NCBI GenBank assembly: GCA_005880795.1
Contig: VBGP01000029.1
Coordinates: 1 to 50,067 of the forward strand
Direction of reading: 5' to 3'
Source of the DNA: Chloroflexota bacterium
Lineage (GTDB): Bacteria > Chloroflexota > Dormibacteria > Dormibacterales > Dormibacteraceae
DNA: 50,067 nucleotides
This document shows, in pieces, positions 1 through 50,067 of this stretch. Position numbers and translations under genes: made by a program. The notes below the pieces were generated by a model that was given only the letters and a program-made list of their open reading frames with translations, made no database searches and was not told the DNA's origin. How positions within the stretch are numbered: the stretch's first letter is position 1; each line of letters begins with the position of its first letter.

Positions 1-5
1 GGCGA

Positions 6-901
6 TCACCGGACACTCGCCCCCAGGCCCGAGGTAAGCGTGCTCGATAGGAGGATCCCGTTCGCCCAGTAGCGGCCGGTCGCGCCGGCGGGCAATAGGT
101 CATAGGTCCACTCGCCGACATACGGTATGAGGTCCCATCGGGTGATGGTCGAGCCATCCAGCGAATCACCGCGTTCCAGCGTGCCGATGGGCCGGCCGTC
201 GGCGGTCCTGTGGCCGGGCGAGACCAGCAGCTCTCGTCCGTCGGCGAGGACCAGGTGAACCATCATGTGCCCGGCAGGGACGGGCATGCTGCCGATCTCG
301 ATCACCGGTGCTGCGATACGACCGGTCCCCGAGGGGTCGCGATCAGAGTCGACGCGGCGAGACAGATTGGGCAGTTGGGCGCGCTGGTCGCGGTGCGGGA
401 GGTGACGCTCACAACCCCGTCCACTCGCACCTGGCCGGCGACCATCTGATATGTGCCGCCGGTCGGCTGGATTCGGATCTGGAACACATAGGCCTGACCG
501 TTGTAGGTCTCGGTGAGAGTCAGCGCACGCAGCAATTTCCATGCTTTGTAAGCGACGAGCTTCTGCGCATCGGTCAGATCGCCGGACGGCAGATGCTCGT
601 GGGCGACGATTGCCGCGTAAGCCTCGGTGTCGGCTTTGATCTGCGGGTACGTCGAGATGGCGTTGGCCTGCTCGCCGCCTTCCCGCGCGATGGGGTAGAA
701 GTCGGGGTCGCAGTAGACGGGCTTCCCCACGGCGTCCATCACGGCGAACTTCAGCTGGGTCGTGCTGAGAGGGCGTCCGACAACCGGCGCCGGATTCACG
801 GACCCGCACGCGGCTGCCGCCAGCAGGGCCAGCACGAGCGCCGTTCTCACTTCACTGACAAGACGTTTGGGGCTGGATTTGGTAACGGATGGCGGAACCA
901 A
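6..901 (-). pseudogene. Hint-domain lipoprotein gene broken by a frame change
   Basis: The upstream frame (901 to 302) gives a lipoprotein-like N-terminus: a hydrophobic run ending in LLAAAAC, then about 150 unassigned residues, then CPICLAASTLIATPRGPV, which looks like the start of a Hint (hedgehog/intein-type) domain with the usual leading Cys. It then hits a stop. A different minus frame carries the rest of a Hint domain (AAPVIEIGSMPVPAGH, LADGRELLVSPGHRTADGR, YDLLPAGATGRYWANG) and stops at 6-8. About 25 residues normally linking these halves appear to be missing, so a deletion plus frameshift near 300-325 is likely; an assembly error is possible. The start is TTG at 901 with GAGGGGG just upstream. 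Such proteins may self-process, but function is not known here. Confidence 0.6.
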
Positions 902-952
902 ATGACCCCCTCATTCGTATTCAACTGAGATGGGTGACCGTAACGGCGAACC

Positions 953-958
953 TATAAT
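953..958 (+). promoter_or_regulatory. -10 box of a leaderless promoter for the MoxR gene
   Basis: A perfect TATAAT lies 7 nt before the in-frame GTG at 966, the spacing expected when transcription starts at the start codon. No good -35 hexamer is visible. The same arrangement recurs at several other gene starts in the window. Confidence 0.5.
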
Positions 959-965
959 CGCCGGA

Positions 966-1925
966 GTGGGGGCAGCCGAAATCGTCACCAGGGTCGCTGA
1001 CTCGTTCCTCACGAACGTCAGTCGCGCCATCGTCAACAAGGACGAGGAAGTCCGGCAGTGCCTCGTCACGCTTCTCTGCGAAGGCCACCTTCTGATCGAG
1101 GACGTCCCCGGCGTCGGCAAGACGATGCTCGCCAAGTCACTCGCCCGCTCGCTCGACTGCACGTTCCGGCGCATCCAGTTCACGCCCGACCTTCTGCCGT
1201 CCGACGTGACCGGCGTGCGCGCCTTCAACCAGAAGACCAACGAGTTCGAGTTTCGCCCCGGACCCGTGTTTGCGCAAGTCCTGCTAGCGGACGAGATCAA
1301 CCGCGCGAGCCCCAAGACCCAGGCGGCGTTGCTCGAGGCGATGGAAGAACACCAGGTCACGATCGACGGTGAGACCCACCTCCTGCCGAAGCCCTTCATG
1401 GTCATGGCCACCCAGAATCCCGTCGAGTACTCGGGGACGTTTCCGCTGCCCGAGGCGCAGCTCGACCGCTTCCTCATGAAGGTGCGGCTCGGCTACCTCA
1501 CAGAGAAAGAGGAGGCGAACCTGCTCAACCAGCACAAGGTGGAGTCACCCTTCGAGGAGCTCCAGCCGGTCGTCTCACCCAACGAGCTGAAGGCAGCCCA
1601 GGCGGCCGTCCGCGAGGTGTTCGTCAAGCCTGAGCTTCGCGAGTACATCGCGCGCCTCGTCGGCCGCACGCGCAACAACCCGGAGGTCGCGTTGGGCGCG
1701 AGCACCCGCGGCACGCTTCACCTTTTCCATGCGAGCCAGGCGTTTGCCGCGATCCAGGGACGAAGCTACGTAATTCCCGACGACATCAAGACGCTGGCCG
1801 AGCCCGTCCTCGCCCACCGCATCATCCTGCGGCCGAACGCGGAGATGCAGGGGCAGAGCGCCGGCAAGCTGGTCGCGGGCCTGCTCGAACGCGAGCATGT
1901 GCCGCAGATGGCATTCGACGGGTAA
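966..1925 (+). CDS. MoxR-family AAA+ ATPase
   Basis: MoxR ATPases are chaperone-like AAA+ proteins that usually act with von Willebrand/DUF58 proteins and are encoded beside them. Visible are Walker A in [14 protein letters not shown] (about residues 45-58), Walker [13 protein letters not shown] with Asp109-Glu110, the MoxR signature [13 protein letters not shown], and the sensor-like [20 protein letters not shown]. The length (319 aa) is typical. An ATG at 930 is also in frame, but TATAAT at 953-958 would place transcription start at the GTG at 966, which also matches the usual N-terminus. It is followed 21 nt later by a DUF58 gene and then a transglutaminase gene, the standard trio. Family is certain, substrate unknown. 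Confidence 0.93.
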
Positions 1926-1946
1926 CCAGCTCCTCAAGGATTCCCT

Positions 1947-3137
1947 ATGAGCAAGGTCGCCCTCGCCACGGCGCTCGGCTTGCTCCTGTTCTTCACCTAC
2001 CTGACAGGCATCCGTCCGGCATACGCGTTTGCGTACGGTCTCTGCCTTCTTTTCGTCATCGCCTGGGCGTGGCCGCGGCTTGCCATCCGGGGGGTGACGG
2101 TGACGCGCCGGGTCGACCCTGGCACGCCGACGGTCGGCGAGGTCTACGAAGAGACGTTTGAGGTCCGGCGCAAGGGTTGGGTACCCGCGCCGTGGGTCGA
2201 GGTCCGCGACCTCAGTCAGATCAATGACTACCAGCCGGGACGCGTGATCTCGCTCGGCAGCGAGCTCGTGCGTTGGAAGGCGCGCGGCGTCTACCGCCGC
2301 CGGGGTTGGTTCGCCCTCGGGCCCACGTCGCTGCGCGTGCGCGAGCCTTTCGGCCTTTTCGAGCGCGAGCTCAAGCTCACCCAGCGAACTTCGATCCTGG
2401 TCTATCCGCGAGTCCGCCCTGTGCCTGACCTGATGACGCCCAGCGCCCAGCAGGTGGGCAGCACGACCTCTTTCGGAGCCTGGGCGGACTATCCGCCTGA
2501 GACGGGCGGCGTGCGTGACTACACCACCGGCGACAGCTTTGGCCGCATCCACTGGCCTCTATCCGCCAAGCACCAGCGGCTCATGTCGAAGACGTTCGAG
2601 CAGCCGCTGACCACCGATCTCTGGATCCTCCTCGACCTCGACCGTGCCGTGCACTTCGGCGAAGACGAGGAATCCACCGTGGAGTACGCCGTGAGCCTTG
2701 CCGCATCGATGGCGTCGCAGGTGCACAGCCGCGGACGCCAGGTCGGACTCATCGCCAACGACTCACGCGGAACCGTCCTCGAGCCGCACCGCGCGGTGCG
2801 GCAGGACCGCCTCATCCTCGACTACCTAGCGGTGTGCCAGGCGGACGGCCGGACTCCACTGACCCAGACGCTGGCGTGGGATCGGATTCGCCGCCTGCCC
2901 CGTCGGGCGATCGCCGTCATCACGCCGAGCGCCGACCCTGGGTGGGTGCGGCTGCTCCAGGCGGTGCGCGGCAAGCGCTCGACGCTCATCGTCTTCTACG
3001 TCGACCCGGCCAGCTTTGGCGGGCCAGACCAGAACCCAAGCTTCGACCTTGGGCAGGACGTCGACCTGTATGTCGTACGCCGCGGAGACGACTTCGCCCG
3101 ACTTGTGAGGACCAGGGATGCGATCCGTATCTCCTAG
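1947..3137 (+). CDS. DUF58 domain membrane protein
   Basis: This 396-aa protein has two N-terminal membrane segments (about residues 4-45), a beta-rich middle and the DUF58 core with GGVRDYTTGDSFGRIHWPLSA, the signature of the family. The remainder resembles a vWA-like fold (LWILLDLDR, SLAASMASQVHSRGRQVGLI). DUF58 proteins are partners of MoxR ATPases and have been linked to cell-envelope or stress functions; the biochemical role is unsettled. It follows the MoxR gene in the same operon, and its end overlaps the next gene by 20 nt, suggesting translational coupling. Confidence 0.9.
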   Translation: MSKVALATALGLLLFFTYLTGIRPAYAFAYGLCLLFVIAWAWPRLAIRGVTVTRRVDPGTPTVGEVYEETFEVRRKGWVPAPWVEVRDLSQINDYQPGRVISLGSELVRWKARGVYRRRGWFALGPTSLRVREPFGLFERELKLTQRTSILVYPRVRPVPDLMTPSAQQVGSTTSFGAWADYPPETGGVRDYTTGDSFGRIHWPLSAKHQRLMSKTFEQPLTTDLWILLDLDRAVHFGEDEESTVEYAVSLAASMASQVHSRGRQVGLIANDSRGTVLEPHRAVRQDRLILDYLAVCQADGRTPLTQTLAWDRIRRLPRRAIAVITPSADPGWVRLLQAVRGKRSTLIVFYVDPASFGGPDQNPSFDLGQDVDLYVVRRGDDFARLVRTRDAIRIS

Positions 3138-5490
3138 CCACGAGCTCGGCCGGCCCGACGGATTCGACGCGGGCATCGCGCAGTCCGCGACGTGGGACCG
3201 CGCGCGCGAGTGGCTGGGCGGTGGCCGTTTCTGGTCCGCGGTCCTCGTCCTGCTCTTGACCCTGACGGTCGCCAGGTCGACCGCAACGGTCCACTGGGTG
3301 GAGGGGATCGACGTCATCACGCCGATCGCAATCGTCGCCGCGGTGCTCATGAGCATCCTGGCTCTGCTTCCCATCCGCGAACCGATCGGCCTTGGGATCG
3401 GCGCTCTGCTGGCCCCGGTGGCGGCCGTGATCGGCGCCTCGCCGCAGCTGCACCACAGTCACCCGTCCGATGCCATGGGCCCTCAGCTCATCGGCGTCTG
3501 GTGGAGCCGAGTGCAGGATGGCTCCGCCACCTCCGACCCAGCCTTCTACCTCGTCCTCATCTGCCTCTTGATGTGGGTCACCGGAGCCTGGCTCAGCTGG
3601 TGCGTGCTCCGCTGGCGCAAGCCCATGCTCGGCTTGATCCCGGGCGCAGCGGCATTTGCCACCAACATCCTGAACATTCCGAGCGACCAGAACGGATACG
3701 TGCTCGCGATGCTGGTATTGACGCTGGCGCTGCTGCTGTGGACCAACTACACGGGCTCGATTGCCAATGCAATGCGGGCCAGGGTCAAGCTCACGGGCGA
3801 CGCGCGGTGGGACTTCTGGGAGAGCGGCCTCGTGGCGATGGCCGCGCTTATCGTCCTGGGCATCATGCTGCCCCCGCTGTCCACCGGCGACAAAACGCTC
3901 GACCTGGAGTCGGGAGTCTTCACGAGCTGGGCGCAGCTTCAGCAGCGCCTCAGCAATCCCGGCATTTTCCGGACCGGAGGCGGACACGGCGTGACCGGCT
4001 TCAGTGAGGACGTCAAGCTGAGCGGCTCTCTGCAGCGCACGCGCGACATCGTCTTCATCTACACGATGGTCGGCGACTACGCCGGTCCGAAGTACTTCAG
4101 GGGGGTGAACGCGACCCTCACGCTCGGAGGCGAGTGGCGTTATCCGACTACGAACGGCTACCAGCAGATCATCCCCAAAAACCAGTTCCCAGACTTCGCG
4201 GAGAACTACGAGAAGCTTGCGGGCGCCACGATCGATGTAACGATGCGCGCCCCTCCCATTGGGTTCGCGGACGTTCTCTTCTACCCCGGACAGCTCTACA
4301 AGATCGACCGCACCACGCTCGCGACGCAGGTGCCATTGATACCTGGCCCGCAGCCGGAAGGCCTCCAGTCGATCGACCGGCTCAGCACCATCCAGCCGCC
4401 CACGTCGGCCGGCAGATACGCCGTGACCGCGGACTTCTCGACTGCGACGCAGAGTGACCTCGAAAGCGCGAGCACCACGTATCCCGACTCACTCACCCAG
4501 TTCTCGACACTGCCTGTGAACGGCTATCGGAGCCCGGATGTGCTCAGCAGGATTCACGACCTCGCGGTTCAGATCGTGACCGCGGCGCACGCCACCAACC
4601 CGTATGACAAGGCGGCGGCCATCGAAGCCTACCTGCGGGATCCACACAACTTCACGTACACCCTGGACGCCAGGACTCCGGCCGGCCGGGATCCTATCGA
4701 CTACTTCCTGTTCACCTCGAAGCGCGGATACTGCGAGTTCTTCGCCTCCGCCATGGGAGACATGCTGCGCTCGTTGGGAATCCCCTCTCGGCTGGTCAAC
4801 GGGTTTGGGCCGGGCAATTTTGACGCCAACATCCAGGGCTGGGTCGTCCGCGGCGAGGACGCCCACACGTGGCCTGAGGTCTACTTCACTGGATACGGCT
4901 GGATTCCCTTCGAGCCGACAGCGGACGACCTCAACGTCTACTCGAGCATCCCTCGTGGCCAGACCGGCACCAACCCGTGCCTGCGCGACGCGCAGTGCGA
5001 CCCGAGCTCCATCACGGCCGGAATCCCCGGCGTGGTGACGACTCCGAAGGGTGGTCGCCCCGAGGCGACCGACCCTAACGCTGGTGGCCCTGGGGGCGGG
5101 ATCTCGGTGGCATCGATCAGCGGTGCGACGGTGACCAGGATCGCGGCCTTTCTCGTCGTGCTGCTGTTGCTCTTCCTGGTGGCCGCATCGCGCTACCTGC
5201 GGCCGCGAACCGTCATGTCGGTGTGGAAGCGGATGCTGGTGCTGGCCAGCCTCGCCGGGGCTGAACGCAGGGTCGGCGAGACTCCACTGGAGCTCGGCCG
5301 GCGGCTGCAGCGGACGTTCCCCGAAGCGGCCGAACCCATGGGCGCGCTGGCTGGAGGTTTCGTCGTGTCCGCATATGCGCCACCCGACGTCGCGTCGACC
5401 GCTCGCTCGTCCGTTATGGAGGCTTGGGTAGCGCTGCGTCCGATGCTCCTGCGACGCATGTTCGGGCGGCTGAGGCCGAGCAGGATCTAG
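3118..5490 (+). CDS. TgpA-like membrane transglutaminase (DUF3488-TGc-DUF4129)
   Basis: This 790-aa protein has an N-terminal multi-pass membrane block (roughly residues 38-260), a large external region with a transglutaminase-like core, one more membrane segment (about 671-692) and a short DUF4129-like cytoplasmic tail. The core shows the catalytic Cys539 in RGYCEFFASAMGDMLRSLGI and His583 in GEDAHTWPEVYFTGYGW, followed by PFEPT where many transglutaminases have an Asp; Glu here is common in this subfamily. TgpA of Pseudomonas is an essential membrane transglutaminase. The MoxR-DUF58-TgpA order supports a shared envelope complex. The substrate is unknown. Confidence 0.9.
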   Translation: MRSVSPSHELGRPDGFDAGIAQSATWDRAREWLGGGRFWSAVLVLLLTLTVARSTATVHWVEGIDVITPIAIVAAVLMSILALLPIREPIGLGIGALLAPVAAVIGASPQLHHSHPSDAMGPQLIGVWWSRVQDGSATSDPAFYLVLICLLMWVTGAWLSWCVLRWRKPMLGLIPGAAAFATNILNIPSDQNGYVLAMLVLTLALLLWTNYTGSIANAMRARVKLTGDARWDFWESGLVAMAALIVLGIMLPPLSTGDKTLDLESGVFTSWAQLQQRLSNPGIFRTGGGHGVTGFSEDVKLSGSLQRTRDIVFIYTMVGDYAGPKYFRGVNATLTLGGEWRYPTTNGYQQIIPKNQFPDFAENYEKLAGATIDVTMRAPPIGFADVLFYPGQLYKIDRTTLATQVPLIPGPQPEGLQSIDRLSTIQPPTSAGRYAVTADFSTATQSDLESASTTYPDSLTQFSTLPVNGYRSPDVLSRIHDLAVQIVTAAHATNPYDKAAAIEAYLRDPHNFTYTLDARTPAGRDPIDYFLFTSKRGYCEFFASAMGDMLRSLGIPSRLVNGFGPGNFDANIQGWVVRGEDAHTWPEVYFTGYGWIPFEPTADDLNVYSSIPRGQTGTNPCLRDAQCDPSSITAGIPGVVTTPKGGRPEATDPNAGGPGGGISVASISGATVTRIAAFLVVLLLLFLVAASRYLRPRTVMSVWKRMLVLASLAGAERRVGETPLELGRRLQRTFPEAAEPMGALAGGFVVSAYAPPDVASTARSSVMEAWVALRPMLLRRMFGRLRPSRI

Positions 5491-5500
5491 TCTTTTCCGC

Positions 5501-5887
5501 GTGGCCGCGGTCGCTGGGAAAACCTACCCGGCGGTACGGATTGAGATCGACCGCGAGCGTGTGGCGGACTTTGCCCGCGCGATCGGTGCCGACCCTTCAG
5601 ACGGCGTGCCGCCGACATTCGCCGCCGTCTACGCCCTGGGCGCGACCGCCCCGCAGCTGTTCGGCGACGAGGACGCGGCGATCGATTTCGCGCGTCTCTT
5701 GCACGCGGAGCAGGAATTCGAGTGGCAGCGCCACCCTGGCGTCGGAGAGACTGTCACGTCAGTGGGGCGCGTCGCATCGGACACGAGCCGCCGCGGCATG
5801 CGTTTCGTGTCGCTGGAAATCGACACCACGGACGCCGCGGACGCACCGGTATGCCGCTCGCGCACGCTCTTTGTGATTCGCTCATGA
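5501..5887 (+). CDS. MaoC-like dehydratase, N-terminal hot-dog subunit (HadA-like)
   Basis: This 128-aa protein starts at GTG and resembles the N-terminal half of FAS1-type/HadA dehydratase hot-dog folds: KTYPAVRIEIDRERVADFARAIG, then PPTFAAVYAL, LLHAEQEFEWQRHPGVGETV and a terminal beta strand RSRTLFVIRS. It has no catalytic Asp-His pair, as expected for the structural subunit. It overlaps the next gene (ATGA), which encodes the catalytic hot-dog half. Together they should form an HadAB-like (R)-3-hydroxyacyl-thioester dehydratase. Chain-length preference cannot be read from sequence. Confidence 0.8.
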   Translation: MAAVAGKTYPAVRIEIDRERVADFARAIGADPSDGVPPTFAAVYALGATAPQLFGDEDAAIDFARLLHAEQEFEWQRHPGVGETVTSVGRVASDTSRRGMRFVSLEIDTTDAADAPVCRSRTLFVIRS

Positions 5888-6321
5888 CAAAGCGCGACGT
5901 GACGTTCACGCGCGAGCAGATCGCTGCGTACGCGGCTGCGTCTGGCGATCAGAACCCCATCCACCTCGACGACGATTTCGCGCGCTCGGTCGGCCTGCCT
6001 GGCGTAATCGTGCACGGCATGCTGCAGATGGGCGTCCTGGCGACGGTTGCCTCCGAGGACGCAGGTGGCCCAGAACACCTGCGCCGACTGTTCGTCCGTT
6101 TCGCCGGCATGGTCGTGCCCGGTGACACGGTGACGTTCACAGCCGGCCGCGGCGCCAAAGGCAAGCTCGACCTGAGCGCCGTCAACCAGCGCGGCGAGCC
6201 TGTACTGACGAAAGCGTCAGCTGAATTTGCACCCTCTCCCCACAGGGGAGCAATCAGACGGCGCGCGCCGTCGCGCGTCCGAGACGCGCCTCGCGCGCAG
6301 GGAGAGGGGAGAGGGGCGTGA
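5884..6321 (+). CDS. MaoC-like dehydratase, catalytic hot-dog subunit (HadB-like) with repeat-derived tail
   Basis: The first ~115 residues are a MaoC/R-hydratase hot-dog: FTREQIAAYAAASGDQNPIH contains the hydratase signature with the catalytic Asp and His (GDQNPIH), followed by LPGVIVHGMLQMGVLATV. The likely reaction is reversible hydration of trans-2-enoyl thioesters. It starts at 5884, overlapping the upstream subunit's stop. The last ~30 residues (APSPHRGAIRRRAP... to the stop) are unlike the family: they are the translation of a 91-bp dispersed repeat covering 6230-6320. The native C-terminus near AEF has therefore been replaced or extended by repeat insertion. The hydratase call is solid; the effect of the tail is unknown. 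Confidence 0.85.
   Translation: MTKRDVTFTREQIAAYAAASGDQNPIHLDDDFARSVGLPGVIVHGMLQMGVLATVASEDAGGPEHLRRLFVRFAGMVVPGDTVTFTAGRGAKGKLDLSAVNQRGEPVLTKASAEFAPSPHRGAIRRRAPSRVRDAPRAQGEGRGA
6230..6320 (+). repeat. 91-bp hairpin repeat, copy 1
   Basis: This matches the complement of 12311-12401 at roughly 79 of 91 positions by eye. The ends are near-inverted (CACCCTCTCCCC at left, GGGGAGAGGGGCGTG at right). Inside are two conserved hairpins: CTCCCC-aca-GGGGAG and GCGCGTC-cga-GACGCGC. Differences between copies fall mainly in loops and linkers. This copy encodes the tail of the upstream hydratase and ends exactly with the GTG start codon of the acyl-CoA dehydrogenase, whose purine-rich Shine-Dalgarno it also supplies. 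Confidence 0.8.
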
Positions 6322-7517
6322 GCCTCGACTTCTCGCTTTCGCCGGAGCAAGAGGAGATCCGCGACCTCGCGCACCAGTTCGCCGAGAACGAGATCCGGCC
6401 CGTTGCGGCTCACTTCGACGAAACCGAAGAGTTCCCGTACGAGGTGGTCAAGAAGGCGCACCGGCTCGGCCTGAGCCCGGCCGCTTTCATCCCCGAGGAG
6501 TACGGAGGGCAGGGCCTCGACTTCCTCACCGAGCTGATCCTCAACGAGGAGCTGAGCTGGGGTTGTGCGGGCATCGCGGTCTGCATCCAGTCGATGGCGC
6601 TCGCCATGGCAGGCATTCGCGCCAGCGGCACCGAGGAGCAGAAGAAGCGCTGGCTGCCGAAGTTCACCGACCCCGACCGGCTGGTCCTCGGCGGGTTGGG
6701 ATTGACCGAGCCCGACTCCGGCTCCGATGCCCTGGCGATGAAAACCCGCGCCAAGCGGGTCAGCGACGGCTATGTGCTCAGCGGGACAAAGCAGTTCTGC
6801 ACCAACGGCGGCATCGCCGACTACCACGTGATCTACGCCAACACCGATCCCGCGAAGGGCCCGGCCGGAATCGCCTCGTTCCTGGTTCCGAAAGACACGC
6901 CAGGCCTGCGTATGGGACGCAAGGAGAAAAAGCTCGGCGTGCGCGCGAGCCACACGGCGCAGGTGATCCTCGAGGACTGCCACATTCCACTCGACCACCG
7001 CCTCGGTGGCGAGCCGGACGCCGATAACGCGGGACCTGGCGCGCTAGGCGCGCTGATGACGCTGGAAGCGACGCGACCCGGAGTCGCCGCGGGCGCGCTG
7101 GGCATCGCGCGAGCCGCTTATGAGTTCGCTCTCGAGTACGCGCAGGACCGCAAGCAGTTCGGCAAGCCGCTGTGGCAGCACGAGGCGGTGGGATTCAAGC
7201 TCGCCGACATGGCAATGCGGATCGACGCCGCGCGCCTGCTGATCTGGCGGGCCGGGTGGATGGCGAACCAGGGCCGGCCGTTCGACCGCGCCGAAGGCTC
7301 GATGGCGAAATGCTTCGCCGCGGACGTTGCAATGGACGTCACCACCGATGCGATCCAGGTCCTGGGTGGCTACGGCTACATCAAGGAGTACCCCGTCGAG
7401 AAGTGGTTTCGGGACGCGAAGATCTACCAGATCTGGGAGGGTACGGCGGAAATCCAGCGGCTTGTCATCTCGCGCGCCATCGCCGGCCAGCGCGCGACCA
7501 TCAAGTTGGGGGCGTGA
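6318..7517 (+). CDS. Acyl-CoA dehydrogenase
   Basis: This 399-aa FAD enzyme introduces the trans-2 double bond in acyl-CoA. The full domain set is visible: N-terminal helical domain (LSPEQEEIRDLAHQFAENEI), signature 1 LGGLGLTEPDSGSDALAM, signature 2 QVLGGYGYIKEYPVEKWFRD, and the catalytic Glu374 in IWEGTAEIQRLVISR, the position used by short- and medium-chain enzymes. QDRKQFGKPLWQHEAV is the usual FAD/tetramer motif. The GTG start and its GGAGAGGGG ribosome-binding region lie inside the end of the 91-bp repeat. It is first of a dehydrogenase-SDR-crotonase series. Substrate chain length is not determinable. Confidence 0.95.
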   Translation: MSLDFSLSPEQEEIRDLAHQFAENEIRPVAAHFDETEEFPYEVVKKAHRLGLSPAAFIPEEYGGQGLDFLTELILNEELSWGCAGIAVCIQSMALAMAGIRASGTEEQKKRWLPKFTDPDRLVLGGLGLTEPDSGSDALAMKTRAKRVSDGYVLSGTKQFCTNGGIADYHVIYANTDPAKGPAGIASFLVPKDTPGLRMGRKEKKLGVRASHTAQVILEDCHIPLDHRLGGEPDADNAGPGALGALMTLEATRPGVAAGALGIARAAYEFALEYAQDRKQFGKPLWQHEAVGFKLADMAMRIDAARLLIWRAGWMANQGRPFDRAEGSMAKCFAADVAMDVTTDAIQVLGGYGYIKEYPVEKWFRDAKIYQIWEGTAEIQRLVISRAIAGQRATIKLGA

Positions 7518-7520
7518 GGA

Positions 7521-8360
7521 ATGTTTGATCTGACTGGAAGAGTCGCTATCGTCACAGGCGCGTCACGCGGCCTCGGCCGCCAGGACGCGCTGACCCTCGC
7601 CGGGATGGGCGCCGATGTTGTGATCACCGACGTGCTCGTCGAAGACGACCCCAATCTTCAGCAGACCGCCGAATCGCAGGGCAGCATGCTGGCGCAGGTC
7701 GCCGTGTCGCAGGGTTGGGTGCACTCGAACGCAACGGCCGAAGAGATCCGCAAGATGGGCCGCAAGTCGCTAGCGATCAAGATGGACGTCACCAACCGCG
7801 AACAGATCCGCGAAGTCTTCAAGAAGGTGAGGGAGGAGTTCGGAAAGATCGACATCCTGATCAACAACGCCGCCACCCTCGACCACGCGGCGCAGATCCC
7901 GAACCAGTCCTATGAGCTGTGGGACCGCGATGTGAAGGTGAATCTCACGGGCGCGTTCAACTGCACCAGGGAGGTGTGGCCGTACCTGGTTGAGAACAAA
8001 TGGGGCCGGCTGATCTTCATGTCGTCAGTCGCGGGGACGCTCGGTGGTTTCGGCCAGGCCAGCTACTCCTCGACCAAGGCAGGGCTCATCGGCCTCGCGA
8101 GGACCGCCGCGCTCGAGGGGGGGAGGCACAACATCACAGCCAACGCGATCGCGCCGGGGATCATCGAGTCGGAGGCGGGCAAGGCCGCTGCGGCGAACAA
8201 CCCGATGTACGAACGGTTCAAGTCGCGCACGGTGTTCAAGCGGTTTGGGCAGCCGGCGGACATCGCGAACACGATCGGGTTCCTGTGCACGGAGGAGGCC
8301 GGCTATATCACCGGCGCCGTGATCGAAGTCGCCGGCGGTATCCCGCTCTTCACCGCGTAG
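7521..8360 (+). CDS. Short-chain dehydrogenase/reductase (3-hydroxyacyl-type)
   Basis: This 279-aa classical SDR has the NAD(P)-binding TGASRGLG near residue 12, INNAAT in the NAG position, a catalytic Ser in FMSSVAG, and Tyr182/Lys186 in QASYSSTKAG. There is an insertion of about 35 residues after VITDVLVEDDP relative to short FabG-type enzymes, a feature of some multifunctional-enzyme-like hydroxyacyl-CoA dehydrogenases. It lies 3 nt after the acyl-CoA dehydrogenase and 3 nt before a crotonase, so a 3-hydroxyacyl-CoA dehydrogenase role in the same acyl-CoA pathway is the best inference. Cofactor specificity is not assigned. Confidence 0.88.
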   Translation: MFDLTGRVAIVTGASRGLGRQDALTLAGMGADVVITDVLVEDDPNLQQTAESQGSMLAQVAVSQGWVHSNATAEEIRKMGRKSLAIKMDVTNREQIREVFKKVREEFGKIDILINNAATLDHAAQIPNQSYELWDRDVKVNLTGAFNCTREVWPYLVENKWGRLIFMSSVAGTLGGFGQASYSSTKAGLIGLARTAALEGGRHNITANAIAPGIIESEAGKAAAANNPMYERFKSRTVFKRFGQPADIANTIGFLCTEEAGYITGAVIEVAGGIPLFTA

Positions 8361-8363
8361 GCG

Positions 8364-9164
8364 ATGGGCGAGCTGGTCGACGTCAAGCGCGACGGCGCGG
8401 TCGCCCGTGTCGTGATGCGCCGGAAGGGCAACAACGCGATCGCCGAAGACCTCATGACCGAGCTCGCCGCAGCATTCGACGAATTGGGTACCGATCCCTC
8501 GGCGCGCGCGATCGTGCTCGCCTCGGAATATGAGAAGTACTTCAGCGTCGGTGCCGACCTCACGTCCCTCGCGGGGATCGACCGCGAATCGCCGAACGCC
8601 GCGGATGAGATCGCGCTCTTCATGAGACGGATGAACCATCACTTCAACGCGATCGAGCGGTGCCCCAAGCCGGTGATCGCGGCGATCAACGGCCACGCGC
8701 TGGGGGGCGGCAGCGAGCTCACCCTTTGCTGCGACTTCAGGATCATGGTCGAGGACGGCCGGTCACGGATCGGCCAGACCGAATCCTCGCTGGGCATCAT
8801 CCCTGGCGCCGGAGGCACGCAGCGGCTGCCGCGGCTCATCGGCAAGGCGCGGGCGACCCGGTTCCTGATCGAGTCGACGCGCCTGTCGGCCAAGGAAGCC
8901 GAGGCCGTTGGCTGGGTCGACCGCGCGGTGCCGCCCCAGGAGTTCTCGGCCGCCGTCGACGAGCTGGCAGGCAGGCTGGCGAAGGCCGCAACGCTCGCGA
9001 TCGCCATGATCAAGGACGCCGTACGCCGCGGCTACGACCTTCGCCTCGACGAAGGGCTGGAGATCGAATCTCAGAACTTCGCCCGCACGGCCCTGAGCAC
9101 GGACGCGGCGATAGGCATCATGTCTTTCCTCAGCAAGCAGGAACCCGAGTTCACCGGTTCGTGA
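8364..9164 (+). CDS. Crotonase / enoyl-CoA hydratase family protein
   Basis: This 266-aa crotonase has the CoA/oxyanion motif NGHALGGGSELTLCCDF and GQTESSLGIIPGAGGTQRLP. Compared with rat mitochondrial enoyl-CoA hydratase from memory, the first catalytic Glu (Glu144, in TESSLG) is present, but the second (Glu164) falls on Arg in GKARATRFLI. The protein may therefore act as an isomerase or other crotonase rather than a standard hydratase, particularly since a separate MaoC-type hydratase is encoded in the same cluster. It sits at the end of the acyl-CoA operon. Confidence 0.88.
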   Translation: MGELVDVKRDGAVARVVMRRKGNNAIAEDLMTELAAAFDELGTDPSARAIVLASEYEKYFSVGADLTSLAGIDRESPNAADEIALFMRRMNHHFNAIERCPKPVIAAINGHALGGGSELTLCCDFRIMVEDGRSRIGQTESSLGIIPGAGGTQRLPRLIGKARATRFLIESTRLSAKEAEAVGWVDRAVPPQEFSAAVDELAGRLAKAATLAIAMIKDAVRRGYDLRLDEGLEIESQNFARTALSTDAAIGIMSFLSKQEPEFTGS

Positions 9165-9218
9165 CCGACAATGTCGAAACCGTCCCACGCTGTTCGTCGT
9201 CGGTGTTGGAGGTTTGAA

Positions 9219-9581
9219 ATGAAATACGTGATGTTGTTCGGAGGCACGATGGAAGGCATCGACCAGCTCGAGGGCGATGTCCGAGAGCAGGCGATGGCGG
9301 ACTACCGGCGGTCCAACCAGTGGTTCGAGAAGTACACGAAGGCGGGCAAGGTGGTCGGTGGTGAAGAGCTTCAGGGACCCAGCACGGCTACCACCGTCTC
9401 GCGCCAGAACGGCAAAGTCATCGTGACCGATGGCCCTTTCATCGAGTCCAAAGAGGTGATCGGCGGATTTGCCCTCGTCGAGGTGAGCGATCTTGACGAG
9501 GCGCTGGCGATGGCGAAGGAATGGCCGGGCACGGTCGAGATCCGGCCGATCGTCGACCACTCCCAGGAGCGCGGCGGTTAG
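9219..9581 (+). CDS. YCII-related (DGPF) protein
   Basis: This 120-aa ferredoxin-like-fold protein has the family motif VTDGPFIESKEVIGGFALVE and ends in EIRPIVDH. The start is the ATG at 9219, preceded by GGAGG at good spacing; an in-frame upstream start lacks such a site. DGPF proteins are typically encoded beside ECF42-type sigma factors, as here, where the next gene overlaps. The role of the family is unclear; they have been suggested to assist or sense for the sigma factor. Confidence 0.85.
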   Translation: MKYVMLFGGTMEGIDQLEGDVREQAMADYRRSNQWFEKYTKAGKVVGGEELQGPSTATTVSRQNGKVIVTDGPFIESKEVIGGFALVEVSDLDEALAMAKEWPGTVEIRPIVDHSQERGG

Positions 9582-10785
9582 CCGGATCACCACCGACGCG
9601 GCGGTCGCGGCCGTCTTCCGTGAAGAGGCTGGACGTCTGACCGCCGCCTTGGTCCGAGTCCTCGGCAACTTCGACGTTGCCGAGGAGGTGGTTCAGGACA
9701 GCCTCGTCGCGGCGCTCGAGAAATGGCCCGAAAACGGGATCCCGGACAACCCGGGCGCGTGGCTGATGACCACCGCGCGGCGCCGCGCGATCGATATTCT
9801 GCGCCGGGACCGGCGCTACGCCGAGAAGGTCGCCCTGCTGGAGCGTTCGACCTTGCCAGGTGACCCTGCCGAGGCCGACGACCGGCTGCGCCTGATCTTC
9901 ACGTGCTGCCACCCGGCCCTGCCGCAGGACGCGCAGGTCGCGCTGACCCTGCGCGCCGTGGCGGGCTTCACGACGGCGGAGATCGCCGCCGCCTTCCTGG
10001 TCGGCGAGACGACGATGGCCCAGCGCATCGTGCGCGCCAAGCGCAAGATCGTGGCCGCTCGCATCCCGTATCGCATACCGGAGGGGACCGAGCTCCCGTC
10101 ACGCCTCGATGCAGTCCTTGCCGTGCTCTACCTGATGTTCAACGAGGGCTACCTGAGCCGAGGCAGTTTCGTCGCGGCGCGACGCGACCTGGCCGAGGAC
10201 GCGCTCTGGTTGGCGAGTTTGCTCGACCGGCTGCTGCCGAATCAGGCCGAGGTACTGGGGCTGCGAGCGCTGATGCGACTGAATCTTGCCCGCGCGCGAG
10301 CTCGCTTCGACGCCGGCGGAGACATGGTGCTGCTACCCGACCAGGACCGCGCGTTGTGGGACGGCGCCGCGATCGGCGAGGGTATCGACCTGCTGCACCG
10401 CGCCGCCGCGCTCGACGCGCCTGGACAATATCAGCTGCAGGCTGCGATCGCGGCCGTTCATTCCGAGTCGCGTTCCTGGGCCGAGACCGATTGGCGGCAG
10501 ATTGTTCTCCTCTACGACACGCTCATGAGATTCACCGATACCCCCGTGATCCGGCTCAACCGCGCCGTGGCGCTCAACCGGGTGGCTGGACCTGAGGTCG
10601 CACTCGGTGAGGTGAACGACCTGGCGATTGCGCTGGGCGGGTATCACCTGTTCCACGCGACGCGGGCCGAGCTGCTCGATGAGCTGGGGGAGAAGGCCCT
10701 GGCGCGCGAGGCGCGTCTGCAGGCGCTCGAGCTCTGTCAGAACCCGGCCGAGCGAGCGCTGCTAGAGCGAAAGCTGCGAGGCTGA
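9493..10785 (+). CDS. ECF RNA polymerase sigma factor with C-terminal extension (ECF42-like)
   Basis: Region 2 (AVFREEAGRLTAALVRVLGN, FDVAEEVVQDSLVAALEKWP) begins near 9586, followed by region 4 (LRAVAGFTTAEIAAAFLVGE, TMAQRIVRAKRKI) and a long helical C-terminal domain of the DUF6596/TPR-like type (LAVLYLMFNEGYLSRGS). Together with the adjacent DGPF protein this is the ECF42 pattern, in which no anti-sigma factor is needed and the extension regulates activity. The start is a problem: no ATG, GTG or TTG lies near the expected N-terminus (GTT AGC CGG ATC ... at 9577). The only in-frame standard start is TTG 9493, inside the YCII gene, with GAGGTGA upstream; it would add a basic 30-residue tail read out of frame from that gene. 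Confidence 0.85.
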   Translation: MTRRWRWRRNGRARSRSGRSSTTPRSAAVSRITTDAAVAAVFREEAGRLTAALVRVLGNFDVAEEVVQDSLVAALEKWPENGIPDNPGAWLMTTARRRAIDILRRDRRYAEKVALLERSTLPGDPAEADDRLRLIFTCCHPALPQDAQVALTLRAVAGFTTAEIAAAFLVGETTMAQRIVRAKRKIVAARIPYRIPEGTELPSRLDAVLAVLYLMFNEGYLSRGSFVAARRDLAEDALWLASLLDRLLPNQAEVLGLRALMRLNLARARARFDAGGDMVLLPDQDRALWDGAAIGEGIDLLHRAAALDAPGQYQLQAAIAAVHSESRSWAETDWRQIVLLYDTLMRFTDTPVIRLNRAVALNRVAGPEVALGEVNDLAIALGGYHLFHATRAELLDELGEKALAREARLQALELCQNPAERALLERKLRG

Positions 10786-11532
10786 GACTTCGGCGCCACG
10801 CCAGTGGCTGAGCAGCTCATGAGCGTGAGCGCGGGTGTAAATCAGCTCTGGCGGCACGAAGTGGTGAATGCCGGGATACCGCCGCACCCGGATGTCGATG
10901 AACAGTCCGGCAAGGACGCTCGCCTTGACCGACTCGACCTCGTGCGTCAGGTCGCCGTATCCCAGAAACACCGGGAAACTGGCGTCCGCAAGCCGGCCTC
11001 GGTCAAATCCGTACGCCTCGAAGGCGGCGATCAGGGCGGCGATGCCCGCCGGTCGCTTTTGCATCTCTGGCGAAACCGCCGCCGGTGGAGGCGGAACCTT
11101 GACGCCTGGCTTGACCTGCTCACGGACGAACGCCGCCATGAACTGGGATCCCTGCAGACCGCGCAGCTTTGCCTCCAGTACAGCAAACAGCTCCTGTTCG
11201 AGGTTCGTGCGCCGTCCTGGTATGGCGGCGGGCTCGAAAAGCGCGAGGGTGAGCAGGCGCTCCGGCCGGGTGCCCGCATAAGCCAGCGCGATGAATCCGC
11301 CGGCGGAATACCCGATCAGGTGGAAGCGGTCCAGGTTCTCCGAATCGGCGAATCGATCGATCGCCTTCAGCTCGTCTTCGATTGCGTAGTCGCTGCGCGG
11401 CGGCGACTCGCCGTATACCTCGAGGTCCTTCAGGTGAAGGTCAGCCGCGTCGCCAACCGCATCGATCAGAGGCGCGTATCTCTGCGCCGCTGGGGCAACG
11501 CTGCCCGGAATGCAGACGACTTGAGGTTTCAT
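10762..11532 (-). CDS. Alpha/beta hydrolase
   Basis: This 256-aa protein has the nucleophile elbow GYSAGG (Ser76), a probable acid Asp194 in GYGDLTHE and a His pair at 223-224 in PGIHHFVPP, giving a plausible catalytic triad. The insert between strands is rich in charged helices. The 3' end overlaps the sigma-factor gene by 24 nt convergently. It starts with ATGA overlapping the stop of the CinA-like gene, so the two are co-transcribed. The substrate is unknown (esterase, lipase or C-C hydrolase all possible). Confidence 0.85.
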   Translation of the reverse strand: MKPQVVCIPGSVAPAAQRYAPLIDAVGDAADLHLKDLEVYGESPPRSDYAIEDELKAIDRFADSENLDRFHLIGYSAGGFIALAYAGTRPERLLTLALFEPAAIPGRRTNLEQELFAVLEAKLRGLQGSQFMAAFVREQVKPGVKVPPPPAAVSPEMQKRPAGIAALIAAFEAYGFDRGRLADASFPVFLGYGDLTHEVESVKASVLAGLFIDIRVRRYPGIHHFVPPELIYTRAHAHELLSHWRGAEVSASQLSL

Positions 11533-12290
11533 ACAGGTGCTCGACGCCGGATGACTTCGAGGGCCTCGTCGACCTTTCTCGGATCGAGCCCAACCACCCG
11601 GATCACAAGTTCCTTGGTCTCGAAGTTCGGGTAGGAGCCGACCGATACGTCGGGAAACGTCTCTTCGAGCTCGCGCATCAGTGGATAGAAGCGGGCCTCG
11701 ACGGCAAACGTGAAGCGCAGCTCCCGCACCGTCGCCGCCGACCCTGCCGTCAGGAACTCGGGCTCGATCTCCTCGGTGAAGATGCCCTTCATCTCCATCG
11801 GCACCCCGGGCAGCACGAAGATCCGCTTGCCGTTGGACTCATAGATCGCCCCGGGCGCCATTCCCCGGCGGTTTCTGAAGACGTGCGCCGGGTCGGCCGG
11901 AATACGGGACATGCGGAGGTTTCCCTCGGTCACCTCCGGCGATTCGAGCAGCCCCATCGAATGCATGCGCTGCACTCGCCGCTCTATCCGGGCCCGCGTC
12001 TCCTCCCAGATCACGAGGTCTTTGCCCAGCGCTTCGGCAAGCGCGTTGAAGGTGCGGTCGTCGGGGGTGGGGCCCAGGCCGCCGCTCACGAAGATGTCAG
12101 TGACTTCCGCGTCATCCAGCTCGCGATGCACCTGCTCGATGATCTCGGAGGGCCGGTCGCGGATCTGCGTCACCCGCTTGATCGGGTATCCGAGGAGGCG
12201 AAGGCGCTCCGCCATCCAGTGGGAGTTCGTGTCCAGCGTGAAGCCGCCGACCAGCTCGTCGCCGATGGCCACGATGCTGGAGGTTGGCAC
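11529..12290 (-). CDS. CinA-like / molybdopterin-binding-fold protein
   Basis: This 253-aa protein matches the N-terminal MoCF-like domain of CinA: IVAIGDELVGGFTLDTNSHW, DIFVSGGLGPTPDDRTFNAL and FVLPGVPMEMKGIF. The C-terminal PncC-type nicotinamide-nucleotide amidase domain of full-length CinA is absent, so a COG1058-type pyrophosphatase-like role (for example in NAD(P) repair) is the closest guess. The start is GTG at 12290, with TAAGCT ending 6 nt upstream, a leaderless-type arrangement. It is divergent from acylphosphatase across the second 91-bp repeat. Confidence 0.85.
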   Translation of the reverse strand: MPTSSIVAIGDELVGGFTLDTNSHWMAERLRLLGYPIKRVTQIRDRPSEIIEQVHRELDDAEVTDIFVSGGLGPTPDDRTFNALAEALGKDLVIWEETRARIERRVQRMHSMGLLESPEVTEGNLRMSRIPADPAHVFRNRRGMAPGAIYESNGKRIFVLPGVPMEMKGIFTEEIEPEFLTAGSAATVRELRFTFAVEARFYPLMRELEETFPDVSVGSYPNFETKELVIRVVGLDPRKVDEALEVIRRRAPV

Positions 12291-12296
12291 TGCGCA

Positions 12297-12302
12297 AGCT
12301 TA
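12297..12302 (-). promoter_or_regulatory. Putative leaderless -10 box for the cinA-like gene
   Basis: TAAGCT on the minus strand lies 6 nt before the GTG at 12290. It is the same hexamer as the minus-strand -10 at 46833-46838. There is no Shine-Dalgarno between it and the start. Confidence 0.4.
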
Positions 12303-12310
12303 GTTCTGCA

Positions 12311-12401
12311 CACGCCCCTCTCCCCACATCCCTGCGCGCAAGCGCGTCCAGGACGCGCGACAACGCGCGCCAGAAGATTGCTCCCCTGAGGGGAGAGGGT
12401 G
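12311..12401 (-). repeat. 91-bp hairpin repeat, copy 2
   Basis: This is the inverted copy of 6230-6320 with the same length, the same terminal blocks and the same two hairpin stems; the loops differ (tca versus aca, ctg versus cga). It lies between the divergent cinA-like and acylphosphatase genes and is not obviously translated. Its right side abuts the acylphosphatase -10 candidate at 12409. Confidence 0.8.
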
Positions 12402-12408
12402 CGCTTGC

Positions 12409-12414
12409 TACGCT
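12409..12414 (+). promoter_or_regulatory. Putative leaderless -10 box for acylphosphatase
   Basis: TACGCT ends 8 nt before the ATG at 12423, with no Shine-Dalgarno between. It is supported only by similarity to other starts in the window. Confidence 0.35.
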
Positions 12415-12422
12415 CGAAACCT

Positions 12423-12695
12423 ATGGAGCGGTTGCACGCGGTCGTTCACGGCGACGTGCAGGGAGTGGGCTACCGCTATTTCGTGCAGCGGAAAGCGCAG
12501 CAGCTTGGGCTGCAAGGCTGGGTCCGCAACAACGACGACGGGACCGTGGAGCTGGTCGCCGAAGGCAGCCGTGAGCAGCTCGAACAGTTGAAACGCGCCC
12601 TCGAGGAGGGTCCGAGGCTGGCCCGTGTCGACCGCGTCGAGACGCGCTGGTCGAACGCAGCCGGGGGCCTCAACTCGTTCGAGCTCGCCTGGTGA
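12423..12695 (+). CDS. acyP: Acylphosphatase
   Basis: This 90-aa protein has the complete family signature HGDVQGVGYRYFV with catalytic Arg18, and GWVRNNDDGTVELVAEG with catalytic Asn36. It hydrolyses acyl phosphates. Length and layout are typical. The ATG at 12423 removes an unconserved upstream extension in the same frame that would run through the repeat. It precedes the pyrophosphatase gene by 88 nt. Confidence 0.93.
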   Translation: MERLHAVVHGDVQGVGYRYFVQRKAQQLGLQGWVRNNDDGTVELVAEGSREQLEQLKRALEEGPRLARVDRVETRWSNAAGGLNSFELAW

Positions 12696-12783
12696 ACCGC
12701 TAGCCGACCGATGGTGAATTTCCGGTTCGACTAACCTATCGAGCCGCGGCATTTTTCGCCGCTTCCGCGAAACGAGGAGGTAA

Positions 12784-14817
12784 ATGGACCCCAACACAGC
12801 GTGGTTCGGCGTGGCCGGTGGACTCGCCGCCGTGGCCTTCGCCGTCGTCCTGATCTTTCTCGTCCTCGCCAAGCCGACCGGCAACGACCGGATGCGCGAG
12901 ATTGCCGCCGCGATCCAGGAGGGCGCGGCCGCGTACCTGAACCGCCAGTACACGGTGATCGCGATCATCGGGGTCGTCATCGCGATCGTGATCGGCTTCT
13001 CAATCAACTGGAGCACTGCCGTCCTTTACGTAGTCGGCGCGGTGCTGTCTGCATCCGCGGGTTATGTCGGCATGAACATCGCCGTCCGGGCTAACCTCCG
13101 CACGGCCGAGGCCGCCCGCAGTGGTTTGAACAGCGCCCTTCAGGTGGCTTTTCGCGGCGGCGCGGTGACGGGTTTCATGGTCGTTGGACTCGGGCTGCTT
13201 GGCGTGTCCGCCGCGTACCTGGTGTTCAAGAACCCGGAGTCACTGGTCGGCCTTGCGTTCGGGGCCAGCCTGGTGTCCGTGTTCGCGCGGTTGGGCGGTG
13301 GGATCTACACCAAGGCCGCCGACGTGGGCGCCGACCTGGTGGGCAAGGTTGAGGCCGGCATCCCTGAGGACGATCCGCGCAATCCCGCCGTGATCGCGGA
13401 CAACGTAGGCGACAACGTGGGCGACTGCGCCGGCATGGCGGCTGACCTGTTTGAGACCTACGCGGTGACGATGATCGCGGCGATGCTGCTCGGCTCCCTA
13501 CTGTTCAAGGACCAGATCGGCTGGGTGATCTATCCGCTGCTTCTCGGCGCCGTGAGCGTGGTCGGGTCGATCGCCGGCACCTTCTTTGTCCGCATCTTCA
13601 ATCCGCGATGGATCATGGGCGCGCTCTACTCCGGGCTGCTGGTCGCGGTGGTCATCGCCGTCGTCGGCTTCTACTTCGTCACGCAGTACATGAAGGGCAA
13701 CGGTTTCCTCCCGGCCAACGCGTCCATCAGCGATCCCAACCGCCTCTTCTTCGCGGCACTGGTCGGCGTCATCGTCACGGTGCTGATCGTCGCCATCACA
13801 GAGTTCTTCACCGAGACCGCGTACTGGCCTGTGCACCTGATCGCGAAGGCCTCGGTCACGGGCCATGCGACCAACATCATCGCGGGCCAGGCCATCGGCA
13901 TGATGGCTACTGCGTTGCCGGTCGTGGTGATCGCCACCGGCATTCTTCTGAGCTATGGCCTCGGTGGTCTGTACGGCATCGCGATCGCGGCGACCGCGAT
14001 GCTTTCCATGACCGGGATCATCGTCGCGATCGACTCCTATGGTCCGATCACGGACAACGCCGGCGGCATCGCGGAGATGGCCAAGCTGCCCAAGGAAGTC
14101 CGTGAGATCACGGACCCGCTCGATGCGGTCGGCAACACGACCAAGGCCGTGACCAAGGGATACGCCATCGGTTCGGCGGGCCTGGCCGCACTGGTCCTGT
14201 TCGCCTCGTACACCCAGGAGCTCGCGAAGGCCGGCCATCCGACCAAGTTCGAGCTCGCGGATCCGCTCGTCATCGCCGGGTTGTTTCTCGGGGGCATCCT
14301 GCCCTTCCTGTTCGGCTCGCTCGCCATGCTCGCCGTAGGGCGCGCCGGCGGCCTGGTCGTGGAAGAGGTCCGGCGGCAGTTCCGAGACATCAAGGGCATC
14401 CTGGAAGGCACTGGCCGGCCGGAGTACGGAACCGCGGTGCGAATCGTGACCGCCGCGGCCCAGCGCGAGATGATCGTGCCGGGAGTCATCCCGGTGATCG
14501 CACCGCTCGCGGTCGGCTTCATCCTCGGCCCGCGAGCGCTGGGTGGGATGCTGCTGGGCGCCATTGTGACCGGGCTCTTCCTCGCCATTCAGATGACCAG
14601 CGGGGGCGCGGCCTGGGACAACGCCAAGAAGTACATCGAAGAGGGCCACCTGGGCGGCAAGGGGTCGGAAGCGCACAAGGCCGCGGTCACCGGGGACACG
14701 GTCGGAGACCCGAACAAGGACACGGCAGGGCCGGCGATCAACCCCATGATCAAGGTCGTCAACATCATCGCCATCCTCATCGCGGCGTCCGTCTCGACCA
14801 ACTACTTAATCCACTAG
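12784..14817 (+). CDS. hppA: Membrane-bound proton-translocating pyrophosphatase, K+-independent type
   Basis: This 677-aa, roughly 15-16-helix membrane pump couples pyrophosphate hydrolysis to proton export. Substrate motifs are intact: [49 protein letters not shown] and [35 protein letters not shown] carries Lys at the position that distinguishes K+-independent enzymes (Ala in K+-dependent ones). The GAGGAGGT Shine-Dalgarno is excellent. Nearby acyl-CoA synthetases generate pyrophosphate, which this pump could use; that link is inference. Confidence 0.96.
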
Positions 14818-14833
14818 TACACTCGTCCCTGGG

Positions 14834-15163
14834 GTGGACGACTACCAGAAGGAGATCGCCGACCTCGAAACACAGGTCGAGCAGCTGGTGGAGGCGGAAG
14901 GCGACGCCAAGACCATCGCCGAGTTCAGCATGCAGCTCGACATCCTGAAGGCAATCTACGCGCGGACCATGGACCTCTACACGCGTGGCCAGAAGGACGA
15001 GGGCCTTCGTTACGGACTTCGCATCCAGGGCTATGGCGATTGGACGATCGACAACGTCTATGCCTTTGTCTACGAGCGCGCGGTCGAGCTCGAGCCGAAC
15101 GCCCACCATGCTTTCGTCGGCGGAATCAAGGCCGCCGACTTCGCGTTGATGCTCAACCCATAG
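14834..15163 (+). CDS. Unknown 109-aa protein
   Basis: This is not recognised. The first ~35 residues (DYQKEIADLETQVEQLVEAE) look like a short coiled coil; the rest is mixed helical with AVELEPNAHHAFVGG. There is no signal peptide or membrane segment. The GTG start lies 10 nt after TACACT, and no strong Shine-Dalgarno is seen. It is 10 nt upstream of an acyl-CoA synthetase gene, so it is probably co-transcribed with it. The reading frame is well used (GC-rich third positions), so I believe it is a real gene. Confidence 0.65.
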   Translation: MDDYQKEIADLETQVEQLVEAEGDAKTIAEFSMQLDILKAIYARTMDLYTRGQKDEGLRYGLRIQGYGDWTIDNVYAFVYERAVELEPNAHHAFVGGIKAADFALMLNP

Positions 15164-15173
15164 GAGGGGGCAC

Positions 15174-16751
15174 ATGGAGACTCCGCTGACACCTCTCGAG
15201 TTCGCGCGACGCGCACGGAAGCTGTATGGCGATCGCGAAGGGGTGGTCGACGGCGACCTGCGGCTGACGTACGAGGAGTTCTTCACCCGGTGCGACCGCT
15301 GGTCCTCGGCGCTGCAGGCGATGGGGGTCAGGCAGGGAGATCGCGTTGCGTACATCGCGCCCAACACACACGAGCAGCTCGAGGCGTTTTACGCCGTGCC
15401 CCAGATCGGCGCGGTGCTGGTGCCGATCAACTACCGGTTGACGGCCGAGGACTTCGTGTATATCACCAACCACTCGGGCGCAGCGGTGCTGTGCGTGCAT
15501 CCGGATTACGTGGCGGCGGTGGATGGCGTTCGCGACCAGCTGACCGCCGTGAAGCACTTTGTGGTTCTCGGTCAGTCGGGAGGCAAGCCCGGCTGGCGAG
15601 AGCACGACGAAGAGATCTCAAAGGCGGGGCCGTCCTTCAATCGCCCGGAGATCGACGAGAGCGACCTTCTTTCCCTCAACTACACCAGCGGCACCACCGC
15701 CAAGCCGAAGGGCGTGATGATCACCCATCGCAATGCATGGGCCAACGTCGTCGGCACGCTGGTGCATTTTCACCTCACGGTCGGCGACCGTTACTTGTGG
15801 ACGCTGCCGATGTTCCACGCCAACGGTTGGACGTTCGTGTGGATCATCACCGCCGTCGGCGGAACACACGTCTGCCTGCCGAAAGTGGAGCCGCCTCGGG
15901 TGTTCGACCTCATCCGCAAGGAAAATATCGGCTGGCTCTGCGCGGCACCGACCGTGCTGATCGCCCTCGCCAACTCTCCCACCGACGTTCGCGGCGACGT
16001 GCCAAAAGGGGTGCATGTCATCACGGCAGGTGCGGCGCCGGCCGCCGCAACGATCGAGCGGTTGGAGGGCGAGCTCGGGTGGGAGGTGACCCAGGTCTAC
16101 GGACTGACCGAGACAGCTCCCTTCATCACGATCTGCGAGCCCCGGCCTGAGCACAAGAACCTCGGCGCCGCCGAGCTGGCGACCATCAAGGCCCGCACCG
16201 GTGTCGAGCTGATCACGTCAGGCGAACTGCGGGTCGTCGACGAAGCTGGCAACGATGTGCCCGCCGACGGCAAGGCGCTGGGCGAGATCGTCGCGCGCGG
16301 CAATGTGATCATGAAGGGGTACTACGAAGATCCTGAGGCGACGAAGAAAGTCATGGGTGACGGGTGGTTCCATACCGGCGATGCGGCGGTTCTCCACCCG
16401 GATGGCTACGTCGAGATCCGCGACCGCATCAAGGACGTGATCATCAGCGGCGGCGAGAACATCTCCAGCCTCGAGGTGGAGGGGGTTCTGTTGCGCCACC
16501 CTGCTGTGCAGGAGGTCGCGATCGTCGGCCTGCCGCACGAAAAATGGGGCGAGGCGCCGTATGCCTACGTCGTCCTGAAGCCAGGGGCCACCGCCACCGA
16601 TGCGGAGCTCATCGCCTTCGCGCGCGACCGCCTCGCGCATTTCAAGGCGCCGCATGGGGTGACCTTCGTGACCGAGCTGCCGAAGACCGCGACCGGAAAG
16701 ATCCAGAAGTTCGTGCTCAGGAAGGGCGCAACCGCGGTCGTGCGCCAGTAG
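15174..16751 (+). CDS. Acyl-CoA synthetase (AMP-binding, fatty-acid type)
   Basis: This 525-aa adenylate-forming enzyme activates a carboxylic acid with ATP to acyl-AMP then acyl-CoA. Core motifs in order: LNYTSGTTAKPKGVMITHRN (P-loop; Ala replaces the usual Gly in SGTTGxPKG), VYGLTETAP, GWFHTGDAAVLHPDGYVEI, RDRIKDVIISGGENISS and PKTATGKIQKFVLR with the catalytic Lys. The AGGAGGG Shine-Dalgarno precedes the ATG. It resembles medium/long-chain acyl-CoA ligases of the FadD/AlkK type. The substrate is not assignable. Confidence 0.92.
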   Translation: METPLTPLEFARRARKLYGDREGVVDGDLRLTYEEFFTRCDRWSSALQAMGVRQGDRVAYIAPNTHEQLEAFYAVPQIGAVLVPINYRLTAEDFVYITNHSGAAVLCVHPDYVAAVDGVRDQLTAVKHFVVLGQSGGKPGWREHDEEISKAGPSFNRPEIDESDLLSLNYTSGTTAKPKGVMITHRNAWANVVGTLVHFHLTVGDRYLWTLPMFHANGWTFVWIITAVGGTHVCLPKVEPPRVFDLIRKENIGWLCAAPTVLIALANSPTDVRGDVPKGVHVITAGAAPAAATIERLEGELGWEVTQVYGLTETAPFITICEPRPEHKNLGAAELATIKARTGVELITSGELRVVDEAGNDVPADGKALGEIVARGNVIMKGYYEDPEATKKVMGDGWFHTGDAAVLHPDGYVEIRDRIKDVIISGGENISSLEVEGVLLRHPAVQEVAIVGLPHEKWGEAPYAYVVLKPGATATDAELIAFARDRLAHFKAPHGVTFVTELPKTATGKIQKFVLRKGATAVVRQ

Positions 16752-16752
16752 G

Positions 16753-17283
16753 TCAGGCCCAGACCTCCGTCTTCGCCCAAACGAGTCCGTCGCTTGTGAC
16801 TCTTGCAGTCACGAGCGTGCCCGGCGCGAGCGACCGTTCATCGAAGAGCTTGATGGTCCGCGGCCGGAACCTGTAGTAGGGCAGGTCATTGGAGTCCGCG
16901 TCGAAGTCGCGAAATCGCCTGCCATAGGCATTCTTCGCCTGATCGCCGGCGGTGACCCCGGCCGTGCCGAACAGCTGGATGCCTCTGTCGGGCCTGCCCC
17001 ACACCTGGTGCGAGTCGTAGATGGTCACCGCCGCCGACGGATTCCGGACCAGGTTGCGCGAATGGCGAGATTCCGGATCTGAGATCCAGATGACATCGAA
17101 GCGATCGTTCCACGCGAAGTACATGTGATTGATGTGTGCTCGGCCACCAGGGGACACGGTCGACAGCGAGCAGAGGGGAGAGGCGTTTACCAACCGGCGC
17201 GCCACGCGCTCGAGCGTCGCGGACGAAAACCGGCGCGATCTGCGCTCGACCGTCACCCCTCCAGTCTGCGACGAATTCCGCAC
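16753..17283 (-). CDS. Pyridoxamine-5'-phosphate-oxidase-fold (PPOX) protein
   Basis: This 176-aa split-beta-barrel flavin or F420-binding protein has ASPLCSLSTVSPGGRAHINH, VIWISDPESRHSRNLVRNPS and SAAVTIYDSHQVWG, typical of the general-stress/PPOX superfamily. It starts at GTG 17283; a second GTG nine codons in is an alternative. It is encoded convergently with the acyl-CoA synthetase (1-nt gap) and divergently from the benzoate-CoA-ligase-like gene. Cofactor and substrate are uncertain. Confidence 0.8.
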   Translation of the reverse strand: MRNSSQTGGVTVERRSRRFSSATLERVARRLVNASPLCSLSTVSPGGRAHINHMYFAWNDRFDVIWISDPESRHSRNLVRNPSAAVTIYDSHQVWGRPDRGIQLFGTAGVTAGDQAKNAYGRRFRDFDADSNDLPYYRFRPRTIKLFDERSLAPGTLVTARVTSDGLVWAKTEVWA

Positions 17284-17345
17284 GTCGGACGGCAGCGGTG
17301 CGCATCACCTGGCGCCGTTTGCGTTCCGTGCCAAGATTGGCGGCG

Positions 17346-18863
17346 GTGGATCTTCCCGACCGCTATAACGTTGGCGCGGACCTCATTGACCGCAACCTCC
17401 AGGCCGGCCGGGAGCGCAAGCTGGCTATCCACTCGGCCTCGGGCGATCTCACCTATGGCGACCTGGCCTCACTCACGTATGGCGCCGCACAGGCACTCCT
17501 GGACCTCGGCATCAGGCGCGAAGAGCGCGTCCTGATCGCCGGGTACGACTCCCCCGGCTGGGTCGCCTCCTTCCTGGGCGCGATCCAGATCGGGGCGGTC
17601 CCCGTGCCGGTGAACCCGCTCCTCCAGCGCAGCGAGGATTACGACCACTTCATCGAAGACTCGTTGGCCAGTGTCGTCGTCGTCGACGCTGCCAGCGAGG
17701 AGAAGCTCAACGGCGCAGCCGGCCGAGCGCCGCACCGGCCGAAGCTGCTGCGCGCCGACCAGCTCACCGTTGGCGATGCGGTGGCGCCGGCCGCAACTCG
17801 CAAGGACGACATGGCCTTCTGGCTCTACAGCTCCGGCTCGACCGGCAAGCCGAAGGCGGTCGTTCACCTGCAGCACGACATTCCCTACACCTGCCTCACG
17901 TACGCGGAACAGGTCCTCGGCATCACGGAGAGGGACATCACGTTCTCGACCACCGGTCTCTTCCACGCCTACGGGTTCGGCAACAACCTCACGTTTCCCT
18001 ACTGGGTCGGTGCGTCGACCGTCCTCCACGCTGGCCGCCATACGCCCGCCACGGTCCTCGAGACGATCGAGAAACGAAGGCCCACGCTGTTCTTCAGCGC
18101 CCCCACGCTCTACAACGCGATCCTCAACTTCGATGGAGCGAAGACGCGCGACCTCAAATCGATCCGGCACTGCGTCGCCGCCGCGGAAGCGCTGCCGGCC
18201 GAGGTCTGGCGGCGCTGGAAGGATGCCTTCGGCCTGACGATCCTGGACGGCGTCGGCTCGACCGAGCTGCTCCACATCTACTGCTCCAATCGCCTCGATG
18301 ACCTGCGGCCGGGCTCCAGCGGCAAGCCGGTACCCGGCTACGAGCTGAAGGTCCTCGACGAGCAAGCTCAGCCGGTGCCGAAAGGCGAAGCCGGCGATCT
18401 CTACGTCAAAGGAGACAGCGCGCTCGCGCTCTACTGGGCGCAGCACGAAAAGTCGAAGCGCTCGATTCTCGGCGAATGGTTTTTCACTGGTGATCGCTAC
18501 CGGGTCGACGATGACGGCTTCTACTGGTACGAAGGCCGCTCCGACGACATGATCAAGGTCAGCGGCCTCTGGGTCTCGCCGATCGAGATCGAGTCCGCGC
18601 TGCTCGAGCACCCGGCTGTCACGGAGAGCGCCGTCGTGGGAATCAACGTGGACGGATTCACGAAGATCAAGGCGTTCGTCATCGCAAAACCGAGCGCCGC
18701 CGGAGGCGATTCACTGGTGACGGAGCTGCAGGACCACTGCAAGTCGCGGCTGCAGCGCTATCAATACCCCCACGTGATCGAGTTCGTGACCGAGCTGCCC
18801 AAGACGGTCACCGGCAAGATCCAGCGCTACAAATTGCGCGAGAGGGAAGCGACCCCTGCGTAG
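17346..18863 (+). CDS. Benzoate-CoA-ligase-family enzyme
   Basis: This 505-aa adenylate-forming ligase starts DLPDRYNVGADLIDRNLQAG, a benzoate-CoA-ligase-like N-terminus. Other motifs: YSSGSTGKPKAVVHLQHDI, STTGLFHAYGFGNNLTFPYW, DGVGSTELLHIYCSN, GEWFFTGDRYRVDDDG, GRSDDMIKVSGLWVSPIEIE and PKTVTGKIQRYKLRE with the catalytic Lys. This pattern (VVHLQHD, FHAYGFGN) is closer to aromatic-acid ligases than fatty-acid ligases. The GTG at 17346 is chosen because residues upstream in the same frame are basic and unlike the family. No aromatic-ring-cleavage genes are nearby, so the true substrate is open. Confidence 0.85.
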   Translation: MDLPDRYNVGADLIDRNLQAGRERKLAIHSASGDLTYGDLASLTYGAAQALLDLGIRREERVLIAGYDSPGWVASFLGAIQIGAVPVPVNPLLQRSEDYDHFIEDSLASVVVVDAASEEKLNGAAGRAPHRPKLLRADQLTVGDAVAPAATRKDDMAFWLYSSGSTGKPKAVVHLQHDIPYTCLTYAEQVLGITERDITFSTTGLFHAYGFGNNLTFPYWVGASTVLHAGRHTPATVLETIEKRRPTLFFSAPTLYNAILNFDGAKTRDLKSIRHCVAAAEALPAEVWRRWKDAFGLTILDGVGSTELLHIYCSNRLDDLRPGSSGKPVPGYELKVLDEQAQPVPKGEAGDLYVKGDSALALYWAQHEKSKRSILGEWFFTGDRYRVDDDGFYWYEGRSDDMIKVSGLWVSPIEIESALLEHPAVTESAVVGINVDGFTKIKAFVIAKPSAAGGDSLVTELQDHCKSRLQRYQYPHVIEFVTELPKTVTGKIQRYKLREREATPA

Positions 18864-19887
18864 GCACATCGCCGTCCTGCCCTGCGACGGAGCGGGCAAA
18901 GAGGTCGTCCCCGAGGCGATCAAAGTGCTGCGCGCCGCGGGCGCAGACTTCGATTTCCAGGAGTACGAAGTCAACGCCGACCAGTACATGCGCACCGGTG
19001 AGCCCATCCCGGCGCCGGTCTGGAGCGACCTGCAGAAGGCCGACGCGATCCTGTTCGGCGCCGTCGGGGACCCGCGTGTCAATGACGCCGCCTATCTCGC
19101 GGGCGTGCTGCTGCGGCTCCGCTTCGAGCTCGACCTCTACGTCAACCTGCGCCCCGCCCGCCTGTACGACGACCGGCTGTCGCCGCTGCGCCGAGAGGAC
19201 AGAAGGAAGGTCGACCTCCTGATCGTGCGGGAGAACACCGAGGGCCTCTACGTAGGCATGGGCGGGCGGTTCAAGAAAGGCACCGAGCAGGAGGTCGCAA
19301 TCCAGGAGGACGTCAACACCTACGTAGGCGTGACGCGGATCATCGAGTACGCGTTCAAGACGGCCAAGCACGAGGTGGTGATGGTCGACAAGTCCAACGC
19401 CATGACTTACGCCGGTGCGTTATGGCAGCAGCAGTGGAAGGCCGTGGCTGCCCAACACGAGCAAGTCAAGACGCGTCATCTGTATGTGGACGCGGCGGCG
19501 ATGCAGCTGGTGCGCGATCCGAGCCAGTTCGAGGTGATCGTCACGGGCAACCTCTTCGGCGACATCCTTTCCGACCTGACGGCCGAGCTCATCGGTGGGA
19601 TGGGAATCGCCCCGTCTGGCAACATCAACCCGGAGACCGGACGCGGGCTGTTCGAGCCGGTGCACGGCACGGCGCCTGACATCGCCGGTCGAGGGGTCGT
19701 CAACCCGATTGGGGCGATTTTGAGCGCATCTATGATGGTGAGACACCTGGGTCATACCGATATGGCTAGCGCGATCGAGGGTGCGGTCGAATCGGCCATC
19801 CGCGCGGGGGACTGCACCCGCGATCTGGGCGGCGGCCTGTCGACCAGGGAAGTCGGCGATGCGGTGGCGAGAAGGCTCAAGGACTAG
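18856..19887 (+). CDS. leuB: 3-Isopropylmalate dehydrogenase-like enzyme (CTG start)
   Basis: This is a beta-decarboxylating dehydrogenase of the isopropylmalate/isocitrate family: RHIAVLPCDGAGKEVVPEA, LFGAVGDPRV, VNLRPARLYDDRLSPLR, IVRENTEGLYVGMGGRFKKG, NLFGDILSDLTAELIGGMG and EPVHGTAPDIAGRGVVNPIG. The family start should be M-R-R-H-I-A-V-L; here the codon at 18856 is CTG, with GAGAGGGAAG upstream, overlapping the previous stop. The next standard start (GTG 18925) would delete the first beta strand and the nucleotide-site loop. PCDGAGKEV replaces the usual PGDGIGPEV. Neighbouring LeuC- and LeuD-like genes point to leucine synthesis. Confidence 0.85.
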   Translation: MRRHIAVLPCDGAGKEVVPEAIKVLRAAGADFDFQEYEVNADQYMRTGEPIPAPVWSDLQKADAILFGAVGDPRVNDAAYLAGVLLRLRFELDLYVNLRPARLYDDRLSPLRREDRRKVDLLIVRENTEGLYVGMGGRFKKGTEQEVAIQEDVNTYVGVTRIIEYAFKTAKHEVVMVDKSNAMTYAGALWQQQWKAVAAQHEQVKTRHLYVDAAAMQLVRDPSQFEVIVTGNLFGDILSDLTAELIGGMGIAPSGNINPETGRGLFEPVHGTAPDIAGRGVVNPIGAILSASMMVRHLGHTDMASAIEGAVESAIRAGDCTRDLGGGLSTREVGDAVARRLKD

Positions 19888-19897
19888 GAAGGGCTCT

Positions 19898-21187
19898 ATG
19901 GGCATGACGATGACGGAGAAGATCCTGGCTCGTGGCGCCGGACGCGACAGCGTGCGGCCCGGAGACCTGGTTCTCGCCAAGGTCGACTTCGCGATGGGGC
20001 ACGACCTGACCATCCCGCCGGCCGGAAAGATCATGCGCGAGCAGATGGGCGCCGAGAGGATCTGGGACCCGGAACGCGTGGCCGTGACGCAGGACCACTT
20101 CCAGCCCGCAAAAGACGCGGCGAGCGCGACCCTCGGCCGGCTTACGCGGGAGTTCTCGCAACAGATGGGCATCAAGTGGTACTTCGAGGTGGGGCAGGGA
20201 GGCATCTGCCATACGGTGCTTCCGGAGAACGGCCTGGTACTGCCGGGCGAGCTTGTCGTCGGCGCCGACTCACATTCCTGCACGTACGGAGCTCTCAACA
20301 ACTTCGCGACCGGCATCGGCTCGACCGATCTCGCATGCGTGCTCGCGCTCGGCGAGCTCTGGTTCCGCGTCCCCGAGACGCTGAAGTTCGTCTACCACAA
20401 CCGTTTGCGTGAATGGGTCGAGGCCAAGGACCTGATCCTCTACGTGATCGGGCAGATCGGCGTCGACGGCGCGCGCTCCAAGGCGATGGAGCACACGGGC
20501 GAGGCGCTCCGTCATATCGACATGGAAGCCCGCCTCACCATGACCAACATGGCCATCGAGGCGGGGGCCAAGAACGGGATCATGGAGTTCGACGAGGTCA
20601 CCAAGGCATACCTCGACCCGCGTGCGAAGCGTGCCTATCAGCCCGTGACGTCCGATCCCGACGCCGACTACGAGAAGGTCTTCGAGTTCGACGCGGCGAA
20701 AGTGGAGCTCGGTGTCGCCAAACCGATGTCCCCGGACAACTACGCTCCTCTCTCCGAGGTCGCCGGCACGAGGCTCGATCAAGTCTTCATCGGCTCCTGC
20801 ACCAACTCCCGCATCACCGACTTGAGGCGGGCGGCGGCGGTGCTCGAAGGGCACAAGGTCGCGCCGGGCGTCAGGCTCATCATCACTCCTTCATCGCACC
20901 AGGTCGCGATCCAGGCCGAGAAAGAAGGGTTGATCGGCACGTTTCTCGCGGCGGGTGCGGCGTGGACCACGGCGACTTGCGGCGCATGCCTCGGCGGGCA
21001 CATGGGCGTGCTCGGTGAGGGAGAGGTCTGCCTCAGCACCACGAATCGAAACTTCCCCGGCCGCATGGGCCACCCGAAGGCAATGGTCTACCTCTCCAAT
21101 CCGGCCGTGGCCGCGGCGAGCGCGGTCACGGGAGTCATCAGCCACCCGAGCGAAGTGCTGAAGCAAATGCCGGCCGAAATCAGGTGA
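19898..21187 (+). CDS. leuC: 3-Isopropylmalate dehydratase large subunit-like
   Basis: This 429-aa aconitase-superfamily large subunit of the short prokaryotic type has HSCTYGALNNFATGIGSTD, IGSCTNSRITDLRRAA and ATCGACLGGHMGVLGEG, the latter two holding the three Cys ligands of the [4Fe-4S] cluster. ATG 19898 follows AGGAAGGG; the longer frame upstream overlaps the leuB-like gene and is not conserved. The gene overlaps the small-subunit gene by 4 nt. Homoaconitase is a close paralogue; the neighbourhood favours leucine synthesis. Confidence 0.9.
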   Translation: MGMTMTEKILARGAGRDSVRPGDLVLAKVDFAMGHDLTIPPAGKIMREQMGAERIWDPERVAVTQDHFQPAKDAASATLGRLTREFSQQMGIKWYFEVGQGGICHTVLPENGLVLPGELVVGADSHSCTYGALNNFATGIGSTDLACVLALGELWFRVPETLKFVYHNRLREWVEAKDLILYVIGQIGVDGARSKAMEHTGEALRHIDMEARLTMTNMAIEAGAKNGIMEFDEVTKAYLDPRAKRAYQPVTSDPDADYEKVFEFDAAKVELGVAKPMSPDNYAPLSEVAGTRLDQVFIGSCTNSRITDLRRAAAVLEGHKVAPGVRLIITPSSHQVAIQAEKEGLIGTFLAAGAAWTTATCGACLGGHMGVLGEGEVCLSTTNRNFPGRMGHPKAMVYLSNPAVAAASAVTGVISHPSEVLKQMPAEIR

Positions 21188-21726
21188 CTCTTCCCAAGGT
21201 ACTTCGTGGCAGGGCGTGGAAGTTCGGCGACAACATCGACACCGACCAGATCATCCCCGCCAAGTACGCGATCTACTCGCTGGACGAGAAGGAGCTCGGC
21301 AAGCACGCCATGGAGGGCGTCCCGGGCCGCGAGACATGGGCCTCGCAGGTGGGCCAGGGCGACATCATGGTCGGAGGTTCGAATTTTGGCTGCGGCTCGT
21401 CGCGCGAGATCGCGCCGGTCGCCATCCGAGGAGCGGGCATATCGCTCGTCGTCGCCGACTCGTTCGCGCGCATCTTTTTCCGCAACGCGATCAACATGGG
21501 CTACCCCATCCTTCAGTCGCCGCAGGCTTCGGAGGCGATCGAGGATGGCGACGAGCTGGAGGTCGACCTCGAGCAGGGCATCATCCGCAACTTCACGAAG
21601 GGCGACGAATATAGGAGCGACTCCTTCCCGCCTTTCATGAACGAGCTGCTTCGCATGGGCGGGCTGGTGCCGTGGGTGCGCAAGCAGCTTGAGGAGCGGC
21701 GGCGGACGGCTGCGACACGTGGATGA
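21184..21726 (+). CDS. leuD: 3-Isopropylmalate dehydratase small subunit-like
   Basis: This 180-aa swivelling domain has RAWKFGDNIDTDQIIPAKY, GGSNFGCGSSREIAPVAI and ADSFARIFFRNAINMGYPIL, the standard LeuD/LysU/homoaconitase small-subunit pattern. The GTG start is coupled to the leuC-like stop (4-nt overlap). It forms the heterodimer that isomerises 2- to 3-isopropylmalate. The region after NAINMGYP, which discriminates substrate in this family, cannot be interpreted with confidence by eye. Confidence 0.9.
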   Translation: MTLPKVLRGRAWKFGDNIDTDQIIPAKYAIYSLDEKELGKHAMEGVPGRETWASQVGQGDIMVGGSNFGCGSSREIAPVAIRGAGISLVVADSFARIFFRNAINMGYPILQSPQASEAIEDGDELEVDLEQGIIRNFTKGDEYRSDSFPPFMNELLRMGGLVPWVRKQLEERRRTAATRG

Positions 21727-23107
21727 CTTTCAACCGGTAGAGCTACAAGAGCCGCTCGCTGAGCTGGCTCGCGATCCAAAGCGTTTCTCGCACGACCTGC
21801 AATTTCCGCCCGCGGACAAGATTCGCATCTACGACGACACGCTGCGCGACGGGGAGCAGATGCCTGGCGTCGCGATCACCCCTAAAGACAAGTACCAGCT
21901 CGCGCGCATGCTGTCCGACATCGGCGTCCACATCATGGACGTCGGCTTTCCTTCGGTCTCCGAAGGCGAGCGCGAAACGCTGCGCCTCGTGCTCGGGGGC
22001 CGCAAGCGAGGCGAGCTGCGCGAGGACCTCGAGGTGGTCTGCATGATGCGCTCCACCCGGGGTGACATCGACGCGACCATGCGCGTGATCGACCAGCTCG
22101 GCTACAAGCGGGACGAGGTCACCTACTTCATCTTCACCTCGGCCTCCGACCTACACGTCAAGTACAAGCTCGGCAAGACCCTCCTGCACCGCGATGGCAT
22201 CCCCGAGTCGGAGTGGCTCGAGCTGCCGGTCTCCTACTACCGCGAGGCAAACCTGCGAATGATGTGCGAGGCGATTCGCTACGCGCGCGAGCAGGGTGCG
22301 ACCTCGATCGAGTTCGGCGGCGAGGACGGAAGCCGCGCCGACGTCGACTACATCGGCGACATCCACCGCGAGGGCCTGAAGGCGGGCGGGACGCGGCCGT
22401 CGACGCCGGACACGGTCGGGTGCTACTCCCCTTTCGCGGTGCGCGAGTTCATCCCGGCGATCAAGGCCGCGGCGCCGGGCGCGCCGCTGGTGGTGCATTT
22501 CCACAACGACCTCGGGCTCGGCGCGTGGAACACGGTGATGGCGCTGGGGTCGGGCGCCGAGGTGTTCACGACCAGCGTCAATGGGATCGGCGAGCGGACA
22601 GGCAACGCGCCGATGCACCAGGTCGTGCTCCAGCTGCGCTACCTGTTCGGCATCGAGATCCCGCGCTTCAAGTACGACAAGCTGCGCACGCTGGCGCGCT
22701 ACCTCGAGCGCGTGAGCGGCGTTCCGGTCCAGCCAACCGAGCCGGGGATCGGTCTCGATGTTTTCAGCCACGAGTCCGGCATCCACACCGCGGGCATGCT
22801 GATCCACCCCGCGATCTATCAGTTCATTCCGCCCGCCGACCTCGGCGCTGAGATCACCTATGTGTACGGCAAGCATTCCGGAGCGCTGGTGATCGAGCAC
22901 GCGTTGAGGCAGGCGGGGATCCGGCCGGAGCCCGAGCTGGTGGCGAACGTACTTGCCGAGGTCAAGCGGATCCGCGAGGAACGGGCCGAGCGCAGCGACT
23001 TCTCAGAATTTCATCGCCAGTACTACGATCACCTCAACCGCATGGGACTGTCCGCGGACGAGGTAGTTGACATCGCGAAGGCGCTGACGGCCCCCAAGGG
23101 CCAATAA
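21719..23107 (+). CDS. leuA: 2-Isopropylmalate synthase / homocitrate synthase family enzyme
   Basis: This DRE-TIM metallolyase has IRIYDDTLRDGEQMPGVAIT, IEFGGEDGSRADVDYI, VVHFHNDLGLGAWNTV (metal His pair), SVNGIGERTGNAPMHQVV and HESGIHTAGMLIHPAIYQF. It is about 462 aa and lacks the C-terminal allosteric domain of full LeuA, ending after the KHSGALVIEHALRQAGI subdomain, so feedback inhibition through that domain is not expected. Start: GTG 21719 gives M-D-D-F-Q, overlapping leuD by 8 nt; TTG 21689 is an alternative. The leuBCD-like context favours 2-isopropylmalate synthase, but homocitrate or related synthases are close relatives. Confidence 0.78.
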   Translation: MDDFQPVELQEPLAELARDPKRFSHDLQFPPADKIRIYDDTLRDGEQMPGVAITPKDKYQLARMLSDIGVHIMDVGFPSVSEGERETLRLVLGGRKRGELREDLEVVCMMRSTRGDIDATMRVIDQLGYKRDEVTYFIFTSASDLHVKYKLGKTLLHRDGIPESEWLELPVSYYREANLRMMCEAIRYAREQGATSIEFGGEDGSRADVDYIGDIHREGLKAGGTRPSTPDTVGCYSPFAVREFIPAIKAAAPGAPLVVHFHNDLGLGAWNTVMALGSGAEVFTTSVNGIGERTGNAPMHQVVLQLRYLFGIEIPRFKYDKLRTLARYLERVSGVPVQPTEPGIGLDVFSHESGIHTAGMLIHPAIYQFIPPADLGAEITYVYGKHSGALVIEHALRQAGIRPEPELVANVLAEVKRIREERAERSDFSEFHRQYYDHLNRMGLSADEVVDIAKALTAPKGQ

Positions 23108-24094
23108 ATGGCCACGACCACGCGGGCCGACACCCGTCGCAAAGAGGAATACCTGGACCTGCACCGCTGGATGTGCATGGCCAAGGCCCTGGACGACCGG
23201 ATGCACATCCTGGTCAAGCAGGGACGCGCGCCGTTCGTAGGCTCGAGCCGCGGCCACGAGGGCGTCCAGGTCGCCTCCACGGCCGCCATCGGCCCGGACG
23301 ATTGGCTTGTACCCCACTACCGCGGCCTGGCCAACTCGATCGTGCGCGGCCTGACGATGAAGGAGTGGATGCTGGCCGTGTTCGCCAAGGCCGGCGACCC
23401 GCTGTCTGGCGGAAGGAACATCCCGGGCGGCTGCTACAGCTACCGGAGGCTGAAGATCGCTTCTGTATCGCAGGTCGTGGCCAGCTGGATCCCCAAGGCC
23501 GCCGGCATCGCATACGCCGCGAAGCTCAAGGGTGAGGGCAGCGTGACGCTGTGCACGTTCGGCGATGGCGCCACAAGCCAGGGCGAGTTTCACGAAGGCG
23601 TCAACTTCGCGGCCGTGCACCGCCTTCCGGTCGTGTTTGTGTGCGAGAACAACAGCTATGCGATCTCGGTGCCCATCCGGCTCCAGATGGCGAATCCGAA
23701 CATTGCCGACCGGGCCGCGGGCTACGGCATCCCGGGCGTGACGGTCGACGGGACGGACGTGCCGGCGTGCTACGCCGCCACTCGGGAGGCCGTCGCGCGC
23801 GCCCGCGCCGGCGAAGGGCCGACGTTGATCGACGCGAAGATCTGGCGCATCAACTCGCACACCTCGGAGGACAACCAGCTCAAGTACCGCACCAAGGAAG
23901 AGCTCGAAGAGGCGGCTCACCACGACCCGATCGTGCGATTCACGGGGTGGCTCGTGGAGCGTCGTTGGATCACGCCCGAAGGGGCGGCGGGGGTGCAGGC
24001 TGCCTGCGACCAGGACGCGTCGGCCGCCGCCGACTGGGCCGAGCAGCAACCTGATCCGCTACCTGAAGACGCCCTGAAACACGTCTTCGCGTGA
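23108..24094 (+). CDS. 2-Oxoacid dehydrogenase E1 component, alpha subunit
   Basis: This 328-aa thiamine-diphosphate enzyme subunit has APFVGSSRGHEGVQVAS, LVPHYRGLANSIVRGLTM, and the ThDP/Mg motif FGDGATSQGEFHEGVNFAAV ending in CENNSYAIS. It is of the pyruvate or branched-chain 2-oxoacid dehydrogenase alpha type. The residue stretch HTSEDNQLKYR fits the phosphorylation-loop region. It begins right after the leuA-like stop, in the same operon. No E1-beta, E2 or E3 gene follows; the next gene is an unrelated Pro/Ala-rich protein, so partners must be elsewhere. The neighbouring leuA-like enzyme uses 2-oxoisovalerate, a possible shared substrate. Confidence 0.87.
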   Translation: MATTTRADTRRKEEYLDLHRWMCMAKALDDRMHILVKQGRAPFVGSSRGHEGVQVASTAAIGPDDWLVPHYRGLANSIVRGLTMKEWMLAVFAKAGDPLSGGRNIPGGCYSYRRLKIASVSQVVASWIPKAAGIAYAAKLKGEGSVTLCTFGDGATSQGEFHEGVNFAAVHRLPVVFVCENNSYAISVPIRLQMANPNIADRAAGYGIPGVTVDGTDVPACYAATREAVARARAGEGPTLIDAKIWRINSHTSEDNQLKYRTKEELEEAAHHDPIVRFTGWLVERRWITPEGAAGVQAACDQDASAAADWAEQQPDPLPEDALKHVFA

Positions 24095-24174
24095 CCACCC
24101 CACGAAATCTCGCGATTTCGCGCGGACCCCGGTCAATCGCATTTGAACCTGGGTACAAGTTCAGATCCGCAAAG

Positions 24175-24180
24175 TAGACT
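24175..24180 (+). promoter_or_regulatory. Putative -10 box before the Pro/Ala-rich protein
   Basis: TAGACT ends 9 nt before the TTG at 24190. The 95-bp gap also holds a CGAAAT...ATTTCG hairpin at 24103-24120 and an imperfect inverted repeat TGAAC...GTTCA at 24144-24163 that could be an operator; both are weak evidence. Confidence 0.3.
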
Positions 24181-24189
24181 GACGACGTT

Positions 24190-25851
24190 TTGGACACCGA
24201 GCCGTCCGCGCCTGACGAGTCGACCCAGCCGGAGAGCACCGCCGACGAGCCGGTCCAGGCGGTGCCGACCAGGGAGACCACGCCTGTGTGGGCACAGACC
24301 TCGCCCGCCGCACCCGCGCAGAAAAAGGGCGATCCTGACTGGTCCAAGACCGAGACGTCAGCCAACGGCGACAGCAAGAAGCAAGCCCCCGCCTGGGCCC
24401 GTACCGTGCCGACCTCACCCGGCGAGGAGACGGCGGAACCAACCCACGCCGAACCAGAGCCGGCCGAGACTGCCCCAGCTCAGGCGACCACCGAACCGAT
24501 CACCGCCGAACCAGAGCCAGCCGAGGTTGCGGTGGCTGAGGCAACCGCCGAACCGATCGGCGCCGAACCAGAGCCGGCCGACGTTGCGGTGGCTGAGGCA
24601 ACCTCCGAACCCGCCATCGCGGCAAGCAGTCCTCCCGCGAGCGAGCCACCTCTCGCGCGGCCGCTTACCGACCCCCCGAAGGCAATCGCCGCCGATGCGA
24701 TGAAATCGACCTGGCCGCCGGCGTCTTCATCGGCCCCCGCGCCCCCGGAAGAGACCGACATCTGGCCCCCCGAACCGCCGACCGAGCCCGCGATGCCGGC
24801 CTGGCCGCCGCCATCCGAGCTCGACGAGCCCGCGATTCCGGCGCAGGCGATCCCGAGCTGGCCCGATTCGTTTGATCCGATGCCGGCCGCGCGGGCAACG
24901 CCGACCATGCCGCCCGCGCAGGCCGCGCCGACCATGCCGCTCGCCGCCGACGCCGCGATACCGCCGACCATCACGCCCGAGATCAAGCCGCTGCCTGCTG
25001 CGCAGGCTCCTCCGCCGCTCGCGCCTGCGATGACCGGGCCGGCTGCCCAACCGGCTCCAGAAAAGGTCATGCCAACGCCCAAACCAGTCGCGCCCGTGCC
25101 CAATCCTGTAGCCCCACCGCAGTCTGGACCGCCCGGCCGCCCGGCCTGGGCTCCTGGGCCGGTCGCCGAACCCATGCCTACCGGACCGCATGACCCGTCT
25201 GGAGCGCCGGTGCAGCTGCCGGCGTGGGCACCCCGTGTGCCGTTGGCCGGAGACACCGGCAAGCCGACGTGGTTCTCACCGAAAGAGGCGATTCCCCACG
25301 CGACGGCCCAGCCGATCGCACAATCCGCGCCGCCCCCGGCGCCGGCCGGGCCCGCTCCGCCCGTGGTCGGTGGGCAGCTACCGGTGGCGCCAATCCCGCC
25401 CGCGGCTGTCGCTCCGGTGCCTGGGCAACCCTCAACCAGCAAACCTACATGGGAGGTCGTGGAGCAGCAGCGCAAGTCGGCGCCGCATGCGAGGGTTGGC
25501 CCGACCGCCGAAGACCGCTCATACGCCGAGTGGTTCGCTTGGGCCAAGCGGGGAGGAGCTCCGGCGAGCGCGTGCCACGCCGCGGCCCAAGGAGCGTTCA
25601 AGGCGCTGTCCGGCGGCAAAGACGTCAACACTGCGGTGCAGTGGGCCACCGCCGCGATGAGCCGCCCTCCCGAACCCGTCTCCCAGGCGCGGCAGGCCTA
25701 CTGCGCATGGTTCGCCCTCGCCAACATCGACCTGAACCTCGATCAGCACAAGGCGCACCTGTTTGCCGCGGGCGCGATCCAGGCGCTCGATAACGGCCAG
25801 GATGCATCGGCAGCCCACGCGGCCGGCCTCGCCGCGGCCGGAATCCGCTAG
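24190..25851 (+). CDS. Pro/Ala-rich protein with a duplicated C-terminal helical domain
   Basis: This is not a recognised family. Of 553 aa, residues ~1-440 are low-complexity Pro/Ala/Glu with repeated Trp-containing motifs (PVWAQTS, PAWARTV, PAWAPG, LPAWAPRV) and a 19-residue tandem repeat (TAEPIGAEPEPADVAVAEA). The C-terminus (~445-553) is folded-looking and internally duplicated: Y445-AEWFAWAK...GAFKALSGGKD and Y504-CAWFALAN...GAIQALDNGQD share Y..WFA.A...GA..AL..G.D...A...AA with a period of about 59 residues. There is no signal peptide or membrane segment. The TTG start is set by the -10-like TAGACT upstream and lack of alternatives. The 3' end overlaps the convergent MFS gene by 4 nt. 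Confidence 0.75.
   Translation: MDTEPSAPDESTQPESTADEPVQAVPTRETTPVWAQTSPAAPAQKKGDPDWSKTETSANGDSKKQAPAWARTVPTSPGEETAEPTHAEPEPAETAPAQATTEPITAEPEPAEVAVAEATAEPIGAEPEPADVAVAEATSEPAIAASSPPASEPPLARPLTDPPKAIAADAMKSTWPPASSSAPAPPEETDIWPPEPPTEPAMPAWPPPSELDEPAIPAQAIPSWPDSFDPMPAARATPTMPPAQAAPTMPLAADAAIPPTITPEIKPLPAAQAPPPLAPAMTGPAAQPAPEKVMPTPKPVAPVPNPVAPPQSGPPGRPAWAPGPVAEPMPTGPHDPSGAPVQLPAWAPRVPLAGDTGKPTWFSPKEAIPHATAQPIAQSAPPPAPAGPAPPVVGGQLPVAPIPPAAVAPVPGQPSTSKPTWEVVEQQRKSAPHARVGPTAEDRSYAEWFAWAKRGGAPASACHAAAQGAFKALSGGKDVNTAVQWATAAMSRPPEPVSQARQAYCAWFALANIDLNLDQHKAHLFAAGAIQALDNGQDASAAHAAGLAAAGIR
24487..24600 (+). repeat. 57-bp tandem repeat, two copies in the Pro/Ala-rich gene
   Basis: Two in-frame 57-bp units (24487-24543 and 24544-24600), nearly identical, encode TTEPITAEPEPAEVAVAEA and TAEPIGAEPEPADVAVAEA. 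Partial units flank them (HAEPEPAETAPAQA before, SEPAI after). This is a coding low-complexity repeat, not a CRISPR. Confidence 0.85.
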
Positions 25852-27110
25852 CGAAGCTCCCGCACGGCACGGCTTGCGATCGCGCCGGCGCCGCATGCAA
25901 GGATCATTCCGCCGGCGATCAGGAACAGCAGCGTCGGGTTCACGTCTGCGATCGCTCCTGACGCCCCGTACGCGATGGGCGTCAGGCCCATGGACGCCAG
26001 CATCACGATGGACATGACGCGCCCCTGCATTGCGGAGTCGGTTCGGCGCTGCAGCCAGCTCACCGCATACGTGTTGACGACGCCGGTGCTGACGCCGGAA
26101 ACGCCCATCAACGACGCGGCGAGAACGAGCGAAGGAACAAGGCCGACCCCGACAATGCCGAACCCGAGCCACAAGCAAAGCGCCACGATCAGCAATCCAA
26201 AACGCTTAGGCGCGGACACAAAGCCCGCGCTCACGGCGCCCGCCGTTGCGCCGACCCCCCACGCGCCAAGCAGGACGCCGAGGCCGGTCGGGCCGGCGGC
26301 GAATCGACCGTGGGCAATGGTGGGAAGTCCCACGCCGAGGGCGCCATTGGCGGCGAAATCGACCACTGCGATGACGATCAACGTCACGCGGATGCCGACG
26401 TCGGCCCACGCATAGCGGAGGCCGGCGACGATCTGTCCGCCCAGACCGCCGTCGGGGTGCGCCTTCCCGCTCGCGGCGCGCGCGGCCGCCGGCAGCCAGA
26501 GGATGAACAGCGCACCAACCAGGAAGCAACCGGCATCCCCCGCGAAAGCCCAACCGATTCCGAAGACCGCGACGATGAGACCGCCAAGTACCGGGCCGAG
26601 GATGACTGAGGCTTGCGCGGTCACATTCAGGACCGCGTTCCCCGGCTCGAGCTCATGGTCGGCGACAACCCTGGGAAGGATCGAGGTGCGTGCCGGCCAG
26701 AAGAACGCATCGACGATGCCGAACACGACCGCGATTCCGTAGACCTCCGCCAACTGCACGCGGCCTGTGAGCACGAGGACGGCAAGAGGGGCAACGAAAA
26801 TGGCGCGGAGGCTCATCGACCCGAGCATGGTCAGACGCGCCGACAGGCGGTCGGCGAGCGCACCACCCACCATCATGAGCACCGCCCGGGGGAGGGCCTG
26901 CACAAGCAGCACCGTGCCCAGTGCGAGGCTCGAGCCGGTCAGCTGAAGGACCAGCCAGGCGATCGCGATGTAGCTGAAGAAGTCGCCGAACAGGGAAAGA
27001 GTCGTGGCGATCCAGAGCTTGCGAAACGGGCCCGACGAAAACACCGTCCATGGGCGCGGCCGAAGTTTTGTATCGACCGAAGGCTGGACAAGCTCTTCCA
27101 CGCTTTGCAT
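25848..27110 (-). CDS. MFS transporter (drug-efflux type)
   Basis: This 420-aa, 12-helix major facilitator has FRKLWIATTLSLFGDFFSYI at the N-terminus, GALADRLSARLTMLGSM (loop 2-3 motif A), FGIVDAFFWPARTSILPRVV and a C-terminal half ending in two helices before SRAVRELR. It resembles the MFS_3/enterobactin-exporter-like group. ATG 27110 is chosen: the long upstream extension is low-complexity and overlaps the 61-aa gene. It is the last gene of a DUF4097-DUF2089-61aa-MFS minus-strand operon. The substrate is unknown. Confidence 0.88.
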   Translation of the reverse strand: MQSVEELVQPSVDTKLRPRPWTVFSSGPFRKLWIATTLSLFGDFFSYIAIAWLVLQLTGSSLALGTVLLVQALPRAVLMMVGGALADRLSARLTMLGSMSLRAIFVAPLAVLVLTGRVQLAEVYGIAVVFGIVDAFFWPARTSILPRVVADHELEPGNAVLNVTAQASVILGPVLGGLIVAVFGIGWAFAGDAGCFLVGALFILWLPAAARAASGKAHPDGGLGGQIVAGLRYAWADVGIRVTLIVIAVVDFAANGALGVGLPTIAHGRFAAGPTGLGVLLGAWGVGATAGAVSAGFVSAPKRFGLLIVALCLWLGFGIVGVGLVPSLVLAASLMGVSGVSTGVVNTYAVSWLQRRTDSAMQGRVMSIVMLASMGLTPIAYGASGAIADVNPTLLFLIAGGMILACGAGAIASRAVRELR

Positions 27111-27121
27111 CGCCTGGTGCC

Positions 27122-27307
27122 TTAGCGCATCGACCGGCGGGCTCCGCCGGTCGGGTCGACGCGGTCGGCGAGCCGCCGCAGAAATTTCATCATCAGCCCC
27201 GTCCGCGAGTGCGCCAGGTAGGCGATCGCTTGCGCCTCCTGCATCCGCTTCCGCTGCTCCGCGATGTGACGGGCGTAGTCTTCCGGGCCGGGTTCCATCG
27301 GGATCAT
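27122..27307 (-). CDS. Small basic protein, 61 aa
   Basis: This is not a recognised family. It is helical and basic: EPGPEDYARHIAEQRKRMQE, then AIAYLAHSRTGLMMKFLRRL. The ATG is preceded by GGGAGG at ideal spacing, right after the DUF2089 stop region, and the stop lies 11 nt before the MFS start, so it fits an operon position exactly. No signal peptide; amphipathic helices could be membrane-associated. I judge it real from the Shine-Dalgarno and spacing. Confidence 0.65.
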   Translation of the reverse strand: MIPMEPGPEDYARHIAEQRKRMQEAQAIAYLAHSRTGLMMKFLRRLADRVDPTGGARRSMR

Positions 27308-27310
27308 CTC

Positions 27311-27700
27311 TCACGCCTCCCTGGTTGATTCGAGGCGCCGGAGCGCCTCATCGATGTCGATCTCTCCCCGAGCCACCTGCTCCATCAGCTCGAGCCTCGA
27401 CGGCGAAGCTGGGGCCGGTGCACGCTCGATGCCGAGCTTGGTCAGCAGCACGTCGAACCGTGCGCGGGCAGTGGGGTAGCTCACCCCGAGATGCCGCTCG
27501 AGGTCCTTCATGTTTCCGCGCGAGGCCAGGAAGACCCGAAGCACTTCGCGGTCCTCGTCCGTGAGGACACAGAATTCACACGCGGCAAAGCCACCCGATA
27601 GCTCCGTCTCGCAGGCGGGGCAGGTGAGCCTGGTCACGGCAAGCCGGTGGCTGCAGACCGGGCAGTTGGTCGGAGGCCGGCGCGTTGGGACCTTGGCCAC
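27311..27700 (-). CDS. DUF2089 zinc-ribbon/HTH regulator
   Basis: This 129-aa protein has an N-terminal zinc ribbon (NCPVCSHRLAVTRLTCPACE, two CxxC pairs), the DUF2089 core FAACEFCVLTDEDREVLRVF, an HTH-like RGNMKDLERHLGVSYPTARA, and a C-terminal helical hairpin LMEQVARGEIDIDEALRRLE. The GTG at 27700 sits 1 nt after the upstream stop; a longer frame upstream overlaps the DUF4097 gene and is unlikely. The C-terminal hairpin matches the N-terminus of the adjacent DUF4097 protein. Likely a small transcription regulator of the operon. Confidence 0.87.
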   Translation of the reverse strand: MAKVPTRRPPTNCPVCSHRLAVTRLTCPACETELSGGFAACEFCVLTDEDREVLRVFLASRGNMKDLERHLGVSYPTARARFDVLLTKLGIERAPAPASPSRLELMEQVARGEIDIDEALRRLESTREA

Positions 27701-27701
27701 G

Positions 27702-28463
27702 CTATTCCACCGCCACGTGAACGGTGCCCATGGTGCAGTCGCAATCGAGTGTCCCGTCACCCGAGCCGAGGGTGAGCTCGGTGGCGCTTGTCGCGCCAAC
27801 CCCGGTGATGGAAACTTCGCCCATCATCGCGCGGGCCTTGATGCGTACGCTCGACGTCTTTTCGAGAACGACCTGGACCTCGCCCATCTTGCACCGGATC
27901 GCGCTTGCACCGCCGTCGAGGCGGCCGGATGCGGTGACGTTGCCGGCGGTGACGTTCAGCTGAAGCGGACCTCGAAATTCGCTGATGCTGCAGTTGCCGG
28001 CCTGGACATCGCCCTTCACCGCGCCTTGCAGTCCTCGGATGCTGAGATTGCCGGCCTGGACCTTGGCCGACAGAGGAAGGGACGGGTTCATGCGAACGGT
28101 CAGCTCGCGGGCGAAATCGAAGCCGGGGATGAAAACCCGCCCTCGCGGCTGGCTGAAGGTAAAGCCGGCTTCGTCCGTAAGGGAGGTCTGTTCGATGACC
28201 ATGGTGTCCCCCTCCTGACGGGCGGTGTGCGGACCGTCCGCCACGGCGCCCGTCACGCCGGGGTCACCAAGGATCTGCGTGTTGCCGAAGCGGCTGACGA
28301 GCCTGATCTGCTTGACCGAGCTTCCCGCCGGGCTGAGGACGGGCGGTTCGGGCGCCGGCGAAGGTGGATTCGACTCCAGGCCCTCCAGGCGGGCGGCTCC
28401 TTCCTCGGCCGAGATCGTCCCGGCGGCCACCTGGCTCAAGATTTCACGTCGTGGGTCGTTCAT
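27702..28463 (-). CDS. DUF4097 beta-helix protein with SHOCT-like N-terminus
   Basis: This 253-aa protein has an N-terminal helical hairpin (ILSQVAAGTISAEEGAARLE), a Pro-rich linker and a repetitive beta-strand domain with DUF4097-type turns (AKVQAGNLSIRGLQG, GDVQAGNCSISEFRG, LNVTAGNVTASGRLDGG, CKMGEVQVVLE). No signal peptide, so a cytosolic or membrane-tethered sensor similar to LiaX/YvlB proteins is plausible. Its promoter is strong and apparently leaderless: the -10 ends 7 nt before ATG 28463. It is the first gene of the minus-strand operon. Confidence 0.83.
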   Translation of the reverse strand: MNDPRREILSQVAAGTISAEEGAARLEGLESNPPSPAPEPPVLSPAGSSVKQIRLVSRFGNTQILGDPGVTGAVADGPHTARQEGDTMVIEQTSLTDEAGFTFSQPRGRVFIPGFDFARELTVRMNPSLPLSAKVQAGNLSIRGLQGAVKGDVQAGNCSISEFRGPLQLNVTAGNVTASGRLDGGASAIRCKMGEVQVVLEKTSSVRIKARAMMGEVSITGVGATSATELTLGSGDGTLDCDCTMGTVHVAVE

Positions 28464-28470
28464 TGGATAA

Positions 28471-28500
28471 ATTAGAAACCATGTCTTATCAATCTGTCAA
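28471..28500 (-). promoter_or_regulatory. Sigma-70-type promoter of the DUF4097 operon
   Basis: On the minus strand a perfect TTGACA (28500-28495) is followed by an 18-nt spacer and TCTAAT (28476-28471), which ends 7 nt before the ATG at 28463. There is no Shine-Dalgarno, so the message should be leaderless. This is the best-supported promoter in the window. Confidence 0.7.
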
Positions 28501-28540
28501 GTCGGAGCGCAAAACTGATGCTGCCAAGCTTGAAGATAAG
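28485..28540. repeat. Interrupted inverted repeat between divergent genes
   Basis: CTTATC (28485-28490) with TCAAG (28497-28501) is mirrored by CTTGA (28529-28533) with GATAAG (28535-28540), overlapping the -35 of the DUF4097 promoter. It could be an operator controlling the two divergent operons. It is short and imperfect. Confidence 0.35.
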
Positions 28541-28551
28541 CTAGTCAGGCG

Positions 28552-29766
28552 GTGCGAAGGGAGGCAGGCGAGGGTGCTGGATGGGTCGTCGTCGCGGTCC
28601 TGTTCGCGGCGACCACGTGCGTCGAGAGCATGTCGTGGAACCAGCTCACTGCCTACACGCCGCTGTACCTTCGCGAGCTTCACGTCCCCGTCGCCCAGGT
28701 GCCCGGGTGGATCGCCGCCATCTCGAGTCTGGGGTGGGTCCTGGCCCTTCCCCTCGCGCCCTTCTGGGGCGTGCTCGCCGACCGCTACAGCCGAAAGCTG
28801 ATCATCGTCCGGAGCGCAGCCATCGAAGCGGTGATCTTTGCCGGCTGGGCGCTCTCCACGACGCCGTGGATGGCGCTCGCCTTCAGATGCCTCAACGGCT
28901 TCATCCTCGGCAACACGGGCGTGATGCTGGCCATGCAGGCTTCGACCACGCCGAGGCAACGCCTCGCCCTGGCGGTCGGGATCGTCGGCGCTGGATCACC
29001 CGCCGGTCGCGCGGTGGGACCGATCCTCGGCGCCCTGCTGGTCCACCTGGTCGATGTGCGTGGAATGCTGCTGTTCGACGCTGCGCTCTCCGCGCTGATG
29101 ACCGTGCTGCTCACGGTCATCGTGCGCGAGGGTGAGCACATCCGTCCCGCGGACGTGCGTGTGCTCAGCCTCCTGCGTGGCGCGATCTCGGAGATCATCA
29201 GCCGGCCCGTCGTGCTGCGCCTGTTTCTGGCAACCGCCGCGGCACAGGTCGGCCTGTGGACGATGCTGCCTTACGTACCCGTTTACATCGCGCGCCTTGC
29301 GCCCGGTGACACCGTGACCGCAGTCGGTGTCGTGCTCTCGGTCGTGGGGCTGGGCCAGGCCGTGGCCTCGGCGCTGTGGGGAATCGTCATTCCACGCCTC
29401 GGCCACGTGACCGTCCTGAGCGCGACCTCGGTCGGCTCTTGCGTGGCGCTCACGGTCGCCGGGCTGAGCCACTGGTTGCCCCTCTTCGCGATCGCGCTCC
29501 TCGCCAATGCCGTGTGCCTGGCGGCGATACTCACCACCGCTATGTCTGTCATGGCCGCGACGGTCAGCCCAGAGAGGCGTGGCGCGGTCCTGGGCCAGAT
29601 CCTCTTTCCGTTTTATGTCGGCGGGGTCATAGGACCGCTGATCGGCGGGGTCGCATTTGCGGCCGGCCAGCTCGCGGTGTTCGGCATCGCCGCCGTGCTC
29701 AGCCTCAGTCCGCTGCTTGTGCTCTTCACCATGCGGCACGCGGCGGTCGAGGCACGGACCGCTTGA
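28552..29766 (+). CDS. MFS transporter
   Basis: This 404-aa, 12-helix major facilitator has ESMSWNQLTAYTPLYLREL, PFWGVLADRYSRKLIIVRSA (motif A), FILGNTGVMLAMQASTTPRQ and PERRGAVLGQILFPFYVGGV. It resembles multidrug or sugar efflux proteins. It starts at GTG 28552; TAAGCT 9 nt upstream may be its -10. It is divergent from the DUF4097 operon and coupled (TTGA) to a phosphoesterase gene. Confidence 0.87.
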   Translation: MRREAGEGAGWVVVAVLFAATTCVESMSWNQLTAYTPLYLRELHVPVAQVPGWIAAISSLGWVLALPLAPFWGVLADRYSRKLIIVRSAAIEAVIFAGWALSTTPWMALAFRCLNGFILGNTGVMLAMQASTTPRQRLALAVGIVGAGSPAGRAVGPILGALLVHLVDVRGMLLFDAALSALMTVLLTVIVREGEHIRPADVRVLSLLRGAISEIISRPVVLRLFLATAAAQVGLWTMLPYVPVYIARLAPGDTVTAVGVVLSVVGLGQAVASALWGIVIPRLGHVTVLSATSVGSCVALTVAGLSHWLPLFAIALLANAVCLAAILTTAMSVMAATVSPERRGAVLGQILFPFYVGGVIGPLIGGVAFAAGQLAVFGIAAVLSLSPLLVLFTMRHAAVEARTA

Positions 29767-30386
29767 CGACACGCGTCGGTGTCGTCGCGGACACGCACTG
29801 CCCAGAGTTCATGGACCGGCTTCCCGACAGGATCTTCGATGTGATGCGAGGCGTTCAAATGGTCGTGCACGCCGGCGACATCGACGGCGCGTCCACGCTC
29901 GCCGAGCTGGCCCGCATCGCTCCGGTCGAGGCAGTGCGCGGGGACCACGATCGCTCGCTCACAACGCTGCCGGCGACGCACGAGGTCGTGGTCGAGGGCC
30001 AACGCATCGTGGTGGTTCACGGCAACCGCGCACGCTGGATCGAGGAGCCGCAGACACTCCTGTGGACGCTGAGCCTCGGCTACTTCCGTCCGCACAGTGG
30101 GCTGGCGCGCAGCCTCCGGCGACGATTTCCCAACGCCGATGTGATCGTCTTCGGCCACACGCATCGGGCTCACATGCGCAGGGTCGACGGGGTTCTGCTC
30201 TTCAACCCTGGAGGGGTCCACCAGTGGAATGCGGCCTCGGTGAAGCGCCGGCTCAAGCAGAATCCCGGATGGTTCGAATGGTGCTGGCTGCAGGTCGCGC
30301 GTCACATGCAGCGGGTAGAGCCGCCCTCGGTCGGCATCCTGGAGATCGACCAGGACGGGATCGTGCCTCGAATTATTGAAATCTAG
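29763..30386 (+). CDS. Calcineurin-like metallophosphoesterase (YfcE type)
   Basis: This 207-aa protein has the complete dimetal motif set: VGVVADTHC (D-x-H), VVHAGDIDG (GD), VRGDHD (GDHD in the GNHD position), IVVVHGN and VFGHTHRAHM (GHTH). It starts with TTG 29763, overlapping the MFS stop by 4 nt. It probably hydrolyses phosphodiesters or nucleotides; the specific substrate is unknown. The C-terminal ~40 residues extend beyond the core. Confidence 0.88.
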   Translation: MTTRVGVVADTHCPEFMDRLPDRIFDVMRGVQMVVHAGDIDGASTLAELARIAPVEAVRGDHDRSLTTLPATHEVVVEGQRIVVVHGNRARWIEEPQTLLWTLSLGYFRPHSGLARSLRRRFPNADVIVFGHTHRAHMRRVDGVLLFNPGGVHQWNAASVKRRLKQNPGWFEWCWLQVARHMQRVEPPSVGILEIDQDGIVPRIIEI

Positions 30387-30393
30387 CGGGCTG

Positions 30394-30399
30394 TAGTGT
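30394..30399 (+). promoter_or_regulatory. Putative leaderless -10 for the double-GNAT gene
   Basis: TAGTGT ends 8 nt before ATG 30408, with no Shine-Dalgarno. It favours ATG 30408 over the in-frame GTG at 30396, which would lie inside the -10. Confidence 0.35.
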
Positions 30400-30407
30400 C
30401 TAGCCTC

Positions 30408-31382
30408 ATGTCCGCTGTGCTCTACCGGCCGGCCGAGCTTGACGACGCCGAGCTGGCGACGAACCTCATGAACTCCGCGTACTCGGGAATGGAGCACGAC
30501 CCGATCATCACGCGGCTGCGCTGGGAGTGGGGCCGCACCGGTTACTCGATCGGCCGCTACATCGCGGAGCAGGATCGAAAACCAATCGCGTTTCTCGCCT
30601 GGACGCACGGACCGTGGGAGATGCTTCCCGAGCGTCACTGCGAGGTCGAGGTGTGGCTCGACCGCCAATCGATGGATCGGCGCTTGCTGTCGGAGCTCTG
30701 GACGTGGATCAGCGCGCGTGGCGTTGACGAGGACGCTGGCCTGCTGTTGGCCTACGCGGCCGAGGACGAGCCGGAGATGCTCGACGTCCTGGCCGAGCTC
30801 AATTACGAGCGAGCGCGCCTGGAGAAGGTCTGGGAACTCGACCTCGACGCGCACGGCCCGCGGCTGGTCGCGGGCGCCGCGGAAGCGCGCGAGACGATGG
30901 ATGCGATTGGGATCAAATTGGTTCCTTTCGCCTCATGGGATGACCCGGACAAGGTGCACAAGCTGCACGAGCTGAATGTCATTACGGTTCAGGATGTGCC
31001 GCATTCGTTGCCGATCATCCCGGAGGCGTATGCGGACTTCGAAAAGCGGGTCAATGCTCCCGACCGGCCGCATGACAGGCTCTGGGTGGCCCTTCAAGGC
31101 AATGTCCCGGTCGGGATGTCGTATCTAAAGTTCCCACCGGTCCGCGGAACCGTATGGACCGGGTATACCTGCAGCCACCCGGACTTTCGCGGGCGCGGCA
31201 TCGCGCGGGCGATCAAGCTCCAGAGCTTGGCCCAGGCGGTGCAGCTGGGTGTTCCGGTCGTCCGAACAGACAACGACTCCGAAAATGCCCCGATGCTTCA
31301 CATCAACGAGAGGCTGGGTTACGTCCGGCGGCCGGGATTCGTCGAGCACCACAAGCGGGTAAGAGACAACGTGAATGCCTAA
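30408..31382 (+). CDS. Tandem GNAT N-acetyltransferase
   Basis: This 324-aa protein has two GNAT domains. The first is degenerate (residues ~1-150); the second has the acetyl-CoA loop [20 protein letters not shown] and the trailing [17 protein letters not shown]. This layout resembles mycothiol synthase and related double GNATs. The ATG at 30408 is chosen from the -10 spacing. It overlaps the DnaJ-like gene by 8 nt. Substrate unknown. Confidence 0.82.
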
Positions 31383-32241
31383 GACCAAGGACTACTACGA
31401 GGTGCTCGGCGTGCCGCGCGGGGCCACGCAGAAGGAGATCGCATCTGCCTTCCGCAAGCTTGCCCGCAAGCATCACCCTGACCTCAATGCGGGGGACAAG
31501 CAGGCCGAGGCACGCTTCAAGGAGCTCTCGGAGGCGCACGAGGTGCTGTCGGACTCGAAGAAGAGAAAGCTCTACGACGAGTTCGGCGAGAACTGGGCCA
31601 GCGCCGCGGCCGCCGGTGTCCAACCAGGCGCTGGGGGATTTCGCCCCGACGTGGGTCCCCGCGCGCAATACCGGACGGTCAGCCCAGAGGAGATGGAGGA
31701 TCTCTTCGGCGAGGGCGGGGGTTTCGGCGACATCTTCGGGTCGATCTTCGGCAACTCGCGGGGGCGTGTGCGCCAGCAGCCAATCGATGTCGAGCTGCCG
31801 ATCACAGTCAGCCTCGCCGAGCTCTTCACCGGCACCAGCCGGACGGTGGAGTTGCCCGGCGGCCGGCGCGTCGAGGTCAAGGTGCCGCCTGGCGTGAAGG
31901 AAGGCACGGTGCTTCGGGTGCCGGGTCTTCGGGCGACCGTCCAGGTTGCACCGGATCCGATCTTCACGCGCGAAGGCAAGGACCTGCGAGTGACGGTTCC
32001 GGTGCCGCTGCGCGTCGCGCTGAATGGGGGCGAGGTCGCCGCGCCGACGATCAAGGGCGGCCAGGTCAAGTTCAAGGTGGCGCCCGAGACGCAGAACGGC
32101 ACCAAGATCAGGCTGCGCGGTCTGGGCCTGCCCGATCCGAAGGGGGGCCCGGTCGGCGACATGTACGCGGAGGTGCGCGTCCAGCTGCCCGTTCCGATGG
32201 ACGAGGCGACGCGCAAGTGGTCGGCGGAGCAACCCAGCTGA
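31375..32241 (+). CDS. DnaJ/CbpA-type J-domain co-chaperone
   Basis: This 288-aa protein has an N-terminal J domain ([23 protein letters not shown] at residues 34-36), a short Gly/Phe-like region with [16 protein letters not shown], and two C-terminal substrate-binding beta domains ([35 protein letters not shown]). The CxxCxGxG zinc fingers of DnaJ are absent, as in CbpA. It stimulates DnaK ATPase. It overlaps the next gene by 25 nt. Confidence 0.9.
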
Positions 32242-33773
32242 TCGGCCCGCTCCGTTCGCGCCGCCTGCTGCTTCCGCTCGTCTTCATCTCCGGCATGGCG
32301 TCCCTGGGTGTCGAGTTCGGCGCGTCTCGCCTGCTCGCGCCTTACTTCGGGACGAGCCTTTACGTGTGGGGCGTTCTGATCGGCCTGATCCTCGTCTACC
32401 TCTCAGCCGGTTACGTCATCGGCGGCCGCCTCGCCGACCGCCATCCGCGCGACGAGGTCCTGTACCAGATCACCGCGTGGGCCGGCCTGTGGATCGGCAT
32501 CATCCCCCTTGTCAGCTACCCGATCCTGCTGATCTCGCAGCAGGGATTCAAAGAGGTCAGCGTCGGCCTTGTCCTCGGCACCCTACTCGCGGTGGTGGTG
32601 CTCTTCGCGGCGCCCGTGATCTTGCTCGGCTGCGTCAGCCCGTTTGCTATCCGCCTCTTGCTTCGCGACGTGGAGACTGGAGGCAACACGGCGGGTCGCG
32701 TTTACGCCCTTTCGACCGCGGGCAGCATCCTCGGCACCTTCCTGCCTGTGTTCTGGTTCATCCCGACCTACGGCACGCGCCCGACGCTCGAGGGATTCGG
32801 CCTGGTGCTGGTCGGCGTCTCCATCGCGGGACTCTGGCCGCGACGGCGCCTCTACGCGTCGTTCGCCGCGGCGGTGATCCTCGCCTGGATCTTTCTGCCC
32901 TCAGGGATCAAGCCGCCGCAGGTGGGCCAGCTGCTGTACGAGAAGGAATCGGCCTACGGATACATCCAGGTCGTGCGCGATGGCTCGAAGACCGAGCTGA
33001 TCCTCAACGAAGGCGAAGCCATCCACTCGATCTACGACCCCAGCTCGCTGCTCACCGGCGGGCCATGGGATTACATGCTGGTGGCCGATTCGTTTCGTCC
33101 AGCACAACCCTCAGAGCCGGTGCCGAAGGACGTTGCGATCCTGGGTCTCGCCGGTGGAACCGCGGCCCGGCAGTACACGGCCGCCTACGGCCCCGGCGTC
33201 CAGATCACAGGCGTGGAGATCGACCCTGAGATCGTCTCCGTCGCGCACCGCTACTTCCATCTCGACGAGCCCAACGTCCATCCGGTGGTCTCAGATGCGC
33301 GCTACTGGCTCAACACGCAGGCCTCTCAGTACGACGTGATCATCATGGATGCCTACCGCCAGCCCTACATCCCGTTTCATCTGACGACGCGCGAGTTCTT
33401 CACCGAGGTGCACGATCACCTGCGCCCGGGAGGCGTGGCCGTGGTCAATGCGGGCCGCACCGCGACTGACTATAGGTTGGTCGACGCCATCGCGAGCACG
33501 ATGGCCGCGGTCTATCCCAGCGTCTTCCTGGTCGACGTTCCAGCGTTCAGCAACACGCTGGTGTACGGGAGCACTGTGCCCATCACCATCGCGGATGTCG
33601 AGCACAACCTTGGGCTGGTCAACGAGCCCGTCGCCCGGGACGTCGCACGGAGCGTGGTCAACGACGGGAGGCTACGCGTTTCGCCGTATCACGACCAGGT
33701 CTTCACGGATGACCTGGCACCGGTCGAGCGATTGATCGACGAGATCATCTTCAACTACGCCACGGGTAAGTAA
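32217..33773 (+). CDS. Membrane-fused polyamine aminopropyltransferase-like protein
   Basis: This 518-aa fusion has an N-terminal multi-helix membrane domain (about 7 segments, residues 15-225; [20 protein letters not shown]) and a C-terminal spermidine-synthase-like Rossmann domain ([70 protein letters not shown]). Fused MFS/spermidine synthases are common, but their substrates are often unknown and may not be polyamines. The GTG start lies inside the J-protein gene. Confidence 0.85.
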
Positions 33774-34577
33774 TCAGTGCGGCGGCTGCCCTGGCGTGAC
33801 CCACACTGACCACGTCTCGAGGGTCCGGAACCCGAGGCTTTCGTAGATCCTGAGGCCCGCCGGCGAGGATTGCAGGTACGCGAACGTCGCGCCTGCGTCG
33901 AAGCCGTCCAGCACGGCGCGAGCCGTGATCGCGGTGCCATAGCCGCGCCCGCGATAGGCGGCGGGAGTGGCGACGTTGAAGATTCCGACGTGGTCTCCGG
34001 CTGTGCTGCTGAAGGCCGTGACAACGTCCCGTCCGTCGACCCTGCCAACGTACGCATGGTTGCCCGTCTGCGCAAGTACGGGCCGTGGGATGAGCTGCTC
34101 GAACATTTCAAGCGGAGCCTCGAAACCGTCCGCGGCAATCGCTGCGTGAATTCCCCCTTCGTCTGGATCGAGGACGCGAATCGCGAGGTTGGCATGGTGC
34201 GACGCCTGGCGGATCCTGTCGCTCGGCAGCAGCACCGCCATGAGCGGAAGGGGGTCGTCCTTGACCATGCCTCGCTGTTTCGCCAGGCGGACCAGCTCAC
34301 TCCGACAACCGGGTCGCATGAGGATGGAGTGGGGAAGGTTGTGTCGGGCCACGACGTCGAGGAGATCACCGACGTCGGCCGCAGTCGCGGTGGGGCGAAC
34401 AGTCAGCACTCCGTTCAAGGTCGGGATCGGAACACCGGTGATCATCAGGGACGCGTCGCCGGCGGTCCTGGTCGACGCCCCCGCACCGAGCCCCCGTACC
34501 AGCCTGACGCCGTCGTCAACCAGCGCCGATGTGACCCGGTCTGCCGTTAGCGTCCGCGTCGTCCCCGCTCGAGCCAC
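33774..34577 (-). CDS. GNAT N-acetyltransferase
   Basis: This 267-aa protein has a C-terminal GNAT fold with VGIFNVATPAAYRGRGYGTA (acetyl-CoA loop R-G-R-G-Y-G-T) and AYLQSSPAGLRIYESLGFRT. The N-terminal half is a second, divergent GNAT-like region. The GTG at 34577 is selected, since the longer frame runs back over the thioesterase gene. Its end abuts the convergent aminopropyltransferase gene with no gap. Substrate unknown. Confidence 0.8.
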   Translation of the reverse strand: MARAGTTRTLTADRVTSALVDDGVRLVRGLGAGASTRTAGDASLMITGVPIPTLNGVLTVRPTATAADVGDLLDVVARHNLPHSILMRPGCRSELVRLAKQRGMVKDDPLPLMAVLLPSDRIRQASHHANLAIRVLDPDEGGIHAAIAADGFEAPLEMFEQLIPRPVLAQTGNHAYVGRVDGRDVVTAFSSTAGDHVGIFNVATPAAYRGRGYGTAITARAVLDGFDAGATFAYLQSSPAGLRIYESLGFRTLETWSVWVTPGQPPH

Positions 34578-34602
34578 CTTCGGCGGACAGTCTAAGCGCG
34601 GT

Positions 34603-35064
34603 CTAGCTCGGCTGGTGGAGCGCTCCGGTGACCTGTTCGCCGGCCAGGGACTGGTCGGACTGCAGGCACAGCAGGCGGACTCGCCCGGTCGCCACAACTC
34701 GTTCGCCTTCGTCCACCACGATGGCCTGCCAGACCTGCGTCTGGCGCCCGCGCGTCACCGGAGTCGCGACCGCGCGCAGCTTTGCACCGGCCCGCACAGC
34801 GCGGATGAAGCTCGTGTTGTTCTCGAGGCCCACGACATGCTGGCCGCGCTCGCGGGCGGCCAGATACGCGCCGATCGAGGCGATGGTCTCGATGACGCCG
34901 CAGTGCACGCCGCCGTGGACGATGCCATAGGCCTGGAGGTGCTGCGGCCCGACGGTCAGCTCGGCGCGCACCTCGTCCTTGGTGGCGTGAGTTATTTGCA
35001 TGCCCATCGCTTCCGGCCAGCCCTCACGCCTTTCGTTCATCTGGGTCGCGAAGTCCTGGCTCAC
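34603..35064 (-). CDS. Hot-dog thioesterase (PaaI/YbgC-like)
   Basis: This 153-aa single hot-dog protein has the PaaI-type core GIVHGGVHCGVIETIASIGA (HGG with the nearby Glu/Asp region) and ITHATKDEVRAELTVGPQHL. The start is GTG 35064, placed by TAGGAT 8 nt upstream; ATG 35040 is an alternative. Hydrolyses acyl-CoA or acyl-ACP thioesters; substrate unknown. The GNAT gene follows 25 nt downstream. Confidence 0.85.
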   Translation of the reverse strand: MSQDFATQMNERREGWPEAMGMQITHATKDEVRAELTVGPQHLQAYGIVHGGVHCGVIETIASIGAYLAARERGQHVVGLENNTSFIRAVRAGAKLRAVATPVTRGRQTQVWQAIVVDEGERVVATGRVRLLCLQSDQSLAGEQVTGALHQPS

Positions 35065-35072
35065 GAATGCAA

Positions 35073-35078
35073 ATCCTA
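35073..35078 (-). promoter_or_regulatory. Putative leaderless -10 for the thioesterase
   Basis: TAGGAT on the minus strand ends 8 nt before the GTG at 35064. It lies just past an intrinsic terminator, so the thioesterase seems to have its own promoter. Confidence 0.4.
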
Positions 35079-35085
35079 GTGAGAG

Positions 35086-35121
35086 AAAAAAAGTGAGGGC
35101 CGGAACAACCCCGGCCCTCAC
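35086..35121 (-). terminator. Strong intrinsic terminator (minus strand)
   Basis: On the minus strand a perfect 11-bp stem (GTGAGGGCCGG / CCGGCCCTCAC) with a 7-nt loop is followed directly by seven T residues. There is no T-run on the plus side, so it stops minus-strand transcription coming from the 35122-35290 region. Confidence 0.88.
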
Positions 35122-35285
35122 GTCGTCTACGTTCGCAGTGCTACCGCCTCCGACTCCAGGAGCCGGTTTCGGATCTAGGAAGCCCTAGAGGTTAGAAGCT
35201 GCCTTCCTCCCGAGCTCCCGGCTGGCAAACGAGGCGGCTGGCACCACGACTCGGTTTATCCAAGCTTCGCCTCACCTCCTTGCCC
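35093..35285 (-). ncRNA. Candidate structured small RNA or micro-mRNA locus
   Basis: The minus strand of this intergenic segment holds, in order, a perfect AAGGAGGTGA Shine-Dalgarno (35281-35272), a hairpin around AAACCGAG...CTCGTTT, TCTAGG-gctt-CCTAGA (35174-35189), ACCG.CTCC...GGAG.CGGT, and then the intrinsic terminator. No protein gene is otherwise expected on this strand here, and no clear -10/-35 is visible upstream. It does not match the SRP RNA core, T-box or known riboswitch signatures I can recall. It is a candidate only. Confidence 0.4.
35192..35263 (-). CDS. Possible 23-aa microprotein downstream of a perfect Shine-Dalgarno
   Basis: TTG 35263 opens a 23-codon frame (DKPSRGASRLVCQPGAREEG then S-F-stop) 8 nt after AAGGAGGTGA (11 nt after GGAGG). 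It is basic with one Cys. The strong Shine-Dalgarno is its main support; a leader peptide of the structured locus is another reading. No homologue recognised. Confidence 0.3.
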   Translation of the reverse strand: MDKPSRGASRLVCQPGAREEGSF

Positions 35286-35292
35286 TCGGTCG

Positions 35293-35739
35293 ATGCCCCG
35301 CAGATATGTCGCCGTGTGCGGCGCGACCGAGGCGACGCCATCGCAGATCGATGCGGCACGCGAGGTGGGCAGGCTGCTTGCAAAGTCGGGCGCGGTCGTC
35401 ATCAATGGCGGCTACGGCGGCGTTTCCGCGGCGGCGAGCGAGGGCGCGGCCGGCGAAGGAGGCACAGTGGTCGGCCTCCTGTCGGAGGGCGACCGCGATG
35501 GAGCCAACCCTCACCTGACGGTTTCGCTGCCGACCGGGTTGGGACAAGGACGCAACCTGCTGATCGTCACCGCCGCGGAAAGCGTGATCGCCATCGGCGG
35601 GGGATGGGGCACGCTGAGTGAGATCGCGCTGGCGCGAAGGCTCGGCCGGTCCGTCTACGCCCTCGACACGTGGGACGTGCAGGGACTGGAAGTCGTGGCG
35701 ACGCCGGCAGAGGCGGTGAGGCGTGCGCTTGGCGACTGA
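35293..35739 (+). CDS. LOG-like / TIGR00725-family nucleotide-binding protein
   Basis: This 148-aa protein of the lysine-decarboxylase-like Rossmann fold has YVAVCGATEATPSQIDAARE, GAVVINGGYGGVSAAASEGA and AIGGGWGTLSEIALARRLGR, equivalent to the PGGxGTxxE motif of LOG proteins. Related enzymes release cytokinin-type bases from nucleotide monophosphates, but this short subfamily is not characterised. It heads a run with a miniprotein and galT. Confidence 0.82.
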   Translation: MPRRYVAVCGATEATPSQIDAAREVGRLLAKSGAVVINGGYGGVSAAASEGAAGEGGTVVGLLSEGDRDGANPHLTVSLPTGLGQGRNLLIVTAAESVIAIGGGWGTLSEIALARRLGRSVYALDTWDVQGLEVVATPAEAVRRALGD

Positions 35740-35812
35740 ACGGCGGCTCAAGAAGCGTGTCGTGAAGAAACCTGATGGCCGGTACCTGATCTATTTCGAG
35801 AAGGTTGCTTGA
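35723..35812 (+). CDS. Miniprotein (29 aa) coupled to galT
   Basis: GTG 35723 (or TTG 35729) opens a frame reading ATERRLKKRVVKKPDGRYLI then YFEKVA and stop. It overlaps the LOG-like stop by 17 nt and the galT start by 4 nt (TTGA), so translation is coupled on both sides. The basic first half followed by DGRYLIYFE is a coherent, non-shadow sequence, and I recall similar short DGRYLIYYE-type proteins in related bacteria, unverified. Function unknown. Confidence 0.55.
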   Translation: MRLATERRLKKRVVKKPDGRYLIYFEKVA

Positions 35813-36717
35813 GCGAGCTCCGCTGGAATCCGCTGCTCGAAGAATGGGTCACCGTCGCGCCGCTGCGGCAGGACCGCACGTATCATCCGCCCGCCGAACA
35901 CTGCCCCCTGTGCCCGACACGGCCAGGCCAGGCCGAGACGGAGATTCCCGAACCCGATTACTACATCGCTGTTTTCGAGAACAGGTTTCCCTCCTACACC
36001 GGAGAACAGGGTCGCTGCGAGGTCGTTTGCTACACGCCCGACCACGACTCGTCGCTGGGCGCGCAGAGCGTGGACCACATCCGCGACCTCATCGAGGTTT
36101 GGCGCGACCGCACCAGTGAGTTGAGCCGCCTGCCCAATGTGAAGTACGTCTACGTGTTCGAAAATCGCGGGGAAGAGATCGGGGTCACGCTGAGCCATCC
36201 GCACGGGCAGATCTACGCCTATCCGTTCGTCCCACCTGTGCTGCAGCGGGAGCTCGCGGCTGAGGCGCGGCACATGCGTAAGACCGGTCGCTGTCTTTAC
36301 TGCGACGTCATCGAGGGCGAGAAGAACGGAGTACGGACCGTGCTGCGCGACGACAGGTGGATCGCGTTTGTGCCGGCATTCGCGCGGTGGCCCTACGAGG
36401 TTCACCTCGCGCCGACCAATCACCGCGGCGGACTCGCTGACCTCGACGCGGACGACGACCAGTCCTTTGCGACGAGCCTGAAGGCGCTGCTCCAGAAGTA
36501 CGACCGACTTTTCGAACGTCCGCTTCCTTATGTGATGGCGATGCACCAGCGACCGCCCGGAGGCGGTGCCCGCCACCACCACTTCCACGTCGAGTTCTAC
36601 CCGCCGAACCGCACGCGTGACAAGCTCAAGTACCTCGCCGGCTCCGAGCTTGGAGCCGGCGCGTTCATCCTCGACGCGCGAGCCGAGGACACCGCCGCGG
36701 AGCTTCGTGCCCTCTAA
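35809..36717 (+). CDS. galT: Galactose-1-phosphate uridylyltransferase
   Basis: This 302-aa HIT-superfamily enzyme exchanges UMP between UDP-glucose and galactose 1-phosphate. It has zinc Cys pairs (CPLCP and CLYCD), the N-terminal ELRWNPLLEEWVTVAPLRQD and the active-site EEIGVTLSHPHGQIYAYPFV with the catalytic His-Pro-His. The TTG start overlaps the miniprotein stop, and the end overlaps galK by 11 nt. This is one of the two visible Leloir-pathway genes. Confidence 0.93.
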   Translation: MSELRWNPLLEEWVTVAPLRQDRTYHPPAEHCPLCPTRPGQAETEIPEPDYYIAVFENRFPSYTGEQGRCEVVCYTPDHDSSLGAQSVDHIRDLIEVWRDRTSELSRLPNVKYVYVFENRGEEIGVTLSHPHGQIYAYPFVPPVLQRELAAEARHMRKTGRCLYCDVIEGEKNGVRTVLRDDRWIAFVPAFARWPYEVHLAPTNHRGGLADLDADDDQSFATSLKALLQKYDRLFERPLPYVMAMHQRPPGGGARHHHFHVEFYPPNRTRDKLKYLAGSELGAGAFILDARAEDTAAELRAL

Positions 36718-37633
36718 CACCGCATGGCATGGGCGCGCGCCAGGCCGGGTGAACCTCATCGGCGAGCATGTCGACTACCTCGGCGGCGTCGTGCTGCCCG
36801 CAGCCGTGGACCGCTTCACTGAGGTGAGCGGACGGCCCGCCGATGACTGGTCGATAGAGAGCGACGTCCAGGGGGGCCTCGACTACGTGCAGGCCATCGG
36901 TGACGAGCTAGGTGCAAGTCCGCAGGCCGTGCATGTCATGTCACAGGTTCCGCCCAACGCCGGCATCAGCTCCTCGGCAGCATTGCTGGTCGCTGTTGCG
37001 GCAGGCTTGAAGCCGAGCATGGATGGCAAGCAAGCCGCGCTCGCGTGCCAGCGCGCGGAGCAGAAAGCGACCGGCGTTCAGGTCGGAGTGATGGACCAGT
37101 TCGCTTCTGCACTCGGACGCCGCGGCGACGCGCTGCTCCTCGATTGCGCGACCCTGGAGTACGAGTTGGTCCCATTTCCTGATGAGGTTGCGATTGCGGT
37201 GATCGATTCAGGCGAGCACCGGTCGCTTGCGGACACTCCATACAATCAGCGGCGTCGCGAGGCGGAGGCAGGTGATCCGAAACGGCTGCGACACGTGCAT
37301 TCGGAAATCGCCAGAGTCCACGCGTTTGTCGCGGCGCTGCGCGCGAAGGATTTCACGCGCATGGGCCGGCTGCTGAGGGAATCGCACCAGAGCCTCCGCA
37401 ACGACTTCGAGGTCTCAACACCGACGGTAGACGCGCTCGTTGAGCGGGCGGCCTCGATCGACGGCTGCTACGGCGCGCGCATCATGGGCGCGGGCTTCGG
37501 CGGCAGCCTGCTCGCGCTGGTCGATCGGCGCAAGTCAGAAAGATTTGTCGACTCGATGGGCAGGCCAGTCCTGCTTTGCTCGACCGCGGACGGCGCCTTC
37601 CGCAATGCGCACGTAGGGCGCATTTCTCAATGA
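36707..37633 (+). CDS. galK: Galactokinase, short form
   Basis: This GHMP kinase has the galactokinase signature GRVNLIGEHVDYLGG near the N-terminus, the ATP-binding PPNAGISSSAALLVAVAAGL and C-terminal motif ARIMGAGFGGSLLALVD. DQFASALGRRGDALLLDC matches the catalytic Asp region. At 308 aa it is shorter than typical galactokinases (about 350-390). The GTG 36707, inside the galT end, is chosen; the longer frame back to 36566 overlaps galT and is unlike the family. It precedes a GH2-like gene by 7 nt. Confidence 0.88.
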   Translation: MPSNTAWHGRAPGRVNLIGEHVDYLGGVVLPAAVDRFTEVSGRPADDWSIESDVQGGLDYVQAIGDELGASPQAVHVMSQVPPNAGISSSAALLVAVAAGLKPSMDGKQAALACQRAEQKATGVQVGVMDQFASALGRRGDALLLDCATLEYELVPFPDEVAIAVIDSGEHRSLADTPYNQRRREAEAGDPKRLRHVHSEIARVHAFVAALRAKDFTRMGRLLRESHQSLRNDFEVSTPTVDALVERAASIDGCYGARIMGAGFGGSLLALVDRRKSERFVDSMGRPVLLCSTADGAFRNAHVGRISQ

Positions 37634-37640
37634 TGGCGAC

Positions 37641-40262
37641 ATGAGCGATTCGCTCTTCATGCCTCTGACCCAGCGCGTGAGCGCGCGCGAGCTGACCGGT
37701 TGGGAGGCCGTGTGGATGCCACTCGGCGAAGGTGAAGCGGAGCGGATGACGATCGGACGTGGCACCGGATGGAAACCGATCGAGGTGCCGCGGCAGCTGG
37801 CGGGTCGGGAGGGCCGCCAGTCGATCTGGTATCGCACCGAGTTCCCACGTCCGGACCACGCCGGGCGCGTCGTGCTCCGCATCGGCGGCGCGTTCCTGGC
37901 GACCAACGTCTGGTTGAACGGCCGGCTCCTCGGCTCGCACTACGGCTACTTCGCGCCGTTTGGCTTTGACCTCACGCCATACCTCAAACCGGAAAACCTG
38001 CTCGTGATCTGCTGCGAGGCGCCGGTTGAGCCGCAGCCCGAGAAGAAGCGCCACATCATGGGGCTCTTCAACGACGGCGACCTCAAGCCGTATCCGGCTT
38101 CCGCCTATTCGAGCCTTCCCGAGCCGCACGCGATAGAAGTCCCGCTCGGCTTGTGGCAGCCGGTGCAGCTCGAGTACGTCGGGTCGATCGCGATCGACTG
38201 GCTGCGGCTCAAGCCCACCTTCGAAGGCACCGACGGCCGGCTCGAGGTGGAGGCCCGCCTGCGCAACCTGGACGGCCGGCAGATGGACGGCGAGGTCGAG
38301 CTCTCGGTGCCGTCGCCTGGCCGCGAGCCGTTGCGGCTGCGCCGCGAGGTGCGACTGGGCGGAGGGATGGAGCAGACCGTGACGATGCGGCTTGCGCTCC
38401 CGGGCGCCAAGCGGTGGCAGCCGTGGCGCCTGGGCGAGCAGCCTCTGTATCACGCCGAGATCGTCGCCCGGTCGGAGGGCGGCGAATCATCGCGCATCGA
38501 CGACGTCTTCGCGTTTCGCGAGCTGAGCTGGGACATCGGCCCGCGACGGTGGAGCTTTGCCGTCAACGGACGGCCCATCTTCTTGCGCGGTGCGTGCTAC
38601 GCGCCGGCATATCGCCTCGACGAGCTGAATGCACGCACCTTTGCGGCCGATCTCGCGACCGCAAGAAAGGCCAACGTCGACGCGCTGCGCGTCGTCGCCA
38701 ACGTGCTGCCCACAGACTTCTACCGGCAGGCTGACGAGGCCGGCATGCTGGTGTTTCAGGATCTACCGCTCACGGGCACGTACGTCTATCACGGCCGAAC
38801 AGATGAGACGCGCTTCTTTGAAACTGCGGCGCGAGAACAGCAGGCCCAGATGGTCACGCTGCTGCACAACCACCCGTCCGTGGTGATGTGGATTGCGCAT
38901 GACGACCCGCCGTGGCTCGCCACCAACTTCGACCTTGGCGACGTGCACGCGGTCAGGCAGAACCACTCCATCGACCAGGACCTGAAATCAAACTTCGAGC
39001 GGCTCGATCCGAGCAGGCCATCGATCGCCGCGTCGGGCGACGTCGATCTTCACCTCGGGCTCGGCTGGTCGGACGGTCCGTGGCGCGACATCGCGCTTGT
39101 CGAGCCGTTGATGGTGACCGCCTTCGGCGCGCAATCGCTGCCCGCCGCCAGCTCACCGGCGTGGGACGGGATCGAGAAACGATGGCCGGTCGCGGATGAC
39201 GAGCCAGCCTGGCGGTACGCCGGATTTCAGCCGATCAACTGGGCTGAGCGGGGTGTGGGTCTTCCCTCATCGCACCAGGCGCTCGAGGAATATGTCGCAC
39301 TCTCGCAGTCCTATCAGGCCGACCTCATCAAATACGCGGCCGAGCACCTGCGCACGCGGAAATTCGAATCGTGCTGGGGCGCCTTTGCGTATCACCTGGT
39401 GGATCCGCACAAAGGCATCGGGTTCGGGTTGCTCGACGGGGCGCGCGTTCCAAAGCTCGCGCTCGAGGCGCTGACCGAAGCGTTCAAGGCGACGCGCGTG
39501 ATACTCGAGCCTCTCGCGTTCGAGCCTGCGCGCCCGTTTGGCTTCCTGCAGAATCCGCGCGTCCCATTCGCCGCCAGGCTCGTGATCGTCAACGACGACC
39601 CTGTGGTGATGGGTCGAGGGACAGTCCGCTGGTCGGTCACGAGGGAGAAGGCGGCCGGCGCGCGCGGCCTGGACCGTGTGCGCGACGCCGTCCAGAAAAA
39701 GTCCTACTCCGGAACGGTCGAGGTCGAGGTCCCGACCGCATTCGAGCCGGCGGTGAGCGCGACGACCCTCAGCCTTCCCCTCGCGGCCGAGGGCGAGTAC
39801 CGCCTCGAGGCAGCGCTGACCGTATCCGGGCAGGTCATCGACCGAGCCGAGCTTGCCTTCAACGTCACATCGACCCTGCCAGCGATCCAGCCGCGGCCCG
39901 AGATACCCCATTACCTGGCCGAGCGCCTGGCTGACCTGGGCAGCCTGCGACCAGAGGCGCGAGGCCTCAGCTTCGCCCTCGAGAATCGAACTCGGCCCGC
40001 GGTGCTGGTTGGAGTGACCGGCTTGCGGCTCGATGGCGTGATCGTCACTGGTCACCAGATGCAGCTCGAAACCAACGCCGGACTTGCGCCTTTGCCCAAG
40101 CGCCTGGACCTGCCGCTGGGCAGGCGCCTGGTGCTTCACGTGGTGACCGGTGAGCCGATCGGCGCGGGTGCCCATTCGCTCGAGGCGGACATCACCGTGC
40201 CTGGTATCGCGTCGGGCCGATTGGTCATCGAGAACGGCTCCAACTCGCGTGGCGCGGGCTGA
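37641..40262 (+). CDS. GH2-family-like protein with altered catalytic residues
   Basis: This 873-aa protein has the GH2 layout: N-terminal sugar-binding domain (WYRTEFPRPDHAGRVVLRIG, GGAFLATNVWLNGRLLGSHY), immunoglobulin-like domains, and a TIM barrel (GPRRWSFAVNGRPIFLRGAC, NVLPTDFYRQADEAGMLVFQ). The acid/base motif expected as W.G[HN]NEP reads MWIAHDDPPW (Glu replaced by Asp), and the nucleophile motif expected as SEFGxQS reads VTAFGAQS (Glu replaced by Ala). Hydrolysis by the usual mechanism is therefore unlikely. No signal peptide. It sits in the galT-galK cluster. Family GH2 is clear; function is open. Confidence 0.85.
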   Translation: MSDSLFMPLTQRVSARELTGWEAVWMPLGEGEAERMTIGRGTGWKPIEVPRQLAGREGRQSIWYRTEFPRPDHAGRVVLRIGGAFLATNVWLNGRLLGSHYGYFAPFGFDLTPYLKPENLLVICCEAPVEPQPEKKRHIMGLFNDGDLKPYPASAYSSLPEPHAIEVPLGLWQPVQLEYVGSIAIDWLRLKPTFEGTDGRLEVEARLRNLDGRQMDGEVELSVPSPGREPLRLRREVRLGGGMEQTVTMRLALPGAKRWQPWRLGEQPLYHAEIVARSEGGESSRIDDVFAFRELSWDIGPRRWSFAVNGRPIFLRGACYAPAYRLDELNARTFAADLATARKANVDALRVVANVLPTDFYRQADEAGMLVFQDLPLTGTYVYHGRTDETRFFETAAREQQAQMVTLLHNHPSVVMWIAHDDPPWLATNFDLGDVHAVRQNHSIDQDLKSNFERLDPSRPSIAASGDVDLHLGLGWSDGPWRDIALVEPLMVTAFGAQSLPAASSPAWDGIEKRWPVADDEPAWRYAGFQPINWAERGVGLPSSHQALEEYVALSQSYQADLIKYAAEHLRTRKFESCWGAFAYHLVDPHKGIGFGLLDGARVPKLALEALTEAFKATRVILEPLAFEPARPFGFLQNPRVPFAARLVIVNDDPVVMGRGTVRWSVTREKAAGARGLDRVRDAVQKKSYSGTVEVEVPTAFEPAVSATTLSLPLAAEGEYRLEAALTVSGQVIDRAELAFNVTSTLPAIQPRPEIPHYLAERLADLGSLRPEARGLSFALENRTRPAVLVGVTGLRLDGVIVTGHQMQLETNAGLAPLPKRLDLPLGRRLVLHVVTGEPIGAGAHSLEADITVPGIASGRLVIENGSNSRGAG

Positions 40263-40349
40263 CCTCAGTGGCATACTTCTGCACTACGCATTCGGCACCT
40301 GACGAACTGAACCATGGCCGTCTAGGCGAGAAGGGAGGCTCCCCACCGC

Positions 40350-41915
40350 ATGTCAGATGAATATCGCCTGATCCTCGACATCATCCTGGCGGTATTCGCC
40401 ATCTTCGCCGCGGTCTTCTACCTGAGAACTCGGCGCCGTCGCAAGAAGAAGGCAGCGCCGCCCGTTCGGCCCCCGGCTCCGGCGAACCAGACCGCAGGCG
40501 TCGCCGCGACGTGGGCTCCGCCGACTCCGGCGCGTCCTGCCATCGCTCCGACGGTGGTCGCTCCCCCATCGGCTGGATGGGGCTCGCCTGCGTCGCCCGC
40601 GGTCGCGTCGCCTCCAGCTTCGGCGGCACCGTCGTGGGGCGCACCTTCAGCGCCCGCCCCGGCATGGGGTGGACCCCCGGCGGGTCCGGCTCCGGCTCCG
40701 CCTCCCGCCGCGTCTCCGACCTGGGGCGCGCCGCCTGCCCAGTCGACCCCTAACGCCGCCCCGACCTGGGGCTCACCGGCGCCTGCTTCACCGCCCGCGT
40801 CCGCTCCAGCCCCCTCCTGGGGCGCGCCTGCAGCCTCACCCGCACCGCCTGGGCCGGCGCCCTCTGCTCCGCCTGCTCCCTCTTGGGGTGCGCCCCCGCC
40901 GCCGGAACCCTCCGCCGCGCCGGCGGTGCCTTCGGCACCGTCGTGGAATCCGCCCGCCCCCGCCGGCCCGGCCCCCGCTGCCACAAACAACGACTGGGGC
41001 GCGCCGCCTGCCGCATCGACGTCATCGCCGCCCACGGTTGCCCCTTCGTGGGACATTCCCGCGCCTCAGTCTCAATCAGGGCCGCCCGCTCCAGCGTGGA
41101 ACGAGCCGGCCGCACCGGCCTGGGACATCCCCCGGACACAGGAGCCCGCGGCGCCGCCCGCCCCGTCGTGGGGTGCGCCCGCCGCCGCTCCGGCGTGGGG
41201 CGCGCCCGCCGCTGCGCCTCCCGCCTCGCCCGAGCCGGCGAAGCCGATGGAGGCTGTGCCTCCACCCTGGAACGCTCCGGCGCCCGCGTGGTCGGCCGCC
41301 GCACCCCCGGCTCCGCCTGCCGCTCCTGCCTCCACCGACGCCGACCTGGCGGCCGGGGCCCAGGCGCAGCAATCGCCTGTTGAGGCTCCCCCCGTCGAAC
41401 CCGAGGTGGCCAAGCCGGCCCCTGCACCCTGGTCCGCCCCCTCGTCTGGGATGGACGTGGCCGCGACGATGGTCGCCCCTCCGCCCTCCGGTGGAGGTGG
41501 TGCTGAGCGCGAGCCGACGACGCTGATGCCGGCCTGGCAGCCGCCGCCCGCGGCTCCCCCCGCCATGCCCGACACGATGGCGATGCCCACGCGGCCCCCG
41601 ACAGCTGCCGGAACCGGACCGCAAGCCGAGCTGACGATCGAAAACGGGCCCGACGCCGGGCACAGCCACCGCGCGGGCGACCACGCGCTGCGCATGGGAC
41701 GTTCGCCCGACAACGACGTGATCCTCCGTGACCCCGCGACCAGTGGGCACCATGCGCGGCTCGAGCGGCGCGGCGACCAGTTCTGGGTCGTCGACCTGGG
41801 CAGCACAAACGGCACGTTCGTCAACGGCGAATCCGTCCAGGAGAAGCAGCTGAACCACGGGGACCGGCTCACGGTCGGCCAGAACTCGGTCCACTTCTCG
41901 GTTCTCGGAGCCTAG
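40350..41915 (+). CDS. Membrane-anchored FHA protein with Trp/Pro-rich linker
   Basis: This 521-aa protein has one N-terminal membrane segment (IILAVFAIFAAVFYL, then a basic RTRRRRKKK), a ~370-residue Pro/Ala linker with repeated SWGAP-type units, and a C-terminal FHA domain (LRMGRSPDNDVILRDPATSG, HHARLE, VVDLGSTNGTFVNG) that binds phosphothreonine peptides. The GGGAGG Shine-Dalgarno supports ATG 40350. The PP2C phosphatase gene follows after 27 nt, pointing to a Ser/Thr phosphorylation system, although no kinase is in the window. Confidence 0.88.
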   Translation: MSDEYRLILDIILAVFAIFAAVFYLRTRRRRKKKAAPPVRPPAPANQTAGVAATWAPPTPARPAIAPTVVAPPSAGWGSPASPAVASPPASAAPSWGAPSAPAPAWGGPPAGPAPAPPPAASPTWGAPPAQSTPNAAPTWGSPAPASPPASAPAPSWGAPAASPAPPGPAPSAPPAPSWGAPPPPEPSAAPAVPSAPSWNPPAPAGPAPAATNNDWGAPPAASTSSPPTVAPSWDIPAPQSQSGPPAPAWNEPAAPAWDIPRTQEPAAPPAPSWGAPAAAPAWGAPAAAPPASPEPAKPMEAVPPPWNAPAPAWSAAAPPAPPAAPASTDADLAAGAQAQQSPVEAPPVEPEVAKPAPAPWSAPSSGMDVAATMVAPPPSGGGGAEREPTTLMPAWQPPPAAPPAMPDTMAMPTRPPTAAGTGPQAELTIENGPDAGHSHRAGDHALRMGRSPDNDVILRDPATSGHHARLERRGDQFWVVDLGSTNGTFVNGESVQEKQLNHGDRLTVGQNSVHFSVLGA

Positions 41916-41942
41916 TGACGGTCCGGCTCGTTAACTAGCACG

Positions 41943-42719
41943 ATGCGTCTACGTATCGCGTGGGCCACAGATCCAGGTCTCGAGAGAGAGGAAAACGAGG
42001 ATTCGGTTGCGGTGTGGCGGCACAAGGCCGGGCTGGACACGCTCATCGTCGTGTGCGACGGCATGGGCGGGCACGCAGCGGGTCAGCACGCGAGCTCCAT
42101 TGCGGTCAAGACCGTGACCACCGTGCTTGCGGAGGACGGTCAGGAAGGTCCCGACGTCGAGCGCCTGAAGCGCGCCTGCAAGGACGCCAACACGGCGGTC
42201 TTCACCGCTGCGCGCGACAACCCCGACTGGAGCGGCATGGGGAGCACGATGGTGATCGCCGCGATTCGCTCCGGCGAGATCGCGGTGCTCAACGTTGGCG
42301 ACAGCCCGGCCTACCTGTTTCGCAATGGACTGCCGAAGCTGATCTCGCAAGACCACTCGTGGCCCGCCGAACAGGTTCGGCTTGGGTTGATCAAGCCCGA
42401 GGAGGCGGCGAACCATCCGCTCAAGCACCGCCTGACGCGCGCCGTCGGCGTGTGGGAGCAGATCCAGCCCTTCACCGACAAGTTGAAGCTCGAAGAGGGC
42501 GACGCGATCGTGCTGTGCAGCGACGGAGTCGAGACGGCGGGCGTGGGTGTCGAGGAGATGGGGCACCTGCTGCTGCGAGACGGTAACCTCGACCGAGGCG
42601 CCGAGCGGGTGATCGAGCGATGCCGTGAGCTAGGTGCGCCGGACAACATCACCCTCGCAGTGGCCAGGGTGGAAGTAGATGTCACGAAGACCGCAGTTCT
42701 ACCGAAACTAAAAATCTGA
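41943..42719 (+). CDS. PP2C-family Ser/Thr protein phosphatase
   Basis: This 258-aa metal-dependent phosphatase has REENEDSVAVW (ENED motif), IVVCDGMGGHAAGQHASSIA (metal Asp, DGMGGH), LNVGDSPAYLFRNG, IVLCSDGVE and APDNITLAVARVEV. It dephosphorylates Ser/Thr on partner proteins, probably including targets recognised by the adjacent FHA protein. An intrinsic terminator follows the stop. Soluble, no membrane segment. Confidence 0.93.
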   Translation: MRLRIAWATDPGLEREENEDSVAVWRHKAGLDTLIVVCDGMGGHAAGQHASSIAVKTVTTVLAEDGQEGPDVERLKRACKDANTAVFTAARDNPDWSGMGSTMVIAAIRSGEIAVLNVGDSPAYLFRNGLPKLISQDHSWPAEQVRLGLIKPEEAANHPLKHRLTRAVGVWEQIQPFTDKLKLEEGDAIVLCSDGVETAGVGVEEMGHLLLRDGNLDRGAERVIERCRELGAPDNITLAVARVEVDVTKTAVLPKLKI

Positions 42720-42729
42720 TGAGCGCGCT

Positions 42730-42792
42730 GGAGGCTCGGGCCTCCCCATCGGCGCTGCGCGCCACTTCCCCGCTAGCGGGGAAGAGACTTTT
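42730..42792 (+). terminator. Intrinsic terminator after PP2C gene
   Basis: There are two hairpins: GGAGGC-tcgg-GCCTCC (42730-42745) and the perfect palindrome CTTCCCCGCTAGCGGGGAAG (42765-42784), the second followed by a T-run at 42788-42792. It ends plus-strand transcription just before the convergent glcF stop. Confidence 0.8.
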
Positions 42793-42793
42793 T

Positions 42794-43981
42794 CTAATAG
42801 GCGCGCGCTAGCAATTCGGAGACGTGCAGGACCTTCATAGCTGAGCCGCGTTTGCGCAGCCCTGCCTCGAGCTGCATCTGGCATCCCGGGTTGGCCACCG
42901 CCACGACGTCGGCCCGCGTTGCCGCCAGGTCGTCGAGCTTTTCCTGCAGGATGCGATTCGACATGTCCGGCTCGAGCGTGCTGTACAGACCCGCGGCGCC
43001 GCAGCAGATGTCGGCGTGCCGCATCTCGACCCAGTCCACGCCGGGTATCGCTCGGATGAGGTCGCGCGGCTGCTTCTTGATGCGCTGCGCGTGCGCGAGG
43101 TGGCACGCGTCCTGGTAGGTGACTCGCATCTTCACGTCACGTTTGGGTTCGGGCAACCCGGCTTCGGCCAGCCACTCGCTGAGGTCCTTCACGCGGTTTT
43201 TCAGCGCGGGGTAGAAGTCTTTGAGATGAGCGCCGCATCCGGCCGAGTCGACCACCAGCGCATCGAACTGGCCAGCATCGTAGATACGGCTGTTGGTCTC
43301 GCGCAGTCGTCCGGCGCCTTCGAGGTCGCCGTTGTGCGCGAACAGCGCGCCGCAGCACTGCTCGTCAGGCGGGAACCACACCTCGCACCCCGCCAGCTGC
43401 AGCAGCCTGACCGCGGCGTCATGCGACTGCGGGTACAGGATCGGCATCACACAACCGACGAGAAATGCGACGCGATGCTTTCGCGGGCCGATGGCCGGCG
43501 CGACGTTGCTTGCCGGCGGCTGAAATCGCGGCGCGAGCTTCGGCAGCATGCGGCCCGAGCGTGAGACGGACGTCAGCCGCAGCTTCTGCGCGAGGCGCGT
43601 CGCGTCGCCGGCGGCGCGCAAGCGGCCTCGATGCCCGACGAGCTGGCGCAGCGCGGCCCGGCTCGCGGCCCGCTTGATCGAGGGACGGCGTTGATCCTCG
43701 ACGTCGGCTCGTCCGGCCTCGATGATCCGGCCGTATGGCACACCCGATGGACAAACGCCCTCACAGGTGCGGCAGCCGAGACAGAGGTCGATGTGCTTCA
43801 CCTGCTCTTCGTCGAACTCCAGCGTCCCGCGCTTCCACTGAGTCATGAGGTAGATGCGGCCGCGCGGCGACTCGGTCTCGAGTCCGGTGACGCGGAAGGT
43901 TGGGCAGGCGTCGAGGCAGAGGCCACAGTGGACACAGGTGGCGAGGTCGTCATCGGACAGCCGCGAGAAGGGGGCTGTCAA
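42794..43981 (-). CDS. glcF: Glycolate oxidase iron-sulfur subunit
   Basis: This 395-aa protein has two 4Fe-4S motifs (CVHCGLCLDACPTF, CLGCRTCEGVCPSG) and two CCG domains (SAGCGAHLKDFYPAL and ADICCGAAGLYS with preceding PDEQCCGALFAHNGDL). It passes electrons from the flavin subunits to quinone during glycolate oxidation to glyoxylate. It starts with a 4-nt overlap with glcE and ends the operon. Confidence 0.93.
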   Translation of the reverse strand: MTAPFSRLSDDDLATCVHCGLCLDACPTFRVTGLETESPRGRIYLMTQWKRGTLEFDEEQVKHIDLCLGCRTCEGVCPSGVPYGRIIEAGRADVEDQRRPSIKRAASRAALRQLVGHRGRLRAAGDATRLAQKLRLTSVSRSGRMLPKLAPRFQPPASNVAPAIGPRKHRVAFLVGCVMPILYPQSHDAAVRLLQLAGCEVWFPPDEQCCGALFAHNGDLEGAGRLRETNSRIYDAGQFDALVVDSAGCGAHLKDFYPALKNRVKDLSEWLAEAGLPEPKRDVKMRVTYQDACHLAHAQRIKKQPRDLIRAIPGVDWVEMRHADICCGAAGLYSTLEPDMSNRILQEKLDDLAATRADVVAVANPGCQMQLEAGLRKRGSAMKVLHVSELLARAY

Positions 43982-45057
43982 ACGACGTACCTGCCGGGAT
44001 TCAATATGCCGTCCGGATCGAACGCCTTCTTCAGGCGTCGCATGATGTCGATCGTGGGCGGGGCTGCTCCCCAGGCGCCCACCTCGCGCATGAAGTCGTC
44101 AGGCGCTGCGAGCATGACGAGCGTTCCGCCCGCGGCCTCGGCTTTCTCGCGAATGCCGCGCACCACGCTGGAATCCGCACCGATCGCCCAGTGCGCGACA
44201 CCGACTCCGGGTGATGCCCACCATCGATCGTGTTGGGGCAGGGTCTCCACGATCCTGCGCAGCCCGGACCGGGGGATCGCGATCCTGGCCCACTTTTCGG
44301 GGCCGCTGCGCGAGTGCTTCTCCCAGACCACACTGTCGGCCTCATCCCACTCGAGCCCCGACACGACGCGGTCGACGGCCTCCGGACTGCCGAGAAATCG
44401 CGCGAGCACTCGGCCGTCGGACGAGAGTTCGACCGCCGACGGCGCAAGCGGCGTCGACAACGCCTCGTCCGCCGCCTCCCAACCGCCATCGTTCGCAACC
44501 GTCACGTCATGCAGCGGTTTCGGAAAGACCTTGAACGATGCGGCGACGATCACGCCCAGCGAGCCGAGCGCTCCGTAGTGCAGCTTCATCATGTCGTAGC
44601 CGCTTACGTTCTTGACCACCCGGCCGCCGCCGCTTGCCAGCTTGCCGTCGGGCATCGCGACCCGGATGCCGATCAGGAAGTCGCGTGGTGATCCGTAACG
44701 AAACCGCAGCGGGCCGGTCCATCCAGTCGCGAGCAGCCCGCCGATCGTGTGGCCGGGCGAGTGGAATGGATCGAGCGGAAGAAACTGGCCCGCCTTCGCA
44801 AGATGCGCCTGCAGCGCATCCAGCGCGATCCCGGCCTCGACGCTGACCACCATGTCGGACTGCGAGTGCTCGATCACCCGGTCGAGGTGGGTGGTGTGCA
44901 GGAGCACATCCGCACGCTCGACCGGATTGCCCATCCCGCTTGCCCTGCCGCCACCGACCGGGATCACCGCCAGCTTTGCGTCGGCCGCTTCATGCAGGTG
45001 GCGCGCCAGCTCCTCAGCTGTGGCCGGCTTCTCGACCGCGGGTTTCGTCACCACCAT
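43978..45057 (-). CDS. glcE: Glycolate oxidase FAD-binding subunit E
   Basis: This 359-aa FAD-linked subunit has KLAVIPVGGGRASGMGNPVE, GHTIGGLLATGWTGPLRFRY and SGGGRVVKNVSGYDMMKLHY, then a C-terminal half ending in FDPDGILNPGRYVV. ATG 45057 overlaps glcD by 10 nt with GAGG in good position; the long upstream frame antisense to glcD is a shadow. It lacks the full C-terminal domain of GlcD, as is usual for GlcE. Confidence 0.92.
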   Translation of the reverse strand: MVVTKPAVEKPATAEELARHLHEAADAKLAVIPVGGGRASGMGNPVERADVLLHTTHLDRVIEHSQSDMVVSVEAGIALDALQAHLAKAGQFLPLDPFHSPGHTIGGLLATGWTGPLRFRYGSPRDFLIGIRVAMPDGKLASGGGRVVKNVSGYDMMKLHYGALGSLGVIVAASFKVFPKPLHDVTVANDGGWEAADEALSTPLAPSAVELSSDGRVLARFLGSPEAVDRVVSGLEWDEADSVVWEKHSRSGPEKWARIAIPRSGLRRIVETLPQHDRWWASPGVGVAHWAIGADSSVVRGIREKAEAAGGTLVMLAAPDDFMREVGAWGAAPPTIDIMRRLKKAFDPDGILNPGRYVV

Positions 45058-46487
45058 TTCGCCTCGATGGCGAGCCCGGTGCGGCCCGCGAGGTGGACCG
45101 GCTTTCGCGAAGGGTCGGGGAAGATCTTGCCCGGGTTGAGGATGCCGGCCGCGTCGAAGACGTCCTTGACCCGATGCATTGCATCCAGGTCGTCCTCGCT
45201 GTAGATCCAAGGCATGAAGGCGCTCTTTTCCAGGCCGATCCCGTGTTCGCCTGACAGCGCGCCGCCCAGCTCGACGACCGCGCGAAGCATCTCCTCGCCT
45301 GCGGCTTCGACCTGGTGCAGCACGTCGCGATCGCGGAGGTCGAAAAGGATGTTGGGGTGCAGGTTGCCGTCGCCCGCGTGAAACACGTTCGCCACGGGCA
45401 GCTTGTAGTGCTCGCCAATCTCGCCCACTGCCGAGAGCACCTGCGGCAATCGCGACCGGGGCACCACGCCGTCGTGCAGGTAGTAGTTCGGCTTGATGCG
45501 GCCCAGCGCGCCGATCGCGCCCTTGCGGCCCGCCCAAAGCAGCTCGCGCTCGGCGGGGGTCTGCGCTTCGCGCATGGCATAGCCGTGGTTGTCGGCCAGG
45601 ATCTTGCTGATCGCGGCGGTCAGCTCGCGGGTCGACTCGGCGATGCCGTCGACCTCGACCAGCAGGACAGCGCCCGCGTCGGTCGGATAGCCCGCGTGGT
45701 AGTGGGCCTCGACAGCGCCGACCGTGACGTTGTCCATCATCTCCAGGGCAGCCGGCACGATCCCGTGGCCGATGACGGCGGACACGGCCTGGCTGGCCGA
45801 CTCGATGCTCGGGAAAGCCGCCAGCAGGGTCGCGATGCTGGGCGGGATGCGAAGCAGTCGGACCTTGATCTTCGTGATGGCGCAGAGCGTGCCTTCGGAG
45901 CCGACGAGCACCCCGCACAGGTCGAGGCCGACGTGGTCCGGTGCGTCGCCGCTGACCCAGTGCACGCTGCCGTCGGCCAGCACCACCTCCATGCCCAGCA
46001 CGTGGTTGGTCGTCACACCGTAGTAGAGGCAGTGCGGCCCGCCGGAGTTTTCGGCCGCGTTGCCTCCGATGGTGCAGGCCTTCTGGCTCGAAGGGTCGGG
46101 CGCATAGAACAGCCCGTGCTGCGCCGCAACCAGGGACAGCTCCTGGTTGACCACGCCAGGCTCGACCAGGGCGGTCATGGCGACCTGGTCGATCTCCAGA
46201 ATGCGGCGCATGCGGGTGACCTGCAGCGCGATTCCGCCGCGGATGGTCACCGCGCCGCCGGACAGGCCAGTGCCGGCTCCGCGCGGCACGACCGGGATGT
46301 GGTGTCGGGCCGCGACCTTGATCACCGCCGACACATGCTCGGTCGACGATGCGAGGACGACCGCGTCAGGCATGGCTCCCTCGATCGAGCCGTCGCGCTC
46401 GAAGATGCGCAGGTCGTTGGGCGCATCGATCACCGACTCCCGCCCGACGATGCGGCGCAGCTCTTCGATCACGGACTTGGGGAGCAT
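45048..46487 (-). CDS. glcD: Glycolate oxidase subunit D (FAD-linked)
   Basis: This 479-aa flavoprotein has PVVPRGAGTGLSGGAVTIRG (FAD PP-loop), DPSSQKACTIGGNAAENSGG, VFHAGDGNLHPNILFDLRDR and SGEHGIGLEKSAFMPWIYSE, the full VAO-type layout. It carries out glycolate (or D-lactate) oxidation with GlcE and GlcF. It begins overlapping the stop of a 112-aa unknown gene by 1 nt. D-lactate oxidation is an alternative substrate. Confidence 0.92.
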   Translation of the reverse strand: MLPKSVIEELRRIVGRESVIDAPNDLRIFERDGSIEGAMPDAVVLASSTEHVSAVIKVAARHHIPVVPRGAGTGLSGGAVTIRGGIALQVTRMRRILEIDQVAMTALVEPGVVNQELSLVAAQHGLFYAPDPSSQKACTIGGNAAENSGGPHCLYYGVTTNHVLGMEVVLADGSVHWVSGDAPDHVGLDLCGVLVGSEGTLCAITKIKVRLLRIPPSIATLLAAFPSIESASQAVSAVIGHGIVPAALEMMDNVTVGAVEAHYHAGYPTDAGAVLLVEVDGIAESTRELTAAISKILADNHGYAMREAQTPAERELLWAGRKGAIGALGRIKPNYYLHDGVVPRSRLPQVLSAVGEIGEHYKLPVANVFHAGDGNLHPNILFDLRDRDVLHQVEAAGEEMLRAVVELGGALSGEHGIGLEKSAFMPWIYSEDDLDAMHRVKDVFDAAGILNPGKIFPDPSRKPVHLAGRTGLAIEAKWW

Positions 46488-46825
46488 CAGGCGATCGGCG
46501 CCTCGAGCTCGGGATTGCGCTCGAAGGCCTCGAAGCGACGCGTCATCGCGCCGGGAAAGCCAGCTGCTTCGGTCGCTTTTGCTCCGACGATGAGGAGATC
46601 AAGCCAGGGCGCGCATTCTTCGTCGGACGGCATTCGGTCCGCGCGCTCGAAGATCGCCTCCTGGATGCGGCTGTGCGGTGACACCTGGATCGTGTACCAG
46701 ACGGATAGCCCATCTGATGTGACCACATGGTGTGACTCGTCCACCTTGCGATTGATGGGAAGTCGCATCGGCCTCGCTTCGGCCGCGGCGCGGAGTCGGG
46801 CCGCCTCGCCCTCGATGTCGGTCAC
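46487..46825 (-). CDS. Unknown 112-aa protein, first gene of glycolate oxidase operon
   Basis: This is not a recognised family. Starting at GTG 46825: TDIEGEAARLRAAAEARPMR, then VDESHHVVTSDGLSVWYTIQ and a helical end. No Cys motif or membrane segment. The start is set by TAAGCT exactly 7 nt upstream on the minus strand; an alternative ATT at 46855 would extend it by ten residues into the divergent gene. The stop touches the glcD ATG, so it is co-translated with the oxidase and may be a partner. Confidence 0.6.
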   Translation of the reverse strand: MTDIEGEAARLRAAAEARPMRLPINRKVDESHHVVTSDGLSVWYTIQVSPHSRIQEAIFERADRMPSDEECAPWLDLLIVGAKATEAAGFPGAMTRRFEAFERNPELEAPIA

Positions 46826-46832
46826 GAAGTCC

Positions 46833-46842
46833 AGCTTAAACT
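46833..46842. promoter_or_regulatory. Bidirectional -10 element between two divergent leaderless genes
   Basis: The 10-bp AGCTTAAACT contains TAAACT (plus, 46837-46842) and TAAGCT (minus, 46838-46833), overlapping by 2 bp. Each ends 7 nt before a GTG: 46850 on the plus strand and 46825 on the minus strand. The intergenic space is only 24 bp and nearly symmetric, so one element could serve both genes. Confidence 0.6.
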
Positions 46843-46849
46843 CGAACTC

Positions 46850-47836
46850 GTGAATGGCCGGGGTCGCGTGGAGGCTGCGCTCGCCATGGACGTGGCCGAC
46901 CGGCCGCCCGTCGGCGCGTGGGGCCATACGTATCACGAGGAGTGGTCGCCCGAGGCGCTGGCCGCGATCACGGTGGAGCGGGCCCGGCGACTCGGCTGGG
47001 ACTTCGTCAAGTTCCAACCGCGCGCGAGCTGTTTCGCGGAGGCGTTCGGATCGGTCTATCACCCATCGGGCCACCGCCTTCGCGCGCCGATCCTGATCCA
47101 GCCCGCGGTGCCGGACCTGGAGGCTTGGACGTCGGTAAAGATGGTCAATCCCAAAGCCCTCGACGACCAGGTCGAGTCGATCGCGATGGTCGTACGGGAG
47201 CTGGGAGACGAGGTTCCCGTGATCCAGACGGTGTTCAGCCCGATCACGGTCGGCGGTTACCTCGTCGGCAAGTCGCAGTCGCGCGTCGTACGAGAGCTGC
47301 GGAAGCATCCCGAGACGGTTGGACCCGCGCTGGACCGGATCGCGGTGGGCCTGCTCGATTTCAGCTGCCGCTCGGTCGAGGCCGGAGCCGCGGGAATCTT
47401 TTACGCGATCTCGGGCTACGCCGGTCGCAACGTCATGCGTGAGGACATTTACCGCGACCTCGTCCTGCCCTATGACCTGGCGGTGCTGGAGGCGCTGCCG
47501 AAAAAGTCGTGGTTCAATGTGCTCCACCTGTGCGGGTCGAATCTCAACTTCGGGCTGGCGCGCGACCTGCCATCTCATGTCGTGAGCTGGTCGATCCACA
47601 ACCAGGGCAATCCGTCCCTTGCCGAAGGGCGTGACATCGCCGGTCGGGCCGTGATGGGCGGGCTGAGCCAGCGCGCAACGCTCGTCTACGGGCCGCCGCC
47701 GAAAATCGAGGAGGAGGCGCGCCGTGCGGTGGAAGAAACCGGCGGTCGCGGCTTGCTGCTGGCGCCCGGCTGCTCGGTTCCCCCGCGCGTGCGGGAAACC
47801 AATCTGGCGGCGATGGTCACGGCGGTCGCCGCATGA
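46850..47836 (+). CDS. Uroporphyrinogen-decarboxylase-like protein
   Basis: This 328-aa protein of the UroD/MtaA superfamily has VKFQPRASCFAEAFGSVYHP, VIQTVFSPITVGGYLVGKSQ, NVLHLCGSNLNFGLARDLPS and LLLAPGCSVPPRVRETN. It lacks the UroD substrate loop (F.RQAGR), and its HLCG and APGC motifs resemble methyltransferase-type members that bind a metal. GTG 46850 follows TAAACT by 7 nt. It is coupled (ATGA) to a VOC protein gene. True role unknown; not heme synthesis. Confidence 0.8.
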   Translation: MNGRGRVEAALAMDVADRPPVGAWGHTYHEEWSPEALAAITVERARRLGWDFVKFQPRASCFAEAFGSVYHPSGHRLRAPILIQPAVPDLEAWTSVKMVNPKALDDQVESIAMVVRELGDEVPVIQTVFSPITVGGYLVGKSQSRVVRELRKHPETVGPALDRIAVGLLDFSCRSVEAGAAGIFYAISGYAGRNVMREDIYRDLVLPYDLAVLEALPKKSWFNVLHLCGSNLNFGLARDLPSHVVSWSIHNQGNPSLAEGRDIAGRAVMGGLSQRATLVYGPPPKIEEEARRAVEETGGRGLLLAPGCSVPPRVRETNLAAMVTAVAA

Positions 47837-48231
47837 GCCGCGTGGAGGGGCTCGCGGAGATCGTGCTCTGGGTCGCCGACATGGAGGCGGCGCTCCAGTT
47901 CTATCGCGACCAGTTCGGGCTCGAGATCATGTCGCCGCCCACGATGCCGAACAAGTTCCTGATGGTCGCCAAGCCAGGCGGTATCCCAGAGATGATCGTG
48001 CTGGTCCCCCATCCCCATCCAACCGACTATTTCCCGCGACACAAGGAAAAGCGGGTCCTGCACCACCTTGCGTTCCGGGTCGACCGCCGCTCGTACGACG
48101 AGCTGGAGACACGCTTCATCGAAGCCGGGGTCGAGGTGCGACACGGCGTACACCCGGTGCTGAAGGGTGTGCGCACCTTTTATATCGACGACCCCGACGG
48201 TAACGAGGTCGAGGTGATCGGCCCGGTCTGA
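47833..48231 (+). CDS. VOC-superfamily (glyoxalase/dioxygenase) protein
   Basis: This 132-aa single VOC module has GLAEIVLWVADMEAALQFYR, HHLAFRVDRRSYDELETRF and FYIDDPDGNEVEVIGPV. It has metal-ligand candidates His (HLAF) and Glu (EVEVI). ATG overlaps the UroD-like stop by 4 nt, so the two are co-expressed. Enzyme type cannot be read from sequence. Confidence 0.85.
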   Translation: MSRVEGLAEIVLWVADMEAALQFYRDQFGLEIMSPPTMPNKFLMVAKPGGIPEMIVLVPHPHPTDYFPRHKEKRVLHHLAFRVDRRSYDELETRFIEAGVEVRHGVHPVLKGVRTFYIDDPDGNEVEVIGPV

Positions 48232-48286
48232 TCCCTCCGGGGATACGCCTGTCCGGCCAAGCGGTTGACGCGGCCTTCAAGCTCGC

Positions 48287-48314
48287 TTGACAAATGTTCA
48301 GCGCGGACCACAAT
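48287..48314 (+). promoter_or_regulatory. Sigma-70-type promoter before the low-GC gene
   Basis: A perfect TTGACA (48287-48292), 16-nt spacer and CACAAT (48309-48314). It lies at the left end of a stretch whose G+C is visibly lower than its surroundings and would drive the 22-codon ORF and the membrane protein. Confidence 0.55.
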
Positions 48315-48366
48315 AGCCGCACTCGCTAGGCAGTCCTTTCGCCTTTTGGAGATGGAGGGTTAGGCG

Positions 48367-48435
48367 ATGTCCATTGCCGCCCGGGATTCACGTGACGATG
48401 CGCACTACCGAGATGAAAGTGTCGTGGTTACCTGA
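48367..48435 (+). CDS. Possible 22-aa leader ORF
   Basis: ATG 48367 is preceded by GGAGGG 8 nt upstream and reads SIAARDSRDDAHYRDESVVV then T and stop. It is acidic and basic mixed, 48 nt upstream of the membrane protein start. It could be a leader peptide; low confidence. Confidence 0.3.
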   Translation: MSIAARDSRDDAHYRDESVVVT

Positions 48436-48483
48436 CCAACTCCCTCAGATCGCGCCATGGATTGATATTCAGGAGGACTTGAT

Positions 48484-48936
48484 ATGCGACGCCTGAGTCT
48501 TGGCAACTCTTCCGCATTGTCGGCGGTGGGGGCAGTATTCATATTTCTCCTAGTTCTGGGCGGCGTAACGCTCCTGTTCTGGTTTTTTAACTGGGGTTGG
48601 AACATCTACGGAGTCGTCGCCGGTGTAATGTTTGGACTCCTGATCGGTTTCGTCGTGATTAGAGCCGTCCCTATCAAGCTTCAGGCAGTCGGTTTTGGCG
48701 CCGTTACCGGAATCACGATCGACGGGATTGCTTCGGCCCTTAAGCCTGATACTGCCTCAACATTTCTCACCTCGATAGCTGGTGGGGTCGGTGCGTCGAG
48801 CAGCGCGGTAAATGTTGCCCTCCATCAAACAGGACTCCCCGAGATATCGACAGCCCCTTTGAACTTTGGCCTGTGGGCCTTCGCAATAACCCTTGGGTTA
48901 GTGATGGCTGTGGGAGTAACGCAGAATCCGAAATAG
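48484..48936 (+). CDS. Low-GC multi-pass membrane protein, unknown
   Basis: This 150-aa protein has about four hydrophobic segments: ALSAVGAVFIFLLVLGGVTL, YGVVAGVMFGLLIGFVVIRA, AVGFGAVTGITIDGIA and FGLWAFAITLGLVMAVGVT. No family recognised. The start has AGGAGG at good spacing. Two sampled 60-nt lines within it are 48-50% G+C against about 65% in a neighbouring line, so it is probably acquired. It sits directly before the truncated DUF2156 gene. Confidence 0.7.
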   Translation: MRRLSLGNSSALSAVGAVFIFLLVLGGVTLLFWFFNWGWNIYGVVAGVMFGLLIGFVVIRAVPIKLQAVGFGAVTGITIDGIASALKPDTASTFLTSIAGGVGASSSAVNVALHQTGLPEISTAPLNFGLWAFAITLGLVMAVGVTQNPK

Positions 48937-49007
48937 AGTGCTCTTGGCCGGGGGAGACCTGTGGCCCATCCCATCTCCACGCTCGCCGAGGGCCCGACAT
49001 AGTGCCA

Positions 49008-49433
49008 ATGCGCAGGGCGTGGACGCTTGACCTCATGCGACGGAGTCCCGACGGCCGCTACGGGGTCATCGAGGCCCTGATCGTCCGGTCGATCGAGGAG
49101 GCGCGGTCGCGCGGCATCACCGAGGTGAGCCTCGGGATGACGCCGCGAATCATCACGTCACCCGATGCGGCGCATGGATTCGAGAGCGCCTGGCGCGCGA
49201 TGTACTGGGGCCTCGACCGGTTTCAGCGCAGCCGCACGCTCCACCGCTTCAAGGAAAAGTTCGGGCCCCGCTGGGAGGACCGGTTCCTGGTCGTTCCGAG
49301 CATGTCGATCCTCCCCGAGGTGATGGTCGCGTTGGTGCGAGCGCACGTCCCGCCGCTTTCGGTCACCGCGACCTGGCTCCGCTCCCGGCTGTCGCCGCGG
49401 CGACCAGAAGCCGGTCGCCGGGCTCTGGCCTAG
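49008..49433 (+). pseudogene. C-terminal remnant of a DUF2156 (MprF-type lysyltransferase-like) protein
   Basis: The 141 residues RRAWTLDLMRRSPDGRYGVI, EVSLGMTPRII, HRFKEKFGPRWEDRFLVVPS match the end of the DUF2156 domain of phosphatidylglycerol lysyltransferase-type proteins, which are usually about twice as long. The N-terminal half is missing and is replaced upstream by the low-GC membrane gene. The frame is open back to 48873 but that part is unlike the family. The remnant overlaps DoxX by 4 nt convergently. Confidence 0.65.
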
Positions 49434-49948
49434 GTGACCTGGGGCTTGCTCTCGACGACCGGTTCGGGCGCGCGGGTAAGGAGCGCGACCGCGACTCCCG
49501 CGACCACGAGGATCGTCACGACGATGACCGAAACCGGCTCCGGGAAACGGATTCCAAGCGCGGCGTCGAGCGAGTAGGCGCCCGGCCCGGTCAGGGCGAG
49601 AGCGGCAACGCTGGCGAGGATCGCGAGGTTGAACTCGTAGCCCCCTTTGGTAACGAAGAAGCCCTTAGGGAGGTGGACGATGACCATCGCCACAAGCATC
49701 GAGCCCGCGATGGCGGCGCTTGGGAGAGGGGAGAGGAGGCCGAGCGCAAGCCCAATCCCGCCGAGGAGCTCGGCGAGGGCGGACATCCAGGCCCACGGCG
49801 TTGCGGGGCGGATGCGCATGCGGTTCATGGCGCCGGTCCATCCCGTCATGCCCGGACCGCCGAACCATCCGAAGACCTTCTGCGCGCCGTGCGCGGCGAG
49901 CGTCAGGCCGATGACGAGGCGAAGAATCAACAACCCCAAAGCAACCAT
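49430..49948 (-). CDS. DoxX-family membrane protein
   Basis: This 172-aa four-helix protein has LRLVIGLTLAAHGAQKVFGW, GPGMTGWTGAMNRMRI and WMSALAELLGGIGLALGLLS, the DoxX pattern. ATG 49948 is chosen because a near-perfect AGGAGGTGA precedes it; an upstream extension lacks support. DoxX proteins take part in thiosulfate or oxidative-stress linked redox in some bacteria. Role here not assigned. Confidence 0.87.
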   Translation of the reverse strand: MVALGLLILRLVIGLTLAAHGAQKVFGWFGGPGMTGWTGAMNRMRIRPATPWAWMSALAELLGGIGLALGLLSPLPSAAIAGSMLVAMVIVHLPKGFFVTKGGYEFNLAILASVAALALTGPGAYSLDAALGIRFPEPVSVIVVTILVVAGVAVALLTRAPEPVVESKPQVT

Positions 49949-50067
49949 TGCGAACTCACCTCCTGATCCGACCACAAGTCTAGATGCATGGAAATTCCAC
50001 GTAATCACGAGGCCTAAACGTGGTGGCCCGGCGGGCGTCCGGATCGGTGTCGATAGACTCAGCCGTC

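Follow-up and report, generated by a model that had tools for sequence, protein, structure and literature searches.

The question raised by this locus is how two divergent operons can be expressed when their GTG start codons, 46825 on the minus strand and 46850 on the plus strand, leave, as predicted, only 24 bp (bases 46826-46849) between them. Ordinary divergent promoter pairs normally comprise two separate -10/-35 sets with their leaders, and often an operator. The present locus resembles such pairs in that two operons are transcribed outwards from a single short intergenic region, and differs from them in that one 10-bp core within 24 bp would have to serve both operons. The explanation which we favour, at a probability of roughly 80%, is that the core AGCTTAAACT acts as a single promoter of the housekeeping (sigma70) type, consisting of a -10 element only and active in both directions, that its two mRNAs are leaderless or nearly so, and that it arose once by fusion. 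The features discussed are collected in Table 1; the window is the whole stretch of 50,067 nucleotides that was analysed, and all positions refer to it.

Table 1. Genes and putative promoter elements of the divergent locus, with their positions in the window
Feature	Position	Strand	Basis or remark
GlcF-like subunit	42794-43981	-	Pfam, NCBIfam
GlcE-like subunit	43978-45060	-	Pfam
GlcD-like FAD oxidase subunit	45048..46487	-	PF02913, PF01565
112-aa protein with GTG start, heading the GlcDEF-like operon	46487..46825	-	ORF
Near-palindrome of 16 bp, TCCAGCTTAAACTCGA	46830..46845	.	both hexamers and the adjoining 3 nt of each discriminator
Putative shared bidirectional -10 core AGCTTAAACT (pattern ANNNTANNNT), 10 bp	46833..46842	.	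sequence and conservation
Putative -10 hexamer TAAGCT (read 46838 to 46833), 112-aa-protein gene	46833..46838	-	ends 7 nt before GTG 46825
Putative -10 hexamer TAAACT, UroD-like gene	46837..46842	+	ends 7 nt before GTG 46850
URO-D superfamily protein, 328 aa, GTG start	46850..47836	+	PF01208, 127.6 bits
VOC/glyoxalase-fold protein	47833..48231	+	PF00903, 50.7 bits

The GlcDEF-like genes fit glycolate oxidase GlcDEF in domain content and order, but the GlcD-like protein reaches 476.3 bits against a curated cut-off of 567.9 bits (TIGR00387), and the GlcF-like protein 239.5 against 333 (NF008434). The UroD-like protein stands nearer to MtaA/CmuA-type methyltransferases than to HemE (PDB 4ay7, E 2e-14), and is below the cut-off for hemE (TIGR01464, 30.4 vs 302.95 bits) as well as that for MtaA/CmuA (TIGR01463, 81.8 vs 235.4 bits). 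Because these curated cut-offs were missed, the Glc and UroD names are used here as likenesses. For the 112-aa minus-strand protein no Pfam or NCBIfam match was found. It occurs in 36 of the 42 genomes of the family, and its gene lies upstream of GlcD in almost every locus that extends far enough. Its AlphaFold model has a mean pLDDT of 85; Foldseek returned nothing for this model at E <= 0.001, and the best structural match of a second look was 2qzi, a protein of unknown function (Z 6.0, rmsd 3.4, 75 aligned).

The VOC gene directly follows the UroD-like gene in most relatives. In the window its ATG overlaps the UroD-like stop codon (ATGA, 47833-47836), which suggests translational coupling of the two genes. 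The order GlcF-GlcE-GlcD-112-aa gene, with the URO-D and VOC genes pointing away from it, was observed in nearly all relatives whose sequence reaches far enough. An earlier note on this DNA had proposed that the arrangement couples glycolate oxidation to a UroD-like/VOC pair. What suggests this coupling is the gene order; GlcD and GlcF score below the glycolate-oxidase cut-offs, and the 112-aa protein matches no known family. The organism is an uncultured member of a soil lineage in which public relatives bear the label Chloroflexi or Candidatus Dormiibacterota.

A re-reading of the sequence showed the 24-bp spacer, both GTG starts, both hexamers and both 7-nt spacings described in the earlier note to be exact. 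The -10 boxes had been called mirror images there; their overlap and symmetry were borne out, but the symmetry is rotational and the hexamers are inverted. It is also longer than had been stated, the near-palindrome covering 16 bp. The hexamers have one TA step, T46837-A46838, in common. The gap of 7 nt on both sides corresponds to the TANNNT ~6-9 nt before the start codon by which leaderless genes are recognised, and the symmetric, co-located -10 elements on both strands are those of a bidirectional promoter. The commonest arrangement of such promoters, the 18-bp TANNNTA, which is usual and not obligatory, is not the one present here, the hexamer offset being 4 and not -1. No -35 element was detected at the site by a sigma70 scan. 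In a pattern search of the 3.22-Mb genome the symmetric 16-bp pattern TCNAGNTTAANCTNGA was found without mismatch in one copy only, that at 46830-46845, and its one-mismatch matches in the genome form no evident common set.

The conservation of the core and of its two spacings in relatives, a check proposed in the earlier note, was then compared. All 25 core-bearing species, from 6 genera, keep the pattern ANNNTANNNT, with gaps of 6-11 nt on the plus side and 7-10 nt on the minus side, and A46833, T46837, A46838 and T46842 are identical in every one of them. The mean identity of these species to the window is 0.95 in the 16-bp core versus 0.62 in the flanks, where the best 16-bp stretch reaches 0.74. 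The start-proximal bases of the spacer (46826-46828 and 46847-46849) diverge, and the start codons switch between ATG, GTG and TTG with their positions relative to the core kept. The plus-side gap is 6-8 nt (7 in most, and 11 in one species, G020), and the minus-side gap reaches 10 nt in several species; if transcription starts 6-7 nt past the hexamer, gaps of 10 nt (minus) and 11 nt (plus, G020) would leave a leader of 3-5 nt. The sequences of the relatives thus support the promoter reading of the shared core. Conservation also extends beyond the TANNNT positions, to C46832, T46836, A46839-46840 and C46843-G46844, and an operator overlapping the promoter is therefore possible.

A block of this kind might also be conserved as protein. 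If the minus protein began further upstream, the core would encode a conserved peptide, EFKLDF, and the minus frame indeed runs on without a stop well upstream of the GTG, as a 370-aa ORF in the window and likewise in several relatives. This reading is hardly credible in view of the other genomes: the minus ATG of G016 is immediately preceded by an in-frame stop, stops are found 4-12 codons upstream in G036, G005, G012 and G014, and where the gap differs by 1-2 nt the core falls into another frame. Moreover, the TTT at 46840-46838 is never TTC, though the lineage is GC-rich, and those relatives in which the two genes are separated begin near the same DIxxEAARLR without EFKLDF. Because of the in-frame stop of G016 and the frame-shifting gap changes, the block is regarded as conserved as DNA and not as peptide, and the coding reading was rejected on the in-frame stops and the frame shifts across the core.

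The separated relatives, from eight genera, also bear on the origin of the shared core. In genera g8, g13 and g14 (L043, L044, L046, L048) the minus gene and the UroD-like gene stand about 380-410 bp apart, and in genera g2, g3, g5, g6 and g7 the two genes are likewise apart. The minus (glc-side) gene of the separated relatives has its own TANNNT at a gap of 6-9 nt in all ten genomes, the hexamer being TATGAT, TATCAT, TACCAT, TAAGAT or TAAGCT. The UroD-like gene has its own in 8 of the 10, as TAAACT, TAGACT or TACACT (TANACT). The chance of a TANNNT at such a gap, taken from the background gaps, is about 1.7% per gene. In L048 the intervening ~380-410 bp encode a short redoxin-like protein, the name being taken from a reading of the frame.

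These data are relevant to the possibility that one direction only is leaderless, the other gene being transcribed with a normal leader from a promoter inside its neighbour, so that the symmetry would be a by-product of the self-complementary TA in the -10 box. TANNNT carries little information and TA is self-complementary, and a GGA 4 nt before the minus GTG could act as a weak ribosome site. Such a one-sided arrangement is nevertheless unlikely, since both hexamers are invariant in the 25 species, each gene has a TANNNT of its own when separated, and the plus side has no conserved Shine-Dalgarno sequence.

In the UroD tree the species with the shared core form one branch (100/99), except for one secondary split, G023. 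A further insertion was found in G035, where the minus gene is displaced and the whole palindrome is kept before the UroD-like gene. The simplest history that fits the tree would start from a separate leaderless promoter for each gene; these would have fused once, and the shared core would have been split again on two later occasions. In G023 (L129:477-1550) the former halves of the promoter are separated by a lipoprotein-like 357-aa ORF, and each side still has its own hexamer, TAAGCT on one and TAAACT on the other.

The entire palindrome retained by G035 despite its displaced minus gene also speaks for a different function of the site, namely that of an operator: the 16-bp near-palindrome would bind a dimeric regulator of both operons, and the promoters would lie elsewhere or merely overlap it. 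In the same sense, symmetry and conservation go past the hexamers into the TC..GA arms, and the full symmetric 16-mer occurs once in the genome. As the explanation of the core, however, an operator is improbable: separated relatives have lost the palindrome and keep one TANNNT per gene at leaderless distance, most separated genera keep the plus-side ACTC without the palindrome, and the other 11 sites in the genome have ANNNTANNNT alone, without the arms.

The reading of AGCTTAAACT as a bidirectional promoter with two leaderless outputs also draws on the leaderless signature of the genome. In 1.21 Mb of it, TANNNT at a gap of 6-9 nt precedes 99 of 612 transcription-unit head genes, about 10 being expected. 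The counts at gaps of 6, 7, 8 and 9 nt are 38, 18, 18 and 25 against ~2.6 per background gap, and among these head genes the peak is sharpest at gap 6. Because of this peak 6-9 nt before the starts, leaderless or nearly leaderless expression looks common in this genome, as it is in Actinobacteria and Deinococcus-Thermus (PMC3160421, PMC3890552, PMC12340547). Within the window, TANNNT at leaderless distance was also observed near positions 966 (+), 30408 (+) and 12290 (-), that near 966 being a TATAAT 7 nt before a GTG.

The pattern CAY-gap-ANNNTANNNT-gap-RTG, with gaps of 6-9 nt, has 18 matches in the genome. The raw counts are not enriched (18 vs 15 for the reversed core), and it is the coding context alone that separates real sites from chance. 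Of the distinct ANNNTANNNT sites with starts on both sides that were checked, 12 of 14 lie between divergent ORFs of coding composition, the reversed core giving 2 of 14. The genome thus contains at least 12 sites of the TA-sharing kind flanked by divergent coding ORFs, that at 46833-46842 and at least 11 elsewhere, and the present locus is not a lone case.

In the 1.21 Mb, A...TA...T with starts at a gap of 6-9 nt on both sides lies between two divergent coding ORFs in 8 of 11 cases, whereas for the 15 remaining symmetric cores 73 of 1277 do so (Fisher P = 2.5e-8), and for cores of the same composition 2 of 22 (P = 4e-4). Among the divergent pairs with a leaderless hexamer on both genes in this same part of the genome, half (8/16) have offset 4, in which the TA is shared. 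Every other offset has at most one double-leaderless pair, and offset -1, the 18-bp arrangement, has one; the excess at offset 4 is partly expected from ease of origin, because sharing the TA needs 4 fixed bases and not 6. In 316 kb of G032, from another genus, together with 80 kb of G005, one of the 6 pairs was TA-sharing, the pairs being few.

A second shared -10 core of this genome, ATTCTAGAGT, putatively double-leaderless, was found at C160:41065/41090 (L092:1495-1535; G000:C160:41063-41093), flanked by fumarase-like and Ppx-like genes, both named from reading the sequences. Most relatives keep ATTCTAGAGT and some have ATTGTAAGTT, which also fits ANNNTANNNT; in L252 and L254 an insertion splits the site, and each half is kept. 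Ten more ANNNTANNNT sites between divergent coding ORFs were noted in this genome (L078, L079, L080, L081, L082, L084, L087, L088, L090 and L091), standing at about 1495-1535 of their loci. On balance it appears probable that the family uses a distinct minimal class of divergent promoter, defined by ANNNTANNNT with TA-sharing hexamers, which would give two leaderless outputs from 22-28 bp with starts ~23-25 bp apart. Each genome would contain a dozen such loci or more, which would arise where two separate leaderless promoters were joined.

The mechanism proposed for the core at 46833-46842 is drawn from known -10 recognition. RNA polymerase, presumably with a housekeeping sigma factor, would open AGCTTAAACT whichever way it faces, because the TA common to both hexamers is self-complementary and supplies positions -12/-11 on both strands. 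Since TA is self-complementary, a TANNNT needs only one more A, 4 bases upstream of its first T, to form a hexamer on the opposite strand. Transcription is predicted to start 6-7 nt past the hexamer, that is on the start codon or the base in front of it (GTG 46850 on the plus strand, GTG 46825 on the minus strand), which would place the two start sites 23-25 bp apart. The outputs would be a UroD-like/VOC mRNA in one direction and an mRNA of the 112-aa gene and the GlcDEF-like genes in the other. Because both orientations melt the same bases, the two initiations would exclude each other, while any influence on promoter opening would act on both, so that the two operons may be co-regulated.

Bidirectional transcription from promoters whose -10 element is symmetric is known and frequent in bacteria, according to two papers that report the work of Warman et al. 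2021, doi 10.1038/s41564-021-00898-9 (PMC10268837, PMC12825309). They are defined, in PMC10268837, by divergent start sites, one on each strand, at a distance of 7-25 bp. In the usual arrangement, as given in these papers, the starts are 18 bp apart and -7T and -11A are reciprocally paired (TANNNTA). The present site is like the known promoters in that the symmetry of the -10 element would allow starts both ways and drive a divergent gene pair, and in that the 23-25 bp predicted here from sequence lies inside the published range of 7-25 bp. It is unlike the usual 18-bp arrangement in that the hexamers share -12/-11 (ANNNTANNNT), the starts are predicted to be 23-25 bp apart, and both products are predicted to be leaderless.

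Leaderless genes with a TANNNT 6-9 nt before the start codon were described in Actinobacteria and Deinococcus-Thermus (PMC3160421, PMC3898074, PMC3890552, PMC12340547). The hexamer, its distance and the common GTG starts are the same here, where a -35 element was not found either. Those reports treat promoters singly, whereas one core stands here between two divergent genes; the words 'divergent' and 'bidirectional' are absent from PMC12340547 and PMC3160421. No paper joining bidirectional (widespread divergent) transcription with leaderless transcription was found in a search that covered the literature in part, which makes this weak evidence. What appears to be new is a double-leaderless, TA-sharing variant of the known bidirectional promoter, with starts predicted to be 23-25 bp apart and not 18.

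If the transcripts start as predicted, the locus would be about the smallest divergent regulatory unit for two operons, with a single melting site common to both directions and a leader on neither side. Outside the core, or a site overlapping it, a regulator would find hardly any space. The symmetry rule of bidirectional promoters would be extended from the 18-bp to the TA-sharing arrangement, and the relatives would provide a traced case of two promoters that fused and later split. With the pattern as a simple rule, promoters of this kind could also be recognised in the sequences of uncultured bacteria, and the start codons annotated there could be corrected.
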